A stretch of 64,000 bases of DNA from Emticicia aquatilis (lineage in GTDB: Bacteria > Bacteroidota > Bacteroidia > Cytophagales > Spirosomataceae): positions 124,001-188,000 of the forward strand of contig NZ_BMKK01000012.1 in assembly GCF_014644295.1 (NCBI RefSeq), read 5' to 3'. Below the pieces are notes generated by a model, which saw only the letters and a program-made list of their open reading frames with translations, searched no databases and was not told the DNA's origin. The position numbers and the translations under genes are program-made. How positions within the stretch are numbered: the first letter of the stretch is position 1; every line of letters begins with the position of its first letter. Of the stretch, positions 1-64,000 are shown in pieces.

Positions 1-2554
1 GATTACGAGCATACGGATTACCCAAAAATACTGATGCTGGCTGGCCTTCAACTAAGAAAACTGGTGCACCTGCTGCATTGCTAATAGCAACCAATGGGCT
101 ACCCAGACTCACAATCTTATTACGGTTGCGGTTATAGAGTACCGTTACATCCCAAGAGAAATCTTTTTGTTTAATAGGCATGAAATTCAACGAAATCTCC
201 ATACCCTTGTTTTCCATCGAACCTACGTTATTGACGATACTCGTACCACCCGTAGTTGCTGCTAAAACACGGTTTACAACCAAATCAGAGATATTTTGCT
301 TATAGATGGTAAAGCCTACGTTGATTTTGTTTTTCAATAAAGAAAGGTCTAACCCTGCTTCGGTTTCGGTCATACGCTCTGGTCGTACACTCGGATTAGC
401 CAATGTAGCACTAGGAATAATGGTGTTTTTACCTAAGAATGGTACTGGAGAAAATTGCCAGAAACGGTCATAAGAGCCAATACCAGTCAAATTACCAGCT
501 TCACCCCACGACATACGTAATTTCAAGCCGCTTACTAAATTATTCAAGGAACTGCTTTTCCAACCTGCTAAATCAGATGGCACAAAGCTGGCACTGAATT
601 TAGGGTAAAGTTGCTTTGTTTCTGAAGGGGAAAATTTAGAAGAACGGTCTTGGCGAATAGCACCTGTAACGAAAGCTAAGTTTTTGTAACCAAAAGTCGC
701 TTGTCCGAAAATACCACTCAAATTATATTGGTCAACACCAAAACCTGCCGTAACGGTCGTACTGGCTGCACCACTCACGGTTTCGATAAACGGTGCGAGG
801 TTTTCGCCACTGGCACGAGCAAACTCAACTTTGCTTGATTGATAATTTCCACCAGCAATCAAATTCATTTTCAAATCCGAAGTCAATTCTCTTTCATAAG
901 AAATATTCAAATCGGTGTTGAATAAAATTGAGTTATTATTGGCATTTGAAGCATATCCGTTTGGATAACGCTCTGCAGGCAAACCAGCCGCCGCTTGATA
1001 TGGATACGCAGGAATAAAGTTTTTACCCAAAGCTGAATAAGCATCAACACCCACAACCCAGTCGATAGCAAAACCTTTAAATGGAGTGAGGTTTAATTGT
1101 AAATCATTTACCGTACGGTTTACAGCTTGCGTAAATTTCATTGCCTCAATCGTTGTCAATGGGTTTACACGAGTTGGCTCTACTGCTTGAAGATTCCCCG
1201 CCGCATCACGCACCGTAATATCATAAATATTATTCGTGATGTTTACAGAGTTGATTGGACTATAAAATACGTTACCGTTGGCTTTTTCGTTGGCAAAGCT
1301 ATTAGTATAACTCAAACCTACCGATAATTTCGCCCAAGAAGCCAAACGTTGGTCAACTCTTGCACGCACACCATAACGATTAAAATCTGTGCCTTTGATG
1401 ATACCTTCGTTTTTCATGTACGACATTGACGCAAAATATTGCGTTTTCTCGGTGCCACCACTAATCGAAAGGTTATTATCTGTTCCCATTCCAGTCTGGA
1501 AAATCTGGTCTTGGTAGTCGTAGCGTGTTACATCAACTAAATTGGTCGCTAATTGTGTTGTTACACCTTCACGTACAATTCCTACCGTTGTTATACCTGG
1601 ATTGGCTGCAATATTTGCCGCAGAAATGGCACCAATCGGGTGTAAACGAAGTCCTGCAAAACCAAACTGTTTGCCATAAGTAGAAACGAATACCTTCTTG
1701 CGTAATTCGTTAGCGTTTATACTCGTCGTAAAAGTAAGTTTTGGTGTACCTGATTTACCACGTTTTGTAGTAATCAAAACAACCCCATTGGCTGCACGTG
1801 AGCCATATTGAGCAGCCGCAGCTGCACCATTGATTACGTTGATGCTTTCAATATCAGCAGGGTTAATATCTGCCATACGGTTGGTTCCGATTGTAGCAGA
1901 ACCCACTTGATTGCCAAGGGCTATTTGTGAAACGTTGGCAGAAGAGTTACTCACCACAACTCCATCAATCACATAAAGTGGGTCAGAACTACCTTGAATC
2001 GACTTCACACCACGCAAACGCACCGTGATTCCACCCGCAGGGTCACCCGAGTTTTGCGTGATTTGAGCCCCTGGTACTTTACCTTGCAAGGCACTGATAA
2101 GGTTTGATGAACCCGTTTTCTCTAAACTTTCGGCATTTACTGAGCTAATGGCATTACCCAACTCACGGCGTGAAGTTTTAATAGTAGAACCTGTTACTAC
2201 TACTTCATCAAGGTTCATTACATCATCTTTAATCGTGATGTCTTGTGTGATAGTTGTCTGATTACCCAAAACAAGATTTTGAATGGCAGTAGCATATCCA
2301 ACCGAACTTGCAGATAATTTATAAGTACCTGCCGCCAGATTGGCATTCAATGAGTAATTTCCCTCAGCATCAGTAACCGAACCAAAGGAAGTACCTTCAA
2401 TCTTAATAGTAGCTCCCGGAATGCCACCCGTAGCATCCGAAACTTTTCCTTTAATAGCATAAATGCTTCGTTGAGCCATCACATTCAGTGTGAATGTCAG
2501 CAAAGCTACTATGCTCATCAAGAATCGCAGCTTGTGTTTGTAGATTTTCATCAT
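1..2554 (-). CDS. SusC/RagA-type TonB-dependent outer-membrane receptor, C-terminus cut by window edge
   Basis: About 850 codons are visible, reading from 2554 down to the window edge with no stop, so the rest of the barrel is missing. Two adjacent ATG codons (2554 and 2551) start a signal peptide ending near VMA-Q (residue about 26). A carboxypeptidase-regulatory-like beta-sandwich follows (about 29-110), then the linker LDEVVVTG and a plug domain (about 120-265) with the SusC signatures VPGAQITQNSGDPAGG and NGVVLITTKRGK. The remainder is beta-barrel sequence. In the SusC family this is the TonB-driven outer-membrane channel for oligosaccharides or peptides, lidded by a SusD lipoprotein; a SusD partner would lie beyond position 1 and cannot be seen. 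The gene is divergent from a DeoR-family regulator, a plausible controller. The substrate cannot be deduced. Confidence 0.93.
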   Translation of the reverse strand, partial: MMKIYKHKLRFLMSIVALLTFTLNVMAQRSIYAIKGKVSDATGGIPGATIKIEGTSFGSVTDAEGNYSLNANLAAGTYKLSASSVGYATAIQNLVLGNQTTITQDITIKDDVMNLDEVVVTGSTIKTSRRELGNAISSVNAESLEKTGSSNLISALQGKVPGAQITQNSGDPAGGITVRLRGVKSIQGSSDPLYVIDGVVVSNSSANVSQIALGNQVGSATIGTNRMADINPADIESINVINGAAAAAQYGSRAANGVVLITTKRGKSGTPKLTFTTSINANELRKKVFVSTYGKQFGFAGLRLHPIGAISAANIAANPGITTVGIVREGVTTQLATNLVDVTRYDYQDQIFQTGMGTDNNLSISGGTEKTQYFASMSYMKNEGIIKGTDFNRYGVRARVDQRLASWAKLSVGLSYTNSFANEKANGNVFYSPINSVNITNNIYDITVRDAAGNLQAVEPTRVNPLTTIEAMKFTQAVNRTVNDLQLNLTPFKGFAIDWVVGVDAYSALGKNFIPAYPYQAAAGLPAERYPNGYASNANNNSILFNTDLNISYERELTSDLKMNLIAGGNYQSSKVEFARASGENLAPFIETVSGAASTTVTAGFGVDQYNLSGIFGQATFGYKNLAFVTGAIRQDRSSKFSPSETKQLYPKFSASFVPSDLAGWKSSSLNNLVSGLKLRMSWGEAGNLTGIGSYDRFWQFSPVPFLGKNTIIPSATLANPSVRPERMTETEAGLDLSLLKNKINVGFTIYKQNISDLVVNRVLAATTGGTSIVNNVGSMENKGMEISLNFMPIKQKDFSWDVTVLYNRNRNKIVSLGSPLVAISNAAGAPVFLVEGQPASVFLGNPYARN

Positions 2555-2597
2555 TAAATGATTTTTAAGGATATAAAGGATATTGATGAACTGCACC

Positions 2598-2768
2598 AAA
2601 AACACGCACAAAAACGCATTTTTGAAAAACTTAAATTTATTTGCATATTTACTACTAAAAAACTGATAATAAAAGGTTTATTTAATATTTTTCTTATCTT
2701 GTGGGTGGTTTACTATCAATATTAGTTGTAAATACCTAAGTAATCTTGCAAAAAAACGCAAAAAACTC
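2598..2768. promoter_or_regulatory. Divergent receptor/regulator control region with repeated AAAACGCA words
   Basis: The region between the receptor and the DeoR regulator is AT-rich. The word AAAAACGCA occurs near 2610-2618 and again just before the regulator start (2753-2760, followed by AAAAAA). Repeats of this kind in a DeoR-flanking divergent region could be operators, but this is inference. A near-match to the Bacteroidota -7 element, TAATCTTG, lies at 2740-2747 on the plus strand. Confidence 0.3.
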
Positions 2769-3539
2769 ATGCAAAAAGTAGCAATGTCGCCGATGTTGAA
2801 AAAAGAACGTCAAGAATTTATTATTAAGCAGCTCAATTTGCATAATAAAATTCTGTCAACCGACCTTTGTCAAGAGCTCAACGTATCAGAAGATACTATC
2901 AGGCGTGATTTGAATGAACTTTCTGAAAATGGAAAACTCGTGAAAGTACACGGTGGTGCTTTATCGAAGTCGTATTATGGCAACACCAATGAGGAAGACA
3001 TTTATTCATTAGATAAAAAGCGAATTATTGCTCAAAAGGTAGTCAATCTTATCAAAGATGATATGCTTATCTTAACCAGCGGAGGCACTACACTCCGAGA
3101 GGTAATTAGGCTTTTACCAAAAAATCTTACTGCAACTTTCTGCACTGTAAGTCTGATGGCCGCCGAAGAACTGCTCAAGCACCCTAATATTGAAGTAATT
3201 TTTATGGGTGGAAAACTCTCAAAAGATGCCAAGATTTGTGTCGGAGGCGATGCGATTCTGAAATTGAGCGAAATGTCTTTCGATTTATGTTTCATCGGTA
3301 CCAACGGAATTGATGCCAAACATGGCCTCACCGACTCTGACTTAGAAGTGGTTCAAGTGAAAAAAGCCATGCGAAAAGCATCAAAAAAATTCATTGTTCT
3401 TTCTATTTCCGAAAAACTAAATTCAGTCTGCCGAGCAAATATTTGTCGTCCCAACGAAATTGATTATCTAATCACGGAACTCGAACCTAACGATGAACAG
3501 TTATTACCCTATAAACAAGCTGGTTTCGGTTTACTTTAA
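2769..3539 (+). CDS. DeoR/GlpR-family transcriptional regulator
   Basis: A 256-residue protein with the usual DeoR layout: an N-terminal winged helix-turn-helix (about residues 10-65, with LSTDLCQELNVSEDTIRRDL as the helix-turn-helix and KVHGGAL closing the wing) and a C-terminal DeoRC sugar-phosphate-sensing domain (about 80-240). Family members usually repress sugar uptake or catabolism genes until a phosphorylated sugar binds. The start at 2769 gives a short extension; a later ATG at 2793 (MLKKERQEFI) is also possible and fits family alignments better. The gene is divergent from the SusC-type receptor across 214 bp, so control of that receptor is a reasonable inference, not shown. The effector is unknown. 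Confidence 0.9.
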   Translation: MQKVAMSPMLKKERQEFIIKQLNLHNKILSTDLCQELNVSEDTIRRDLNELSENGKLVKVHGGALSKSYYGNTNEEDIYSLDKKRIIAQKVVNLIKDDMLILTSGGTTLREVIRLLPKNLTATFCTVSLMAAEELLKHPNIEVIFMGGKLSKDAKICVGGDAILKLSEMSFDLCFIGTNGIDAKHGLTDSDLEVVQVKKAMRKASKKFIVLSISEKLNSVCRANICRPNEIDYLITELEPNDEQLLPYKQAGFGLL

Positions 3540-3561
3540 ATAGGAAAACAGCCTATTTATA

Positions 3562-3579
3562 CCGAACTTTGCAAAAAAT
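3562..3579 (+). promoter_or_regulatory. Leader element shared with dxr (CCGAACTTTGCAAAAAAT)
   Basis: An 18-nt sequence 37 nt before the rimO ATG. It is repeated with one difference at 31053-31070, 31 nt before the dxr ATG. GAACTTTG resembles the Bacteroidota -7 box TAnnTTTG with one mismatch, so both may be transcription start regions. Confidence 0.4.
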
Positions 3580-3616
3580 GTGGAACGATTCTCCAGAATC
3601 GTTTAAATAAGCAAGA

Positions 3617-4924
3617 ATGAAAACAAAAGGAATAGTAAAAAATAAAATCAATATCGTTACGCTCGGTTGCTCGAAAAACCTTGTCGATTCGGAGGTACTT
3701 TATACTCAGCTCAAAGGAAATGGCATGAAAGTAGAACACGAGTCGAAAAAAGACGATGCCAATATTGTTATCATTAATACTTGTGGTTTTATTGATAATG
3801 CCAAGCAAGAATCTATCGACACGATTTTGCGTTATGTCGATGCAAAAGATGCAGGAATTGTTGACAAAGTTTATGTAACTGGCTGTTTATCACACCGTTA
3901 TAAAGATGAGCTTTCGGTCGAAATACCGACGGTTGATGCGTGGTTTGGCACAAATGAGCTGCCAAGAATGCTGAAAACGCTAAAAGCTGATTATAAACAC
4001 GAGTTAGTTGGCGAACGCCTCTTGACTACACCAGCTCACTACGCTTACCTAAAAATTGCAGAAGGTTGTGACCGCCCGTGTAGCTTCTGTGCGATTCCAC
4101 TCATGCGTGGTGGACACGTAAGCCGACCAATGGACGAAATGGTTTTACAAGCACAAAACTTAGCAAAAAAAGGCACAAAAGAACTGATTCTGATTGCTCA
4201 AGACCTTACTTATTATGGACTTGATATTTATAAGAAAAGAAATTTGGCCGAATTACTTGATAAACTGTCAGATGTTGAAGGTATCGACTGGATTCGCTTG
4301 CAATATGCTTATCCTTCTGGCTTTCCGATGGATATTTTAGATGTGATGAAGAATCGCTCGAATGTTTGTAACTACCTCGATATGCCGCTTCAACATGGTT
4401 CTTCTGAAATGTTGAAAATCATGCGTCGTGGTATTGACCGCCCAAAAACTGAGGCTTTGATAAACACGATTCGTGAAAAAGTGCCAGATATTGCCATTCG
4501 TACGACACTCATTGCGGGCCACCCAGGCGAAACCGAAGAGCATTTTGAAGAAATGTATCATTTCGTAGAAAAAATGCGTTTTGATAGATTGGGTGTTTTC
4601 CAATACTCACACGAAGATGATACGCATTCGTTTACAATGCCCGATGATATTCCTGCCGAAGTAAAACAAGAACGCACCGATATTATCATGGAACTTCAAC
4701 AAGGTATTTCGGCCGAATTGAACCAAGCTAAAATCGGCAATACGTATAAGGTTTTATTTGATAGAAAAGAAGGCGGTTATTTTATCGGAAGAACAGAATT
4801 CGACTCGCCAGAGGTTGATAATGAAGTTCTTGTACCAGCTTCTCAGTACGTAAGAATGGGAGATTTTGCCAATGTAAAAATCAATAATGCCGAAGAATTT
4901 GATTTGTATGGCGATTTGGTTTGA
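3617..4924 (+). CDS. rimO: Ribosomal protein S12 methylthiotransferase RimO
   Basis: A 435-residue radical-SAM methylthiotransferase that adds a methylthio group to an aspartate of ribosomal protein S12. Domains in order: N-terminal UPF0004 domain with three cluster-binding cysteines (Cys18 in TLGCSKNLVDSE, Cys56, Cys90), radical-SAM domain with CxxxCxxC at Cys151, Cys155 and Cys158 (EGCDRPCSFC), and a C-terminal TRAM domain (about 370-435). The motif TLGCSKNLVDSEV and the SFCAIPLMRG segment separate RimO from the tRNA enzyme MiaB. It stands alone, followed by a palindromic element and a convergent gene. Length and motifs are complete. Confidence 0.96.
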   Translation: MKTKGIVKNKINIVTLGCSKNLVDSEVLYTQLKGNGMKVEHESKKDDANIVIINTCGFIDNAKQESIDTILRYVDAKDAGIVDKVYVTGCLSHRYKDELSVEIPTVDAWFGTNELPRMLKTLKADYKHELVGERLLTTPAHYAYLKIAEGCDRPCSFCAIPLMRGGHVSRPMDEMVLQAQNLAKKGTKELILIAQDLTYYGLDIYKKRNLAELLDKLSDVEGIDWIRLQYAYPSGFPMDILDVMKNRSNVCNYLDMPLQHGSSEMLKIMRRGIDRPKTEALINTIREKVPDIAIRTTLIAGHPGETEEHFEEMYHFVEKMRFDRLGVFQYSHEDDTHSFTMPDDIPAEVKQERTDIIMELQQGISAELNQAKIGNTYKVLFDRKEGGYFIGRTEFDSPEVDNEVLVPASQYVRMGDFANVKINNAEEFDLYGDLV

Positions 4925-4935
4925 TGAAATATTTG

Positions 4936-4977
4936 GTAGAGACGTTTCACACAATTCCATTGCGGAAACGTCTCTAC
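4936..4977. repeat. Palindromic intergenic element, 13-bp perfect arms (GTAGAGACGTTTC)
   Basis: Arms GTAGAGACGTTTC (4936-4948) and GAAACGTCTCTAC (4965-4977) are perfect inverted copies around a 16-nt loop. It fills the gap between the convergent rimO and serine hydrolase genes. It could end transcription from either side, but it lacks a clean T-tract, and its form is that of a dispersed palindromic repeat. Confidence 0.8.
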
Positions 4978-5002
4978 AAATCAATCGTAGGAAAGAAAAA
5001 CA

Positions 5003-6328
5003 TCATTTCACCGCTGCCACAACCCCCTTCACCAATGCCGAATGATTGAAATTATCTTTTGGCGTACACCCCAAACGTACAATTACTAAATTCTTCGACG
5101 GCACAACGGTTACGTATTGCCCTTCAAAGCCTACGGCCATAAAAGCATCTTGCGGAAAAGTTTTATCTTGGTGGTCGAGCCAAAAATGAGCGGCATATTT
5201 TCCGTCAGAATGAGGCGTTTCAGTCGCCGAATATTTCACCCAACCTTCGGGAAGTAAACGCTCGCCATTCCAAACACCATCTTGCAAATATAATTGACCA
5301 AACTTCGCCCAATCACGAGCCGTAGCGTACATAAACGAAGAACCAACGAAAGTTCCCGAGGCATCAGGCTCCATTACGGCACTTTTCATACCTATTTTAT
5401 GAAATAATCGCTGATATGGAAAAGCAAAATAATCTGCTTGGGTAGAAAATTGTCGGCGAATAATTTCCTGCAAAATATTACTCGTCCCACTCGAATACGA
5501 CCAAACTTTATCGGGTTCGGTAGCTGCTTTACTCAGCAAAGCATACGCCCCTGCCCCTTTCTTGCGGAAAAGCATTTGAGTAGCATCACTCGGTGCAGCA
5601 TAGTTTTCTTCAAAACCAAGTCCACTACTCATGCGAAGCAGGTGGTCAATGGTTATTTTCTTGCGTTTATCATTTTGCCATTCGGTGATAGGAGCCGATT
5701 TTTTGATGTCCAACTTCCCATCTTTTACTAATAGGCCAATCATGGCACTCGTTACGCTCTTAGTCATTGACCAACCCAAAAGGGGTGTTTCGGGTTTGAT
5801 ATTTGAAGCATATTTTTCGGCTAAAATTCTACCTTCATACAGCACAATAATCGCTCTTGTGCGAATCACATTCTGAGGGTCTTTTTCTTGAAAAGCCTCA
5901 TTGATGCTTTTTTCTAAGGCAACTTTGTCAATTCCACCTAAATCATCTACCATCAAAAGATTTTCAGTTAATGTATCGGCAGATGGAACAGATGGTTGTT
6001 TTTTGATTTCTTCTTCTGATAATTCATTGACCAAAGTACAACCCAAACCTTTGCGATAAATGGCTTTGGTTTCGGCCAAACCATAAATATTGGCAGTTAC
6101 GGATTTATTTACTTCATCAACTTTTACGGTTGAAAACGGCACCGCATAAAGTTCTTCGGCTTTGATATTTTCTAAATCTCGCCCCGAAACAAACATGCAC
6201 GAACAAACAGTTTTTGCATTATACGATGAGCCAATATAGGCATATTGAATGGCAAAATTGCCTGCATAAACCAAGCCTACAAGCACAAAAAATAAGATAG
6301 CGTAGATAATTTTTCGTTTGTTCGACAT
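5003..6328 (-). CDS. Membrane-anchored serine hydrolase of the beta-lactamase/penicillin-binding family
   Basis: A 441-residue protein with an N-terminal membrane anchor or uncleaved signal (about residues 7-27), a linker domain of about 120 residues, and a class C beta-lactamase-like domain (about 135-440). The nucleophile motif SxxK is SMTK at Ser187-Lys190; the YxN position is Tyr278 (YSS). The family includes esterases, D-amino-acid peptidases and lactamases, and the substrate cannot be told from sequence. It would act in the periplasm or at the outer face of the inner membrane. It is followed on the same strand, after a repeat-bearing gap, by no obvious partner; the BatA-like gene lies 83 bp upstream. 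Confidence 0.85.
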   Translation of the reverse strand: MSNKRKIIYAILFFVLVGLVYAGNFAIQYAYIGSSYNAKTVCSCMFVSGRDLENIKAEELYAVPFSTVKVDEVNKSVTANIYGLAETKAIYRKGLGCTLVNELSEEEIKKQPSVPSADTLTENLLMVDDLGGIDKVALEKSINEAFQEKDPQNVIRTRAIIVLYEGRILAEKYASNIKPETPLLGWSMTKSVTSAMIGLLVKDGKLDIKKSAPITEWQNDKRKKITIDHLLRMSSGLGFEENYAAPSDATQMLFRKKGAGAYALLSKAATEPDKVWSYSSGTSNILQEIIRRQFSTQADYFAFPYQRLFHKIGMKSAVMEPDASGTFVGSSFMYATARDWAKFGQLYLQDGVWNGERLLPEGWVKYSATETPHSDGKYAAHFWLDHQDKTFPQDAFMAVGFEGQYVTVVPSKNLVIVRLGCTPKDNFNHSALVKGVVAAVK

Positions 6329-6411
6329 TTTATTGATGAGTTAGAATGGGGTGAAATATTGCCAAGTTTTTACGAAGGATTTTCATGTTTAATCCCAAGT
6401 AGAATCAAGCC

Positions 6412-7401
6412 TCAATCTTCCAAAATATTTCCAATGAAAGTATTTTTAAAGAAAAAAGCAGCTAACAAAAACACAACCGCCCAATTGAGGTAGATATAGT
6501 AAAAATCTTCTACATCACGATAAACATTATCTTTGATTTTTACTTTTTCAAGGCGGTTGATTTGCTCGAAGATATTTCGGAGGGTTTGGTTATCGGTTGC
6601 TCTAAAAAACTGTCCGTTTCCTTCACGAGCAATTTCTCGGAGGGTATTTTCATCAACTTTTACTTCGCTGTCATTACCTCCGACGGCAATCGTATAAACT
6701 TTTATACCAAAAGATTTTGCTAAATCGGTAGCCGTGAGTGGGTCGAGCGAGCCTGCGGTATTATCACCATCACTCAAAATAATGGCTACTTTGCTTTTAC
6801 TCGGAATCTCACGCAAGCGGTTGATACAAGTTGCCAACGCACTACCAATGGCCGTTCCTGTGGTTTTTATGAGGTTACTGTTTATTTCGTTGAGGTATTC
6901 GTTCAGCACTTCGTAATCGGTCGTAAGTGGACACATAGAAAATGCTTCTCCTGCAAAAACAACCAAACCGATACGGTCTTGAAAACGCCCTTTGATAAAC
7001 TCATGCCCAACATTTTTGGCAGCTTCCAAACGGTTTGGACTCAAATCAGTTGCCAACATCGACTCCGAGATGTCCATGGCAAGCATAATATCAATACCTT
7101 CCGAAAACTGTTCTTTGCTTTCTCGCACTCGCTGCGGCCGTGCCAACGACAACAAAACGCAGATAACGCCCAAAATAAAAAATATCGGAGGAATAAAACG
7201 CAGGTAACTAATCCAATTGGTGCGAAGTTGATAGCTCGTGAGCGAAAGTCCCAATTTTTGCTGACCACGAGTATAAAAAAGCCAGCGGAATAGAAATAAA
7301 AAAGGGACTCCAATGATGGCGTATAGGTATAGTTTTTCAGCCCAAACGAACGAACGCAGGGTTTGCCAACTAAGCCAATCTATTGAAAACCAGTCCCACA
7401 T
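6412..7401 (-). CDS. BatA-like von Willebrand factor A membrane protein
   Basis: A 329-residue protein with membrane segments near residues 22-42, 68-86 and 303-322 flanking a VWA domain. The MIDAS motif DxSxS is D110-I-S-E-S114, with later ligands in PLTTD and LSDGDNT, so metal-dependent binding should be intact. In Bacteroides, BatA/BatB/BatC proteins are encoded beside a MoxR ATPase and a DUF58 protein and have been linked to aerotolerance or envelope stress. None of those partners is adjacent here: the neighbours are murQ and a serine hydrolase. The role is therefore inferred from family only. It may work with a Bat operon elsewhere in the genome. Confidence 0.87.
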   Translation of the reverse strand: MWDWFSIDWLSWQTLRSFVWAEKLYLYAIIGVPFLFLFRWLFYTRGQQKLGLSLTSYQLRTNWISYLRFIPPIFFILGVICVLLSLARPQRVRESKEQFSEGIDIMLAMDISESMLATDLSPNRLEAAKNVGHEFIKGRFQDRIGLVVFAGEAFSMCPLTTDYEVLNEYLNEINSNLIKTTGTAIGSALATCINRLREIPSKSKVAIILSDGDNTAGSLDPLTATDLAKSFGIKVYTIAVGGNDSEVKVDENTLREIAREGNGQFFRATDNQTLRNIFEQINRLEKVKIKDNVYRDVEDFYYIYLNWAVVFLLAAFFFKNTFIGNILED

Positions 7402-7483
7402 TTTTAATTAAGAATTTAGAATGAAGAATGTAGAATTTTTCTTTTCTACTCATCTTCTTTTCTATGATACCAGAATCTATTTG

Positions 7484-8305
7484 TTAATTTCTGTAATTAT
7501 CAACGGCGTTTCTTACGCTGCCGTATGTATGCAACAATTCGCTTGCTTCTTCGTGCGAAATGTTTAGTTCGTTCATGACCATTCTTACGCCTCTTTCTAC
7601 TAATTTGAGGTTCGTAAGCTGCATATCAACCATTTTATTGCCTTTTACTCTACCAAGTTGAATCATTACTGAGGTAGAAATCATGTTTAGCACCAATTTT
7701 TGGGCGGTTCCTGACTTCATGCGAGTGCTACCTGTTACGAATTCTGGACCAACAACGGCTTCCACTGGATATTCGGCTTCGGCTGCTACGGCACTTCCTG
7801 CATTACAAACTATGCAACCTGTCAAGATTCCATTTTGGCGTGCAGTACGTAAGCCTCCGACCACGTAAGGCGTGCGACCCGATGCCGCAATACCTACCAA
7901 ACAATCATTGGTATTTATCTCGTACTCTTCTAAGTCTTTCCACGCTTGCTCTATATCATCCTCGGCATTTTCAACGGCTTTTCTGATAGCTCTATCACCA
8001 CCTGCCATGATTCCCACTACCATTCCGAAAGGTACACCAAACGTCGGCGGACACTCCGAAGCATCTACTACACCCAAACGGCCGCTTGTACCTGCACCGA
8101 TATAAAACAAACGTCCGCCTGCTTTCATTCGTGGTACAATCTGACTCACCAATGCTTCAATCTGTGGAATACATTTTTCTACGGCGTAAGGCACGGTTTT
8201 ATCTTCGTTATTGATGCCTTCGAGCAATTCTCGAACCGACATTTTTTCGAGATTATCGTAATGTGAAGAGGATTCGGTTGCTAATTTTTCTAAGCCAAGT
8301 GACAT
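7484..8305 (-). CDS. murQ: N-acetylmuramic acid 6-phosphate etherase MurQ
   Basis: A 273-residue SIS-domain lyase that removes the lactyl ether from MurNAc 6-phosphate, giving GlcNAc 6-phosphate and D-lactate during peptidoglycan recycling. The sugar-phosphate loop GAGTSGRLGVVDASECPPTFG contains the expected catalytic Glu84, and Glu115 in the ENAEDD segment matches the second acidic residue known in the E. coli enzyme. The length is slightly short of the 300-residue norm, mainly at the C-terminus. No MurK or AnmK kinase gene is adjacent. An FAD-linked 2-hydroxyacid dehydrogenase lies immediately upstream on the same strand, which could oxidise the D-lactate released; this link is inference. 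Confidence 0.95.
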   Translation of the reverse strand: MSLGLEKLATESSSHYDNLEKMSVRELLEGINNEDKTVPYAVEKCIPQIEALVSQIVPRMKAGGRLFYIGAGTSGRLGVVDASECPPTFGVPFGMVVGIMAGGDRAIRKAVENAEDDIEQAWKDLEEYEINTNDCLVGIAASGRTPYVVGGLRTARQNGILTGCIVCNAGSAVAAEAEYPVEAVVGPEFVTGSTRMKSGTAQKLVLNMISTSVMIQLGRVKGNKMVDMQLTNLKLVERGVRMVMNELNISHEEASELLHTYGSVRNAVDNYRN

Positions 8306-8359
8306 AGTATTACTGTCTTCAATTAAAATTTAAAATATTGATTAGTTGATGAATTCGTT

Positions 8360-8388
8360 CAAAAGTAAAAAAATATCGTCCTCACAAA
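8360..8388 (-). promoter_or_regulatory. Putative murQ promoter (-33 TTTG, 17 nt, -7 TACTTTTG)
   Basis: On the minus strand TACTTTTG (8367-8360) matches TAnnTTTG and is preceded by TTTG (8388-8385) at 17-nt spacing, within the published Bacteroidota range. It lies about 55 bp before the murQ ATG. Confidence 0.5.
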
Positions 8389-8412
8389 AAATATTATTCC
8401 CAAAACTATGCT

Positions 8413-9789
8413 CTAAGGCAATAATTTCCCTGGATTCATGATATTATCGGGGTCGATGGCTCGTTTGATGGTTCGCATCATATTGAGTGCATCACCGTGT
8501 TCGGGCTGCATAAAATGAAGTTTTCCAATACCAATTCCATGCTCACCTGTACAAGTTCCACCAAAATCTAAGGCTCGTTTTACTAATCTTTCGTTGAGAG
8601 CTTTTGCCCGTTCAATTTCGTTGGCATCATTAGGGTCAACCACAATAGTTAAGTGAAAATTCCCATCGCCTACGTGACCCAAAATTGGTGCTAAAATATT
8701 TGTTTCGGCGATATCTACTTGAGTATCAACAATGCACTTAGCCAGCTTTGAAATTGGCACACACACATCTGTTGACATCAATTTACCTCCCTCTCGTAAA
8801 GCCACCGCAGCTGGTGCAGCATCGGTTCTGGCACGCCATAATTTTTTGCGATTTTCTTCGCCTTTTTCCCACAAAAACTCAATTACCTTGTGTTCATGGG
8901 CAATTTCCTCTACCTTTCTTATCTGCTCTTCTAACTCAACCTTTGAACCACCAAACTCTAAAAAAAGCGTTGGTTTTTCGGCATAATTGAGGGCAGAGTA
9001 TAGGTTAATGGCACGCATCATTTGGTCGTCGAGTAGCTCAATTTTAGCCATCTGAATACCCTTTTGGATAGTTTTGATGACAGTGTTTACCGCCAACTCA
9101 ACACTCGGAAACGAACACACGGCCGCAAAAATAGCCTCTGGATAACTATGAAGTTTGAGCGTAAGCTCAGTTATGATTCCGAGTGTACCTTCTGCCCCAA
9201 CCAATAATCGAGTGAGGTCATAGCCAGCAGATGATTTCTTGGCTTTGCTTCCTGTGTGAATCACGTCGCCATTCGGTAAAACTGCTGTGAGTGTCAGCAC
9301 GTTATCTTTCATTGTGCCATAACGCACCGCATTTGTTCCCGATGCTCTGGTGCTGGCCATACCACCTAAAGTTGCGTTTACTCCAGGCCCAATCGGAAAG
9401 AAAAAGCCACTTCCTTCTAAAGCTTCATCAATTTGGTTGCGAGTTACACCCGATTCTACGGTTACGTACATATCATCAGTATTGATTTCGATGATATGAT
9501 TCATCTTGCTTAAATCAACACAAACACCTCCTTCGAGAGCTAAAACATGTCCTTCGACCGAAGTGCCTGCTCCAAAAGGAATAATCGGAGTTTTGTGATT
9601 GGCACAAATCTTTACGATTTCGGCAATTTCTTGGGTATTTTTAGGAAAAACTACACAATCAGGCGGTGTACAGGCATGGTAGCTGTAACCAACACCGTGT
9701 TCGTTTCGGATGTTTGTTTCGCTCGTTACACGGTCTTGCAATAGGCTTTTTAGTTCTTCAAAAACCGACTGATTGAATCGTTTTTCCAT
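8413..9789 (-). CDS. FAD-linked 2-hydroxyacid dehydrogenase (D-lactate/glycolate oxidase GlcD family)
   Basis: A 458-residue flavoprotein. The N-terminal FAD-binding-4 domain (about 35-215) has the PIIPFGAGTSVEGH and GPGVNATLGGMASTRASGTN flavin loops; the C-terminal FAD-oxidase domain (about 220-455) has the histidine-rich GHVGDGNFH substrate/metal motif and ends with TGEHGIGIGK. The family oxidises D-lactate, glycolate or D-2-hydroxyglutarate and passes electrons to quinone or an electron-transfer partner. There is no GlcE or GlcF gene beside it. Being upstream of murQ (107 bp), whose product is D-lactate, favours a D-lactate role, though only weakly. Confidence 0.9.
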   Translation of the reverse strand: MEKRFNQSVFEELKSLLQDRVTSETNIRNEHGVGYSYHACTPPDCVVFPKNTQEIAEIVKICANHKTPIIPFGAGTSVEGHVLALEGGVCVDLSKMNHIIEINTDDMYVTVESGVTRNQIDEALEGSGFFFPIGPGVNATLGGMASTRASGTNAVRYGTMKDNVLTLTAVLPNGDVIHTGSKAKKSSAGYDLTRLLVGAEGTLGIITELTLKLHSYPEAIFAAVCSFPSVELAVNTVIKTIQKGIQMAKIELLDDQMMRAINLYSALNYAEKPTLFLEFGGSKVELEEQIRKVEEIAHEHKVIEFLWEKGEENRKKLWRARTDAAPAAVALREGGKLMSTDVCVPISKLAKCIVDTQVDIAETNILAPILGHVGDGNFHLTIVVDPNDANEIERAKALNERLVKRALDFGGTCTGEHGIGIGKLHFMQPEHGDALNMMRTIKRAIDPDNIMNPGKLLP

Positions 9790-9821
9790 ATTGTGTTAAT
9801 ATAATTATATAGAACCAAGAG

Positions 9822-9845
9822 ACTTTATAAGATACTTTATAAGAG
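9822..9845. repeat. Two tandem 12-bp units (ACTTTATAAGAT / ACTTTATAAGAG) before the dehydrogenase
   Basis: Two adjacent 12-bp copies differing at one base lie 33-56 bp upstream of the dehydrogenase start. CTTTATAAG is itself near-palindromic. Their position suits a regulator site, but no regulator can be named. Confidence 0.45.
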
Positions 9846-10067
9846 TCTTTGCAAACATTTCTATCTTTGAGCGAAAAGCTTGTGTCTATGTCTGTCTCTT
9901 CTTTAAAACATCTAATATTTTTCCTTATGATGAAAGAAAAAAAGCACCAATATAACCATTCCAAGCTAATTAAAATCTGTTTTAATAGTTACTTTTAATT
10001 ATACTAAAAACGGGTTTGTCATTTATGAATTTAGAGTCGATGTTTATCACTAAAACTATCTCCTTTT

Positions 10068-10748
10068 TTACATTTTCTTTCTAAATTCAAAAACAATAAA
10101 ATCTTCTTTTTTAAGATATGGCTGGTATTTTTTAAAAAGTATAAGGTTATGTTTGGTAAATAAATTTATTAACTCTGACTCTAAAAACATTGGTTTTCCG
10201 CACCCTTTATGCCTTTTGTTAGGTTTGCTCGAAATATACTCAGAAACAAATAGGCTCCCGTTATTTGAAAGTTTTTGTTCAATATCACACAACATTTCAT
10301 AGGAGTTCGAGAATTCATGTAAAGAGTTTTCAATCAAAATTTTATCAAATAATATTTTAGGTAGTTTGGTTGAAATGCTATCTCCTATATAAATCCTAAA
10401 CTCTGATTTTGTTTGCTTTCCGTATCTATTCTGAAGCAAGAAAATTTCTTTTTCTAATAAGCTGACGTTTAAAAACTGAGCATTGATATCTTCAAGGTAA
10501 AAGTAAAGTTTGGGAGACTCTAATGAATATATAATTTCATTTATACCCCAACCAGCCCCAATGCTTGCAACTTTTTCGTTTTCTTTAAATTTATAAATTG
10601 GTTGATAACATTCATTTTCAAAAGCAATATGCTTTTTTTTAGTCACACTACTGGGAATATTAAAATTTTGACCATCTATCTTAAATTCATATTGTCCAAA
10701 CATTTGAGCAGGAATCAATAAGATTAAAAGTAATTGGATTTTAAACAT
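10068..10748 (-). CDS. Exported class I SAM-methyltransferase-like protein
   Basis: A 226-residue protein that begins with a convincing signal peptide (MFKIQLLLILLIPAQMFG-Q, cleavage near residue 18) followed by a Rossmann methyltransferase-like domain. Motif I is VASIGAGWGIN (60-70), an acidic residue ends strand 2 (FYLEDIN), and ILIENSLHEF resembles the motif IV region. Four cysteines are present, including HKGCGKP. Class I methyltransferases need cytosolic S-adenosylmethionine, so export to the periplasm is unexpected; it may bind another ligand or be a non-catalytic relative. It starts 13 bp after the M20 dipeptidase stop, so it is probably cotranscribed. I do not recognise a named family. 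Confidence 0.7.
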   Translation of the reverse strand: MFKIQLLLILLIPAQMFGQYEFKIDGQNFNIPSSVTKKKHIAFENECYQPIYKFKENEKVASIGAGWGINEIIYSLESPKLYFYLEDINAQFLNVSLLEKEIFLLQNRYGKQTKSEFRIYIGDSISTKLPKILFDKILIENSLHEFSNSYEMLCDIEQKLSNNGSLFVSEYISSKPNKRHKGCGKPMFLESELINLFTKHNLILFKKYQPYLKKEDFIVFEFRKKM

Positions 10749-10761
10749 ACTTGTCTCCTTT

Positions 10762-12141
10762 TTACTTCATCAATTCAGCATAATGCTTGAAAAATAAAGG
10801 AATGGTTTCGATTCCCTTAAAGAAATTAAACAAACCATAATGCTCATTGGGTGAATGTAGGGCATCCGAATCTAAACCAAAGCCCAAAAGGATTGATTTC
10901 AGACCTAATTCTTGCTCAAATAAAGCCACAATCGGAATACTTCCACCACCTCTTGTTGGAACTGGCTTCTTGCCAAAAGCTTCTTCCAAAGCCAGAACTG
11001 CGGCCTTATAACCAGCCGAATCTGTCGGCGTTACGTAAGGTTGTCCACCGTGGTGGCGAGTCACTTCAACCTTCACCGTTGGTGGAGCAATAGCTTTGAA
11101 GTGTGCTTCAAACAAATCTGCAATTTCTTCCCAATCTTGGTCAGGTACGAGTCGCATCGAAATCTTAGCAAATGCCTTTGATGGCAATACTGTTTTTGAA
11201 CCTTCGCCTGTATAGCCACCCCAAATACCATTGACATCAAGCGTCGGGCGGATGCTTGCACGCTCACGAGTAGTATAGCCTTTTTCGCCCGCAACTTCGG
11301 CAATATCAAGGTCTTTTTTATATTCTTCTAAATCGAACGGTGCTGACTCTAAATCATCACGCTCCGCTTGCGATAGTTCGGCAACTTTATCGTAAAAACC
11401 TTTGATTGTTACTTTTCCATCAGCATCGTGCATCGAGGCAATCATTTGACAAAGTACATTTACAGGGTTTGCTACTGCTCCACCGTAAACGCCTGAGTGT
11501 AAATCACGGTTCGGGCCGGTAACGGCAACTTCCATGTAAGTCAGTCCACGCAAGCCAGTTTCTACCGAAGGAATATCGTTAGCTATGATTGAAGTATCAG
11601 AAATCAAAATCAAATCGGCGGCGAGTTTTTCTTTGTTTGCTTTTACAAACACACCTAAGTTTTCAGAACCTACTTCTTCTTCGCCCTCAAACATTATTTT
11701 TACATTACACGGCAAACCTCCTTGTGCCAACATCATTTCTATTGCTTTTACGTGCATATAGATTTGTCCTTTATCGTCGCACGAGCCACGGGCAAAAATT
11801 GCTCCGTCGGGGTGATTTTTCGTTACTTTAATGGTTGGTTCAAAAGGTGGAGAGTCCCACAATTCGTAAGGGTCGGCAGGTTGCACATCATAGTGTCCAT
11901 AAACCAAAATCGTTGGTAATGATGCATCTACAATCTTCTCGGCATATACAATTGGGTGGCCTGCGGTTGGGCAAATCTCCGCTTTATCGAGGCCAGCAGC
12001 CAATAATTTTTCTTTTACGAATTCAGCCGCACGAAGCATATCTGGCTGAAACTTTGAGTCGGCACTCACTGACGGAATTCTAAGAAAATCAAAAAGTTCG
12101 TCTAAAAAACGGTCTTTATTTTGTTCGATGTAAGTGTTCAT
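10762..12141 (-). CDS. M20-family metallodipeptidase
   Basis: A 459-residue cytosolic zinc peptidase counted from the ATG at 12141 (a TTG three codons earlier is possible). The di-metal site is seen in YGHYDVQP (His83, Asp85), ARGSCDDKGQ (Asp122) and the catalytic pair EGEEEVGS (Glu154/Glu155). A dimerisation lid follows, with GGGSIPIV and HSPNEHYG near the C-terminus. Relatives hydrolyse dipeptides such as carnosine or Cys-Gly, the exact substrate varying. It is the first gene of a likely two-gene unit with the exported methyltransferase-like protein. Confidence 0.94.
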   Translation of the reverse strand: MNTYIEQNKDRFLDELFDFLRIPSVSADSKFQPDMLRAAEFVKEKLLAAGLDKAEICPTAGHPIVYAEKIVDASLPTILVYGHYDVQPADPYELWDSPPFEPTIKVTKNHPDGAIFARGSCDDKGQIYMHVKAIEMMLAQGGLPCNVKIMFEGEEEVGSENLGVFVKANKEKLAADLILISDTSIIANDIPSVETGLRGLTYMEVAVTGPNRDLHSGVYGGAVANPVNVLCQMIASMHDADGKVTIKGFYDKVAELSQAERDDLESAPFDLEEYKKDLDIAEVAGEKGYTTRERASIRPTLDVNGIWGGYTGEGSKTVLPSKAFAKISMRLVPDQDWEEIADLFEAHFKAIAPPTVKVEVTRHHGGQPYVTPTDSAGYKAAVLALEEAFGKKPVPTRGGGSIPIVALFEQELGLKSILLGFGLDSDALHSPNEHYGLFNFFKGIETIPLFFKHYAELMK

Positions 12142-12187
12142 TATATCCAAGAAATGCTAAAATATTCGATTATTTATAAATCTACCC

Positions 12188-12195
12188 CAAAAGTA
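12188..12195 (-). promoter_or_regulatory. Putative -7 element TACTTTTG for the M20 dipeptidase
   Basis: Minus-strand TACTTTTG matches TAnnTTTG 47 bp before the dipeptidase ATG. A TTTG word lies 15 nt further upstream (12214-12211), slightly closer than the usual 17-23 nt. Confidence 0.4.
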
Positions 12196-12236
12196 AATCT
12201 TATTTCATTTCAAAATTCAGATTATAGGAAGTCTTT

Positions 12237-13118
12237 TTATATTTCAACAATCAACGTTTTATTTAATACCCCTTTTCCACCTGCCATAATTTTCTCTACC
12301 TGCCCATTTTTTATAATCAAATCTACTATAATTAAAGATGGTGAGGGTTTTTCCATAAACCGCCCTTGTTGAATTAAAATTCGTTCTTTCTTCAATTCAA
12401 ATTTATCATAAAGATAAAATGCCAGTGGGCCTGCCGCCATTCCAGTACCAGCTTCTTCTTCTATTCCGTATCTTGGACCAAACATTCTGGTTTCTGCTTC
12501 TCTTTCAACATTACCAGTTTGGGTGCAGAAAACATAGTAGCCTATTAAGTCTAATTCTTCACTTATTTTATTGATATTATCAAAGTCTGGCTTGATATTT
12601 TTTAATATTTCTGGGTTTGCTACTGGTATGATGGCAAAAGAGTTTCCAGTATTAACAATAGAAATAGGAGCATTCTCCAACAAATCATTTTTAGTCAAAT
12701 ATAATGACTTTAATATAGCATCTTGTTTCTCCCGAATATCAATATATTTGGGAGTTCGCTGCTCCATAAAAGCCCAATCATTTTGTATTAAAATCTCCCT
12801 TACCCCATCAATGGTTTCTTTTGAAGAATATTGACTTTTTATCTTTCCTAACTTTGATAGATATGAAAAAGTTGCGATTGTTGCATGACCACAATGGGCA
12901 ATTTGTCGAGTAGGCGTAAAGAAATCAAGCTTAAAATCTGCTACTTGTGATTTTGAAACAAAAGCAGTCTCAGATAAACCGACTTTGGCGGCAATTTTTA
13001 GTTTTTGGTCATTTGTTAGATTATCAGCATCTAATACCACTCCCGCTGGATTCCCTCCATCTTCACCATCAATAAAAGCACTCAGAATTTGAACTTCTAT
13101 TTTTTGAAAATTATTCAT
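12237..13118 (-). CDS. PhzF-family isomerase/epimerase
   Basis: A 293-residue protein of the PhzF/diaminopimelate-epimerase fold. The N-terminal half has GGNPAGVVLD and the catalytic glutamate in GLSETAFV (Glu50), followed by TPTRQIAHCGHATIA; the C-terminal half has the mirror motif EEEAGTGMAAGPLAFYL. In phenazine producers PhzF isomerises dihydro-hydroxyanthranilate, but most family members have unknown substrates, and no other phenazine genes are present here. The adjacent sigma-factor gene on the same strand lies 74 bp upstream. No phenazine role should be assumed. Confidence 0.9.
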   Translation of the reverse strand: MNNFQKIEVQILSAFIDGEDGGNPAGVVLDADNLTNDQKLKIAAKVGLSETAFVSKSQVADFKLDFFTPTRQIAHCGHATIATFSYLSKLGKIKSQYSSKETIDGVREILIQNDWAFMEQRTPKYIDIREKQDAILKSLYLTKNDLLENAPISIVNTGNSFAIIPVANPEILKNIKPDFDNINKISEELDLIGYYVFCTQTGNVEREAETRMFGPRYGIEEEAGTGMAAGPLAFYLYDKFELKKERILIQQGRFMEKPSPSLIIVDLIIKNGQVEKIMAGGKGVLNKTLIVEI

Positions 13119-13192
13119 CTTGAAATCTAATTTGATTGTTAAAAAATATTTACAATCAATAGACGATTATAGTATATAAAAGACGCAAAATA

Positions 13193-13732
13193 CTATATAA
13201 ATTCTGAAGGAGATTTATAGCCGATGATATTGTCATTGGTATCAGTTTCAACGTTCTTGCAGTCCAAAATAAGGCTCTTTAATTGATTTTTTGCTCTTTG
13301 TACTCTTGATTTTGCACCAGAATGAGAAATATTCAAGTTTTCTGCTAACTCTATTTGTGAAAAGTTTTGAAAAGAAGTCAATAAAATAGATTTTTTATAT
13401 TTTTCGGGCAAAAGACTAATTTTAAGATTGATACAACTACTTAATGCCTGATATAGGGGTTCTTCGTAAGCTTGCTCAGGAAAATCCAAATCTTCAATTT
13501 GAAAACTTGGTTTGTTTTCACGAAAATGGTCAGCAATAGCATTTCTTGTTATTTGATATACCCAAGAAGTAAGCTTAGTATAATCGTTAAGCCGATGGAT
13601 ATTCAAATGAATTTTCAGAAAAACTTCTTGAAGAATATCATTACTGTCATCAATATTTTTTACTTTATTCCTAATAAAGTTTTTCAACTCTTGGTGTAAA
13701 TCTATCCATATTTCTTCAACAACCTTGTTCAT
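13193..13732 (-). CDS. sigZ: SigZ-type RNA polymerase sigma factor (sigma-70 family)
   Basis: A 179-residue alternative sigma factor. Region 2 covers about residues 10-75 (DILQEVFLKIHLNIHRL, WVYQITRNAIADHFR) and region 4 about 95-155 (LLPEKYKKSILLTSFQNFSQIELAENL then ISHSGAKSRVQRAKNQLK). The CINLKISLLPEKY and HSGAKSRVQRA segments and the terminal cysteine motif are typical of SigZ. Unlike many ECF genes it has no adjacent anti-sigma gene; it sits just upstream of phzF on the same strand, so the two may be coexpressed. Its regulon is unknown. Confidence 0.88.
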   Translation of the reverse strand: MNKVVEEIWIDLHQELKNFIRNKVKNIDDSNDILQEVFLKIHLNIHRLNDYTKLTSWVYQITRNAIADHFRENKPSFQIEDLDFPEQAYEEPLYQALSSCINLKISLLPEKYKKSILLTSFQNFSQIELAENLNISHSGAKSRVQRAKNQLKSLILDCKNVETDTNDNIIGYKSPSEFI

Positions 13733-13791
13733 ACTACTTAGACTATTTATTGTAATTCAACAAAATTTTGTAAGATTTTTATTGTCAAATT

Positions 13792-14403
13792 TTATTTCTT
13801 CGCACCAAACTTACTTTCAGTTCCTTTGAGTAGGCGTTGAATATTCTGGCGGTGCATAACCGCTAAAATAATGAATATCAGCCAAGCAAAACCAATGGCA
13901 TATTTATCGGCATAATCATTCCACAGATTGAAAGTCAACTGAATCGGAAAAGCCAATGCTCCGAGAATCGACCCCAACGACACATATTTGGTAGCAAATA
14001 CAATAATCATAAAAACTACCATACAACCCAAAGCCGCCCAAGGAAAAGTGGCCACCAAAACGCCCATTGCAGTAGCCACGCCTTTACCGCCTCTAAATTG
14101 TGCAAAAATCGGAAAAATATGTCCAGCAATCACGGCTAAACCCATGATTAGAGGCAAAATGCTATCTGTTTCGGTTGAAAAAAGACATGCGGCTTTTACG
14201 GCTAAAAAACCCTTCAAAAAATCGACGATAAGAACAATGATACCGGCTTTTTTGCCAAGCGTACGAAGTGAATTGGTTGCCCCTGCATTTCCGCTTCCGT
14301 GCTGACGAACATCTACTCCATGAAAAATTTTACCGTACCAAACTGCTGTGGGAATTGAACCTGCTAAATAGGCGAAAATAGTGCTAAAAATCATTAAGGT
14401 CAT
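13792..14403 (-). CDS. plsY: Glycerol-3-phosphate acyltransferase PlsY
   Basis: A 203-residue inner-membrane enzyme that transfers the acyl group from acyl-phosphate to glycerol 3-phosphate, the first step of phospholipid synthesis. It shows the three family motifs: GSIPTAVWYGK near the start, RQHGSGNAGATNSLRT, and FRGGKGVATAMGV, plus five to six hydrophobic helices. I chose the ATG at 14403; an in-frame TTG 24 bp upstream is less likely because the -7 promoter-like box overlaps it. No plsX is adjacent. Confidence 0.95.
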   Translation of the reverse strand: MTLMIFSTIFAYLAGSIPTAVWYGKIFHGVDVRQHGSGNAGATNSLRTLGKKAGIIVLIVDFLKGFLAVKAACLFSTETDSILPLIMGLAVIAGHIFPIFAQFRGGKGVATAMGVLVATFPWAALGCMVVFMIIVFATKYVSLGSILGALAFPIQLTFNLWNDYADKYAIGFAWLIFIILAVMHRQNIQRLLKGTESKFGAKK

Positions 14404-14424
14404 TTGTTGATGTTGATAGGATGG

Positions 14425-14432
14425 CAAAATTA
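14425..14432 (-). promoter_or_regulatory. Putative plsY -7 element TAATTTTG
   Basis: Minus-strand TAATTTTG lies 22 bp before the chosen plsY ATG, giving a very short leader. No -33 TTTG is seen at the right spacing. Confidence 0.4.
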
Positions 14433-14460
14433 CACAAAATTGTGATATTTCGTGTTAGTC

Positions 14461-14510
14461 CCACAACAAAAAACACATAAGATACTGACAAACAGCAACT
14501 TATGTGTTTT
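14461..14510 (-). terminator. Rho-independent terminator of the glycogen synthase gene
   Basis: Arms AAAACACATAAG (14470-14481) and CTTATGTGTTTT (14499-14510) form a 12-bp stem, followed on the minus strand by a T-rich tract. It lies about 90 bp after the glycogen synthase stop. Confidence 0.75.
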
Positions 14511-14597
14511 ATATTTTATTTAAAATTGTATATTTTCAAACATTTCTATACTAAAATAGCAGTAAATTCAGAAATTAATACCACTATTTTATAGACA

Positions 14598-16463
14598 TTA
14601 CATACGTGTTACGCCCTTGCGTTTGAGAGCTAAATCATGGGCAGTATCGTAGTATGAACGTAGGTTTGTCCAGTCGAAAATTTCGGAGATATTTTCAACA
14701 CGATTACGCTGCATGATACGGTCACGACGATTCATAGTTACGAATTTATACAAAATCTCGGCCAGTTGGTCGGCGGCTTTATCGAAGTTTTTAGTCTTAC
14801 GATTGACCACATAAACTCCTACATTATCGTAGTCTTTCATTAATTGCATGATGAAATCTCCGAAACCTGATAAATCACTCGTCACGGTCGGGATTCCTCG
14901 TACTACGCACTCAAGTGGCGTATAACCCCAAGGCTCATAATAACTCGGAAATACGCCCAAATGACAACCACGCACAAACTGACTATATTCCATACCAAAA
15001 AGTGGATTGGTTGGCGAAATAAAATCTGGGTGATACACAAATTTTACTCGGTCTTGCTCGTGGTTGAGTAAATTGGTTTCTTTCAAATAATCGGTAATAT
15101 CATCAGGTTGTTTGAGCAAGTGCGTTACGGTATGAGGTAGTTTTTTGGTTTTCCAAGTCTGAATCGTGCGACGCAAACGAAGTCTCCAATATTCATCCAC
15201 AAATTCATTCAAATCAGGTAGATTCGGGTCATCGTTTGATGCCGAAGCGTGGAAAAGATGCTCACCAATTTGCTTTTCGATTGATTCGCAAGTCTGACGA
15301 ATCTCCTCCATTACGGCTCTCGACTGCAAAACCTCGGGGTCAATCGAATGTACTGGATTTTTGGTGATGATAAACATCACAACTGTTGTATCAATACCCG
15401 CCTGTACGAGTTTGAAGTTGAGACGTTTGAGGGCTTCGAGCGTGAGGTCATAACCTTTGTTGCGGAATTCATAACGCCCCGAAGTAAAGAAATAAAGTGT
15501 ATTATCCAAATCCCACGAATAACTTTGGAAGAAATGCCCCATCACAAACTGATGGATTTTTTCTTTGTATTTCATGTGTAAATTTTGGAATTCGTGCGTA
15601 GCCGCAAAACGAGTTACATTCAGACCATTTGGTAAAATCAAATCGCACGTTCTTCCAAAAAACACCTCACATTCTTTGGCCGTTACATCACTCACGGTCG
15701 TAAGTACATGAGATTTTTGAGCAGCCAAACGTTCAATTTTCGCTTGGGCTTCGATTCCATAATTTTTGGCTTCAATATCCCAATCGTATCCCGATAGTTT
15801 TTCGTAGAAATCAGCCTCGTTTCCTGCGATATAACGCCCCAACATGGTTGCGTGAGTTGTGAAAACGGTTGAAATCGGCACGTTATCAGTGCGAATATCT
15901 ATCAAGGCTGTTGCGGCCATCCACTCGTGGAAGTGAGCCACAATATCATTTTTATAGCCATAAGTTTCACCAAATTCTGTTAAAAATACACGAATCATTT
16001 CGCCGAGAGCAATTACTTGGTCAACGAGCGGCTCGGCATTAAGTGTAGAAATCTGATGTCTTTCCCACAGTTTAAATTTATAATCGTTAGTATTTTTTAG
16101 AAGAGCTTTAAAATCAAGTAATACAATTTTTGGCTTACCCGTCACAAGCCAACGACCATAATGAGCATCAAAGCCCATTTCTTGCATTTTCTTAACAGTC
16201 TTGCCAAACGGAGATTCGTCGAGGTCAGCGATAGGTTCAAACTCAATCATTGCCGTATTCGGGAAATATGGCCCAACGAGGCAATAATTTTCGCCCCACT
16301 CTTCTACCATCGAAGGTACTTTTGAGCGAATAACGGTGTAAATCCCCCCTACTTGGTTGCATACCTCCCAAGCTATTTCCATCAACATTGGCTTCTTTTG
16401 TTCGCGTGGCTTAATACTAATGGTTTCTTCTGATTCTTTCTTTAATTTTGCTTTGGTTGCCAT
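14598..16463 (-). CDS. Glycogen synthase, GT3 (eukaryote-like) family
   Basis: A 621-residue GT-B glycosyltransferase matching the animal/fungal glycogen synthase family (GT3) and not bacterial GlgA (GT5). Evidence is the N-terminal WEVCNQVGGIYTVIRSK motif (about 33-49), HFHEWMAA, the TTHATMLGRYIAG segment, and the C-terminal donor-site motif SYYEPWGYTPLECVVRGIPT with two adjacent catalytic glutamate positions (in PW-GYTPLE). It adds glucose from a nucleotide sugar to glycogen. The length is 80-100 residues short of the eukaryotic enzymes, which carry regulatory tails absent here. GT3 synthases are common in Bacteroidota, so recent transfer need not be invoked. Other glycogen genes are not adjacent. 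Confidence 0.94.
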   Translation of the reverse strand: MATKAKLKKESEETISIKPREQKKPMLMEIAWEVCNQVGGIYTVIRSKVPSMVEEWGENYCLVGPYFPNTAMIEFEPIADLDESPFGKTVKKMQEMGFDAHYGRWLVTGKPKIVLLDFKALLKNTNDYKFKLWERHQISTLNAEPLVDQVIALGEMIRVFLTEFGETYGYKNDIVAHFHEWMAATALIDIRTDNVPISTVFTTHATMLGRYIAGNEADFYEKLSGYDWDIEAKNYGIEAQAKIERLAAQKSHVLTTVSDVTAKECEVFFGRTCDLILPNGLNVTRFAATHEFQNLHMKYKEKIHQFVMGHFFQSYSWDLDNTLYFFTSGRYEFRNKGYDLTLEALKRLNFKLVQAGIDTTVVMFIITKNPVHSIDPEVLQSRAVMEEIRQTCESIEKQIGEHLFHASASNDDPNLPDLNEFVDEYWRLRLRRTIQTWKTKKLPHTVTHLLKQPDDITDYLKETNLLNHEQDRVKFVYHPDFISPTNPLFGMEYSQFVRGCHLGVFPSYYEPWGYTPLECVVRGIPTVTSDLSGFGDFIMQLMKDYDNVGVYVVNRKTKNFDKAADQLAEILYKFVTMNRRDRIMQRNRVENISEIFDWTNLRSYYDTAHDLALKRKGVTRM

Positions 16464-16504
16464 GTTGCTTAAAAAAATGGTAAAACATAGGGTTGAATTA
16501 GCTT

Positions 16505-16537
16505 AAAAAATTTAACAATAGCAATAAAAAATTTAAC
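16505..16537. repeat. Direct repeat AAAAAATTTAAC, 21 bp apart
   Basis: Two exact 12-bp copies (16505-16516 and 16526-16537) are spaced by 21 bp, two helical turns, in the divergent region between glycogen synthase and the exporter. The spacing suits cooperative binding of a regulator, but AT-rich sequence makes chance similarity possible. Confidence 0.35.
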
Positions 16538-16658
16538 TTTTCAAACAATACTGATTCAAAAAGTGGATTTTTAGAGTTTCTGCTATTTTTTGCATAAATT
16601 TCTCATAGCAAATCTATCATATTCGTCGGTTCATTCTATTAATATTAGGTTATTTTTT

Positions 16659-17564
16659 ATGCCCAAACGCTCAAATTATTGGTTAGGAGCAGGATTAGTC
16701 TTTGGGGCAGCGTTTGGTTTTGCTTTAAAAGGAATCTTCATCAAATCGGCCTACGAGTACGGCATTGACACTATTTCGTTGCTTTCGCTTCGATTTTTGT
16801 TTTCGGTGCCGTTCTATATTTTCATTTTATCTCGGAAAAGAATCCAAGAAGAATCTCACCCACAAGTACCAACGATTACGTGGCTAAAACTCTTTGCGGT
16901 TGGGTTTGTGGGCTATTATGTTTCGGCGTATTTCAACCTCTTGGGTCTAAATTATATCACGGCCAGTTTAGAACGGATTTTACTCTTTGTCTATCCAACT
17001 TTTGTCCTGATTCTGCGAGCGATTTTGCTAAAAAAACGAATCACTCACCTACAATGGTTAGCTCTTGGTATTACGTATCTCGGAATCGTGTTGGCATTCT
17101 TGAAAAACTTTGACGCTCATCAGCAGAAAAACATCGGTTTAGGAGCTTTTTGGGTGATTCTAAGCGGATTTACTTATGCTTTTTATCTCATTAGTAGCGA
17201 TGGTCTCATTGCCAAACTCGGCACAACCCGTTTTACTTCGTGGGTCATTATTTCGGCACTTTTCCCCACGCTCATTCATTGTTATATCGAAAATAGACTT
17301 GATATTTTTAATTTTCCGATACCTGTTTATATCATTTCGATGTCGATGGCCGTTTTCTCAACAGTTTTGCCAACATTTATGTTATCAGAGGGAATAAAAC
17401 ACGTGGGCTCGGGCAATGCTTCGATAATTGCGAGTATTGGACCGATTTTCACGATTTTTCTGGCAACGGCATTTTTGGGCGAAAACATCTGGCTCGAACA
17501 AATCATCGGAACGGTTTTCGTCTTAATCGGCGTATTTTTGATTAGTTGGAAAGGTAAAAAGTAA
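16659..17564 (+). CDS. EamA/DMT-family transporter
   Basis: A 301-residue inner-membrane protein with about ten hydrophobic helices in two repeated EamA halves; the second half starts near residue 155 (GAFWVILSGFTYAFYLISSDG). The repeat signatures SLRFLFSVPFYIFIL and SIGPIFTIFLATAFLGENIWLEQIIG fit drug/metabolite exporters. The ATG at 16659 (MPKRSNYW) is preferred because the upstream in-frame extension of 23 residues is not hydrophobic in the family pattern. The substrate cannot be deduced. It stands divergent from glycogen synthase. Confidence 0.9.
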   Translation: MPKRSNYWLGAGLVFGAAFGFALKGIFIKSAYEYGIDTISLLSLRFLFSVPFYIFILSRKRIQEESHPQVPTITWLKLFAVGFVGYYVSAYFNLLGLNYITASLERILLFVYPTFVLILRAILLKKRITHLQWLALGITYLGIVLAFLKNFDAHQQKNIGLGAFWVILSGFTYAFYLISSDGLIAKLGTTRFTSWVIISALFPTLIHCYIENRLDIFNFPIPVYIISMSMAVFSTVLPTFMLSEGIKHVGSGNASIIASIGPIFTIFLATAFLGENIWLEQIIGTVFVLIGVFLISWKGKK

Positions 17565-17660
17565 ACATTGAGAGGTCAATACATATAAGAACTTATCATG
17601 AATCCACTTAATAACTAATCATTAACATTCAATCATTATATAATTACCACACAATTTGAT

Positions 17661-17668
17661 TAATTTTG
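17661..17668 (+). promoter_or_regulatory. Putative -7 element TAATTTTG for the 17.7-kb lipoprotein
   Basis: TAATTTTG matches the Bacteroidota -7 consensus and lies 29 bp before the ATG at 17698. No TTTG is seen at 17-23 nt upstream. Confidence 0.4.
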
Positions 17669-17697
17669 AAAGATTATTAGCAATATAACCCCAAAGA

Positions 17698-18618
17698 ATG
17701 AAGTATTACATTATAATTTTTAGCCTATTATTTACGATAACTGCTTGTAGTAACGAAAACGAAAAAAAAACAATACAATTATCTGATACACAGGAGTTTA
17801 GAAAATACTGGTTTTCGAATAAAGCCGAAATCAGTAGCTATGGTTTACAGCAAGCCCAATACGGCAAGTTGAATCAAGGTGAAGCCATCATGGTATTTGT
17901 AAGTGAAGATTTTCGTCTGGATAAACAAGTAAAATTAGAGTCAGATTCTAAAGAGAATGCCACGCCTGTGCTGAAACTCAATTTTATTAAAAAGTTTATC
18001 ACGGGTATTTACGATTATTCGATGTACACATCAGTTTTTACGCCCGTACAGACCAATACATTCCCTGCAACGCTCAAAGTAACGAACACCAACCAAGAGT
18101 GGTGTGGACAGAGTTTTTTACAACTCAATTATCATCAGAACGGCTATCAAGTGCTGGGTAAATCGTATTTTGAAGATGAGGTTTCGGAAGAATGTCACAT
18201 TGATTATGCCATGCTCGAAGACGAGCTTTGGACAAAAATCAGATTATTACCCATCGAACAACTGCCCAAAGGTAATGTTTTGTTGGTTCCGAGCATGACA
18301 TCGTTGCGTTTGCGTCATAAAAAAGTATTAGCCGAAATGACACAAATTAATCTCGAACCCTATAAAGGCGACTCGACATTTAAAGGCAAAGATTTGATGG
18401 ATTATCAAATCAGATTCCCTGAAAGTAAACGAGATTTAAGAATCATTTTCGAGAAAGGATTTCCACACCAAATTATAGGCTGGGAAGATACCTATGAAGT
18501 AAGAAAAAAGAGACTAACGTCGAGAGCAATCCTGAAAGCAACCATTCAAAATGCTTATTGGGAGAAAAATACGCCCGCTGATACCAATTATAGAAAACTT
18601 TTAAAGTTGAAATATTGA
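17698..18618 (+). CDS. Lipoprotein of unknown function
   Basis: A 306-residue protein with a lipoprotein signal (lipobox FTITAC, Cys17) and a soluble body. A CGQSF motif and a later EECHIDYAMLEDELW segment are the most distinctive parts; two further cysteines (near residues 138 and 164) could form a disulfide. The last 60 residues are basic. I know similar Bacteroidota proteins only as unassigned lipoproteins, and some databases give such proteins doubtful names. It probably sits in the periplasmic or outer membrane leaflet. The next gene also encodes a lipoprotein, 97 bp downstream with its own promoter-like box. Confidence 0.8.
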   Translation: MKYYIIIFSLLFTITACSNENEKKTIQLSDTQEFRKYWFSNKAEISSYGLQQAQYGKLNQGEAIMVFVSEDFRLDKQVKLESDSKENATPVLKLNFIKKFITGIYDYSMYTSVFTPVQTNTFPATLKVTNTNQEWCGQSFLQLNYHQNGYQVLGKSYFEDEVSEECHIDYAMLEDELWTKIRLLPIEQLPKGNVLLVPSMTSLRLRHKKVLAEMTQINLEPYKGDSTFKGKDLMDYQIRFPESKRDLRIIFEKGFPHQIIGWEDTYEVRKKRLTSRAILKATIQNAYWEKNTPADTNYRKLLKLKY

Positions 18619-18623
18619 ACGTG

Positions 18624-18631
18624 TAATTTTG
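18624..18631 (+). promoter_or_regulatory. Putative -7 element TAATTTTG for the VWA-like lipoprotein
   Basis: TAATTTTG lies 84 bp before the ATG at 18716. A TTG word 14 nt upstream is closer than the usual spacing. Confidence 0.35.
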
Positions 18632-18715
18632 TATAAGGTCTGCACCGAAGGTCTGACCGAAAACGCAGATAAAAGCATTTTTTATTTAGGCTCACAGCCC
18701 ATTAACAGTAATTTG

Positions 18716-19498
18716 ATGAAAAAGCCCAATGTCTTTTACTTTCTTATCTCTTTATCATTAATAGCACTTCTTGCTTCATGCGGAGAAAAAAAAGCCCAGA
18801 AAACCGAAAACAAAGCTGATAGTCCAGCCATTCATACGCTTATTTTCATTGATAAAACTGCCAGTGTTGATGTATCAAAGCCTTTTGTGGCTCAAAAATA
18901 CCAACAGGCACTCAATAGCATTATCGAAGAGAACGTAAGGAAATCGGGCGATAAATTTGAGATTTATTACATTCACGAAAATACTGCCAAAGGGCGTTGT
19001 TTGTCGCTCACCTGCCGCACCGAAATGGAAGACACCGAAGGCATGAATGCAACCGACTTAGAGGCTATCAAGACTTCGTACGACTTATCTATCAGAAAAG
19101 AACGCACCTTCGTAATCAAACAAGCGTTGGCACGCCTCAATGCTCAAAACGATAATGCTTCTAATCGAGAAACAAATATCTTGGCAAGTATTCCAGTAAT
19201 TGCCAAAGCCTCAGAATCGGGAGCGGTTGTAAAGGTATATTATTTAAGTGATATGGTTGAAAGTGTAAAAAATGGCCGAGATTTTCAGATAAAACCACCA
19301 AAAGACGATTCGGAAGCCGAAGCATGGGCAAAAGCAGATGCCGAAAAATATAAAGATTTAGCCTTAAATGGCCCCGATGTTTCGATGATTTTACCATTCG
19401 AACCAACAAGTTCAATCAAAGAAAATAATCCAACAATTACATTTTATTGGTCGAAATTATTTGAGAATTTGGGCGTAATGAGTGTGCAAGAGTTGTAA
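18716..19498 (+). CDS. Lipoprotein with a VWA-like fold
   Basis: A 260-residue protein from the ATG at 18716, where a lipoprotein signal begins (ISLSLIALLASC, lipobox LLAS-C). The mature part opens with HTLIFIDKTASVD, which reads like a first VWA beta strand with a DxTxS variant of the MIDAS motif; a later hydrophobic strand VVKVYYLSDMVES matches the LSD segment of VWA domains. If folded that way it would bind a metal ion or protein partner at the cell envelope. Two cysteines (CLSLTC) are close together. The residue pattern is suggestive, not decisive. Confidence 0.7.
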   Translation: MKKPNVFYFLISLSLIALLASCGEKKAQKTENKADSPAIHTLIFIDKTASVDVSKPFVAQKYQQALNSIIEENVRKSGDKFEIYYIHENTAKGRCLSLTCRTEMEDTEGMNATDLEAIKTSYDLSIRKERTFVIKQALARLNAQNDNASNRETNILASIPVIAKASESGAVVKVYYLSDMVESVKNGRDFQIKPPKDDSEAEAWAKADAEKYKDLALNGPDVSMILPFEPTSSIKENNPTITFYWSKLFENLGVMSVQEL

Positions 19499-19512
19499 AG
19501 CAAAGATTTTAT

Positions 19513-19905
19513 TTAGCCCAACTCATGAGGATTGATGTATTCAAGATTGGTTATGTTTTGGAAATCTTTTGTATTTCTTGTTAATATGACCAAATCGTAC
19601 ACTAATGCGGTTGCAGCAATTAGGGCATCTCCTAACTTCAGTTTTTTATAGGTTTTGCGGAGATGAATTGCTTTATCGGCAACAATATCATCTACATATA
19701 GAATATTAGCATACATCAAGAAGTCGGCAATCTTTTGCATTTCAAGAGGGTCTCCATTAAAACCTAACACCTCTATCTTTACGATAATAGAGATATTCAG
19801 CTCAATATCAATTATTTTATCCATCTCAAAAGCTGCCGCTTGTGGAAGTTTATCTCCCACAAAGTCGATTATTGCATTTGTGTCTAAGATATATTTCTTT
19901 CCCAT
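19513..19905 (-). CDS. PIN-domain toxin (VapC-like)
   Basis: A 130-residue PIN-domain ribonuclease. The acidic metal-binding residues are in place: Asp8 (YILDTNAIIDF), Glu45 (VKIEVLG), Asp93 (LKLGDALIAATA) and Asp114 (TKDFQNI). The family cleaves tRNA or rRNA and is held inactive by an antitoxin. The gene overlaps the upstream antitoxin by 22 bp, the standard translational coupling of type II toxin-antitoxin modules. The target RNA is unknown. Confidence 0.92.
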   Translation of the reverse strand: MGKKYILDTNAIIDFVGDKLPQAAAFEMDKIIDIELNISIIVKIEVLGFNGDPLEMQKIADFLMYANILYVDDIVADKAIHLRKTYKKLKLGDALIAATALVYDLVILTRNTKDFQNITNLEYINPHELG

Positions 19906-20123
19906 TCTGTTCTTGCTTTCTCAGAGTATAGAAGTAAATCATCGGCGGTTTTTTGAGAAATTGCCCCTCTAAAACTTGATGGCTTTAACTTCTTACTTGG
20001 CTTCTTAGGATTTTCTAAAGACTTTAAATCCTGATGCTTTGCGACAATCATATTCCATTCTTCAATAGGTATAACCACAGCTGTGTGATTACCTTCGGTA
20101 TCAGAAAGATATTGTAAGTCCAT
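19884..20123 (-). CDS. Antitoxin partner of the PIN toxin
   Basis: A 79-residue protein from the ATG at 20123 (an upstream in-frame extension of 19 residues has no family support). The N-terminal MDLQYLSDTEGNHTAVVIPI followed by EEW resembles Phd/RelB-type antitoxins that begin with a short beta strand and a PIxEW motif; the C-terminus is charged and likely wraps the toxin. It precedes and overlaps the toxin gene, the usual order. Antitoxins of this kind normally also bind their own promoter, so autoregulation is expected. Confidence 0.85.
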   Translation of the reverse strand: MDLQYLSDTEGNHTAVVIPIEEWNMIVAKHQDLKSLENPKKPSKKLKPSSFRGAISQKTADDLLLYSEKARTEWERNIS

Positions 20124-20157
20124 AATTATAAAACGTTTACTTTTACGAAGAATTATA

Positions 20158-20165
20158 CAAATATA
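20158..20165 (-). promoter_or_regulatory. Putative -7 element TATATTTG for the toxin-antitoxin pair
   Basis: Minus-strand TATATTTG lies 35 bp before the antitoxin ATG and matches TAnnTTTG. No properly spaced -33 element is seen. Confidence 0.35.
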
Positions 20166-20204
20166 GAAAATCCAAACCACTTATTGATATTTTACTTGGG
20201 TAAA

Positions 20205-20239
20205 CAAAAAACGGCGATACATCTTTCGATATATCGCCG
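20205..20239 (-). terminator. Rho-independent terminator of atpA-atpG
   Basis: Arms CGGCGATA (20212-20219) and TATCGCCG (20232-20239) form a stem followed on the minus strand by TTTTTTGTTT. It lies 27 bp after the atpG stop. Confidence 0.85.
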
Positions 20240-20265
20240 CCTTTGTATATAAGAAACTAATAATC

Positions 20266-21150
20266 TTACTGTGCTTTCAAAGCTTCTGCACCACCAACAA
20301 TCTCCAAGATTTCGTTAGTAATGGCTGCCTGACGACTACGGTTGTACTCAATTTTCAAAGTACGTAGTAATTCGTTAGCGTTGTCAGTTGCTTTGTCCAT
20401 TGCAGTCATTCTGGCTCCGTGTTCCGACGCATTCGAGTCAAGAACTGCCTTAAATACTTGCATTTTGATAGCTTTTGGCATCAATTCTAATACAATTTCT
20501 TCTTCCGATGGTTCAAAGATATAATCTGTTTTACCAGCATTTGAATTATCATTTTTCTTTTCAACCAAAGGCAACATTTGCTCTGCACGAATAATCTGTG
20601 TAGCAGCATTTTTGAATTCGTTGAAAATAATCTCAACTACATCGTATTTACCTTCTGTAAATGCTTCCATTACTTGTTCGGCAGCCTGACGAGCAGTTGC
20701 GAAATTCAAGCGTTGGAAAATATCCATGTATTCAGCATTTACTTTAAAGCCACGTTTTTGTAGAGACTCTCCACCTTTTTTACCTAAAGGCATGATTTCT
20801 ACTTTTCCTTTAGCAGCCTGAGAAGCATATTTTTCTTGAATAAGAGCCAATGTAGCTTTCACAACGTTTGAGTTGAAAGCACCACAAAGACCTCTATCCG
20901 AAGTCACAACAATGATTAATACATTCTCAACTGGGCGTACCTTAGTGTACGGACTTGTTGCTCCAACCTCCGTATTAGCCGAAACCGTCGAAATCAATTC
21001 ATTCAACTTAGTAGCATACGGACGCATCTGAGTAATGGCATCTTGAGCACGACGAAGTTTCGCCGCCGATACCATTTTCATTGCTTTGGTAATCTGTGTT
21101 GTAGAGTTTACCGAAACAATTCTATTTCTTACTTCTTTTAATGAAGCCAT
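20266..21150 (-). CDS. atpG: ATP synthase F1 gamma subunit
   Basis: A 294-residue central-stalk subunit that rotates inside the alpha/beta hexamer. The conserved N-terminal coiled-coil helix (ASLKEVRNRI, then TTQITKAMKMVSAAKLRRAQ) and C-terminal helix (MTAMDKATDNANELLRTLKI then YNRSRQAAITNEILEIVGGA) are intact, with the Rossmann-like middle domain (VTSDRGLCGAFN) between. It follows atpA by 101 bp, a gap filled with AT-rich repeats, and ends in a strong terminator. Confidence 0.97.
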   Translation of the reverse strand: MASLKEVRNRIVSVNSTTQITKAMKMVSAAKLRRAQDAITQMRPYATKLNELISTVSANTEVGATSPYTKVRPVENVLIIVVTSDRGLCGAFNSNVVKATLALIQEKYASQAAKGKVEIMPLGKKGGESLQKRGFKVNAEYMDIFQRLNFATARQAAEQVMEAFTEGKYDVVEIIFNEFKNAATQIIRAEQMLPLVEKKNDNSNAGKTDYIFEPSEEEIVLELMPKAIKMQVFKAVLDSNASEHGARMTAMDKATDNANELLRTLKIEYNRSRQAAITNEILEIVGGAEALKAQ

Positions 21151-21159
21151 CTTTTTAAT

Positions 21160-21245
21160 TAATTAAGAATTAAAAATTGAGAATTAAAAATGAAGGTAGA
21201 ATATTTCCTTATTCTCAATTCTCAATTCTCAATTCTACATTCTTA
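21160..21245. repeat. AT-rich inverted repeat between atpA and atpG
   Basis: Words of the type AATTGAGAATTAAAAATG on the left are mirrored by CAATTCTCAATTCTCAATTC on the right, with three tandem TCTCAAT units. The same kind of sequence occurs near 7405-7440, 32330-32350 and 37031-37087. It could fold into a hairpin in the atpAG message. Confidence 0.7.
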
Positions 21246-21251
21246 ATTGTA

Positions 21252-22829
21252 TTAAGCGTATTTCTCTGCTAATTCTTTACCAACTTTCTTGATGATAGCC
21301 GTGATGTCATCATCTAATTTACCAGCCGCAAGCTTCGTGATAACTTCTGGATTTTGAGCTTTCAATAATAAAATAAATTCGTTTTCAAACGCTTTTACTT
21401 TGCTTACATCAACTTTATCCATTACACCATTGATTGAAGCATAGATGATTGCAACTTGCTCACCAACTGGAGTTGGAGAGAATTGAGCTTGCTTCAAAAT
21501 CTCTTGGTTTTTACGACCACGGTCGATAGTCAATTTTGTAGAAGCATCAAGGTCAGAACCGAACTTCGCAAACGCTTCCAATTCACGGAATTGTGCTTGG
21601 TCAAGTTTCAATGTACCTGCTACTTTCTTCATTGACTTGATTTGAGCATTACCACCCACACGTGATACCGAGATACCTACGTTAATCGCTGGACGAATAC
21701 CTGCGTTGAACAAGTTAGACTCCAAGAAGATTTGACCGTCAGTAATTGAGATTACGTTAGTCGGGATATATGCAGAAACGTCACCCGCTTGAGTTTCGAT
21801 AATCGGAAGGGCTGTTAATGAACCACCACCTTTTACTTTACCTTTCAATGAAGGTGGTAAGTCGTTCATGTTGCTTGCAATCGAATCATCAGAACTGATT
21901 TTCGCAGCACGCTCCAACAAACGACTATGTAAGTAGAATACGTCACCTGGGTAAGCCTCACGACCTGGCGGACGACGAAGCAACAATGATACCTCACGGT
22001 AAGCAACTGCTTGTTTCGATAAGTCATCGTAGATAACCAATGCAGGACGACCAGTATCACGGAAATACTCACCGATGGCTGCACCCGTAAACGGAGCAAA
22101 GAATTGCATCGGAGACGGGTCAGAAGCACCCGCATTTACGATAACTGTGTAATCCATTGCACCATACTTGCGAAGTGTTTGCTCAACAGCTTTTACAGTA
22201 GAAGCTTTTTGTCCACAAGCTACATAGATACAATATACAGGCTCGCCTTTGTCGTAAAACTCTTTTTGGTTGATGATGGCATCAATACAAACCGCTGTTT
22301 TACCAGTTTGACGGTCACCGATAACCAACTCACGTTGTCCACGACCGATTGGAATCATGGCGTCAATTGATTTGATACCTGTTTGCAAAGGCTCAGTTAC
22401 AGGCTGACGATAGATAACACCCGGTGCTTTACGCTCCAAAGGCATTTCAAAAGTTTCACCTTCAATTGGGCCATTACCGTCGATAGGTTCTGCCAAAGTA
22501 TTTACAACACGACCTACGATACCTTCACCTACTTTTACAGAGGCGATTTCTCCCGTACGTTTTACTGTTGCTCCTTCTTTGATACCCGTCGAGTCGCCTA
22601 ATAATACCGCACCTACGTTGTCTTCTTCGAGGTTAAGTGCTAAGGCTTTTAAGCCGTTTTCAAATGCCAGCAATTCACCGGCTTGAACTTTTGATAAACC
22701 GTATATACGTGCTACACCGTCGCCGATTTGTAGCACTGTACCAACTTCTTCGAGTTCGGCTTCGGTTCTTGCACCTGCCAATTGCTCACGCAGGATTGCC
22801 GAAACTTCGTCTGGTCTAACTGATGCCAT
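21252..22829 (-). CDS. atpA: ATP synthase F1 alpha subunit
   Basis: A 525-residue subunit of the F1 head. The N-terminal beta barrel is followed by the nucleotide domain with Walker A GDRQTGKT and Walker B ALVIYDDL, and the alpha signature [14 protein letters not shown] near residue 380 with the arginine finger. I use the ATG at 22829 (MASVRPDEV); an upstream in-frame extension of 24 residues is outside the family. Only atpG follows. Upstream is the divergent comB, so atpB/E/F/H, normally just before atpA in Bacteroidota, are not here. Confidence 0.98.
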
Positions 22830-22898
22830 ATAATTTTTTTGATGAGTTTTGAATGTAATTTTGAAAAAACGTGTGCTGTACTCTTGCTTTTTCGGGTG

Positions 22899-22906
22899 CA
22901 AAATTA
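22899..22906 (-). promoter_or_regulatory. Putative atpA -7 element TAATTTTG
   Basis: Minus-strand TAATTTTG, followed by GC, lies 70 bp before the atpA ATG. The context TCGTAATTTTG is repeated exactly before the FAD/Fe-S dehydrogenase (43240-43250). A TTG word is 14 nt upstream. Confidence 0.45.
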
Positions 22907-23005
22907 CGATACGATTTTCACAATTCCGATATTTTGCTTAAAAAAAGATTAAAAATGTAGGATTATTTTTAGAATTTGGCAGCCTAAGAGCAAGCTTTTG
23001 GATAA

Positions 23006-23038
23006 AAAATTGACAACTTTGCAAAAGTTGTCAATTTT
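23006..23038. repeat. Perfect palindrome, 15-bp arms (AAAATTGACAACTTT)
   Basis: Arms 23006-23020 and 23024-23038 are perfect inverted copies around a 3-nt loop (GCA), in the divergent region between atpA and comB, about 70 bp before comB. It could be an operator, a hairpin in a leader or a dispersed repeat. Confidence 0.8.
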
Positions 23039-23109
23039 AAGAGCTTTTTTTGGCATCTTTGCCGAAAATTAACTTATTCAAAACCGAAGCGGTTTTTGCT
23101 ATTTTAAAG

Positions 23110-23817
23110 ATGAAAAATATTGATGTTTGCCTAACTCCCGATTTACTACACCTTCATAATATTGACAACACGATTGTGATTGTCACCGATATTTTCAGAG
23201 CTACATCTTGTATGGTTACGGGCTTTGCCTATGGTGTAAAAGCCATCATTCCTGTCGAAACCGTAGAAGAATGCCAAGCTCTACAAGCCAAAGGTTTTAT
23301 TGCAGCGGCCGAACGTAATGCTCAAAAAGTTGATGGATTTGAACTTGATAACTCGCCGTTTAGCTATATGGATGAAAAACTCATCGGCGAAAAAATAGCA
23401 ATGACGACTACTAACGGTACTTACTCAATTTCAAAAGCTAAAAGTTCGGCCGTAAAAGTTTTGGTGGGTGCATTCTTAAATCTAAATGCGATTGTTGAAT
23501 ACCTAAAAACTCAACCCTACGATGTATTGGTGCTTTGTGCTGGTTGGAAAGGTCGCACGAATTTGGAAGATACACTCTTTGCAGGTGCTTTGGTAGATGC
23601 GGTGCAAAACGAATATTTTGTGGCTGAAGATAGTGCAATTATGTCTATGAGACTATATCAACAAGCCAAAGATGATATGTTGGGTTATTTAGCAAATTCA
23701 TCGCACATTCGTCGTTTGCAACGCTTGGGCATCAACAAAGATATTAGCTATTGCTTACAACGTGATTTGTATGATGTGGTGCCTGTGCTACGTGGGAATG
23801 AGTTGGTGAATATGTAG
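23110..23817 (+). CDS. comB: 2-phosphosulfolactate phosphatase family protein (ComB)
   Basis: A 235-residue protein from the ATG at 23110. The ComB signatures are IVIVTDIFRATSCMVTGFA, AAERNAQKVDGFELDNSP, IAMTTTNGTYSI and VLVLCAGWKGRTNLEDTLFAG. ComB is a magnesium-dependent phosphatase that makes sulfolactate in coenzyme M or sulfolactate biosynthesis. Bacteroidota do not make coenzyme M, but many Cytophagales make sulfonolipids from cysteate, a related three-carbon sulfonate, so a sulfonate role is plausible. No ComA gene is adjacent. Many bacterial relatives may act on other phosphates, so the substrate is not settled. Confidence 0.9.
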   Translation: MKNIDVCLTPDLLHLHNIDNTIVIVTDIFRATSCMVTGFAYGVKAIIPVETVEECQALQAKGFIAAAERNAQKVDGFELDNSPFSYMDEKLIGEKIAMTTTNGTYSISKAKSSAVKVLVGAFLNLNAIVEYLKTQPYDVLVLCAGWKGRTNLEDTLFAGALVDAVQNEYFVAEDSAIMSMRLYQQAKDDMLGYLANSSHIRRLQRLGINKDISYCLQRDLYDVVPVLRGNELVNM

Positions 23818-23876
23818 GATTTTGTCTTTGAGAATAATGAGAGATAAATAGAAAAGTAAAAAATGCGAGAACAAGA

Positions 23877-23903
23877 TTTCCCCTCCTTTGAAAGGAGGGG
23901 AAA
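23877..23903. repeat. Perfect palindrome, 13-bp arms (TTTCCCCTCCTTT)
   Basis: Arms TTTCCCCTCCTTT (23877-23889) and AAAGGAGGGGAAA (23891-23903) flank a single G. It lies 37 bp before the epimerase start. Its GC-rich arms stand out from the surrounding AT-rich sequence, as expected of an inserted element. Confidence 0.8.
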
Positions 23904-23940
23904 CTTTATTACTCGGCATAAACAAACGACCTTCATCAAA

Positions 23941-24969
23941 ATGAAACTAAAATTCCATATCCTTACGCTGCAAATGCGGCACACATTTACGATTGCACAT
24001 GGCTCGCGAGACGATATTGATGCCTTCATCGTAGAACTTCAAGATGGCGACCTCAGTGGTTACGGAGAAGCGACTCCGATTCCTTATTATGGTGTTACTG
24101 CCGAAGGCATGAGAGACAAACTCGCTGAATATCAGAGCATTATCGAAAATTACGATTTGCAAAGTCCCGAAGATTTTTGGGCATTTATGTATCCGTATTT
24201 GAAAGATGATTCGTTTGCTCATTGTGCGTTAGACATGGCTGCGTGGGATTTATGGGGCAAAAAACAAGGCAAACCTCTTTACGAAATTTGGGGACTCGAC
24301 ACCAAGAAAGCACCCTATTCCAACTATACGATTGGCATTGATACCATTGAGAAAATGGTTGAAAAAATGCAAGAATTTGATTTCCCGATATACAAAATCA
24401 AGCTTGGTACCGACCACGATGTAGAGATTGTCCGTGAACTCCGCAAACACACTGATGCACTTTTTAGAGTTGATGCCAACTGTGCTTGGGGAGTAGAAGA
24501 AACGATTGAAAACTCAAAGGCTTTTGCCGAATTGGGCGTTGAGTTTATCGAACAACCCATGCAAAAAGACGATTACGAGCCAATGCTGGAAGTAATGGCA
24601 GGTTCGGTATTGCCTCTCATCGCCGACGAAAGTTGTATAGTAGAAGCAGATGTAAAAAAATGCGTTGGAAAATTTGACGGTGTGAATGTAAAATTGGCAA
24701 AGTGCGGCGGAATCACGCCAGCCTTACGCATGATTGCCGAAGCCCGCAGTCTTGGCTTACAAGTAATGTGTGGCTGCATGACCGAAACAAGCATTGGTAT
24801 TTCGGCAATTGGGCAACTTGCACCTTTGCTTGATTATGTAGATATGGATGGCTCGATTCTGATTTCAAACGACCCTGCAACGGGGGTTTACCTTGACAAA
24901 GGAAAGCCAGTTTATCCGAAAGTAAATGGAACAGGGGCCGTTTTACTCAACACGCCAAACGCATCATAA
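23941..24969 (+). CDS. Dipeptide epimerase (L-Ala-D/L-Glu epimerase type, enolase superfamily)
   Basis: A 342-residue TIM-barrel enzyme from the ATG at 23941. The catalytic pair is Lys154 (YKIKLG) and Lys251 (NVKLAKCGG); metal ligands are Asp178 (VDANCAW), Glu204 (IEQPM) and Asp229 (ADES). The C-terminal DMDGSIL motif binds the substrate ammonium group in dipeptide epimerases, which supports this subfamily over muconate cycloisomerase. In peptidoglycan recycling the enzyme converts L-Ala-D-Glu to L-Ala-L-Glu. Specificity in the family varies, so other dipeptides are possible. It is 123 bp after comB, with a palindrome between. Confidence 0.92.
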   Translation: MKLKFHILTLQMRHTFTIAHGSRDDIDAFIVELQDGDLSGYGEATPIPYYGVTAEGMRDKLAEYQSIIENYDLQSPEDFWAFMYPYLKDDSFAHCALDMAAWDLWGKKQGKPLYEIWGLDTKKAPYSNYTIGIDTIEKMVEKMQEFDFPIYKIKLGTDHDVEIVRELRKHTDALFRVDANCAWGVEETIENSKAFAELGVEFIEQPMQKDDYEPMLEVMAGSVLPLIADESCIVEADVKKCVGKFDGVNVKLAKCGGITPALRMIAEARSLGLQVMCGCMTETSIGISAIGQLAPLLDYVDMDGSILISNDPATGVYLDKGKPVYPKVNGTGAVLLNTPNAS

Positions 24970-25033
24970 AGCACTAATAATTAACAACTTGTATTCTAAC
25001 TTTTGCAAAACTCTTTAAAAACCTATTAATTCG

Positions 25034-26800
25034 ATGAGAGTCGTTATCAAATCATTGATGCTATTTGTGATTATACAAATAAGTACACAGTTAGTTTTTT
25101 CACAAAACTTTATAAAGTATGACCTCAAATGGGGCGAAAAAATACCTATGCGTGATGGAGTAAAGCTAAATGCAACGCTTTATTTACCAAAAGATTTGAA
25201 AGAAAAACAACCTGTTATCATTTGTTTAACTCCTTACATAAGTGACGGCTACCATGCAAGGGGCAAGTATTTTGCTGAAAATGGTTTTGTCTATGCCATT
25301 GTTGATTGCAGGGGGAGGGGCAACTCAGAGGGCAACTTTAATCCTTTTATTCAAGAAGCAAAAGACGGATATGATTTAGTAGAATACTTTGCCAAGCAAC
25401 CGTATTGCAACGAGAAAGTTGCGATGTGGGGCGGGTCATACTCAGGCTATAATCAATGGGCTACTGCAAAAGAATTTCCTCCGCATCTCTCCACCATAGT
25501 ACCTGGGGCGTCTGTATTTCCAGGAATTGACTATCCAAACCCGAATAACATTTTCATGTCGTACATGATTGCATGGCTAACTTATACCAGTGGAAAAACA
25601 GGAAACAACACTATTTTTGGAGATGATAGTTTTTGGTCGAATAAGTACGCTGATATGTACCAAAAACACTTACCATTCGAGCAGCTGGATAAAATTGTAG
25701 GCAATGAAACCACTGTATTTCAGACTTGGCTCGCTCATCCAACCTATGATGATTACTGGAAAAGTATGAATCCTAAAATAGAGGATTATCAGAAAATGAA
25801 TATTCCGATATTAACCATCACAGGACATTATGATGCAGACCAACAGGGTGCATTAACATTTTATGAAAACTTTATGAAATATGCTTCAACCGAAGCAAAA
25901 AATAAGCATTTCTTAATCATTGGGCCTTATGACCACCCTGGTACTCGTACTCCGAAAGAAGCATTTGGAGGGCTAAAGTTTGGTAAAGAAAGCATGTTGG
26001 ATATGAATAAGCTACACAAAGAATGGTATGAATATACTATGAAAAATGGCCCAAAACCAAGTTTCTTAAAAGACAAAGTAGCTTATTATGTGATGGGAGA
26101 TGAAAAATGGAAGTATGTAGAAAGTCTTGAAAAAATAGCAACCCATCAAAAAAGCCTTTTCTTAGATTCGGACGGTAACGCAAATGATGTTTTATCGGGT
26201 GCTAAGCTTTCAGAAAATATTGCCAATAAATCTTCAATGGATAAAATTGTTTATAATCCACTTGATATAAGCAAAGGTTTAGAAAGCTGGAAAAATGATG
26301 AACCAAATTATATGAAAGACCAATTTACGGCCTATAGATTAGGGAATGAAGCCGTAATTTATCATTCTGCACCTTTTGAAGATTCGACTGAAATATCGGG
26401 AGGTGTTGAAGTAAAACTATACATTTCAGCCGATGTTCCAGACACCGATTTGATGATTTCGTTATATGAACTTACCACTAAAGGAGAAGCGATATACCTG
26501 ACTTCTGACCAATTAAGGCTTCGATACCGTGAATCTCTCGAACAAGAAACGTTGATGCAAGCAGGCAAGGTCTATGAATGTGTGTTTGACGATTTTCGCT
26601 TTTTTTCAAAAAAGATAGCAAAATCGAGTCGCTTACGACTTATCATCGAAACCAATAACCTGCCTGAAAATCAGAAAAACTATAATAGTGGTGGAAATGT
26701 GAGTGCAGAAACGGCAAAAGACTCAAAGATTGCCCACATCAATATTCATCATGATGCAAAGTTTCAAAGTAGAATCATTTTACCGATTGTAAAAAAGTAG
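25034..26800 (+). CDS. Secreted CocE/NonD-family hydrolase (X-Pro dipeptidyl-peptidase-like)
   Basis: A 588-residue protein with a signal peptide (cleavage near VFS-Q, residue 23). The alpha/beta-hydrolase domain has its nucleophile Ser135 in WGGSYSGY and the acid/base region GHYDADQQG and GPYDHPGT; the C-terminal jelly-roll (about 400-588) is the X-Pro dipeptidyl-peptidase C domain. The family includes cocaine esterase, glutaryl-7-ACA acylase and Xaa-Pro dipeptidases, so the substrate is uncertain. Periplasmic or secreted peptide or ester hydrolysis is likely. It ends 2 bp before a convergent lipoprotein gene. Confidence 0.92.
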   Translation: MRVVIKSLMLFVIIQISTQLVFSQNFIKYDLKWGEKIPMRDGVKLNATLYLPKDLKEKQPVIICLTPYISDGYHARGKYFAENGFVYAIVDCRGRGNSEGNFNPFIQEAKDGYDLVEYFAKQPYCNEKVAMWGGSYSGYNQWATAKEFPPHLSTIVPGASVFPGIDYPNPNNIFMSYMIAWLTYTSGKTGNNTIFGDDSFWSNKYADMYQKHLPFEQLDKIVGNETTVFQTWLAHPTYDDYWKSMNPKIEDYQKMNIPILTITGHYDADQQGALTFYENFMKYASTEAKNKHFLIIGPYDHPGTRTPKEAFGGLKFGKESMLDMNKLHKEWYEYTMKNGPKPSFLKDKVAYYVMGDEKWKYVESLEKIATHQKSLFLDSDGNANDVLSGAKLSENIANKSSMDKIVYNPLDISKGLESWKNDEPNYMKDQFTAYRLGNEAVIYHSAPFEDSTEISGGVEVKLYISADVPDTDLMISLYELTTKGEAIYLTSDQLRLRYRESLEQETLMQAGKVYECVFDDFRFFSKKIAKSSRLRLIIETNNLPENQKNYNSGGNVSAETAKDSKIAHINIHHDAKFQSRIILPIVKK

Positions 26801-26802
26801 CT

Positions 26803-27312
26803 TTAAAACTCATTTAATACAATCACACTTGACTCGGCGGTATTACTAATGTTTCCTGCTCGGTCTTTGATAGTTACTTGAAACTTCAACGAATCTTTTA
26901 CGGGCGTAAAAGGCTGAGGGAAATCTATCGAATAGTCAATCGTACCTTCGATTGGACCAACTTTTCCATCGGTTTTGAGACGAGGAAAATAACCTGAATA
27001 AGGCACAGAAGGTATAAATTCCGTAAAAACACCTTTCTTTTTACGGAATATTCTGATAATATAGTTGTAATCATTTTTTACCTCAGCAGCGGCTTTTTCT
27101 TTTTCGTTTAAGCCTAAATCTCCGTCACCATCCTGAAACTTAATGGTCAGGATAACAGAATCTTTCTTTGAACCGGCAAATTGGTCGATTCTGATTTCTT
27201 TTTTCAAAGTTTTAAACTCAATGTTGGGTTTTACATCAAATGTTGTTTCTTTATAACAACCTATTAATGAGCCTATTGCAATCAATATGAGAAATCCTGA
27301 AACCTTTTTCAT
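26803..27312 (-). CDS. Lipoprotein of unknown function
   Basis: A 169-residue protein with a lipoprotein signal (GSLIGC, Cys19). The mature part has two beta-rich stretches, and the acidic segment KFQDGDGDLGLNEKE looks like a calcium-binding loop in an otherwise immunoglobulin-like sequence; the C-terminal VTIKDRAGNISNTAESSVIV is typical of Ig-like/bacterial surface beta domains. It is convergent with the CocE hydrolase (2-bp gap) and divergent from the LuxE-like gene. No specific function can be assigned. Confidence 0.8.
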   Translation of the reverse strand: MKKVSGFLILIAIGSLIGCYKETTFDVKPNIEFKTLKKEIRIDQFAGSKKDSVILTIKFQDGDGDLGLNEKEKAAAEVKNDYNYIIRIFRKKKGVFTEFIPSVPYSGYFPRLKTDGKVGPIEGTIDYSIDFPQPFTPVKDSLKFQVTIKDRAGNISNTAESSVIVLNEF

Positions 27313-27322
27313 CGTAATTATG

Positions 27323-27330
27323 TAATTTTG
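27323..27330 (+). promoter_or_regulatory. Putative -7 element TAATTTTG for the LuxE-like gene
   Basis: TAATTTTG lies 107 bp before the ATG at 27438, separated from it by an imperfect inverted repeat. No -33 TTTG at standard spacing. Confidence 0.3.
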
Positions 27331-27333
27331 ATT

Positions 27334-27403
27334 AGTCCACGGTCAATAGACAAAAGTCCACAATTAGTTTTTATGGACTATCAACCGAGGTCTGTCGACT
27401 ATT
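27334..27403. repeat. Imperfect inverted repeat (TAGTCCACGGTCAATAGAC family)
   Basis: TAGTCCACGGTCAATAGAC on the left is partly mirrored by TCAACCGAGGTCTGTCGACTA on the right, with TGGACT/AGTCCA in the middle. A related sequence, GTCGATGGACGACAGTCCAC, occurs at 32256-32275 after dxr. This looks like a dispersed intergenic repeat family. Confidence 0.55.
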
Positions 27404-27437
27404 TTCTGCTAATTTAGTAAAAATTATAAAATTTTCA

Positions 27438-28499
27438 ATGAGTATTCGTGACGAACTAAAATCGGCGGTTTTACAATTGGGCGACACCTCTATAAGACCT
27501 CATGATTTTGAAGAATTAGCTTTAGAAATCTTTCGCTTTCAAGCTACCACCAATTACACTTACAAAGAATACTTGAGTTTTCTGAATGTAAATCCTACGC
27601 AAGTTAGTCGTCTGGAGAAAATACCGTTCTTACCGATTCAGTTTTTCAAACACCATAAAATTGTATCTGATGCCGCTCCTACTCAGGTGATTTTTGAAAG
27701 TAGCGGCACAACTGGCGACACCACAAGCAAACACTTAGTGAGCGATTTGCCTTTCTACGAATATGTTAGTCAGCGAATCTTCGAGCAGTTCTATGGCCCC
27801 TTAAGCGACTTCCATATTTTGGCTTTGCTTCCCTCTTACCTTGAACGAAATAATTCGTCTTTGGTGTATATGGTGCAGAGTTTTATTTATCGTACTTATT
27901 CGAGAGAATCAGGTTTTTATCTGAAAAATACTTCTGAACTCATTCAACAACTCCGACAGCTATCTAACCAAAATTCAAAGCGAAAGGTTTTGTTGATTGG
28001 GGTGACTTTTGCTTTACTCGATTTGGCCGAATCGGGCGAAGATTTATCTTTTATGGAAAAACTGAAAGATAGATTGATTGTGATGGAAACGGGTGGAATG
28101 AAAGGCCGACGCAAGGAGCTTATGCGTGAAGAAGTACATGAGATTCTGACCTCAGCTTTTGGAATTGAGAAAATTCACTCGGAATACGGAATGACCGAAC
28201 TCCTCTCGCAAGGATACTCGAAAGGTGATGGCATTTTTGAATTGCCTCAGACCATGAAAATTTTATTACGAGAAATCAACGACCCATTTAAAATCATTTC
28301 GACCGTAAACTACACCAATCAGCACGAACGAACACTCATTCGGGGCGGTATCAACGTAGTTGACTTGGCAAATATTGACTCTTGTTGTTTTATAGAAACC
28401 CAAGATTTAGGGGCTTATAACACTGAAAATCAATCATTTAGTATTATTGGGCGTTTTGATAATTCGGATATTCGGGGCTGTAATCTGATGGTGGTTTAA
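27438..28499 (+). CDS. LuxE-like acyl-protein synthetase / small ANL adenylating enzyme
   Basis: A 353-residue protein of the LuxE/PaaK branch of the ANL superfamily. The phosphate-binding loop is FESSGTTGDTTSKH (about 87-99), and SEYGMTELL is the aromatic adenine motif; ETQDLG near 330 holds the ribose-binding aspartate. The usual C-terminal lid domain of acyl-CoA synthetases is absent. LuxE activates fatty acids as acyl-AMP and transfers them to a protein in the bioluminescence system, but there are no lux genes here. Bacteroidota carry isolated homologues whose substrate is not established. It stands alone between a divergent lipoprotein and a sulfatase. Confidence 0.85.
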   Translation: MSIRDELKSAVLQLGDTSIRPHDFEELALEIFRFQATTNYTYKEYLSFLNVNPTQVSRLEKIPFLPIQFFKHHKIVSDAAPTQVIFESSGTTGDTTSKHLVSDLPFYEYVSQRIFEQFYGPLSDFHILALLPSYLERNNSSLVYMVQSFIYRTYSRESGFYLKNTSELIQQLRQLSNQNSKRKVLLIGVTFALLDLAESGEDLSFMEKLKDRLIVMETGGMKGRRKELMREEVHEILTSAFGIEKIHSEYGMTELLSQGYSKGDGIFELPQTMKILLREINDPFKIISTVNYTNQHERTLIRGGINVVDLANIDSCCFIETQDLGAYNTENQSFSIIGRFDNSDIRGCNLMVV

Positions 28500-28600
28500 G
28501 ATATAAATAATATAATCAACAGAATCTTACTCTACCATCTTGGCATCTACAAAAAGGCTTGTATATTTAGGAATTAAACTCCCTAAATCTATTCTTAACT

Positions 28601-29971
28601 ATGAAAATTCGCCTTATTTGTGTCTTTTCTTTGCTTATTCTTTTACTATCTTTCATTAAAAAAAACGAAATTCGTCAACCTAATTTTATTGTTTTTTTTA
28701 TTGACGATATGGGCTCAGCCGACTTGGCTTGTTATGGAAATACGTTCAATCAAACACCTAATATTGACCAATTGGCTCAAAAAGGGGTAAAATTCACGAA
28801 TGCTTATTCTGCCTGTACGGTTTGTTCGCCTTCAAGAGCGGCTCTGATGACAGGTAAATATCCAGCAAAACTTCATATTACCGACTGGATTGCAGGTCAT
28901 GAAAAAACTAATCCAAAACTTCTGATTCCAGACTGGCAGAAGTTTCTTCCACAATCAGAAAAAACAGTTGCCGAGTACCTCAAAGAAAACGGATATGTCA
29001 ATTGGCACGTAGGAAAATGGCATTTGGGCGAAGGAGAAGAGTTTTATCCTTTGAATCAAGGTTTTGATATAAATATTGGTGGTTCGAATTGGGGACACCC
29101 AAAAAAAGGCTTTTTTGCTCCCTATCAAATGCCACTCTTGACAGAAGGTGTAAAAGGTGAATACCTAACAGATAGACTAACAAATGAAGCTATCAAACTC
29201 ATTGAAAATCATAATGAGAATGTGCCGTTTTTCTTGAATTTGGCACATTATGCAGTGCATAGCCCAGTTCAAGCAAAAGCCGAAAAGATTGAAAAGTACA
29301 AAAAACTACTTGTTTATCTTGATAAACAAAAAAATCCAGCTTATGCCGCAATGATTGAAAGTTTAGATGAGGGAATTGGACGTGTAATGAGTGCCTTAGA
29401 AAAAAAGAATTTATTAGAAAACACTGTCATTATTTTTGCTTCCGATAATGGCACTTTGATGCAATCTGCCAGTAGTTTACCATTCAGAAAAGGAAAGGGT
29501 TGGTGCTATGAAGGAGGCACTCGAACACCTTTAATTGTTTATTGGAAAAATAAAATTGAGGGTGGCAAAGTGATTGATGAGCCTACAATCACGATGGACC
29601 TAACATCGACTATCTTAGATTTAGCAGCAATCAAACCCAGCGAAAAACTTGACGGCAAATCACTAAAACCAGTTATTTTGACTAATAAAAAGTATGAAAG
29701 GCCTTTATTTTGGCATTATCCGCATTATCACGAAGGCGATGCTCCATACAGTGCCGTACGCTTGGGAGATTGGAAATTAATTGAGTTTTTTGAGAACAAC
29801 TCTCTTGAGCTTTATAATTTAAAAGACGACATTTCTGAAAGCAATAATTTGGCATTAATCAATCCTCAAAAAGCAAAAGAGCTAAAGAAACTACTCGATA
29901 AATGGCGAAAAGCCAACAATGCACAAATACCAACCCCAAACCCTAACTACATCGAAAAAAAGAGTAAGTAG
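28601..29971 (+). CDS. Type I (formylglycine-dependent) sulfatase
   Basis: A 456-residue arylsulfatase-family protein with an N-terminal signal or anchor (about 3-20, no lipobox cysteine). The modification motif is CSPSR at Cys75, the residue oxidised to formylglycine; Asp35-Asp36 (FIDDMG) and the later ASDNGT complete the calcium site. ACTVCSPSRAALMTGKYP is a perfect sulfatase signature. It removes sulfate esters from sugars, steroids or lipids; the substrate is unknown. No maturase is adjacent and no glycosidase is linked, so it does not form an obvious polysaccharide locus. A short 101-bp gap separates it from the LuxE-like gene. Confidence 0.94.
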   Translation: MKIRLICVFSLLILLLSFIKKNEIRQPNFIVFFIDDMGSADLACYGNTFNQTPNIDQLAQKGVKFTNAYSACTVCSPSRAALMTGKYPAKLHITDWIAGHEKTNPKLLIPDWQKFLPQSEKTVAEYLKENGYVNWHVGKWHLGEGEEFYPLNQGFDINIGGSNWGHPKKGFFAPYQMPLLTEGVKGEYLTDRLTNEAIKLIENHNENVPFFLNLAHYAVHSPVQAKAEKIEKYKKLLVYLDKQKNPAYAAMIESLDEGIGRVMSALEKKNLLENTVIIFASDNGTLMQSASSLPFRKGKGWCYEGGTRTPLIVYWKNKIEGGKVIDEPTITMDLTSTILDLAAIKPSEKLDGKSLKPVILTNKKYERPLFWHYPHYHEGDAPYSAVRLGDWKLIEFFENNSLELYNLKDDISESNNLALINPQKAKELKKLLDKWRKANNAQIPTPNPNYIEKKSK

Positions 29972-29976
29972 CATAC

Positions 29977-30858
29977 TTATAAATACTTATTCAAAGTCCG
30001 AATTATGGGTGGTAGATAACTCGTTCCGAATAAATTTACATGAACCAATAGCGGATAAATATTATAAATCGGCACTCGCATATCGAAGCGAGGTTGTAGT
30101 GGATATGCCTCATTATAAGTATCATAAAAACGCTTATCGAAGCCCCCAAAAAGCGTAGTGAAGGCAATTTCCATTTCACGATTTCCGTAATAAACTGCGG
30201 GGTCGATGAGCGTTGGCTCGCCATTTTCATTCGTTATTACATTTCCCGTCCACAAATCTCCGTGCAGGAGCGAAGCAGGTTCGTTTGGCAGCAATTCAGG
30301 CAATACTTTATAAAATTGCTGAAATTTTTCGTATAAATCCCTACTAATCAATTCGTTATAATAAGCCAAACCAGCTTGAAGATTCAAGCGTTTTTCGATA
30401 AAAAAACTCAACCAATCTTCTTTTTGTTCATTGCTTTGGCGAAGCGAACCTATGTAATTATCGAAGTTTAGGCCAAACTTTTCATCAGTATTTCGGTGTA
30501 GAGCAGCTATTTTTTCGCCCAACATTTCCCAATAATCAAAATTAGGCTTGGTATATTCTATGTTTTCCAGCACCAAATAATCTTGTCCGTCACGTCGGCC
30601 CCAGTTGATAACCTCAGGCACACGAATCACGTTGGCTTCCCGCAACAAATCAAGACCACGAGCTTCGGTTTCAAACATTCCTTCGTGATTTCGAGTATTA
30701 TATTTCACAAAGTATTTGCCTTCGTTGGTAACTACCTGTACGGTCACGTTGATACTGCCGCCTTGCAATAGTCGATACTCGGTTACTTGAAAGTCACGCC
30801 CGAAGCTCTCAAAAAGTACACCTTCAAAAAATTGGAATTGGTCTTCAGCCGTTTGCAT
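29977..30858 (-). CDS. Fructosamine kinase family protein
   Basis: A 293-residue kinase with the aminoglycoside-phosphotransferase fold. The ATP-binding lysine is Lys52 (KYFVKYNTR); the catalytic loop is LLHGDLWTGNV with Asp201, and Asp219 (TLIDPAVYYGNRE) binds magnesium. The family phosphorylates fructosamines or ribulosamines on glycated proteins or free amines, which then break down. It ends 5 bp from the convergent sulfatase stop, with no other partner. A palindrome-like CCCCTAAAGGGG sequence lies directly before its start. Confidence 0.94.
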   Translation of the reverse strand: MQTAEDQFQFFEGVLFESFGRDFQVTEYRLLQGGSINVTVQVVTNEGKYFVKYNTRNHEGMFETEARGLDLLREANVIRVPEVINWGRRDGQDYLVLENIEYTKPNFDYWEMLGEKIAALHRNTDEKFGLNFDNYIGSLRQSNEQKEDWLSFFIEKRLNLQAGLAYYNELISRDLYEKFQQFYKVLPELLPNEPASLLHGDLWTGNVITNENGEPTLIDPAVYYGNREMEIAFTTLFGGFDKRFYDTYNEAYPLQPRFDMRVPIYNIYPLLVHVNLFGTSYLPPIIRTLNKYL

Positions 30859-30863
30859 AACAC

Positions 30864-30884
30864 CCCTAACCCCTAAAGGGGGAC
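30864..30884. repeat. GC-rich partial palindrome CCCCTAACCCCTAAAGGGGG
   Basis: CCCCTAA/CCCCTAAAGGGGG lies 5 bp upstream of the fructosamine kinase start on an AT-rich background. CCCCT and AGGGG pair around two bases. It resembles a remnant of a GC-rich dispersed palindrome. Confidence 0.5.
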
Positions 30885-30977
30885 AAAAAAGATTTTAATA
30901 ATATACTTTTAGCTACTGATTTTTTCAACTAATAATAAATTAAATAATTGATAATGAACTATTTATGAAACAAAACT

Positions 30978-31012
30978 CACCATTCACCATTCATCATTCA
31001 CCATTCACTCTT
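30978..31012. repeat. Degenerate 7-bp tandem repeat (CACCATT units)
   Basis: Four and a partial fifth unit: CACCATT, CACCATT, CATCATT, CACCATT, CACTCTT. It lies in the dxr upstream region, between the divergent fructosamine kinase and dxr. Array length could vary between strains by slippage. Confidence 0.7.
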
Positions 31013-31052
31013 GAATAGAAACGTTAAAATAAAAACTTTATCATTAAATTTT

Positions 31053-31070
31053 CCGAACTTTGTAAAAAAT
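31053..31070 (+). promoter_or_regulatory. dxr leader element shared with rimO (CCGAACTTTGTAAAAAAT)
   Basis: Identical to 3562-3579 at 17 of 18 positions and placed 31 nt before the dxr ATG. GAACTTTG is one mismatch from the -7 consensus. Confidence 0.4.
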
Positions 31071-31101
31071 TTCAGTAGATTTATTTATTTCATCCTTTTT
31101 C

Positions 31102-32253
31102 ATGCAAAAACGTCATCTTGCCATTCTTGGTTCAACGGGTTCGATAGGAACACAAGCTCTGGAGGTAGTAGAAGCCAATCCTGATATTTTTGAAGTAGAA
31201 GTGCTTACCGCACAAAATAACGCCGACTTGTTAATTGAACAAGCAGCTAAGTTTCGTCCGAATGTAGTTGTGATTTCAAACGAAGACCTTTACGATAAAG
31301 TTTTTGCGGCTCTCGACCCACTCGATATTAAAGTTTACACTGGAGATAAATCACTGGCCTCGGTCGTGACGATGGACTCCGTAAATATAGTTCTGACAGC
31401 TTTGGTTGGTTATGCAGGTTTAATTCCAACTGTAGCGGCAATCAAGGCGGGCAAGCATATTGCGTTGGCTAATAAAGAAACTTTAGTTGTGGCTGGCGAA
31501 CTGGTAACCGAATTAGCCCAAAAACATAAAGTTGATATTTTGCCAGTTGATTCGGAGCATTCGGCGATATTTCAGTGTTTGGTTGGTGAATTCCATAATC
31601 CAATCGAAAAGATTATTCTAACAGCTTCTGGGGGGCCATTCAGAGGAAAAGACCGTGAGTTTTTGAAAACCGTTACGAAAGCACAAGCTCTGAAGCACCC
31701 AAATTGGAGCATGGGGGCAAAAATTACGATTGATTCGGCTTCGTTGATGAATAAAGGCTTGGAAGTGATTGAAGCAAAATGGCTTTTTGGACTCACGCCC
31801 GACCAAATCGAAGTGGTGGTGCATCCGCAAAGCATTATTCACTCGATGGTGCAATTTGAAGATGGCAGTATGAAAGCCCAAATGGGTCTGCCCGATATGC
31901 GTGTGCCAATTCAGTTTGCCATTGGTTATCCGAATCGTCTGAAATCGAATTTCCCGAGAATGGATTTTGCTCAATTTCCTTCGCTGACTTTTGAAAAGCC
32001 TGATTATCAGACTTTCCGAAACTTAGGATTTGCATTTGAGGCACTCCAAACTGGCGGAAATATGGCGTGTATCGTGAATGCCGCCAACGAAATTGCCGTT
32101 GCATCTTTCTTGCGTGATGAAATCGGTTTCTTGGAAATGTCGGATTTGATTGAAGATTGCATGAAAAAAGTGAGCTTCGTACGTACACCAACGCTCGAAG
32201 ATTATATTGAAACCGACAAAGAAACCAGACGTCTGGCTTTGGAGTTTGTTTAA
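31102..32253 (+). CDS. dxr: 1-deoxy-D-xylulose 5-phosphate reductoisomerase
   Basis: A 383-residue enzyme for the committed step of the MEP isoprenoid pathway, turning DXP into MEP with NADPH. The N-terminal Rossmann motif is GSTGSIGTQAL; ANKETLV holds Lys125; the metal ligands are Asp150 and Glu152 (VDSEHSA) and the acidic residues of NKGLEVIEAKWLF. The length is normal and complete. ispE, a later step of the same pathway, lies about 2.6 kb downstream on the same strand. In most Bacteroidota a site-2 protease gene follows dxr, but here an RluA-type gene follows. Confidence 0.97.
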   Translation: MQKRHLAILGSTGSIGTQALEVVEANPDIFEVEVLTAQNNADLLIEQAAKFRPNVVVISNEDLYDKVFAALDPLDIKVYTGDKSLASVVTMDSVNIVLTALVGYAGLIPTVAAIKAGKHIALANKETLVVAGELVTELAQKHKVDILPVDSEHSAIFQCLVGEFHNPIEKIILTASGGPFRGKDREFLKTVTKAQALKHPNWSMGAKITIDSASLMNKGLEVIEAKWLFGLTPDQIEVVVHPQSIIHSMVQFEDGSMKAQMGLPDMRVPIQFAIGYPNRLKSNFPRMDFAQFPSLTFEKPDYQTFRNLGFAFEALQTGGNMACIVNAANEIAVASFLRDEIGFLEMSDLIEDCMKKVSFVRTPTLEDYIETDKETRRLALEFV

Positions 32254-32354
32254 CAGTCGATGGACGACAGTCCACTGACAATAGTTTTTGAGATTTCTAA
32301 TAAAAAATCTATTAGTTTTTTTTAAAAGAATTAGAATTCTTAATTCTTAATCGC

Positions 32355-32368
32355 ACGGGCGACCCCGT
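32355..32368. repeat. Short palindrome ACGGGCGACCCCGT
   Basis: ACGGG and CCCGT pair around a 4-base loop, 18 bp before the RluA ATG. It directly follows the AT-rich word TTAATTCTTAA also seen in other repeats of this window. It may be a GC-rich dispersed element. Confidence 0.5.
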
Positions 32369-32385
32369 CTTAATTTATAAGTAAA

Positions 32386-33114
32386 ATGGCAAAGCAACCA
32401 TTTCAAGTAGTTTACGAAGACAATCATATTATTATTGTCAATAAAGCCCAAGGCATTTTGGTGCAGGGCGATAGCACTGGCGATAAAACACTTTCGGACT
32501 ACGTAAAGCATTATATCAAAGATAAGTACAATAAACCTGGTGATGTTTTCCTCGGAACAGTACATCGGCTTGACCGCCCTGTGAGTGGTTTGGTGGTTTT
32601 TGCACGCACCTCAAAGGCCCTCGAACGTATGAACGAGCTTTTCAGAAAGCGTGACATCCAAAAAACCTATTGGGCGGTTGTTGGCAAAAAACCTGAAAAG
32701 AAAACTGCCAAGCTAACCAACTGGTTGGTTAAAGATGAAAACAAAAATATTGTTAAGGCTTTTGATGAAGAAGTACCAGGTTCGCAAAAAGCTGAACTTA
32801 CGTACCGTTATTTAGGCGAAATCAATCACTATCATTTGCTCGAAGTAAATCCAATTACGGGTCGTCCACACCAAATCCGTGTGCAGTTAGCCAAAATGGG
32901 TTGTCCGATTCGAGGAGATGTGAAGTATGGATACCCTCGTCCAAATCTCGAAGGCAATATCAATCTTCACGCTCGACGCCTCTATTTTGTGCATCCAGTA
33001 AAAAAAGAACCCATTATTTGTAAAGCGGCATTGCCCGAAAACTCATTCTGGGAGGAATTCTTAGAACTCGAACCCGAAGATGTAAAAACCGAAAATTTGG
33101 ACTTTTTGTATTGA
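32386..33114 (+). CDS. RluA-family RNA pseudouridine synthase
   Basis: A 242-residue pseudouridine synthase with the family active-site motif HRLDRPVSGLV (catalytic Asp63). There is no N-terminal S4 domain, so it resembles the short RluA/TruC-type members that modify rRNA or tRNA. The LEVNPITGRPHQIRVQLAKMG motif is the second signature. The exact uridine target cannot be read from sequence. A strong terminator follows the gene, so it is probably a single-gene or dxr-linked unit. The dxr-RluA gap is 132 bp and repeat-filled. Confidence 0.95.
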   Translation: MAKQPFQVVYEDNHIIIVNKAQGILVQGDSTGDKTLSDYVKHYIKDKYNKPGDVFLGTVHRLDRPVSGLVVFARTSKALERMNELFRKRDIQKTYWAVVGKKPEKKTAKLTNWLVKDENKNIVKAFDEEVPGSQKAELTYRYLGEINHYHLLEVNPITGRPHQIRVQLAKMGCPIRGDVKYGYPRPNLEGNINLHARRLYFVHPVKKEPIICKAALPENSFWEEFLELEPEDVKTENLDFLY

Positions 33115-33124
33115 GAAAACTATT

Positions 33125-33154
33125 AGCGTTTGGTTTAGACCAAACGCTTTTTTT
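33125..33154 (+). terminator. Rho-independent terminator of the RluA-family gene
   Basis: Perfect 10-bp stem AGCGTTTGGT/ACCAAACGCT around TTAG, followed by TTTTTTT. It begins 11 bp after the stop. Confidence 0.95.
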
Positions 33155-33158
33155 ATGA

Positions 33159-33166
33159 TATATTTG
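33159..33166 (+). promoter_or_regulatory. Putative -7 element TATATTTG for the TIM-barrel protein
   Basis: TATATTTG matches TAnnTTTG, 51 bp before the ATG at 33218 and just after the upstream terminator. The nearest TTTG upstream is 26 nt away, beyond the usual spacing. Confidence 0.35.
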
Positions 33167-33217
33167 AAAGATATTTATTCGCTCTTTTAAAAATCAACCT
33201 TCAATTCTATAAAACTA

Positions 33218-34156
33218 ATGAATCGCAGAAACTTTCTTTCAAAAAGTGTCTTAGCCGCAGGTGCAACCACACTTGGCACAACAACCGCAGCTTTAGCAAA
33301 TCCTGTTTTTGAGGCATCGCCCAATCCTGCTCCCTACAAATACAAACTTTTATATGCTCCGCATTTCGGAATGTTTGAAAATTCGGCCGGTAAAGACCTT
33401 TTCGACCAACTAAAATTCATGGCCGATAACGGTTTCATGGCTCTCGAAGATAACGGAATGCTGAAACGTCCAGTTGAAACACAAACAAAAATCGGCGAAA
33501 CACTCGCAAAACTCGGCATGAAAATGGGCGTTTTTGTAGTTGATGGTGGCGATAACTGGAAGGTGTCTTTAGCAACTGGCAAGAAAGAGTTTCTCGAAAA
33601 CTTCTTGAAAACCTGTCGAGAGTCAGTAGAAACGGCTAAGCGTTGCAATGCAAAATACATGACGGTCGTACCAGGATATTTCGAGCGAAATCTTCCATTA
33701 GGTATCCAAACTGCTAATGTGATTGATGCATTGCGTCGTGCTTGCGATATTTTTGAGCCGCACAACCTCACGATGGTGCTTGAGCCATTGAGCGACAACC
33801 CTGACCTCTTTTTGCGTCATTCTGACCAAAGTTATATGATTTGTAAGGCAGTAAATAGTCCGTCATGCAAGATTTTGTTTGATATGTGGCACATGCAGCG
33901 AAACGAAGGCCGCATGACTCAACACATGGATTGGGCTTGGGAAGAAATTGCGTATTTCCAAATTGGCGATGAACCAGGCCGCAAAGAGCCAACAACGGGA
34001 GAAATCAACTACAAGAGCCTTTTCAAGCACATTTACGATAAAGCAAAAGCCAACAACCAAGAGTTTATCATGGGTATGGAACACGGCAATTTTGCGAAAG
34101 GCAAAGAAGGCGAAATGAAACTCATTGAGGCTTATCAATGGAGTGATAATTTTTAA
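33218..34156 (+). CDS. Tat-exported TIM-barrel protein (xylose isomerase-like/hydroxypyruvate isomerase family)
   Basis: A 312-residue protein with a twin-arginine signal: MNRRNFLSKSVLAAGA, cleavage near TAALA-N (residue about 28). The mature part is an AP endonuclease-2/xylose-isomerase-like barrel; glutamate and histidine residues in MVLEPL, KILFDMWHMQR and FIMGMEHGNF are the expected metal ligands. Relatives are hydroxypyruvate isomerase and sugar epimerases. Tat export suggests folding with metal in the cytoplasm before release to the periplasm. The substrate is unknown. It ends at a bidirectional terminator. Confidence 0.88.
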   Translation: MNRRNFLSKSVLAAGATTLGTTTAALANPVFEASPNPAPYKYKLLYAPHFGMFENSAGKDLFDQLKFMADNGFMALEDNGMLKRPVETQTKIGETLAKLGMKMGVFVVDGGDNWKVSLATGKKEFLENFLKTCRESVETAKRCNAKYMTVVPGYFERNLPLGIQTANVIDALRRACDIFEPHNLTMVLEPLSDNPDLFLRHSDQSYMICKAVNSPSCKILFDMWHMQRNEGRMTQHMDWAWEEIAYFQIGDEPGRKEPTTGEINYKSLFKHIYDKAKANNQEFIMGMEHGNFAKGKEGEMKLIEAYQWSDNF

Positions 34157-34158
34157 GG

Positions 34159-34195
34159 TAATAAAAAAGGGAAGCGACGCTTCCCTTTTTTATTA
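34159..34195. terminator. Bidirectional terminator between convergent genes
   Basis: TAATAAAAAAGGGAAGC and GCTTCCCTTTTTTATTA are perfect 17-bp inverted copies around GAC, with an A/T tract on each side. It serves both the TIM-barrel gene and the convergent lipoprotein. Confidence 0.95.
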
Positions 34196-34786
34196 CTTCA
34201 AGTCTTCTAATTTGCCTAAATCAATATCATCAAGAGTATCTTTCACTTTATCCATTTCAACGTTATTGCCTCTGACCGTCACCACAAAACGCTTTCCTAT
34301 AATCACGGCCATTTCGCCATCTTTGTTTTTTGAGTTGTATTTCTCGTAAGCCTTATTTCCTTTGTAAGTCGTAGTTTTCTCATACCCGTTTTCGGTTTCT
34401 TTATCCATATCCACCATCGACCACGCAGCCATTCCCATTAAAGCCCCTGTTCCTGCTACGTCAATGATATTCACTTCTATTGAGCTATCATCATTTTTAT
34501 ATCTTGCCTCCGCCTTCGATACCATAAAGCCCATTGCCCCTACTTTTTCACTTTCGGCACTTTTGCGAGCTAATCCTGCGGCTTCTTCGGGCAGTAATTC
34601 TTTCAAAAGTTTCGCATCGACCACTTCTTTTGGTTCTTCGTTCGACATATTTTCGGCTTCTTTCGTAATCTTATCGACCAATTCCATAGCTTTTTCTTGC
34701 TCAGTTTGCTCCTCTTTTTTCTTTCCACAGCTACTTAAAAACATACTAATCGCAAACAGCGATACCAAAAGTCTCATTGTTTTCAT
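34193..34786 (-). CDS. Lipoprotein of unknown function with a charged coiled-coil-like N-terminus
   Basis: A 197-residue protein with a lipoprotein signal (lipobox MFLSSC, Cys20) followed by a very charged stretch rich in Glu and Lys (about 20-60) that may form a coiled coil or flexible tether. The mature C-terminal part (about 70-195) is beta-rich with GALMGMAAWSMVDMDKE in the middle. No named family is recognised. It is the only gene on its strand here, convergent with the TIM-barrel protein and divergent from ispE. Confidence 0.8.
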   Translation of the reverse strand: MKTMRLLVSLFAISMFLSSCGKKKEEQTEQEKAMELVDKITKEAENMSNEEPKEVVDAKLLKELLPEEAAGLARKSAESEKVGAMGFMVSKAEARYKNDDSSIEVNIIDVAGTGALMGMAAWSMVDMDKETENGYEKTTTYKGNKAYEKYNSKNKDGEMAVIIGKRFVVTVRGNNVEMDKVKDTLDDIDLGKLEDLK

Positions 34787-34880
34787 ATTTTTTGACTGTT
34801 AAAGGGTTAATTTTAAAGTAAGATATGAGTTTTATAAAAAACTTAAAATTGTTTTACTATTTATTTACTAAGCGGTTGAC

Positions 34881-34888
34881 TAAATTTG
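34881..34888 (+). promoter_or_regulatory. Putative ispE -7 element TAAATTTG
   Basis: TAAATTTG matches TAnnTTTG, 19 bp before the ATG at 34908. This would leave a leader of only about 12-15 nt and has no well-spaced -33 box. Confidence 0.35.
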
Positions 34889-34907
34889 AATTTTGAAATC
34901 AGACTCA

Positions 34908-35732
34908 ATGCTTACATTTCCAAACGCCAAAATCAATATTGGCTTAAATATTACCGAAAAACGTTCAGATGGTTTTCATAACATCGAATCGGTGTTTTAT
35001 CCTGTCGAGTGGTGCGATGCCCTCGAAATTATTCCCAACCAAAATCCCGATGCCACAAACGCAGTTTTTCAGAGTTCGGGTTTGGCCATTCCTGGCAATG
35101 AAAGTTCGAATCTATGCCTAAAAGCATGGAATTTATTGCAAGACCTCATCAGCGTTCCGCCAATGATTCATTTGCACAAAGTTATTCCGATGGGTGCTGG
35201 CTTGGGCGGTGGCTCAGCCGATGGAGCTTTTACCTTAAAAATGCTCAACGAAGTCTATGAACTAAACCTCAGCAATGATGCATTGAAAGATTTTGCCCGA
35301 AAACTGGGTTCGGATTGTGCATTTTTCATCGAAAATCGACCCGTTTTTTGTTTTAATAAAGGCGATGAATTTGAAGATTTTGCACTCGATTTAAAAGGAA
35401 AGTTTGTGGTTTTAGTAAACCCCGATATTCATATTTCTACGGCCGAAGCGTATTCGGGCGTATCGCCAAAAAGGGCCCAAATAGCTCTAAAAACGGCACT
35501 TTCACAACCAATTTCGACTTGGAAAGAAATAGTTAAAAACGATTTTGAAGAAAAGTTGTTATTAAAGTATCCGACCATTGCCGAGGTGAAAGAAACACTC
35601 TATCAGGCAGGAGCAGTGTATGCTTCCATGACGGGTTCGGGCTCAACTGTCTATGGGGTTTTTGATAATACAATTGACCTAAAAGACCGTTTCCCAAACT
35701 TCGCAATGTGGCAAGGATTCTTTAAAGCTTAA
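34908..35732 (+). CDS. ispE: 4-diphosphocytidyl-2-C-methyl-D-erythritol kinase
   Basis: A 274-residue GHMP kinase of the MEP isoprenoid pathway that phosphorylates CDP-methylerythritol. The N-terminal PNAKINIGLNITEKRSDGFH holds the substrate lysine, and the ATP loop is PMGAGLGGGSADGAF (94-108); LGSDCAFF holds the catalytic aspartate. The ATG at 34908 starts the conserved MLTFPNAKIN; an upstream TTG five codons earlier is unlikely. cox subunit III and recO follow within 22 bp and overlapping, so the three form a probable operon of otherwise unrelated jobs. Confidence 0.96.
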   Translation: MLTFPNAKINIGLNITEKRSDGFHNIESVFYPVEWCDALEIIPNQNPDATNAVFQSSGLAIPGNESSNLCLKAWNLLQDLISVPPMIHLHKVIPMGAGLGGGSADGAFTLKMLNEVYELNLSNDALKDFARKLGSDCAFFIENRPVFCFNKGDEFEDFALDLKGKFVVLVNPDIHISTAEAYSGVSPKRAQIALKTALSQPISTWKEIVKNDFEEKLLLKYPTIAEVKETLYQAGAVYASMTGSGSTVYGVFDNTIDLKDRFPNFAMWQGFFKA

Positions 35733-35754
35733 ACTTCTTCAAGAACAAGAAAGC

Positions 35755-36339
35755 ATGAATCAACTTACAAAACGCCGTGAACCATTTGCTTTCATGCTAT
35801 ATTTAGCTATTATTGGCAGTGGCTTGTTGTTTTTCTTTTTACTTTTGGTTTTTATTACCAAAGAGGCACGTAATCAGGATATTCCGCTGAAAATCCCTGG
35901 CGTATTTTGGGTGAGTACATTTGTGATTATTGGCAGTAGTCTGACTCTTCAAGGGGCAAACAAAGCCTTTAAAGAAGAGCGTTTTCGGAGTTATCGCCTC
36001 AATATTAGTGTGACATTGCTGGCGGGAGTTTTGTTTATTATTTTACAGGGACTTGGGTGGCAAAAAATGCTTTCGGCAGGTATTACGATGGCCAATAATA
36101 CAGGCGGAATGTTTATTTATGTGCTTTCGGGACTGCACATTTTGCATACACTTGGGGGACTAATTGCATTGGCATCGGCCAATAAAGATGCTTTCCAGCG
36201 AATGCAATATGTCGATTCCTTCGTTTATAGTGTAAATCCACCTAACCAATTGAAAATAAAGCTAATAAGTATTTATTGGCACTTTATAGATATTCTCTGG
36301 ATTATCCTTTTTCTCTTTTTACTTTACCATGCTTCATAA
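35755..36339 (+). CDS. Heme-copper oxidase subunit III (cytochrome c oxidase)
   Basis: A 194-residue inner-membrane protein with five hydrophobic helices, fitting short cytochrome-c-oxidase subunit III. The signature near residue 120 (GGMFIYVLSGLHILHTLGG) and the C-terminal WHFIDILWIILFLFLL match the family. Subunits I and II are not in the window, so the oxidase operon is split or this is a stand-alone copy. It starts 22 bp after ispE and overlaps the recO start by 11 bp, so translation of the two is probably coupled. Confidence 0.92.
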   Translation: MNQLTKRREPFAFMLYLAIIGSGLLFFFLLLVFITKEARNQDIPLKIPGVFWVSTFVIIGSSLTLQGANKAFKEERFRSYRLNISVTLLAGVLFIILQGLGWQKMLSAGITMANNTGGMFIYVLSGLHILHTLGGLIALASANKDAFQRMQYVDSFVYSVNPPNQLKIKLISIYWHFIDILWIILFLFLLYHAS

Positions 36340-37018
36340 AACTCGTGGAATAGTTATTAGCTATATTCGTTATCGAGAAACATCAATTATTGTAAAAATT
36401 TATACCGAAAAATTCGGTATTCAATCTTTTATTGAAAATGGTGTAAGAAGCAGCAAAGGCAAAAACAGAATCGCACTTTTTCAACCACTTTCGTTGCTCG
36501 ACATGGTGGTTTATCACGATGAAAAGAAAGACCTTCACCGAATTTCGGAGATAAAATCAAGTTTTCCATTTCGCACCCTTCCTTACGAAATCCATAAATC
36601 AAGCATCGGAATGTTTTTGGATGAAATTCTGAATAAAACGCTGAAAGAGCACACCGAAAATGAGCTTTTATTCGATTTTCTTTATCATTCGCTCATTTTT
36701 TTGGATGAAACCGACGAGCATTACGAAAACTTTCATCTGATTTTTCTGCTTAAATATGCTTTTTTCTTGGGTTTTTCGCCACAAGATTCGAGCGAAATCG
36801 TATCACAATTCAAGGAATTTAATGCTATGATTCCGTTTGATGCCGACTATCAAAAACTCATGAATCAGCTAATTTTGGCCGATTATCAAACGCCCCTACT
36901 CATGAGCAGAGGCGTAAGAAATCATTTACTCGAAGTTATTATTGTCTTCTACCAAATTCATTTTGAAGAGTTTGGCGAAATAAAGTCATTGCAGGTTTTG
37001 CGAGAAGTACTTAGTTAA
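36329..37018 (+). CDS. recO: DNA repair protein RecO
   Basis: A 229-residue recombination mediator that helps load RecA onto SSB-coated DNA. The N-terminal OB fold opens with KTRGIVISYIRYRETSIIVK and IYTEKFG; the helical C-terminal part follows. It lacks the zinc cysteines found in some RecO proteins, as usual in Bacteroidota. The ATG at 36329 overlaps the cox subunit III stop. An AT-rich inverted repeat follows immediately and separates it from convergent pepA. Confidence 0.93.
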   Translation: MLHKTRGIVISYIRYRETSIIVKIYTEKFGIQSFIENGVRSSKGKNRIALFQPLSLLDMVVYHDEKKDLHRISEIKSSFPFRTLPYEIHKSSIGMFLDEILNKTLKEHTENELLFDFLYHSLIFLDETDEHYENFHLIFLLKYAFFLGFSPQDSSEIVSQFKEFNAMIPFDADYQKLMNQLILADYQTPLLMSRGVRNHLLEVIIVFYQIHFEEFGEIKSLQVLREVLS

Positions 37019-37030
37019 TGGATAATGAAT

Positions 37031-37087
37031 AATTGAAAATGGAGAATTAAAAAAGAATAAAACATTATCAATTCTCCATTTTCAATT
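37031..37087. repeat. AT-rich palindrome with 18-bp perfect arms abutting the pepA stop
   Basis: AATTGAAAATGGAGAATT (37031-37048) and its exact inverse (37070-37087) flank a 21-nt loop in the gap between convergent recO and pepA. It ends 2 bp before the pepA stop region, whose last codons (AATTGA) look like a continuation of the repeat. It could stop transcription from both sides, but T-tracts are weak. Confidence 0.85.
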
Positions 37088-37088
37088 G

Positions 37089-38600
37089 TCAATTAATTCC
37101 TCTCATCCACGTAGTCAATAAATTCACGCCATAAGCAGTTGCCGATTTCATTTTGGCAAATTCTGAATCGCCAAAGGCCAAGCCAGCAATATCGAGGTGA
37201 GCCCAATTGGTATGTCCATCAATAAAAAATTCTAAAAATTTGGCGGCAGTAATTGCCCCCGCAACTGGTGCTGACGAAAGATTTTTGATGTCGGCCACAT
37301 CAGAATTCATCATATCTTTGTAGTCGTCCCAGAGTGGCAAACGCCACAGTTTTTCGCCAGTGTCTTGTCCGATTTCGAGTAATTCATTGGCCAATTCATC
37401 ATTATTCGAGAGCAATCCTGCGGCAGCATAACCCAAAGCAGCAATACAATTACCCGTAAGTGTTGCTAAATCTATGATTACATCTGGCTCAAAATTTTTC
37501 TTGATGTAAGAAAGTCCATCAGCTAAAATCAATCTTCCTTCGGCATCTGTATCAATTACTTCAATGGTTTTGCCCGAATAGCTTGAAATTACCTCACTTG
37601 GTTTCAAGGCATTTCCATCGACACAGTTTTCGGTCGAAGGAATTACACCAATCAAATGCACTGGAAGTTGTAGCTTTGCTGCCAATTCCATTGCTCCTAA
37701 AACAGCTCCTGCCCCACCCATATCCGACTTCATATAACTCATACTTGCCGAACCTTTGATTGAAATTCCGCCAGTATCGAAAGTTACACCTTTGCCTACT
37801 AAGCCTACCCTTCGACTTCGCTCAGGGAGCGGTGAATCTGAAGAACGTTCCCCGAGCGTAGCCGAGGGGGAAAGGTATTCCATCACAATAAATCGAGCAG
37901 GGTTTTCGGTACTTCCTCGACCAACAGCCAAAAGTGCGTGCAGACCAAGTTCGAGGCATTGCTTTTCATCATAAACCTTTACATCAAAACCATATTGTTT
38001 GCCAGATTCGATGGCAAATTCAGCGAGTTTTTGTGGATATTTATAATTGGCAGGTGCATCAACCAAAGCCATGATTCGGGCCTGTGTTTCGGCAGTTGCT
38101 TGCCCGATTTCAGCTGATTTTCCGGCACTTCCTAAGTGATTTTCAGCTACTTGAATTTCTAAAACTGCATCTTCTGTAAAAAACTCAGCTACTTTCTTTG
38201 CATCGGTTTTATAAGCTCCTACTTCATATTCGGCCAAACAGATTCCGTTAACAATTTGCTCGGTATGAGCTTCTAAACCAGCCAATTTTAACTTCAAACC
38301 AACATTTTTAGGTAATTTCTTCTTTGAATTATAGAAAAATGAACGAAAAACCTTCACGAAATCAATCGCTTTTGGAGCTTTTCCTAAACCCAAAAGATAT
38401 ACTTTTTCGAGTCCTTCTACTGCTCCGTACAAAGCCAACGTTTCTTTTGCTCCTGCCTTAAAATCTTGTTGTAGTATTTCGGCACTAAGACCAACGTGTT
38501 TGGCAATTTTTGAAAGATTTTCGGCCAATTTTTCATTCTCTACCAACGGAAAGATAATGGTTTTTGCGGCCGTATTATGGGTTGTTATGTTGATTTTCAT
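37089..38600 (-). CDS. pepA: Leucyl aminopeptidase (M17) with an in-frame repeat insertion
   Basis: A 503-residue cytosolic zinc aminopeptidase. The catalytic domain has GKGVTFDTGGISIKG (269-283) and NTDAEGRL-type motif (IDTDAEGRLILADGL), and the fold ends normally. Residues about 244-264 (SPSATLGERSSDSPLPERSR) are encoded by a GC-rich inverted repeat at 37808-37873 and have no counterpart expected in the family: they lie between EYL and VGLVGKG. The reading frame stays open. The insertion is in the linker before the first metal loop, so the enzyme may still fold. A gene upstream on the same strand (106 bp) encodes a CBM48-esterase. Confidence 0.95.
   Translation of the reverse strand: MKINITTHNTAAKTIIFPLVENEKLAENLSKIAKHVGLSAEILQQDFKAGAKETLALYGAVEGLEKVYLLGLGKAPKAIDFVKVFRSFFYNSKKKLPKNVGLKLKLAGLEAHTEQIVNGICLAEYEVGAYKTDAKKVAEFFTEDAVLEIQVAENHLGSAGKSAEIGQATAETQARIMALVDAPANYKYPQKLAEFAIESGKQYGFDVKVYDEKQCLELGLHALLAVGRGSTENPARFIVMEYLSPSATLGERSSDSPLPERSRRVGLVGKGVTFDTGGISIKGSASMSYMKSDMGGAGAVLGAMELAAKLQLPVHLIGVIPSTENCVDGNALKPSEVISSYSGKTIEVIDTDAEGRLILADGLSYIKKNFEPDVIIDLATLTGNCIAALGYAAAGLLSNNDELANELLEIGQDTGEKLWRLPLWDDYKDMMNSDVADIKNLSSAPVAGAITAAKFLEFFIDGHTNWAHLDIAGLAFGDSEFAKMKSATAYGVNLLTTWMRGIN
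37808..37873. repeat. Palindromic repeat inserted in pepA
   Basis: CCCTTCGACTTCGCTCAGGG on one side and CCCCGAGCGTAGCCGAGGGG on the other are imperfect inverted copies (TTCGACTTCGCTC against TCGGCTACGCTCG on the reverse strand). The element is about 66 bp, GC-rich, a multiple of three within the gene, and opens no stop in the pepA frame. Confidence 0.9.
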
Positions 38601-38636
38601 GTTTACGAAATTTCTTATTTAAAAGTATAAAATTAG

Positions 38637-38680
38637 AACGCTGATTTTCACAGATTATAAAATCCATCAAAATCAGCGTT
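38637..38680. repeat. Perfect palindrome, 12-bp arms (AACGCTGATTTT)
   Basis: AACGCTGATTTT (38637-38648) and AAAATCAGCGTT (38669-38680) flank a 20-nt loop in the gap between the esterase and pepA genes, both on the minus strand. Confidence 0.8.
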
Positions 38681-38706
38681 GCTTGAATGAGCCTTCTATT
38701 AAACTC

Positions 38707-39798
38707 TTAGAAAAACAGCCACTCAATTGCTTTCGGAAATTCTTGTCCCCAGCGTTTTTCGTTGTGTTCGCCTTTGGGGTCGGTTGAAAGTTTAATTTGA
38801 ATTTTTTCGGCGTCCCAACCTTGGCTTTCAATGGTTTCTTTCATTTTCTTTACATTCGGAATCATCGCTGCACTTTCTTTTCCACCTCCATATAAGTAAA
38901 TTTTGGTATCCAAAGGATTGAAAAACTCAATGGCATCGAAGTAAATCTTGGGCGAAACCCACAAAGCTGGCGAAAGTACCATCAGACGACCGATAGATTC
39001 GGGGTACATCAGCCCCGCATAAATACTAATCAAACCACCCATCGAACTACCGCCAATTCCAGTAAATTGTCGCTCGGTTTTGGTGCGATAATTGGCATCA
39101 ATGTAAGGTTTTAGATTACGGACAATAAAATTGGCGTATTTCATGCCCAAACCTTTCCCTTTTTTCTCGACCGTGTAAGGAGAATATTCATTGAAACGCT
39201 CTTCTTCGCCGTGTTCGATGGCCACGATAATCACATCGCCCAATTCTTTTTTGGCCAGAAGCGAAAGACGTTTGTCAATTTCCCAGTTACCATAACTTGA
39301 ACCTTTGCCAAAAAGATTTTGGGCATCTTGCATATACAATACAGGATAATGTTTATCAAGGTTTTGGTCATAATCGTGCGGGAGAAGAATATAAATTTTC
39401 CGTGTTTTCCCCAGTTGCGGAATCTCGAATTTCTCAGAAACAACCTGCACTTTTGGCATGAGTTTCTTGATGAATGCCGTAGAGCCATCTTGTCGCCAAT
39501 AAGGTACAAAATCAGCGTAGTGTCCCGATAAACTTTCAATTACTCGATTACTCGGGGCATTTCCGTAAGTATCTAACTCAACAAAATCCCAGCCGCCACG
39601 TGTATATTTATACTCTATTTTTTCGGGAAGTGTTACTTCGGGGGCGAATGTAAATTTGTACTTTCCCTTGCTCACACGCTTCATTTCAAAATCTGACACA
39701 TCGGGATTCCATTCGCAAAAATTACCTGATAGATACACAGGTCGTTCGTCGTCGACAGGGGTTGTCAACTCTAAACTCAACAAATTTCGGTTACTCAT
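38707..39798 (-). CDS. CBM48-like domain fused to an alpha/beta-hydrolase esterase
   Basis: A 363-residue protein from the ATG at 39798. The N-terminal 100 residues (VYLSGNFCEWNPD, then PEKIEYKYTRGGWDFVELD) resemble a starch/glycogen-binding CBM48 or AMPK-type domain. The rest is an esterase of the enterobactin-esterase/feruloyl-esterase type with nucleophile in GIGGSSMGGLISIY and a C-terminal histidine in KGEHNEKRWG. No signal peptide is seen, so it would be cytoplasmic. A role on glycogen or siderophore-like esters is possible but unproven. Glycogen synthase is 22 kb away. Confidence 0.87.
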   Translation of the reverse strand: MSNRNLLSLELTTPVDDERPVYLSGNFCEWNPDVSDFEMKRVSKGKYKFTFAPEVTLPEKIEYKYTRGGWDFVELDTYGNAPSNRVIESLSGHYADFVPYWRQDGSTAFIKKLMPKVQVVSEKFEIPQLGKTRKIYILLPHDYDQNLDKHYPVLYMQDAQNLFGKGSSYGNWEIDKRLSLLAKKELGDVIIVAIEHGEEERFNEYSPYTVEKKGKGLGMKYANFIVRNLKPYIDANYRTKTERQFTGIGGSSMGGLISIYAGLMYPESIGRLMVLSPALWVSPKIYFDAIEFFNPLDTKIYLYGGGKESAAMIPNVKKMKETIESQGWDAEKIQIKLSTDPKGEHNEKRWGQEFPKAIEWLFF

Positions 39799-40099
39799 TT
39801 TTACTTTTTTTGTGGTACGTAAGTGTAAGTAAGAATTAAAACACTTTACACTTATATAATGTTCCAGCAATCTACCTACTGAATGTACCATTATAACTCA
39901 GATTCACTTTATCAATGCCTTTTGAGGCAAAATGACTCGACAATTTTAAACAAAAACTCTAATATTCAAGCAAGAAAACTATATTTACTTAGCAAAAACA
40001 CGAAAAATTTATACTTACTATCACAAAAAAACAAAATTGGCGGCGTCTTTTTCTCAAAAAACACCGCCAAATAAGTATTCAGCGTAGCTTATTTATCTG
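39799..40099. other. Intergenic region between the esterase and the FAD/Fe-S dehydrogenase
   Basis: The 301-bp gap is AT-rich. It holds the dehydrogenase terminator at 40024-40070 and the esterase's upstream sequence (39799-39900); I see no RNA gene or convincing coding sequence in it. Confidence 0.6.
40024..40070 (-). terminator. Rho-independent terminator of the FAD/Fe-S dehydrogenase
   Basis: TTGGCGGCGT (40037-40046) pairs with ACACCGCCAA (40061-40070) with one mismatch; on the minus strand the stem is followed by TTTTGTTTTTTTG. It starts 30 bp after the stop. Confidence 0.85.
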
Positions 40100-43063
40100 T
40101 TAGACTAATGCTTGCCATAAAATTTCGACTGGATGTAAGGCTTTTCGGCCAGTACCATCGTGAATTTGGTGGCGACAGCTCGTCCCTGGAGCCGCAATAA
40201 TCACTTCTTCGGGTTGTTTTCTAACCGTTGGGAAAAGCACCAGTTCGCCGATTTTCATCGAAAGTTCATAATGTTCTTTTTCGTAACCAAACGAACCCGC
40301 CATTCCGCAGCAGCCCGATGGAATGAGATGCACTTCGTAGTTTCTAGGCAACGAAAGAATTTTTTTGGTTGGTGTAAGCGAAGCAACCGACTTTTGTTGG
40401 CAATGTCCGTGTAGTTTAATCAAAAGTTTTTCGCTAGTAAAGTTTTCAGCCGTAATGCGTTTAGCGTCAATCTCACGAGCAATGAACTCATCAATCATCA
40501 AGGCGTTTTTGGCAAGTTTTTTGGCAGCTTCTATCAAATTTTCATCAACTAAATCGGGATATTCGTCTCTGAAAGTCAAAATTGCCGAAGGTTCGATACC
40601 GATGATTGGCATTTCTTCGGTCACAACATCTTTCAGCAATGCCACATTCTGATTGGCCAATTTCTGAGCATCTTTCAACATTCCTTTCGATAAATACGCC
40701 CGCCCAGAATCAACGTGATTAGGAATAATCACTTCATAGCCAAGTTTATTGAGCAAATCGAGTGCTTTTTTACCAATTTCAACATCATTGAAATTCGTGA
40801 ATTCATCACAGAATAAATATACTTTTTTAGCTGATTTAGCTGCCGATTTCTCTGATTTATTATACCACTGCTTGAGTGTATTATTACTCAAAAGCGGCAT
40901 TGTTCGCTCAGGGTGGAAACCAATTACACGATTGGCAATCTTACGCAAAGGAGCGTTACCTAAAACCAAATTATAAGCCCACGGCACATAAGATGCGATA
41001 TTGCTCATTTTTGAATAATTGCCAATCAACCACGAACGCATCGGTAAGCCATTTTGCTCATGATAATGTTGCAAAAACTCCATTTTCAGCTTCGCCACAT
41101 CAACATTCGACGGACATTCTGATTTACAGCCTTTACATAAAAGGCACAAATCCATTACTTCTTTAACCTCTTTGCTATCAAAACGGTCGAGTTTTTCGGA
41201 GTTTGTCAGCATTTCACGCAAAATATTGGCTCTGGCACGAGTGGTATCTTTTTCGTTGCGAGTGGCCATATAACTCGGACACATCGTTCCGCCGCTCAAT
41301 TCGGTTTTGCGGCAATCGCCTGAGCCATTGCACTGTTCGGCATGTTGTAAAATATTCTGATTATTGAATCGGAATACAGTTTTAAATTCTGGCACTTTGT
41401 GGTCGGCCTCGTAGCGAAGGAATTTATCCATCGGAGGCGTATCGACAATCTTATTTGGGTTGAAGATATTCTGTTCGTCCCAAACCTTTTTCAATCCTTT
41501 AATTAAAGCGTAGTTCTTCTCGCCAATTTGCTGACGAATAAATTCACCACGCAAACGGCCATCGCCGTGTTCGCCTGAAAGCGAACCTTTATATTTTTTT
41601 ACTAAAGTCGAAATCTCCTCGGCAATCAATCTAAACTGGCGGTGTCCTTCGGCAGTTTTAAGGTTAATGATTGGTCGGAGATGAATCTCGCCCGAGCCTG
41701 CGTGAGCATAATGCACCGACGACATGCCATTTTTAGTCAGAATCTCATTAAATTCTCTGATAAAATCGGGCAAATCGTTTACATCAACTGCCGTATCTTC
41801 GATAACAGCAACAGCTTTTTCATCACCTGGAAGGTTCGAAAGTAGTCCTAAACCAGCCTTGCGGAGTGTCCAAATCTTTTTGGTGTCTTCGCCAAAAAGA
41901 ATCGGGAAATGATAGCCCAAGCCAGCGGCACGCATTTCGGCTTCCATTTCGGTAGCACGAGCCTTTACTTCTTCAATATCATCGTTTGAAAGTTCTACTA
42001 CCAAAATCGCTCCAGGGTCTCCTTGTACAAAGAAACGATTTTGACTTTGCTCTTTGTTTTCTTTCGTACACTCTAATATATAATGGTCGATTAACTCTAC
42101 GGCCGTAGGCTTATATTTTAAGGCAATAAGGTTTGCTCGAAGCGACTCATCAACCGAATTAACATGCACGCAAACCAAACCTTGTACTTTTGGAGGAAGC
42201 GGATTTACGTGAAGTTTGATTTCGGTGATAAACATCAAAGTTCCTTCCGAACCAGCAATCAGTTTACAAAAGTTAAATGCTCCACCCGAGGCCACACCTG
42301 CCAATGGTGGAGTTTTGATACTTGCCTGCCCTTGAGTAGTAAAAACCTCGGTTTCCAAAAGCTCATCAATGGCATAACCCGTATTCCGACGCTCGATACT
42401 CATTTTCGGAAATTCCTTACGAATTTCGTTTTGATTATCGACATCACTCAAAATACTATTAATATGATTATAGATACGTCCTTCGAGCGAGGTGGTATCG
42501 TTTAGTTTTTGTTTAAATTCATCAATACTTAAATTCTTGAACACTACAAAAGAGCCATCGCTCAAGAATCCCTTCACTTCCATCAAGTGGTTGCGGGTAC
42601 TTCCATAGACGACTGAGTTAGAGCCACATGAATTATTTCCGACCATTCCTCCAATCATAGCACGATTTGCCGTTGAGGTTTCTGGGCCAAAGAATAAGCC
42701 GTTTTGTTTCAAGAAAAAATTCAATTCATCACGCACAACTCCTGGTTGTACTTTTACCCAACGCTCTTCTTTGTTTAATTCGAGTATTTTTGTAAGAGTG
42801 CGAGATACATCAACAATAATACCGTTACCTACTACCTGCCCAGCCAAGGATGTACCAGCCGTACGAGGAATCAAAGAAGTATTATTTTTACGAGCAAAAG
42901 CTATCAATTTCTGAATGTCGGACTCATCTTTCGGAATAGCTACCGCCAAAGGCATTTCTCGATAAGCCGAGGCATCAGTCGCATACAAAGTACGCATGAC
43001 ATCATCCAGATAAAGTTCTCCAGCCAATTCTTTGGCCAGTTGCTGTAATTGTTGATTAATCAT
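40100..43063 (-). CDS. FAD-binding and [4Fe-4S] dehydrogenase (D-lactate/2-hydroxyglutarate type)
   Basis: A 987-residue fused oxidoreductase. The FAD-binding-4 domain (about 30-250, with IPRTAGTSLAGQVVG and GMVGNNSCGSNS), FAD-oxidase C-terminal domain (about 265-540, with HAGSGEIHLRPI and SGEHGDGRLRG), a two-cluster ferredoxin region (CNGSGDC...CPSY and CLLCKGCKSECPSNVD, about 590-690) and a C-terminal cysteine-rich CCG domain (GHCQQKS, SGCCGMAGSFG) follow in order. Such enzymes oxidise D-lactate or D-2-hydroxyglutarate and give electrons to the quinone pool through the clusters. Divergent SusC lies 468 bp upstream. It is unrelated in sequence order to the 458-residue enzyme at 9 kb but acts on similar substrates. 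Confidence 0.93.
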   Translation of the reverse strand: MINQQLQQLAKELAGELYLDDVMRTLYATDASAYREMPLAVAIPKDESDIQKLIAFARKNNTSLIPRTAGTSLAGQVVGNGIIVDVSRTLTKILELNKEERWVKVQPGVVRDELNFFLKQNGLFFGPETSTANRAMIGGMVGNNSCGSNSVVYGSTRNHLMEVKGFLSDGSFVVFKNLSIDEFKQKLNDTTSLEGRIYNHINSILSDVDNQNEIRKEFPKMSIERRNTGYAIDELLETEVFTTQGQASIKTPPLAGVASGGAFNFCKLIAGSEGTLMFITEIKLHVNPLPPKVQGLVCVHVNSVDESLRANLIALKYKPTAVELIDHYILECTKENKEQSQNRFFVQGDPGAILVVELSNDDIEEVKARATEMEAEMRAAGLGYHFPILFGEDTKKIWTLRKAGLGLLSNLPGDEKAVAVIEDTAVDVNDLPDFIREFNEILTKNGMSSVHYAHAGSGEIHLRPIINLKTAEGHRQFRLIAEEISTLVKKYKGSLSGEHGDGRLRGEFIRQQIGEKNYALIKGLKKVWDEQNIFNPNKIVDTPPMDKFLRYEADHKVPEFKTVFRFNNQNILQHAEQCNGSGDCRKTELSGGTMCPSYMATRNEKDTTRARANILREMLTNSEKLDRFDSKEVKEVMDLCLLCKGCKSECPSNVDVAKLKMEFLQHYHEQNGLPMRSWLIGNYSKMSNIASYVPWAYNLVLGNAPLRKIANRVIGFHPERTMPLLSNNTLKQWYNKSEKSAAKSAKKVYLFCDEFTNFNDVEIGKKALDLLNKLGYEVIIPNHVDSGRAYLSKGMLKDAQKLANQNVALLKDVVTEEMPIIGIEPSAILTFRDEYPDLVDENLIEAAKKLAKNALMIDEFIAREIDAKRITAENFTSEKLLIKLHGHCQQKSVASLTPTKKILSLPRNYEVHLIPSGCCGMAGSFGYEKEHYELSMKIGELVLFPTVRKQPEEVIIAAPGTSCRHQIHDGTGRKALHPVEILWQALV

Positions 43064-43242
43064 TGAATCTCAAAGTTTTTGAATTTTTCAAAGATATTCG
43101 ATTTTCGGGTTTACCTCCAAAAAACAATATCTGTAAATATTTTATCTTAAAAAAATACAAATTGAGCCTATTGTGGTCAATTTATTAATAATTAATTTAG
43201 TTGTTGACTTTGAAGCAATAATTGATGAGTAAAATTGAACCA

Positions 43243-43250
43243 CAAAATTA
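43243..43250 (-). promoter_or_regulatory. Putative -7 element TAATTTTG for the FAD/Fe-S dehydrogenase
   Basis: Minus-strand TAATTTTG, preceded by TCG exactly as before atpA. It lies 180 bp before the ATG, giving a long leader. Confidence 0.35.
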
Positions 43251-43335
43251 CGACTAAAAACCTAAAGCTATATTGTTTTTGTACAATTTTTAAAAATTGA
43301 ATTATTTAAAGAAAATTTATTTTTTAATATAATAT

Positions 43336-43368
43336 TTTGGACTTTATATATTTCTTTTTGTAATTTTG
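43336..43368 (+). promoter_or_regulatory. SusC-SusD promoter (-33 TTTG, 21 nt, -7 TAATTTTG)
   Basis: TTTG (43336-43339) is followed 21 nt later by TAATTTTG (43361-43368), matching the Bacteroidota sigma-A promoter form TTTG-N17-23-TAnnTTTG. The predicted transcription start is near 43375, about 155 nt before the SusC ATG. Confidence 0.65.
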
Positions 43369-43531
43369 AGAGTTAATTAGAAAAATAATTCAACGATTTC
43401 TAAACAAATTTCTATATCACAGGGTTGGATTCGTCAAACTAATGATATATTGATTATGGTGAAACAAGAAAAAAACGAATTATCTTTTAAGTTAAATTAA
43501 TCATTTATTAATCTTTCTTTAATTACAACCT

Positions 43532-46500
43532 ATGATGAAGTCCTACCAAGTGGGTCGCTATATTGGGCGACTATCAGCTGGTGTGAAAAAATCTGTTTTC
43601 ACAATTGCTGCAATGCTGTTAACATCACTCACTTTCACTGTGATGGCACAAGAAGTAACTGTTTCGGGTACGGTAAAGGGTGCTGATGGCAGCGGCTTAC
43701 CAGGAGTTACAGTTCAAGCTAAAGGTACTACAAAAGGTACTCAAACTGGCTTAGATGGTACTTACAAATTAGCTGGTGTTGCTAAAAATGGCACATTGGT
43801 ATTTAGTTTTGTAGGTATGGAAACAAAAGAAGTTGCAATTGGCAACAAAACCGTTGTTGATGTGACTTTAGTTGATGACACAAAAGCCCTCGAAGAAGTT
43901 GTTGTTGTTGGTTATGGTACTGTTAAGAAAAAAGATGCAACTGGTGCAGTAAATGCAATCGGTGCAAAAGATTTCCAAAAAGGTATCGTAACATCTCCTG
44001 AGCAATTAATGCAAGGACGTGTAGCAGGTGTGCAAATTACACAGTCAAGCGGTGAGCCTGGTGGTGGAATTAACGTTCGTATTCGTGGTACATCCTCAGT
44101 TTTTGGTGGAAACAACCCATTATTCGTAATTGATGGTGTGCCTTTGAGTGGTGACAATGTTTCTGGTGGTGGAGATGCAAGTGGTGTTGGTCGTCAACCA
44201 GCGAAAAACCCTTTGAACTTCATGAATCCAGATGATATCGCTTCTATTGACATTTTGAAAGATGCTTCTGCAACTGCAATCTACGGTTCTCGTGGTGCAA
44301 ATGGTGTTGTTTTAATTACAACTAAGAAAGGTAAAGGAAAAGGGTCGCTTGAGTATGGTTACTCGCACGGTTTTAGCTCAATCACTAAAAAATATGATTT
44401 ATTATCAGCGGCTGAGTATGTTGCAGCTGGTGGTCAAAACAAAGGTGGTTCAACTGACTGGCAAGATGAGTTATTCAGAACTGGTCAAACAAGCCAACAC
44501 AATCTTGCCTTCGGTGGTGGAGATGCAAGCGGTAGCTACCGTTTCTCTTTGGGTTATTTAAACCAACAAGGTATTGTTTTAAAATCAGGTATAAAACGTT
44601 ATAGCGTTGGATTTAGTGGTACTAAGAAATTTATCAATGATAAATTAACTCTCGGAAGTAGCTTAAACTTCGCTAATACACAAGATACTGGTGTGCCGAT
44701 TTCAGAAAACTCTGGTTTTGAAGGTGATTTATTGGGTGGTATTTTAAAATCAAATCCTACTCAACCAGTCTATACTACAGATGCTAAAGGTAATAAAGTA
44801 TTCAACCAACCAGGTAATACAGAGCCAAATCCATTAGCTTTTGCTATGTTATCACAAGATAACACTAACACACTTCGTGCATTAGGAAATATCAATGCTG
44901 AGTTACAAATCATTGAAGGCTTGAAATTCAAAACTGTATTAGGTTTTGATAAATCTCTTTCTTCAAGAAAATCAGCTTATTCAAGTGACTTAGTTGCAAC
45001 AGGTATTGGTGGTATTGGTCGTGCGTATGTTAATGATATTGAAGTAAACAACCAATTATGGGAAAACTACTTCACTTATGACAAAGAAATTGGTAAAACT
45101 TCTTTCAATGCTTTATTAGGTTACTCTTACCAAAGCTTTGACCGTTATACAAAAAGTATTGCTGCTGCAAACTTCCGTACTACAGATTTGAACTTGATGA
45201 TTAATAACTTAGCATCAGCAAACGCAGGTAAATTTGGAAGTAACGTTGTAAATAACTCAAGTTCAGAAAAAGACGAGTTACAATCATACTTTGGACGTGT
45301 TAATGTAAATCTTTCAAGCAAATATTTAGTAACAGGAACACTTCGTATTGATGGTTCTTCTAAATTTGGTGGTAACAACAAATATGGTGTATTCCCATCA
45401 GGTGCATTCAAATGGAAATTGATGGAAGAATCATTCGTTCCTAAAAACATCTTCTCTGATTTAGCTCTTCGTTTAGGTTATGGTGTTACTGGTAACCAGT
45501 CAATCCCTCATAACCTGTATGACCGTCGTGATAGATACTCAGGATGGGGTATCAACCAAGGTGCCGATAACATCGAAGGTGGTGGTTTGAATGCTGTTGC
45601 ATTTAACAACCCTAACTTGAAATGGGAAACAACTGCGGCCTTAAACGTAGGTTTAGACTTTGCAGTATTGAACAATAGATTATCAGGTAATATCGAATTC
45701 TATCAGAAAAATACTAAAGATTTATTATTCTTAGTTGTTTCGGCTCAACCAGCTCCAACACCATTCTCATGGAAAAACTTAGATACTGATATTCAAAACC
45801 GTGGTGTTGAATTAGGCTTAAACTTCTCAGCTATTGATAGCAAAAGCTTTGGATGGGAAATCTTAGCAAATACAGCGTTCAATAAAAACTTGGTTAAAAA
45901 CTTATCAGGGGTTTATGATACAGGTGAAATCAACGGACAAGGTTTAACTGGTGCTTTTGCTCAACGTATTGCTCAAGGACAACCATTGTTTGCTTATTTC
46001 TTACGTGAATTTGGTGGTTATGACGAAGCTGGTAACTCTATTTACCCTGCTGGTGACTTCCAACAATTCTTGAACGGAAAAAGCCCACTTCCAACTGTAA
46101 CAGCTGGTTTAACTAACAACTTCCGTTACAAAAACTTTGATTTGAGCTTGTTCTTCAATGGAGTATTTGGTAACTACATCTACTCAAACACTGCAAATGC
46201 TTTCTTTACAAAAGGTTCATTTGCAAATGGTCGTAACGTAACTAAAGATGTAGTTGGCTCTAAAGAAGGACCTCTAAACGCTCCTGACGTATCTACTCGT
46301 TTCTTACAAAAAGGTGATTTCGTTCGTTTACAAAACTTGAACTTAGGTTATAGAGTACCAATGAAGAGTAAAGTATTCTCTAACTTGAAGTTTTATGTTA
46401 CTGGCCAAAACTTGTTGACATTTACAAAATACACAGGTCAAGACCCAGAGGTTAGTACAAACAAATCGATTAATGGTATTCCATCATTCGGTATTGATTA

Positions 46501-46555
46501 CACTGCTTACCCAAGAGCTAAAACTTGGACAATCGGTGCAAACATTTCATTCTAA
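43532..46555 (+). CDS. SusC/RagA-type TonB-dependent outer-membrane receptor
   Basis: A complete 1007-residue SusC protein. Signal peptide (cleavage at VMA-Q, residue about 39), carboxypeptidase-like N-terminal domain (about 42-120), TonB-box-like linker EEVVVVGYGT, plug domain (about 130-235, with GVQITQSSGEPGG and NGVVLITTKKG), then a 22-strand barrel ending in aromatic F (TIGANISF). Arginine is mostly CGT and glycine mostly GGT, codon choice stronger than in neighbouring genes and typical of high expression. SusD follows 31 bp downstream, the canonical partner. The imported glycan is unknown. The first ATG may be 43532 or 43535. Confidence 0.97.
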   Translation: MMKSYQVGRYIGRLSAGVKKSVFTIAAMLLTSLTFTVMAQEVTVSGTVKGADGSGLPGVTVQAKGTTKGTQTGLDGTYKLAGVAKNGTLVFSFVGMETKEVAIGNKTVVDVTLVDDTKALEEVVVVGYGTVKKKDATGAVNAIGAKDFQKGIVTSPEQLMQGRVAGVQITQSSGEPGGGINVRIRGTSSVFGGNNPLFVIDGVPLSGDNVSGGGDASGVGRQPAKNPLNFMNPDDIASIDILKDASATAIYGSRGANGVVLITTKKGKGKGSLEYGYSHGFSSITKKYDLLSAAEYVAAGGQNKGGSTDWQDELFRTGQTSQHNLAFGGGDASGSYRFSLGYLNQQGIVLKSGIKRYSVGFSGTKKFINDKLTLGSSLNFANTQDTGVPISENSGFEGDLLGGILKSNPTQPVYTTDAKGNKVFNQPGNTEPNPLAFAMLSQDNTNTLRALGNINAELQIIEGLKFKTVLGFDKSLSSRKSAYSSDLVATGIGGIGRAYVNDIEVNNQLWENYFTYDKEIGKTSFNALLGYSYQSFDRYTKSIAAANFRTTDLNLMINNLASANAGKFGSNVVNNSSSEKDELQSYFGRVNVNLSSKYLVTGTLRIDGSSKFGGNNKYGVFPSGAFKWKLMEESFVPKNIFSDLALRLGYGVTGNQSIPHNLYDRRDRYSGWGINQGADNIEGGGLNAVAFNNPNLKWETTAALNVGLDFAVLNNRLSGNIEFYQKNTKDLLFLVVSAQPAPTPFSWKNLDTDIQNRGVELGLNFSAIDSKSFGWEILANTAFNKNLVKNLSGVYDTGEINGQGLTGAFAQRIAQGQPLFAYFLREFGGYDEAGNSIYPAGDFQQFLNGKSPLPTVTAGLTNNFRYKNFDLSLFFNGVFGNYIYSNTANAFFTKGSFANGRNVTKDVVGSKEGPLNAPDVSTRFLQKGDFVRLQNLNLGYRVPMKSKVFSNLKFYVTGQNLLTFTKYTGQDPEVSTNKSINGIPSFGIDYTAYPRAKTWTIGANISF

Positions 46556-46586
46556 TTTGTGTTAACAATTCAAAACAATTGAAAAA

Positions 46587-48077
46587 ATGAAAAAAAATAA
46601 TATTTATAAAATTCTCCTTGCAAGTACAGGATTAGCCTTTATGTCGGCTTGTACTGACCTTGTTAATGACGAAAAAGACTCAATCGTACGTACATCAGCT
46701 GGTGGTACATTCACCCCAGGTGACCCAGCAGCTCTTTTAGAATCAGCTTATAAAGATTTAGGTGCATACACTGACCAAGCAAACATTTATGCTTTAGGTG
46801 TACATACAACTGCTGAAATGATTCCACCAACACGTGGTGTTGACTGGGGTGATAACGGTGTATGGCGTACACTTGATGCTCACACTTGGGATGCAACTCA
46901 CTCAGGTATCACAAACGCATGGAACCAATTGAACCAACGTGTGTTTAAAGCAACTGAGATTATCGCATCTAATCCGAGTGCTTCACAAAAAGCACAAGCT
47001 CAGTTTTTACGTGCATTTAACATGTTCCATGTAATGGATTTCTGGGGACAAGTTCCTTTCAGAGAAGTTACACAAGGTGTTGACGAATTGCCAAAAACAT
47101 TGAGCCGTTCAGAAGCATTCGATTTCATCGTGAAAGACTTGGAAGAAGCACTTCCAAACCTTGCGAAAGTTGCTCCTTCTGCAACAAATGGTATTGCAAA
47201 CAAAGCTGCTGCAAACTTCTTGTTAGCTAAATTATACTTAAACAAAGGTGTGTACAAAGCTGCTGCTGCAGAAGGCCCATATACTTTTGACAAAGCTGAT
47301 ATGGACAAAGTAATTGCTTACGTTGATGCTATCACAGCTGATGGTTATTCATTAGATAAGAGCTACTTTAACGCATTTACAACAGCTTCTAAAAATGAAA
47401 CAATCCTTGTTTCGTTAGAAGGTTCTGCTCAAAACCGTTGGTTCATGACTTTGCACTACAACCAAAACCCATCTGGTTGGAATGGTTTCACTACGTTGGC
47501 TGACTTCTATGATAAATTCGAGAAAGATGACCCACGTATCGGTATTCCAGCAAAAGGTGATGGCAAAGAGTTCTCAGGAATTGGCCGTGGTTTCTTGATT
47601 GGAAAACAAATTATGGATAATGGTAAAGATTTGATTGACACTCGTACTCAAAAAGTTTTATCTTTCACTCGTGATGTGCCTTTAGCTGGTGCAGCTACTG
47701 ACAAAGGTATCCGTGTTATCAAGTATCACCCTGCTGATGCAAGTAAATATATCTTGATGCGTTATGCTGAAGCTGTATTAATGAAAGCAGAAGCTCAATT
47801 CAGAGGTGGAAACACTGCTGGTGCTTTAACAACAGTTAACTCATTAAGAACAACTCGTGGTGGTAAAGCTCTTGCTTCTTTGACAGCAGATACAATGTTC
47901 GACGAAATCGGTCGTGAATTGTATTGGGAAGGTGGCAAACGTACTGTAGAGGTTCGTTATGGTAAATTTACAACTGGTACAGGTGTGGAAATTAAAGACG
48001 CTTATACTGTATTGTATCCAATCCCATCTTCGGCTATCGTTTCTAACCCGAACTTGAAGCAAAACAAAGGTTACTAA
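46587..48077 (+). CDS. SusD/RagB-type nutrient-binding lipoprotein
   Basis: A 496-residue outer-membrane lipoprotein with lipobox FMSAC (Cys22). Helical TPR-like segments (ALLESAYKDLGAYTDQ, WNQLNQRVFKATEIIAS, FLRAFNMFHVMDFWGQVPF, KAAANFLLAKLYLNKG) and the C-terminal RYAEAVLMKAEAQFRGGNT and GRELYWEGGKRTVEVR are typical of SusD. It caps the SusC channel and binds oligosaccharide or peptide. Codon use is as biased as in SusC. It forms a tight unit with SusC, and a terminator follows after 25 bp, separating it from the downstream genes. Confidence 0.96.
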   Translation: MKKNNIYKILLASTGLAFMSACTDLVNDEKDSIVRTSAGGTFTPGDPAALLESAYKDLGAYTDQANIYALGVHTTAEMIPPTRGVDWGDNGVWRTLDAHTWDATHSGITNAWNQLNQRVFKATEIIASNPSASQKAQAQFLRAFNMFHVMDFWGQVPFREVTQGVDELPKTLSRSEAFDFIVKDLEEALPNLAKVAPSATNGIANKAAANFLLAKLYLNKGVYKAAAAEGPYTFDKADMDKVIAYVDAITADGYSLDKSYFNAFTTASKNETILVSLEGSAQNRWFMTLHYNQNPSGWNGFTTLADFYDKFEKDDPRIGIPAKGDGKEFSGIGRGFLIGKQIMDNGKDLIDTRTQKVLSFTRDVPLAGAATDKGIRVIKYHPADASKYILMRYAEAVLMKAEAQFRGGNTAGALTTVNSLRTTRGGKALASLTADTMFDEIGRELYWEGGKRTVEVRYGKFTTGTGVEIKDAYTVLYPIPSSAIVSNPNLKQNKGY

Positions 48078-48102
48078 GAGATATTCTTAGATATAATTTA
48101 AC

Positions 48103-48136
48103 AAAAATGCTCGAAAAATCGAGCATTTTTGTTTTC
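48103..48136 (+). terminator. Rho-independent terminator after susCD
   Basis: AAAAATGCTCGA/TCGAGCATTTTT form a 12-bp stem around four bases, followed by GTTTT. It lies between SusD and the small lipoprotein. Confidence 0.9.
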
Positions 48137-48190
48137 TAAGCAAAACTAATTCGGTGGTTTAGCCCAAGCCATTTGTATCAAAGATTAATT

Positions 48191-48763
48191 ATGAAATCGT
48201 ATATTTACATTATTGTTATTATTTTTTCGATTTTCTACTCTTGCTCTTCTCCACAAAAAACAGATAAAACCAATATTGATAAGATTTATAATAGTTTGAA
48301 AGACGGCCAAACTAAAGCGATTATCAAGATTGATAGAAAGGAGTTTTATCCGAAAGAAAGTATTTTTAGCTGTGATATTATTGCAGATAATGGTTTTCTG
48401 AGAGCTAATTTGTTTGACCAGTTTGAGAGTAATATTGTCTTGAATTTTGGTACTGAAAGATGGCACGCCACAAAACCTTATGTGTTGCGATTACAAAAAG
48501 ACCAGCAAATTGAAGGCGGAATAATGATTGGTCGAATTGCCGACAAAGAAAAACGCACTGGCGAAGGTTATCTAATGACCGAAGGAGAAATTACACTTGA
48601 GTCATTTTCTAAAGACAAGTGCGTAGTAATAGTAAACGGAAAAGTAGGTAAATTTGAAGCACAACTAACGCCCGAAAAATGGCATGACGTTGAGGCAATT
48701 ATTATTTCAAAGAAACCAAAGACTACTTTAGTCAACCTAAAAGAAGAAGGTTTGTATTTCTAA
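48191..48763 (+). CDS. Small lipoprotein of unknown function
   Basis: A 190-residue protein from the ATG at 48191, with a lipoprotein signal (lipobox IFYSC, Cys18). The mature part is basic and contains a motif DRKEFYPKESIFSCD early and a later GKVGKFEAQLTPEKW; one internal cysteine remains. No known domain is recognised. It lies between the SusCD terminator and the first FG-GAP lipoprotein (29-bp gap), so it may be the first gene of the downstream unit. Its place suggests a surface or periplasmic accessory role. Confidence 0.75.
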   Translation: MKSYIYIIVIIFSIFYSCSSPQKTDKTNIDKIYNSLKDGQTKAIIKIDRKEFYPKESIFSCDIIADNGFLRANLFDQFESNIVLNFGTERWHATKPYVLRLQKDQQIEGGIMIGRIADKEKRTGEGYLMTEGEITLESFSKDKCVVIVNGKVGKFEAQLTPEKWHDVEAIIISKKPKTTLVNLKEEGLYF

Positions 48764-48792
48764 CTTTCGACTTAATACTTTAAAAACCTGTG

Positions 48793-51700
48793 ATGAAACT
48801 TACAAAAAACTTACTTTTTTTATTCGTTACTTCATTTTACCTAATTTCTTGCTCGAAAAAAAATGAAGATGCTCTATTTGAGCTAAAGGAAGAAAACGAG
48901 ACAGGGATTTCGTTTGAAAATACCGTAACGAATAAAGAAGACTTTAATATTTTTAGCTACCGAAATTTCTACAATGGTGGTGGCGTAGCCGTTGGCGATA
49001 TTAACAACGATGGCTTTCAAGATATTTTCTTTACCTCAAACATGGGTTCAAACAAACTCTATTTGAATAAAGGGAATGAAAACGGTGTGACGTTTCGCTT
49101 TGAAGATATTTCTGAAAAAGCAGGAATCGCTAATCAGAAAAAATGGAGTACGGGCGTGGTGATGGTAGATATCAATAACGATAATTTACTGGATATTTAT
49201 GTCTGTAATGCAGGCTACCAGTCAGGTATCGGGCAAGAAAATGCTTTGTATATCAATAACGGAAACTTGACTTTTACGGAATCGGCTAAAAAATACGGCC
49301 TTGACGAAAACGGTTATACAACACACGCCGCATTTTTCGATTATGACCTCGATGGCGATTTAGATTGCTATATTTTGAATAATAGTTTTATTCCTGTCAA
49401 TACCCTCAACTATGATAATAACCGTGACCTCCGTGCCGAAGATTGGCCTGTGAAAGATTTCTTGAAAGGTGGTGGCGATAAATTGATGAGAAATGATAAT
49501 GGTTTTTTTCACGATGTGAGCAAAGAGTCAGGCATTTACAGTAGCTTAATTGGCTTCGGTTTGGGCGTTACGATTGGCGATGTAAACAAAGATGGCTACC
49601 CAGACATTTATGTTTCAAACGACTTTTTTGAGAAAGACTATTTATATATCAATCAAAAAGACGGAAAATTTAAGGAGGAAATCGAGCAACGAATGCAACA
49701 CCTAAGCACAGCTTCGATGGGTGCTGATATGGCCGATATTAATAATGACGGTTATCAAGAAATCTTCACTACCGAAATGCTCCCGAGAGATGAAGTTCGT
49801 TTAAAAACAAACGCTTCGTTTGATAATCACTACATCAATAATCTCAAAAAACAGAAGGGTTTCTACAACCAATTCATGCAAAATTGCTTGCAACTCAATA
49901 ACCAAGATGGCACTTACAGCGAAATTGCGTGCCTAAGCGGTGTAGCAGCCAGTGATTGGAGTTGGGGAGCCTTGATGTTCGATGCCGATAATGATGGTTT
50001 CAATGACATATATGTGTGTAATGGCATTTATCACGATGTAATCGACCAAGATTTTATTGATTTTTTTGCCAATGATTTATCAAAAAATGCCATCAATCAA
50101 GGCGAAAGAAAACGTTTCGATGAAATCATTAAAAACATGCCTTCTCGCCCAATTATCAACAATTTCTTTCATAATAGAGGCAAAACCGATTTAAGATTTG
50201 ATGAAGAAGCCGAAAAATTTGGTTTTACGCAGCCTTCATTTTCAAATGGTGCGGCGTATGCCGATTTAGACAATGATGGCGATTTGGATTTGATTGTCAA
50301 TAATGTCAACCAAAAGGCTTTTGTATATCAGAATAAGTCTGAAAAATTAAAAAATCATTTCCTTAAAATAAATCTCAAAGGCGAAAACCAAAATACATTT
50401 GCTATTGGCTCAGAGGTAACAGTCTTTAGTCAAAATCAAATAATTACTCGCTATTTGATGCCTTCAAGAGGCTTTCAGTCAAGTTGCGAATACCCACTTA
50501 CTGTTGGTTTAGGAGCGAATAATAAAGTAGATTCGGTACGCATCAAATGGTACGATGGACGAGTTTCAGTACTGAAAAATCCGATGATTGATAAAAGCCT
50601 TGTGGCTTCGATTAAAGATTCAAAAGTTATTAAATCATTGTCAGAGCCGTCAGTACCAAAGCCTTTCTTTCAAGCAGTGAGTATTGCTTTAGATTCGCAC
50701 AAAGAAAATACCTACGAAGATTTTTATGACGAGCGAAATATTCCAGTAAAATTATCGGCCGAAGGCCCGAAAGCTGCCATTGGTGATGTAAACGGCGATG
50801 GCAAAGACGATATATATATTTGTGGTGCTACCCTCCAAGCAGGGCAACTTTACATTCAGCAAGGTGTGGGTTTCAAGAAATCCGTTCAAGAAGTTTTTGA
50901 GCAGTTTAAGTATCATGAAGATACCGCAGCGGAGTTTTTTGATGCCGATAAAGATGGCGATTTAGACCTATATGTAGGCTCAGGCGGAAACGAAGTTCCT
51001 GCGGGCGATAGAGGTCTCGACGACCGACTTTACTTGAACGACGGAAAAGGAAACTTCACACACAAAGTGAATGCCCTACCCCGTGATGGAATGAATACGG
51101 CAGTTGTTGTACCTTTCGATTACGACAAAGATGGAGATTTAGATATTTTTGTAGGGAGCCGAAGCCAATCGAAACAATATGGGTTGAGTCCGAAAAGTTT
51201 TGTGTTTCAAAACGATGGTAAGGGTAATTTTAAAAATGCAACACCTAAAGAATTGGAGGAAGTCGGAATGGTGCGTGATGCCACGTGGCAAGACCTCAAC
51301 GGCGATGGACAAAACGAACTCGTGGTTGTAGGAGATTGGATGTCGCCCGTGATTGTTACCTATAAAAATAAGCGTTTTGAACAACTCACTTCTGGACTGG
51401 AAAACTTAAACGGTTTTTGGGGAAGAGTGGAAGCCGTTGATATTGACAATGACAAAGATTTAGATTTAATACTCGGCAATTCGGGCGATAACGTCATGTT
51501 TAAAGCCAATGCCGAAAACCCGCTGAAAGTTTGGGTAAGCGATTTCGATAATAACGGAATTATGGATAAAATCCTTACAAAAACCGTGGATGGAGAAGAT
51601 AAAACAATCTTTTTGAAGCGTGAGACGATGGAACAGTTTCCTTTCTTGAAAACCAAAAATCTCAAACATTCGGAATTTGCGACTAAATCAATCTCCGATT

Positions 51701-52116
51701 TGTTCGATAAAAATATTCTGAGTAAAGGTGTAGTAAAGAAAGTAGATTTTCAGCAGTCGTGCGTGGCTATTAATGATGGCAAAGGTGGTTTCTCGGTAAA
51801 AGAACTGCCAGTGGAAGCACAGTTTTCGTGCATCAATGCAACTTATTGCGTTGATTTGAATAATGATGGCTTGAAGGATATTATCTTAGGCGGAAACAAT
51901 CATAATTTCACGCCACAATTTTCTACACTCGATGCTTTCAAAGGTAAAATTTTATTAAATACAGGGAAGGGCAATTTTAAGGCAGTTTCGGACAGAAACA
52001 GTGGTTTTAGGGTAGATGGAGAAATGAAACAAATTGCCCCGATTAGTATTAATGGCAAGCGAAGTTTCATCATTTTAGTAAACAATTCGACGCCAAAGGT
52101 TTTTAGCTTACAATAG
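48793..52116 (+). CDS. FG-GAP (VCBS) repeat lipoprotein with ASPIC/UnbV domain
   Basis: A 1107-residue lipoprotein (lipobox YLISC, Cys20). About seven calcium-binding FG-GAP repeats come first (for example GDINNDGFQDIF, FDYDLDGDLDCY, GDVNKDGYPDIY, ADINNDGYQEIF, ADLDNDGDLDLI), then an ASPIC/UnbV segment (about 530-610, MPSRGFQSSCEYPLTVGLGA then RIKWYDGR) and about seven further repeats (GDVNGDGKDDIY, FDADKDGDLDLY, FDYDKDGDLDIF, VDIDNDKDLDLI). DxDxDG loops suggest a calcium-stabilised beta-propeller. ASPIC/UnbV proteins have no established biochemistry. It is followed after 40 bp by a secreted GH31 enzyme. Its paralogue lies at 58.7 kb. Confidence 0.88.
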   Translation: MKLTKNLLFLFVTSFYLISCSKKNEDALFELKEENETGISFENTVTNKEDFNIFSYRNFYNGGGVAVGDINNDGFQDIFFTSNMGSNKLYLNKGNENGVTFRFEDISEKAGIANQKKWSTGVVMVDINNDNLLDIYVCNAGYQSGIGQENALYINNGNLTFTESAKKYGLDENGYTTHAAFFDYDLDGDLDCYILNNSFIPVNTLNYDNNRDLRAEDWPVKDFLKGGGDKLMRNDNGFFHDVSKESGIYSSLIGFGLGVTIGDVNKDGYPDIYVSNDFFEKDYLYINQKDGKFKEEIEQRMQHLSTASMGADMADINNDGYQEIFTTEMLPRDEVRLKTNASFDNHYINNLKKQKGFYNQFMQNCLQLNNQDGTYSEIACLSGVAASDWSWGALMFDADNDGFNDIYVCNGIYHDVIDQDFIDFFANDLSKNAINQGERKRFDEIIKNMPSRPIINNFFHNRGKTDLRFDEEAEKFGFTQPSFSNGAAYADLDNDGDLDLIVNNVNQKAFVYQNKSEKLKNHFLKINLKGENQNTFAIGSEVTVFSQNQIITRYLMPSRGFQSSCEYPLTVGLGANNKVDSVRIKWYDGRVSVLKNPMIDKSLVASIKDSKVIKSLSEPSVPKPFFQAVSIALDSHKENTYEDFYDERNIPVKLSAEGPKAAIGDVNGDGKDDIYICGATLQAGQLYIQQGVGFKKSVQEVFEQFKYHEDTAAEFFDADKDGDLDLYVGSGGNEVPAGDRGLDDRLYLNDGKGNFTHKVNALPRDGMNTAVVVPFDYDKDGDLDIFVGSRSQSKQYGLSPKSFVFQNDGKGNFKNATPKELEEVGMVRDATWQDLNGDGQNELVVVGDWMSPVIVTYKNKRFEQLTSGLENLNGFWGRVEAVDIDNDKDLDLILGNSGDNVMFKANAENPLKVWVSDFDNNGIMDKILTKTVDGEDKTIFLKRETMEQFPFLKTKNLKHSEFATKSISDLFDKNILSKGVVKKVDFQQSCVAINDGKGGFSVKELPVEAQFSCINATYCVDLNNDGLKDIILGGNNHNFTPQFSTLDAFKGKILLNTGKGNFKAVSDRNSGFRVDGEMKQIAPISINGKRSFIILVNNSTPKVFSLQ

Positions 52117-52156
52117 CACAAAACCTCGCATGGCTCGCCATTAATCATTAATCGAC

Positions 52157-54940
52157 ATGCAACAAATAGAAACATTCGTAGCAAAATTTCAGTATTGTTC
52201 AGTCATTGTTTTTTTACTGATTGTCAATCAGGTATTTTCGCAGAGTGCGGGTAGTTACGTAAGTGTTTCCGAAACCACAAAAGGGTTAAGGATAAAAGGA
52301 ACAACGGGTGATTTGTTTATCCAACAATTTTCGCCCGATATTTTTAAAGTTCAGTTGTTGAAAAGTGGTCAGGCATCTTATGATAGCTCGGCTTGTGTGG
52401 TCTTAAAACCGCAGGGTTTTACGCAAAAAATCAATGAAAGTGCTACAAAATTTGAAATAATTAGCAGTAAATCAATACTCGAAATCAATAAAAATCCTTT
52501 GAGAGTAAGCCTAAAATCGGGGAATCTGACAAAGATTTCTGAAGAACGAGGCATTGGTTTTGGCAAAGATTCGGTTTACTTTTCTTTCAAGATAAACCCC
52601 GAAGATGTATTTCACGGTACGGGCGGAAGATTCTCCGAAATTAACCTCAATCGAAAAGTCCTTGATTTTACTAATACCTATCGAGGCGGTTACTACGATG
52701 ATGGTTTCGGCCTAACTACGGGGTTATCGCAGAGTATTAATCTTCCTTTCATTGTTTCATCACAAAAGTATGGTTTATTGCTTGATGGAAGCCTGCCAGG
52801 CGATATGCGAATGTACGTAGGAGCTCAAGACTCAACACAGTTGCGAGTGGAAGTAGCAAGTACAGGAAATTGGGCGTACTACTTCATCAACGGTGCTTCA
52901 AACGACGAAATCCTGCAAAATTATACACTTCTCACGGGCCGACAGCCTTTGCCACCGAGATGGGCTTTGGGGTATTTACAGTCGAAATTTGGCTATAAAA
53001 ACGAAAATGATGCCAAAGACGTACTAAAAAAACTCCAAAACGAAGGTTTTCCTGTCGATGCGATGATTTTGGATTTATATTGGTACGGTGATGGAACAAC
53101 GATGGGGAATTTTGACTGGGATAAAACCAAATGGCCAAATTCGACCCAAATGATTAAAGATTTTGCAGCATCAGGCGTGCAGACAGTGCTTATCAACGAC
53201 CCGTATGTCACCACAAAATCTTTCAATTATAAACTGGCCGACTCTTTAAATTATTTCGCCAAAAATGCCAACACTAATCGTACAGGACAAATAACGATGT
53301 GGAACGGAACAGTTGGCTTGCTGGATATTTTTAATCCGAATACTCAAAAATGGGTTTGGCAAAAAATGAAAGCGTTGACCAGTCAAGGCGTAAGTGGTTT
53401 TTGGAGCGATAAAAACGAACCCGAAAATCACCCATCAAATTTTCTACATGCCAACGGTTCGGCCAACGATGTACATAATCTCTATGGTCTAGCTTGGGCC
53501 AAGAATATTTATGACAATTATGCCGTTGACTTTCCCGAAAAGCGAGTTTTTAATCTTAGTCGGTCGGGGTATATTGGCTCGCAACGCTACGGAGTTTTGC
53601 CGTGGAGTGGCGATGTGCTGCGAGTTTGGTCGGGTTTGAGATACCAAATTCCGATGATGTTACATTCCGGTTTTTCGGGTTTGGCCTATATGCACTCCGA
53701 TACGGGTGGTTTTGCTACCAGCTCTGACCAATCAGAAAAAAATGAAGAATTAGACGTTCGTTGGTTACAATTCTCTACTTTTTCGCCGATTCTACGCTCA
53801 CACGGGTTGCGTTTCAGTACCGAACCATACAACCTCACACAGCCTTTTTACAGCATTTCAAAGCGTTATATCAAGCTGCGTTATGAGTTACTGCCTTATC
53901 TGTATTCTTTGGCTTATAAAAATAGTACAACTGGTCGACCAATCTGCTTGACGATGGATTATTTCGATTTGAGCAAAGCCAACGGGAATATCGAAGACCA
54001 GTATTTCTTTGGTGAAAATTTAGTCGTTGCTCCAATCTTGATTCACGGAATGCCGCTGCGGAAAGTGATTTTACCCAAAGGAAAATGGTTTAATTTCTGG
54101 ACAAACAAACTCTACAACGGCGAAACCAATGTTTTTGAAAATGTCACGATTGATGATATTCCAGTTTACGCTCGGGCAGGAAGTATTATGCCGATGGCTA
54201 AATCGGCCAAGACTTCGACTAATTTATACAGCACCGATAGTTTGGTTGTGCGTTATTATCAAGATATTTCAGTACCAAGAAATACCTTCACGGTCTTTCA
54301 TGATGACGGAAAAGACGCCAAAGTCTTACAAAATATGCGGTATGAATTACTGAGTTTTTCGGGCAAAACCGCCACCGACAGTGTTCAAATCGAAGCAACT
54401 CGCACGCAAAACTATGCAGGCACGCTGGCCAGTCGTTCGCTCACGTATGAAGTTATCAATCTGACTTCAATTCCAAAATCGGTCAGTATAAATAAGCAAA
54501 ATATTTCGGTTGTTTTCAGAGAAACCGACTTCAACAAAGATAATTTGGCTTATTATGACACCGAACGAAAGATACTGAAAGTCAGAACCCAATGGGACTG
54601 CACCACTACCAATAGTCTTTTGGTTTTGAGAGATGGGCTTTCGGTAATTACGGCTTCCGAAGAGGAATTGAATGAAGATAATACGCTGAATGTATATCCG
54701 AATCCAAGTCAAGCTAATACTGAACTTACCTTCGAGACAATCATCAAGCAAACGGCCAATTATGAGCTGGAAATCTATAATACGGCAGGAAAAAGTATTT
54801 ATAAGCAAGATTTGGGCAGAATTTCACAAAATGAGTCGCTGAAACACCATTGGAACAGTCAGAATATCCGAGGGATTTTGATTATCAAACTCACGAATAG
54901 CTTGGGGAAAGTAATGAATAAGAAGATAATTATCGAGTAA
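52157..54940 (+). CDS. Secreted glycoside hydrolase family 31 enzyme with T9SS sorting domain
   Basis: A 927-residue enzyme with a signal peptide (cleavage near VFS-Q). The galactose-mutarotase-like N-terminal domain precedes a GH31 barrel (about 255-600). The catalytic nucleophile is Asp418 in GFWSDKNEPE, where the usual WxDMNE methionine is lysine; the acid/base is Asp486 in LPWSGDVLRVW. Beta-sandwich domains follow, then a type IX secretion C-terminal sorting domain (about 845-927, NVYPNPSQANTELTF to LGKVMNKKIIIE). GH31 enzymes cleave alpha-glucosides or alpha-xylosides. Substrate is not decided. The enzyme should be on the cell surface, beside the receptors of this locus. Confidence 0.93.
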   Translation: MQQIETFVAKFQYCSVIVFLLIVNQVFSQSAGSYVSVSETTKGLRIKGTTGDLFIQQFSPDIFKVQLLKSGQASYDSSACVVLKPQGFTQKINESATKFEIISSKSILEINKNPLRVSLKSGNLTKISEERGIGFGKDSVYFSFKINPEDVFHGTGGRFSEINLNRKVLDFTNTYRGGYYDDGFGLTTGLSQSINLPFIVSSQKYGLLLDGSLPGDMRMYVGAQDSTQLRVEVASTGNWAYYFINGASNDEILQNYTLLTGRQPLPPRWALGYLQSKFGYKNENDAKDVLKKLQNEGFPVDAMILDLYWYGDGTTMGNFDWDKTKWPNSTQMIKDFAASGVQTVLINDPYVTTKSFNYKLADSLNYFAKNANTNRTGQITMWNGTVGLLDIFNPNTQKWVWQKMKALTSQGVSGFWSDKNEPENHPSNFLHANGSANDVHNLYGLAWAKNIYDNYAVDFPEKRVFNLSRSGYIGSQRYGVLPWSGDVLRVWSGLRYQIPMMLHSGFSGLAYMHSDTGGFATSSDQSEKNEELDVRWLQFSTFSPILRSHGLRFSTEPYNLTQPFYSISKRYIKLRYELLPYLYSLAYKNSTTGRPICLTMDYFDLSKANGNIEDQYFFGENLVVAPILIHGMPLRKVILPKGKWFNFWTNKLYNGETNVFENVTIDDIPVYARAGSIMPMAKSAKTSTNLYSTDSLVVRYYQDISVPRNTFTVFHDDGKDAKVLQNMRYELLSFSGKTATDSVQIEATRTQNYAGTLASRSLTYEVINLTSIPKSVSINKQNISVVFRETDFNKDNLAYYDTERKILKVRTQWDCTTTNSLLVLRDGLSVITASEEELNEDNTLNVYPNPSQANTELTFETIIKQTANYELEIYNTAGKSIYKQDLGRISQNESLKHHWNSQNIRGILIIKLTNSLGKVMNKKIIIE

Positions 54941-54973
54941 AAGCCTAAAACGACCTTAAAATCACCTTATTCA

Positions 54974-56182
54974 ATGGAAATTTTCAAACGAAATATATTA
55001 ATTTTCTTTACGTTCTGTGCTGCGTTTTTGGCTTGTGTTGACCCGTACAGCATCGACATCAGCAGCAGTAAAGGCTATATCATCATTGATGGCGTATTGA
55101 CCGACCTCAATGAACCACAATTCTTGACAATATTCAGAACTTCTGAAAATGCACAATTCAAAAGTTCAGAATTTACTTCCATTATTTTAGCTCAAAAAAA
55201 GGAATCTATTCCTGTTTCTGATGCAAACGTAAAACTTATCGTCGATGGCACACAAAGCATAAATTTGGAAGAAACTTTGCCAGGATATTATTATCTGCCA
55301 GATAATTTTAAAGCAAAAGTTGGAAGCACTTATCAGCTTTGGTTTCAGACCTCCAACGGCAAAACTTACGAGTCGCCACTCGAAACGATGCTACCTGTTT
55401 CGTCCATCGGTAGTGTGCGTGAAGAATTTAATAAAACTGGCGTAAAAAAATACCCAACCAGCGATGAGCGGATTTCTACCAATGATTTTTATGTAGATTT
55501 TCAAGATAATCCTTCCGAAAAAAACTTTTACAGATGGCGTTGGACACAATGGGAAACCCAAAAATATTGCGAAACTTGTTCGCAGGGTAGGTATTATTTG
55601 TATGAAGACGAAAACGGCGAAAATGGCACTTGTTACCGTGACTTAACGCTCAACTACAATAATATTTTCGACTATACTTGCGGTACTTCTTGTTGGGATA
55701 TTTTTTATAGTTCTGACATCAATATTTTTTCTGATGTTTTCACCGATGGCCAACTTCAAAAAAACAAATTGGTTGCTCAAATTCCGCTTTATCAATCAAA
55801 TCAATGTTTGGTCAGTATCCAACAAATGTCGTTATCGCCCAATGCGTTTAGATATTTCAAACTAATTCAAGACCAATCAATCAATACTGGTACGCTTGCC
55901 GATACGCCACCCGCTCCTATCAAAAGTAATGTGTATAATAAAGATGATACTAGCGAATTAGTTTTGGGGTATTTTTCAGTTTCGTCGGTTAGTGAAGTGA
56001 AATATATGCTCACACGCAAAAATGCTACTGGTGCGGGCATCAATGCTTTGTTTTTTGCAAAAAACAACCGCTTGCCTCAACCCGAAGAATCTTCGGTTGA
56101 GCGTCTGGATATTCCGTTAGCAATCTGCAAGAAAAGCCTTAGTCGCACACCTATTAAACCCGCAGGATGGCAAATACAATGA
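54974..56182 (+). CDS. DUF4249 lipoprotein, partner of the downstream TonB-dependent receptor
   Basis: A 402-residue lipoprotein (lipobox FLAC, Cys17, in AAFLACVDPYSIDI). The N-terminal part has the DUF4249 start GYIIIDGVLTD and a beta-sandwich carboxypeptidase-like region; the middle carries a cysteine cluster (YCETCSQG, GTCYRD, YTCGTSCWDIF; six cysteines between about residues 195 and 240) expected to form disulfides. DUF4249 genes in Bacteroidota commonly sit next to TonB-dependent receptors. Here the stop overlaps the receptor start (ATGA), so translation is coupled. The function is unknown; a SusD-like role is inference. Confidence 0.9.
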   Translation: MEIFKRNILIFFTFCAAFLACVDPYSIDISSSKGYIIIDGVLTDLNEPQFLTIFRTSENAQFKSSEFTSIILAQKKESIPVSDANVKLIVDGTQSINLEETLPGYYYLPDNFKAKVGSTYQLWFQTSNGKTYESPLETMLPVSSIGSVREEFNKTGVKKYPTSDERISTNDFYVDFQDNPSEKNFYRWRWTQWETQKYCETCSQGRYYLYEDENGENGTCYRDLTLNYNNIFDYTCGTSCWDIFYSSDINIFSDVFTDGQLQKNKLVAQIPLYQSNQCLVSIQQMSLSPNAFRYFKLIQDQSINTGTLADTPPAPIKSNVYNKDDTSELVLGYFSVSSVSEVKYMLTRKNATGAGINALFFAKNNRLPQPEESSVERLDIPLAICKKSLSRTPIKPAGWQIQ

Positions 56183-58569
56183 AAAAACATTTTTACTTAT
56201 ATATCGCCCTCTTGCTGGTAGGTTTCAATACTCAGGCTCAATTTTATATCACGGGTATAGTGCGAGACTCCATCACGAACACTCCACTGGAAGGAGCCTC
56301 AATCGTGCTTGATTATAATAAGACCAAAAACGGCACAAAAACCGATGCCAATGGCAAGTTTGTACTTACGGTTTCGAGAGGAAATCACACACTCAATGTG
56401 CGATACGTTGGGTACGTTTCTTTTTCCAAATTTATTGCTTCGCAGCAAAGTAATTTAAATATTGATGTTTCGCTTACGAGAGTCGAAAACGAACTCGAAC
56501 AAGTGGTTGTTACAACCAAAGGTTTCGACCAAAATGTTCGTCAACCATTGCTTGGGGTGAATCAAATCAATATCAAAACCTTCCAGAAATTGCCCTCGGC
56601 TTTTGGCGAATTGGATTTGCTGCGAGGAATGCAAATGCTACCGGGTGTAACGAGCGTTGGCGAAGCCTCCAACGGTGTAAACATCAGAGGCGGTACAACT
56701 GACCAAAACCTTATTTTGCTCGATGATACCCCGATTTTCAACCCAACGCACATGTTTGGTTTGTTTTCGGTTTTTCCGCCCGATGCTGTTACAAATTTAG
56801 ACTTATATAAAGGAAACGTACCGGGTCGATACGGTGGACGTGCTGCTTCGGTGGTTGATATTACTCTGAAGAACCCCAGTCTCGAAAAATTCATGATAAA
56901 AGGAGGTATTAGTCTTGTGTCGAATCGCTTAATGGTAGAAGCACCAATCGTGAAAGACAAAGTAGGCATCTACTTCGCTGGTCGTGGGGCTTTCAATGAT
57001 TTTCTTTTACCGATTGCTTCCGAAAGGCTAAATAACATTCGTACGAAGTTTGGTGAAGGTGTGTTTAAAGGCTTCTGGAAAATGAATCCTAAAAATACAT
57101 TAACGACCACTTACTATAAAAGCTACGATAATTTTCAGACAAATTTACTGACAAACCTCCCGAACGTCATCGGCGTTTCGACATTCTATAAGCATTACAC
57201 CAACAACGGAATGATGCGTTGGTTGCACGTTATTAACCCTAAACTTAATCTCCAAACAACGGCTTTGGTGGCCCAGTATTCACCAAAAATCATTAATGTC
57301 GAAAAAACTGATAATGAGGTAAGTTTAGAGTCAAGTCTTTTACAGAAACAGATAAAATCTAACATAAATTACCAACTAAGTAAGCACAAAATCGAGTCGG
57401 GATTGAGTTTTATTCAATATACAATCAAGCCAGGAACACTGAATCCGAACGCAAGTGTGAGTGTAAAATACATCACTACCCCAACCGAGTACGCCAACGA
57501 AGCGGGTTGGTATGCCGACGATGAGTATGAAATTTCTAAAAAACTGGCCGTTTCGATGGGCATTCGATACTCAAGATTTATGGCAATGGGGCCGAATAAT
57601 TACAGGACTTATATCTCGGGCGAACCTCGTGATGATTATTCCGTGCTTGATACAGTTCAGATTGCCAGAGGAAAGGTTATGAAAGCTTACGGTGGTTTTG
57701 AGCCACGTTTTGGTCTTCGTTATAACCTTAGCGAAAACGCTTCGTTGAAGTTTGGTTATAATCTGATGCGTCAGTATTTGCAGATTGTGTCAAATACTAC
57801 AACCCCGATTCCGACTTCTCGCTGGAAAACCTCTGACCAACACATCAAACCACAAATCAGTTCTTTGATTTCGATGGGTTATTACCAATCTTTCAATGAT
57901 AATATCTATGATTTATCTATCGAAGGCTATTACCGATTTACTGAAAATATCGTAGATTATAAACCTGGAGCTGATTTTCTCTTGCAAAAATATCCCGAAA
58001 CTCAAATCGTTCAAGGTATTAGTAAAGCATACGGCTTGGAACTGATGGTAACAAAAAAGAAAGGAAAAGTAAATGGCTGGGTAAATTATACGTATTCGAG
58101 GGCATTTAACCGTACTTTTGAAAACGTAAATCCAATCGACCGAGTAAATAATGGCAATTGGTATGCTTCAAACTATGACCGCCCACATAGCCTCAATAGT
58201 TCGCTTGATATTACGGTCGATAAACACAATTCGTTTAGCTTTACATTTATGTACAGCACGGGGCGACCATATACCGAACCCGTTGGTTTTGTGAATTACC
58301 TCAACAACGTCTATCCGTTTTTTGATGAACGAAACAACAAAAGAATTCCCGACTATCATCGTTTAGATTTTGCGTGGAATATCTATAATCCACGCATGAA
58401 AGACCGACGATACAAAACTCGTTGGGCTTTTACGGTCTATAATCTTTACGCCAAAAAGAATGTTTATTCAGTATTTTTCAAAACGGAAAATGGTGTAAAC
58501 AAAGCCTATAAATTGCAGATTTTTGCCGCTCCAATTGTAAGTTTGGCTTATAATTTCGAGTTTCAGTAA
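56179..58569 (+). CDS. TonB-dependent outer-membrane receptor (carboxypeptidase-like N-terminal domain)
   Basis: A 796-residue receptor from the ATG at 56179, which overlaps the DUF4249 stop. Signal peptide (cleavage TQAQ-F region, residue about 21), carboxypeptidase-regulatory-like domain (about 22-110), plug (about 115-230, with LDLLRGMQMLPGVTSVGEAS and GVNIRGGTTDQNLILLDDTP), barrel to the C-terminal phenylalanine-rich YNFEFQ. It lacks SusC-specific plug features, so it belongs to the FecA-like, not SusC, type. Together with DUF4249 it should form an uptake pair. The substrate is unknown. Confidence 0.93.
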   Translation: MKKHFYLYIALLLVGFNTQAQFYITGIVRDSITNTPLEGASIVLDYNKTKNGTKTDANGKFVLTVSRGNHTLNVRYVGYVSFSKFIASQQSNLNIDVSLTRVENELEQVVVTTKGFDQNVRQPLLGVNQINIKTFQKLPSAFGELDLLRGMQMLPGVTSVGEASNGVNIRGGTTDQNLILLDDTPIFNPTHMFGLFSVFPPDAVTNLDLYKGNVPGRYGGRAASVVDITLKNPSLEKFMIKGGISLVSNRLMVEAPIVKDKVGIYFAGRGAFNDFLLPIASERLNNIRTKFGEGVFKGFWKMNPKNTLTTTYYKSYDNFQTNLLTNLPNVIGVSTFYKHYTNNGMMRWLHVINPKLNLQTTALVAQYSPKIINVEKTDNEVSLESSLLQKQIKSNINYQLSKHKIESGLSFIQYTIKPGTLNPNASVSVKYITTPTEYANEAGWYADDEYEISKKLAVSMGIRYSRFMAMGPNNYRTYISGEPRDDYSVLDTVQIARGKVMKAYGGFEPRFGLRYNLSENASLKFGYNLMRQYLQIVSNTTTPIPTSRWKTSDQHIKPQISSLISMGYYQSFNDNIYDLSIEGYYRFTENIVDYKPGADFLLQKYPETQIVQGISKAYGLELMVTKKKGKVNGWVNYTYSRAFNRTFENVNPIDRVNNGNWYASNYDRPHSLNSSLDITVDKHNSFSFTFMYSTGRPYTEPVGFVNYLNNVYPFFDERNNKRIPDYHRLDFAWNIYNPRMKDRRYKTRWAFTVYNLYAKKNVYSVFFKTENGVNKAYKLQIFAAPIVSLAYNFEFQ

Positions 58570-58632
58570 TTTTCTTGTTGTGTTTTATGAACGATATTGT
58601 TTATTGGTTCAACGCTGATTCATAAGGAAATA

Positions 58633-58665
58633 AACGTCGGCAGGGTTTTGAACCCTGCCGACGTT
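58633..58665. repeat. Perfect palindrome, 15-bp arms (AACGTCGGCAGGGTT)
   Basis: AACGTCGGCAGGGTT (58633-58647) and its exact inverse AACCCTGCCGACGTT (58651-58665) flank TTG. It lies in the 156-bp gap between the receptor and the second FG-GAP lipoprotein, GC-rich on an AT-rich background. Confidence 0.9.
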
Positions 58666-58725
58666 AGCCCAGATTATGGCTTACCGAAAAAACCACTTAG
58701 TCAAATCACAAAATTTTCACGCGTA

Positions 58726-61700
58726 ATGCAAAAGTTTTTAATATTTATTCTGTCTTCAATAGTATTGTTTTCGTGCAAAAAAAACGAAGACTATAAGTTC
58801 CAATTACTAAGCACTGAGCGAACAGGCATCGACTTTTCGAATGATTTAGTGCCAAGTAAAGATTTGAATATCTTCAACTATATGTATTTCTACAACGGTG
58901 GCGGAGTTGGGGCTGGTGACTTAAACAACGATGGTTTAATCGATTTATGCTTCACTTCAAATCTCAAAGAAAATAAACTTTACCTCAATAAAGGCGGACT
59001 AAAATTTGAAGATATTACCACCAAAAGTAATTTTAAATCAAACAAAGGTTGGTCAACTGGCGTATCAATCGTTGATATTAACCAAGATGGAAAACTCGAC
59101 ATATACATTAGTCAAGTGGGCGATTATGAAGGTTTAAAAGGACAAAATCTGCTTTACGTTTGTCAGAAAATCACCCCCGAAGGCATTCCTGTTTATGAAG
59201 AATTATCAAAAGAATACGGCTTAGATTTAAGAGGGTTCGGCACGCAAGCGGCCTTTTTCGATTATGATTTAGATGGCGATTTGGATATGTTTATGCTCAA
59301 TCATTCAGTGCATAGCAATGGTACTTTTGGAGCAAGAGCCAATTTCGATGGCACGTTTCACCCTACAGCTGGCGATAAATTGTTTATGGCCACAAAAGAT
59401 GGTGCTTCGACGCACCCACGCTACGTGGATGTAACTCAAAATTCGGGCATTATAGGTACGGTTTTGGGCTATGGCTTGGGCGTGTGCGTGGGAGATGTCA
59501 ATTTAGATGGCTACCCTGATATGTACATCGGCAATGATTTTCATGAAAACGATTACCTCTACATCAATCAAAAAGGTGCTGGATTCAAGGACGAAATCAA
59601 CAGCCAAATGATGCACACGAGCCAGTTTTCGATGGGAGTTGATATTGCCGATATTAATAATGATGCCTTCCCAGAAATTGTCTCGCTGGATATGCTTCCC
59701 AACGACCCCGAAATTTTGAAACGCTCGGAAGGCGATGATGCCTATAATATCTTTAATTATAAACTAAAACAAGGCTATAACCATCAGTTTTCGAGAAATA
59801 ACCTCCAATTAAATAACAAAAACGGTACTTTCAGCGAAATTGGTATGTTTGCAGGCATTCATGCCACCGATTGGTCGTGGGCATCGCTCTTTGTCGATTT
59901 TGATAATGATGGCTACAAAGATTTGTTCGTATCGAACGGCATCGGCAAACGCATGAACGACATCGACTACATTAAGTTTGCCTCCGATGAAGTCATTCAA
60001 GAAAAAATCAGAGAAAAGAAATTTGATGAAACGGATGTTTCACTGGTTGATAAATTGCCCGAAATCAAGCTTTTCAATAAGTTCTTTTCTAATCAAGCCA
60101 ATCTGGCTTTCAAAGATGCTGAGGCTGAAATTCTTAACGATAAACTATCTTTTTCAAACGGCTCGGTTTATGCCGATTTAGACAACGATGGTGATTTAGA
60201 CATTATCACCAACAACATCAACGAAAAAGCATTTATCTACGAAAATTTTGCCAATAAAAATAACCCTCAAAATAAATCACTGACAATTTCGCTCAAAGGT
60301 GACGCTCAAAACCTCAACGCTATTGGCACAAAATGTTTGGTTTTCATGAAAGATAAAACCATTACCTATGAAAAATTTCCGGTGCGAGGTTTTCAGTCGA
60401 GCATGGAAATTCCGCTTACCGTTGGGCTTGGCAATGCCGTCGAAATTGACTCAATTCTAATCGTTTGGCCGAATAATACTTACCAGAAACTCGATAAATC
60501 AAGTTTCGCTAAAAACAAAATTCAAGTAAATTTTACGGTAGGTTTACCTGTTTTTGATTATAAAACCTTAGTTCCGAAGTCAAAGACAGTAGAGTTTCAG
60601 AATATTGCTCAGCAAATTGGCTTAGAAATTAAGCACGAAGAAAACAATTTCGTGGAGTTTGACCGTGAAATTCTGATTCCTAACATGATGTCAACTGAAG
60701 GTCCAGCTTTGGCCGTGGCCGATGTCAATCATGATGGTTTGGAAGATGTCTTTGTGGGTTCGGCAAGAGATTTTAAAAGTCAAATTTTATTGCAAAAATC
60801 CGATGGTAAGTTCGCCCGAACCAAGCAGCCTGCCATTGAAAAAGACAGTCTCTACGAAGATATTGATGCCGTTTTTGTTGATGTAAACGCCGATACTCAC
60901 CTCGATTTAGTGCTCGCTACGGGCGGAAATGAGTTTTTTGGTAAAGCACAAAGCCTTACCCAGCGACTTTATCTCAACGATGGAAAAGGCAATTTCACAC
61001 TAAAACCCGATGCCTTCAATGGTATTTACATGACCGCATCTTCGGTCAAACCGATTGATTTTGATGCTGATGGTAAAATGGATTTATTCATTTCGGGTAG
61101 AGCCGTACCGTGGGATTATGGTGCAATTCCTCGTTCGTATCTGCTCAAAAATGATGGGATGGGTAAATTTACAGATATTACGGCCGCCATTGCTCCCGAA
61201 CTTGCCCAAGCAGGTTTAGTAAAAAACGCTACTTTTGCTGACATGGACAAAGACGGCGACCAAGATTTACTTTTGGCTTTGGAGTGGGATTCGATAACAA
61301 TGTTTGAAAATAACAAAGGAAAATTCACGAAAAAAGTCCTAAGTCAGGAAAAAGGTTGGTGGAATTTCACGCTACCATTCGATTTCGATGGTGATGGCGA
61401 CATAGATATTTTGGCAGGAAATTTGGGGCAAAATAGCCGATTACAAGCATCGACTTCGCAACCTATACGCATGTACGTGAATGATTATGACGGAAATGGC
61501 AAAAGAGAACAAATCCTGACTTATTACTTAAATGGCAAAGAAATTCCGTTTGCCAATAAGCTGGAGATTGACAAGCAACTGCCAGTTACGAAGAAAAAGT
61601 ATTTATTGGCCAAAGATTTTGCCAAAGCCAGCATTGCCGATATTGTGGGCAAAGATTTATTAAATTCTGCCACATTATTTGAAGCTGATTATTTTAGCAA

Positions 61701-62067
61701 TGCAATTTTGATAAATGACGGCAAAGGAAATTTCACGACCAAACCACTGCCAGCCAATGCCCAATTTACGCCATTTAACGATGCTCAAATCATTGATGCC
61801 AATGGCGATTCTCTGCCCGATGTATTACTGATGGGCAACTTCTATGAGTGTAATATTCAAATGGGCCGATACGATGCCGACTACGGTACGGTATTGATAA
61901 ATCGAGGAAAAGGCAACTTTGAAGCTACTCAAATGCAAGGATTACCAGTAAAAGGACAAGTAAGAAGGCTGAAAAAGATAAAAATTGGCAAAGAAGATAT
62001 TATCTTAGCGGCCAGAAATAACGATTACTTGATGGCAATCAAGCTCGCCCTCAGAAAAAATCAGTAG
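58726..62067 (+). CDS. FG-GAP (VCBS) repeat lipoprotein with ASPIC/UnbV domain, second copy
   Basis: A 1113-residue lipoprotein from the ATG at 58726 (lipobox LFSC, Cys17). The architecture repeats that of the 48.8-kb gene: early FG-GAP repeats (GDLNNDGLIDLC, VDINQDGKLDIY, FDYDLDGDLDMF, GDVNLDGYPDMY, ADLDNDGDLDII), ASPIC/UnbV segment (PVRGFQSSMEIPLTVGLGN), then a second repeat set (ADVNHDGLEDVF, FDADGKMDLF, ADMDKDGDQDLL, FDFDGDGDIDIL). The opening FYNGGGVGAGDLNNDG is shared almost word for word with FYNGGGVAVGDINNDG in the other. The two are paralogues flanking the GH31/DUF4249/receptor genes. The function is not established. Confidence 0.88.
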   Translation: MQKFLIFILSSIVLFSCKKNEDYKFQLLSTERTGIDFSNDLVPSKDLNIFNYMYFYNGGGVGAGDLNNDGLIDLCFTSNLKENKLYLNKGGLKFEDITTKSNFKSNKGWSTGVSIVDINQDGKLDIYISQVGDYEGLKGQNLLYVCQKITPEGIPVYEELSKEYGLDLRGFGTQAAFFDYDLDGDLDMFMLNHSVHSNGTFGARANFDGTFHPTAGDKLFMATKDGASTHPRYVDVTQNSGIIGTVLGYGLGVCVGDVNLDGYPDMYIGNDFHENDYLYINQKGAGFKDEINSQMMHTSQFSMGVDIADINNDAFPEIVSLDMLPNDPEILKRSEGDDAYNIFNYKLKQGYNHQFSRNNLQLNNKNGTFSEIGMFAGIHATDWSWASLFVDFDNDGYKDLFVSNGIGKRMNDIDYIKFASDEVIQEKIREKKFDETDVSLVDKLPEIKLFNKFFSNQANLAFKDAEAEILNDKLSFSNGSVYADLDNDGDLDIITNNINEKAFIYENFANKNNPQNKSLTISLKGDAQNLNAIGTKCLVFMKDKTITYEKFPVRGFQSSMEIPLTVGLGNAVEIDSILIVWPNNTYQKLDKSSFAKNKIQVNFTVGLPVFDYKTLVPKSKTVEFQNIAQQIGLEIKHEENNFVEFDREILIPNMMSTEGPALAVADVNHDGLEDVFVGSARDFKSQILLQKSDGKFARTKQPAIEKDSLYEDIDAVFVDVNADTHLDLVLATGGNEFFGKAQSLTQRLYLNDGKGNFTLKPDAFNGIYMTASSVKPIDFDADGKMDLFISGRAVPWDYGAIPRSYLLKNDGMGKFTDITAAIAPELAQAGLVKNATFADMDKDGDQDLLLALEWDSITMFENNKGKFTKKVLSQEKGWWNFTLPFDFDGDGDIDILAGNLGQNSRLQASTSQPIRMYVNDYDGNGKREQILTYYLNGKEIPFANKLEIDKQLPVTKKKYLLAKDFAKASIADIVGKDLLNSATLFEADYFSNAILINDGKGNFTTKPLPANAQFTPFNDAQIIDANGDSLPDVLLMGNFYECNIQMGRYDADYGTVLINRGKGNFEATQMQGLPVKGQVRRLKKIKIGKEDIILAARNNDYLMAIKLALRKNQ

Positions 62068-62098
62068 CTAAGGGCATCGTGACTAACAAAATTAAAAT

Positions 62099-63613
62099 AT
62101 GAGTGTAGTAAAAAAACTGGCGAGTGACACCGCCCTTTATGGTTTAAGTAGTATTGTTGGGCGTTTTCTCAACTGGCTTTTGGTGGCGGTTCATACCCGT
62201 GTTTTCGACCAACCAAAACTCCTTGCCGATAACAATCAACTTTACGTTTGGGTCATTCTATTGAACATACTCTATACCTACGGTATGGAAACAGCTTTCT
62301 TCCGCTATGCCAAGAAAGAAAATCGCCAAGAATATTTCAATCTGATACTCTCTTACATCATTCTGACGAGTGTAGTTTTTTCGATTATTATTTTCTTTTT
62401 TGCTACACCTATCATCAACTGGATGGGTTTTCCTGGTAAAGAACGCCTCATCGTTTGGTTTGCAATCATCTTGGCGACTGATGCCATCGCAGCCATTGCT
62501 TTCGTAAAATTAAGAGCTGAAAACCGAGCAAAACGCTTCGTGTTTATTCGTATGACCAATATTTTTATCAATATTGGGCTAAATGCTTTTTATTTGATGT
62601 TTTGTAAATACATCCACGAAGGCCTTTTCCTTGAATCATGGAAACCCTTTGCCGATTATTTCTACAATCCAGCTATTGGGCCTGACTATATCGTTTGGGC
62701 TAATTTTATTGCCAGTTTGATTACCATTTTGCTTTTGTGGCGAGAATTTATCGACTTCCGCTTTAGCTTCGATTTTCAAAAATTCAAGCCTGTGCTAATC
62801 TACGCTTATCCACTACTTATCATGGGTTTGGCAGGTGCAGTCAATCAAACCGCCGACCGTCTGATGTTTATCAAAATATTACCTGAAGGATTTTACAATG
62901 GTCTTACGAGCGACGATGCCTTCAGTATCTATGCCAATGTTTATAAACTTTCAATTTTCATGTTGCTCGTTGTGCAGGCGTATCGCTACGCAGCCGACCC
63001 ATTCTTTTTCTCGAAAGCCGAAGATAAAAACTCTCCATCAATGCTCGCTCTCGCCACCAAATGGTTTACGATTGCTTGTGTACTGATTTGGGTAGGCGTA
63101 AGTATCAATATTGACTTAATTAGTTTGATTTTGGGTAAAAATTACCGCTCGGGCATAGTTGTAGTGCCAATTTTATTATTGGCCAATCTGTTTATTGGAG
63201 TTTACCAGAATATCTCAATGTGGTTTAAACTTAGTGATAAAACCTATTTCGGTACCTATTTTACTATCATCGGAATGGTCATTACAGTTATTCTGAATAT
63301 CATTCTGATTCCGATTTGGGGCTATATTGGTTGTGCCATTACATTTGCTATTTCATCGTTTATCATGATGGTGTTGTGCTATTACTACGGGCAAAAACAT
63401 TATCCAATTCCGTATGACATTGGTTCAGTAAGTACGTATCTAATTGTGGCGGCAATCTTTATTCTTATTTCTTGGCAAATAAAAATCGAGAATTTAATGT
63501 TTTCGATTCCGTTTCATATATTACTAACAATGCTTTTTGTACTTGGAATCGTCGTTTCAGAACGAACAAGTTTGGGCATTCGCTTCGGCAAATCGAAGAA
63601 AAACATAGACTAA
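62099..63613 (+). CDS. Polysaccharide/oligosaccharide flippase (Wzx/MOP superfamily)
   Basis: A 504-residue inner-membrane protein with about 14 hydrophobic helices and the start LASDTALYGLSSIVGRFLNW typical of Wzx-like flippases of the MOP exporter superfamily. It should flip lipid-linked oligosaccharides to the periplasmic face. It follows the second FG-GAP gene by 31 bp but its job belongs with the glycosyltransferase that comes next, so it may start a surface-polysaccharide cluster. The substrate is unknown. Confidence 0.92.
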   Translation: MSVVKKLASDTALYGLSSIVGRFLNWLLVAVHTRVFDQPKLLADNNQLYVWVILLNILYTYGMETAFFRYAKKENRQEYFNLILSYIILTSVVFSIIIFFFATPIINWMGFPGKERLIVWFAIILATDAIAAIAFVKLRAENRAKRFVFIRMTNIFINIGLNAFYLMFCKYIHEGLFLESWKPFADYFYNPAIGPDYIVWANFIASLITILLLWREFIDFRFSFDFQKFKPVLIYAYPLLIMGLAGAVNQTADRLMFIKILPEGFYNGLTSDDAFSIYANVYKLSIFMLLVVQAYRYAADPFFFSKAEDKNSPSMLALATKWFTIACVLIWVGVSINIDLISLILGKNYRSGIVVVPILLLANLFIGVYQNISMWFKLSDKTYFGTYFTIIGMVITVILNIILIPIWGYIGCAITFAISSFIMMVLCYYYGQKHYPIPYDIGSVSTYLIVAAIFILISWQIKIENLMFSIPFHILLTMLFVLGIVVSERTSLGIRFGKSKKNID

Positions 63614-63617
63614 TGTT

Positions 63618-63647
63618 AAGGAAGACCTCGCAAGCGAGGTCTTCCTT
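63618..63647. repeat. Perfect palindrome, 14-bp arms (AAGGAAGACCTCGC)
   Basis: AAGGAAGACCTCGC (63618-63631) and GCGAGGTCTTCCTT (63634-63647) flank AA, directly after the flippase stop. It could act as a weak terminator, though a T-tract is lacking. The sequence resembles the other GC-rich palindromes of this window in style only. Confidence 0.85.
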
Positions 63648-63661
63648 CTAAATTTCCTCTC

Positions 63662-64000
63662 ATGAATACCGAATTTTCTATTATCATATTATCTTTCAAC
63701 GAAGAACAGCACCTTCCACGATTGCTTGAGTCTATCAAAGAACTCAATGCTGAGACTTTTATTCTGGATTCAGGAAGCACCGACCGAACACTCGAAATTG
63801 CGGCCAGTTATGGAGCAATCGTCAAATATAATAAGTTTGAAAACCACCCAAAACAATGGGATTTTGCTCTCAAAAATTTCCCAGTAAAAACCCCGTGGAC
63901 AATCGGTCTCGACTCCGACCACATAGTGTTACCTGAGTTACTGGAAATGCTGAAAAACTTCAAGGATTCAAGCACACCAGCCGATGTCAACGGAATTTTC
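63662..64000 (+). CDS. Family 2 glycosyltransferase, truncated by window end
   Basis: The first 113 residues are visible. They open with EFSIIILSFNEEQHLPRLLES and continue with ILDSGSTDRTLEIAA and IGLDSDHIVLPEL. The LDSGSTD segment and the DSD nucleotide-sugar motif are typical of GT-A family 2 transferases. It starts 48 bp after the flippase and is probably in the same cluster. The missing C-terminus prevents a finer call. Confidence 0.93.
   Translation, partial: MNTEFSIIILSFNEEQHLPRLLESIKELNAETFILDSGSTDRTLEIAASYGAIVKYNKFENHPKQWDFALKNFPVKTPWTIGLDSDHIVLPELLEMLKNFKDSSTPADVNGIF

Follow-up and report, generated by a model that had tools for sequence, protein, structure and literature searches.

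The 66-bp imperfect inverted repeat within pepA of Emticicia aquatilis is very probably an in-frame insertion of a REP-like element, composed of two copies of a 24-nt hairpin unit that is dispersed through the genome. The repeat lies at positions 37808–37873 of the window, the 64-kb stretch of DNA that was analysed (G000:C12:124001-188000, where G000 denotes this genome of 6.75 Mb in 36 contigs). This reading draws on the dispersal of the unit, the covariation of its stem, its polarity, the occurrence of other in-frame copies, the existence of insert-free relatives and a low-confidence turn predicted at the site in the protein.

The inverted repeat in pepA

The host gene occupies positions 37089–38600 on the minus strand and encodes a leucyl aminopeptidase (M17) of 503 residues, as judged from its open reading frame, its Pfam matches (Peptidase_M17, 7.7e-112; Peptidase_M17_N) and sequence comparison with M17 structures; its nearest named relatives belong to Emticicia species and MAGs. 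Repeat searches, folding and alignment define the insert as a head-to-head dimer that forms an in-frame part of the gene. Unit A (CGCT-CCCT-GAGCGAAGTCGA-AGGG) spans 37808–37831 on the minus strand, with its core at 37812–37823, and unit B (CGTT-CCCC-GAGCGTAGCCGA-GGGG) spans 37846–37869 on the plus strand, with its core at 37854–37865; both were recovered by the core search (G000:C12:161812 and G000:C12:161854). Their tags point inward, toward a 14-nt spacer (37832–37845) that separates them. Each arm of the repeat has one match in the window even when three mismatches are allowed, where chance would give 0. Folded as single-stranded DNA, the 66 nt form a stronger structure than shuffled sequence does (z −2.61 for the plus strand and −3.62 for the minus strand), and within the pepA mRNA the insert is the most hairpin-prone 66-nt window, with 0 of 221 other windows folding as well.

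A first-pass annotation of this DNA had described the inverted repeat as lying in pepA in frame and without a stop, and the sequence and the translated reading frame agree with that description. Its estimate of about 21 added codons is revised here to a net gain of 13 codons over the nearest insert-free relatives, based on linker lengths. It had also treated the 66 bp as the dispersed entity, but it is the 24-nt unit that disperses; a search of G000 with the 201-bp neighbourhood of the insert returned one other match, over 29 bp. Nor do palindromes of the same style occur throughout the window, as had been claimed, since the core is present at one site only: the two pepA cores are the only matches at zero or one mismatch, and the 19 matches at two mismatches are near chance (21 in total, with 11.7 expected and a maximum of 21 in 100 shuffles). 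Inverted repeats of other sequence number 22 in the window. A+T-rich inverted repeats of the type AATTCTCCATT / AATTGAGAATT, at 37023–37095 and 21161–21248, represent another kind of repeat, situated behind genes.

The protein was modelled with AlphaFold2 on 20 sequences (mean pLDDT 79.5, pTM 0.86). Residues 247–260 of the insert have pLDDT values below 50 and lie between strands 236–243 and 264–269. Because further segments (131–133, 275–291, 434–443 and 473–487) also fall below 50, the most that can be read from the model is a turn lengthened by the insert. The insert codes for a predicted floppy loop or turn between two beta strands, and PepA would presumably still work despite it.

Anatomy of the unit

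The consensus unit, derived from 144 copies in two genomes (G000 and G005), comprises 24 nt in the order CGKT, 4 nt, GAGCGNAGYCGA, 4 nt, the invariance of the 12-nt core being a product of the search pattern. The tag is kept on one side only: G at position −7 is present in 131 of the 144 copies and T at −5 in 129, while the position partnering G at −7 pairs in less than half of them. The four stem pairs adjacent to the core vary, yet they are 79–90% Watson-Crick compared with 37–68% expected from column make-up; pairing is weaker beyond them. Across 10 pairs in the 71 G000 copies, 73.1% of cells are paired versus 54.9 ± 1.2 after shuffling, and 150 cells are changed on both sides, where shuffling gives 66.7 ± 5.7 and sliding no more than 76. 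Of the five measures of covariation, two were no better than shuffles (10 versus 9.4 both-side-change pairs; 33 versus 33.1 further pair types). The consensus and the covariation counts both retain four of the 71 core places (L110, L117, L122 and L133) that have neither tag nor stem and were judged to be chance matches.

Copies are commonly paired. Where neighbours of opposite orientation lie within 80 nt of each other in G000 and G005, 14 of the 15 pairs are head-to-head. Same-orientation neighbours number 16 in these genomes, nine of them ++ in G005 and mostly belonging to tandem arrays. At two such G005 loci (L156 and L192), near positions 2000–2110, tag and core recur in tandem every 23 or 21 nt and the 3′ stem arm is missing.

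The free N of the core is A in 94, G in 23 and T in 27 of the 144 copies, and C occurs in other genomes. A GNA mini-hairpin loop has been published in which N can be any base and at least two G-C pairs are needed (PMC4686876). With its free N between G and A and its adjoining G-C pairs, the core resembles this structure, and by analogy it may form a GNA-loop mini-hairpin with tandem G·A pairs and a bulged pyrimidine, in which the Y of the core would either be bulged or pair in place of the next C. The GA/GA flanking the putative loop would be tandem sheared pairs. In ViennaRNA predictions for isolated units, 26-mers folded as DNA leave the 12-nt loop open; a GNA loop is drawn for the 18-nt pepA-type unit, yet 138 of 200 shuffles fold as well.

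Dispersal in Emticicia and beyond

The loose pattern CTTCGACTNCGCTCAGNG, with up to two mismatches, matches 51 places in G000 and its reversed control matches none. The 12-nt core is found at 71 places in G000, 73 in G005, 31 in G010 and 39 in G009, compared with 1 (0 forward, 1 reverse), 0, 2 and 2 for the respective reversed-pattern controls. Among 150 genomes of the family, 44 contain an exact 16-mer of the unit. Among 296 genomes of the phylum, 89 contain CTGAGCGNAGYCGAAG, with control matches, assessed by eye, in 2 genomes. The G000 cores fall in 52 loci, 48 of which hold a credible unit by our criteria. Most of those outside long open reading frames sit within about 100 bases of the end of one, and several copies sit at the tip of a near-perfect stem with a T run behind it, in the manner of a terminator. 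A total of 25 of the 52 loci can be aligned for over 600 bp with a G005 locus that bears the element too, so that many sites predate the split of these genomes and many are unshared. The strand of the unit in G000 shows no relation to local GC skew (at negative skew, 20 copies lie on the minus strand and 18 on the plus strand; where skew is positive, the numbers are 19 and 14). Replichore polarity was suspected in G319, from another class of the phylum, on the basis of forward-only matches among the matches listed. It was rejected after 40 stretches of 20 kb spread over both chromosome halves (L265–L304) yielded 27 copies (17 forward, 10 reverse), with both strands represented in both halves.

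A Y1 transposase was considered as a partner of the unit and set aside. There are 10 Y1_Tnp matches in G000, and no core at up to one mismatch lies within about 1.5 kb of the eight genes whose surroundings were read. The exact 16-mer occurs in 0 of 20 Y1-less genomes of the family and in 44 of 130 with Y1 (Fisher p 0.0009), an association that is confounded by genus and weak, given that 10 of the 20 Y1-less genomes belong to one genus.

The pepA linker in relatives

The segment between EY and VGL of PepA is 66 nt (22 residues) long in G000. Within an alignment of 29 rows, from which lengths were taken in 12, this linker is free of the insert in eight Emticicia rows, measuring 27 nt (9 residues) in L044, L045, L054 and L046 and 36 nt (12 residues) in L047–L050; in L060 it measures 21 nt. 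G010 and G005 share a version of the insert, with a linker of 28 residues and three unit-like segments, some of them degenerate; the insert is thus not private to G000. The linkers of the three insert-bearing species fold at −30.2, −23.3 and −39.0 kcal/mol, and that of G010 is no longer the lowest window of its gene, with 5 of 224 others as low. Together with the genomic copies, the insert-free relatives bear out the first-pass suggestion that a dispersed palindrome has entered a gene and been tolerated in frame; the inserted residues are not common to close and distant relatives alike, and the sequence is not unique in the genome. No precise empty site was found among the linkers compared, and no recognisable remnant of an old linker lies beside the insert. 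In the pepA tree, G000, G010 and G005 are unresolved beside a clade of G002, G009 and EMPMRC01. The insert label needs two changes on this tree, and 1% of 200 bootstrap trees have one change. This history could comprise a gain followed by a loss, or else two or more gains, and a single origin of the insert is compatible with it. In two members of another Emticicia clade (L047 and L049), the linker encodes SALAD through a small inverted repeat, TATCTGC/GCAGATA (TATCAGCC/GGCTGATA), which shows paired third-codon differences that may be due to chance.

In-frame copies in other genes

In-frame copies in G000 amount to 14 units in seven genes, pepA included. The others encode the kdo transferase WaaA/KdtA (three units), a molybdopterin/FAD oxidoreductase fusion (two), a galactarate/altronate dehydratase (two), a peptidase C26 amidotransferase (three), a glycosyltransferase (one) and an AtuA-like protein (one). 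This count excludes a DUF3799 PD-(D/E)XK-like protein (L109), which probably carries an in-frame copy, and other unjudged overlaps with open reading frames (such as L100, L115, L137, L148, L158, L193 and L194). In G005, in-frame copies are present in the genes for PepA, WaaA, the dehydratase, the amidotransferase, AtuA, a UvrA protein and an Eco57I-type methylase. The UvrA protein of G005 (L161:1221-4013) has its in-frame unit cluster between the Pfam domains UvrA_inter and UvrA_DNA-bind. The unit is translated in several frames, yielding PERSR, SEAE, FDFAQ and SATLGE. Copies within genes are a minority, a pattern to be anticipated where the majority of such insertions do not survive.

The cleanest empty site is that of the oxidoreductase gene, where 22 codons are missing in G003, G007, G001 and G006; the remaining six relatives have no close orthologue. 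In waaA/kdtA, the linker located toward the N-terminal side of the domain for kdo transfer (L195–L207) ranges from none to four unit-like segments across the genus, with four in G005, three in G000, two in G008, partial segments in G009, G002 and G010, and none in G003; the linkers of G001, G004, G006 and G007 consist of another sequence. The dehydratase linker was compared in seven genomes (L208–L214). The G000 insert is common to G005 and absent from G002 and G003, and other hairpin-prone sequences occupy the linker in G008 (L211; 2 of 246 other windows as low) and G010 (L213; 22 of 226). This linker appears to be a recurrent landing site.

Copies in terminator-like stems

The orthologous gene ends of seven G000 loci were compared in four relatives (27 loci, with L239 left out). 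At the L126 site (L126:1954-2049; L242, L244, L253 and L243), the terminator stem is similar in G000 and G009 and the unit within it points in opposite directions in the two genomes; the forms found in G005 and G003 are shortened, and the hairpin of G010 is unrelated. The shortened forms of G003 and G005 may be remnants, which makes a plain history of gain unsafe for terminators. At the L112 site, the unit is present in G000 and G009, a bare terminator occupies the same context in G010, and the sequence in G005 and G003 is unrelated. The unit is found in G010 also at the L134 site and as a variant in G009 at the L119 site; the remaining three sites are occupied by other sequence in the relatives read. 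The unit can therefore act as a loop module in terminators, and gain and loss are indistinguishable in the few cases compared. Less expected features of the comparisons are that protein linkers gain, lose and swap palindromes, and that orientation is flipped within one terminator.

Relation to known palindromic repeats

The closest parallel is with the CGTC-tagged REPs. These are short tagged hairpins, mostly head-to-head dimers, located between genes or near gene ends, without a flanking transposase gene, and reported from five phyla including Bacteroidetes (Di Nocera, De Gregorio and Rocco 2013, PMC3733652). Some copies are inserted in frame within genes, uvrA among them; more than half of these are dimers or groups, and they code for 20–30 residues (PMC3733652). 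The Emticicia unit likewise forms head-to-head dimers, is mostly intergenic, has in-frame copies in genes and leaves no core beside the eight Y1 loci read, and uvrA is a carrier gene here too, in G005. The two differ in their tag and stem. The CGTC-tagged REP has an unpaired terminal tag, CGTC (also TGTC or CCTC), a stem of 8–9 bp opening with A-T pairs and a loop of 4–5 nt (PMC3733652), whereas the Emticicia unit has a strong 4-bp stem beside its 12-nt core and an xGKT tag placed one base nearer the core (55/71 copies in G000, 58/73 in G005); a CGTC-type tag is found in 0/71 and 0/73 copies, respectively. In G319, the same core is accompanied by a TGTC, CGTC or CCTC tag in 23 of 27 copies. 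The core thus ties the unit to the CGTC superfamily, and the tag sets the Emticicia unit apart.

Rickettsia palindromic elements (RPEs) were the parallel drawn in the first-pass annotation. These palindromic repeats, described as about 150 bp long with a conserved peptide, are inserted in frame in many unrelated genes and tolerated (PMC10969869); in R. conorii, CGTC-1 is the same element as RPE-6, and CGTC-4 the same as RPE-4 (PMC3733652). The parallel holds in kind: the Emticicia unit is inserted in frame in seven G000 genes, and insert-free relatives occur. It measures 24 nt, and its copies are translated in several frames; the likeness drawn is an analogy of behaviour. GTAG REPs, associated with RAYT (Y1) transposases, are also described in the same source as tagged hairpins that form dimers and are mainly intergenic (PMC3733652). 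The Emticicia unit shares these properties but has an xGKT tag, and none of the eight Y1 genes read is flanked by it. The PARCEL coding palindromes were set aside as a different kind of element (PMC2996958). Among PMC-licensed papers, the titles and abstract beginnings of work on Bacteroidetes REPs, on dispersed or Emticicia palindromes and on intragenic REPs contained no xGKT tag variant; in paper text, 16-mers of the unit had no match and 12-mer cores had only off-topic matches, as judged by title. In-frame insertion of REP-type elements is an already known phenomenon (PMC3733652, PMC10969869), and the tag variant was not found in the PMC-licensed papers searched.

Origin and persistence of the insert

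A REP-like hairpin dimer would have inserted itself into pepA in the Emticicia lineage, where the gene encodes a turn joining two beta strands, and would have done so no later than the common ancestor of three or more species. It would have persisted by virtue of being in frame, stop-free and placed in a permissive turn. The unit may spread as a single-stranded DNA hairpin that joins existing hairpin loops and permissive gene segments, with the joining brought about either through template switching or, in trans, through a Y1-type enzyme; any particular route is doubtful at present. The imprecise boundary in pepA and the lack of a single clade for the three insert-bearing species in the pepA tree are counterpoints to insertion.

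The same element could instead have multiplied without transposition, its copies, extra units and flips arising through template switching, slippage and repair between palindromes during replication. We regard this as quite possible, if somewhat short of an even chance. It accords with the tandem arrays of G005 and their period of 21–23 nt (L156, L192), with the two or three unit-like segments of pepA and the varying count of them in waaA, with the opposite orientations in a similar terminator stem of G000 and G009, and with the finding of no flanking transposase at the eight Y1 loci read, but both the scattering of loci with unrelated flanks and the clean gain of 22 codons in the oxidoreductase require some transfer to new sites. 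It is unlikely that the insert has been kept for a function, either as a regulatory hairpin of the pepA mRNA or as a selected change to the protein surface. A strong hairpin does persist in three species while third units and substitutions build up, and the reading frame has been maintained; however, five of the six reading frames of the insert are stop-free on inspection, so tolerance alone explains the keeping of the frame, the G010 window has lost its place as the lowest in its gene, and copies occur in unrelated proteins, always in segments that vary among relatives where compared (pepA, waaA, dehydratase and oxidoreductase). M17 linkers do vary at the insertion point, as an ordinary divergent linker with a coincidental palindrome would require, but this account, like that of an assembly artefact, is scarcely credible when both arms hold the genome-dispersed 12-nt core and orthologous inserts are present in two other assemblies.

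Returning to insertion of a REP-like element, we tentatively suggest that the unit may be a loop-capture module, repeatedly dropped into, flipped within and lost from terminator loops and a few permissive protein turns. The pepA, waaA and dehydratase linkers would then be lasting landing sites, where successive related or unrelated palindromes rewrite the protein in frame. In Emticicia, a non-coding hairpin repeat supplies in-frame protein segments in a bacterium outside the best-known groups, and the genus, with several species, empty sites and variable unit numbers per site, offers a comparative system for the spread and persistence of tagged hairpins that have no known transposase.
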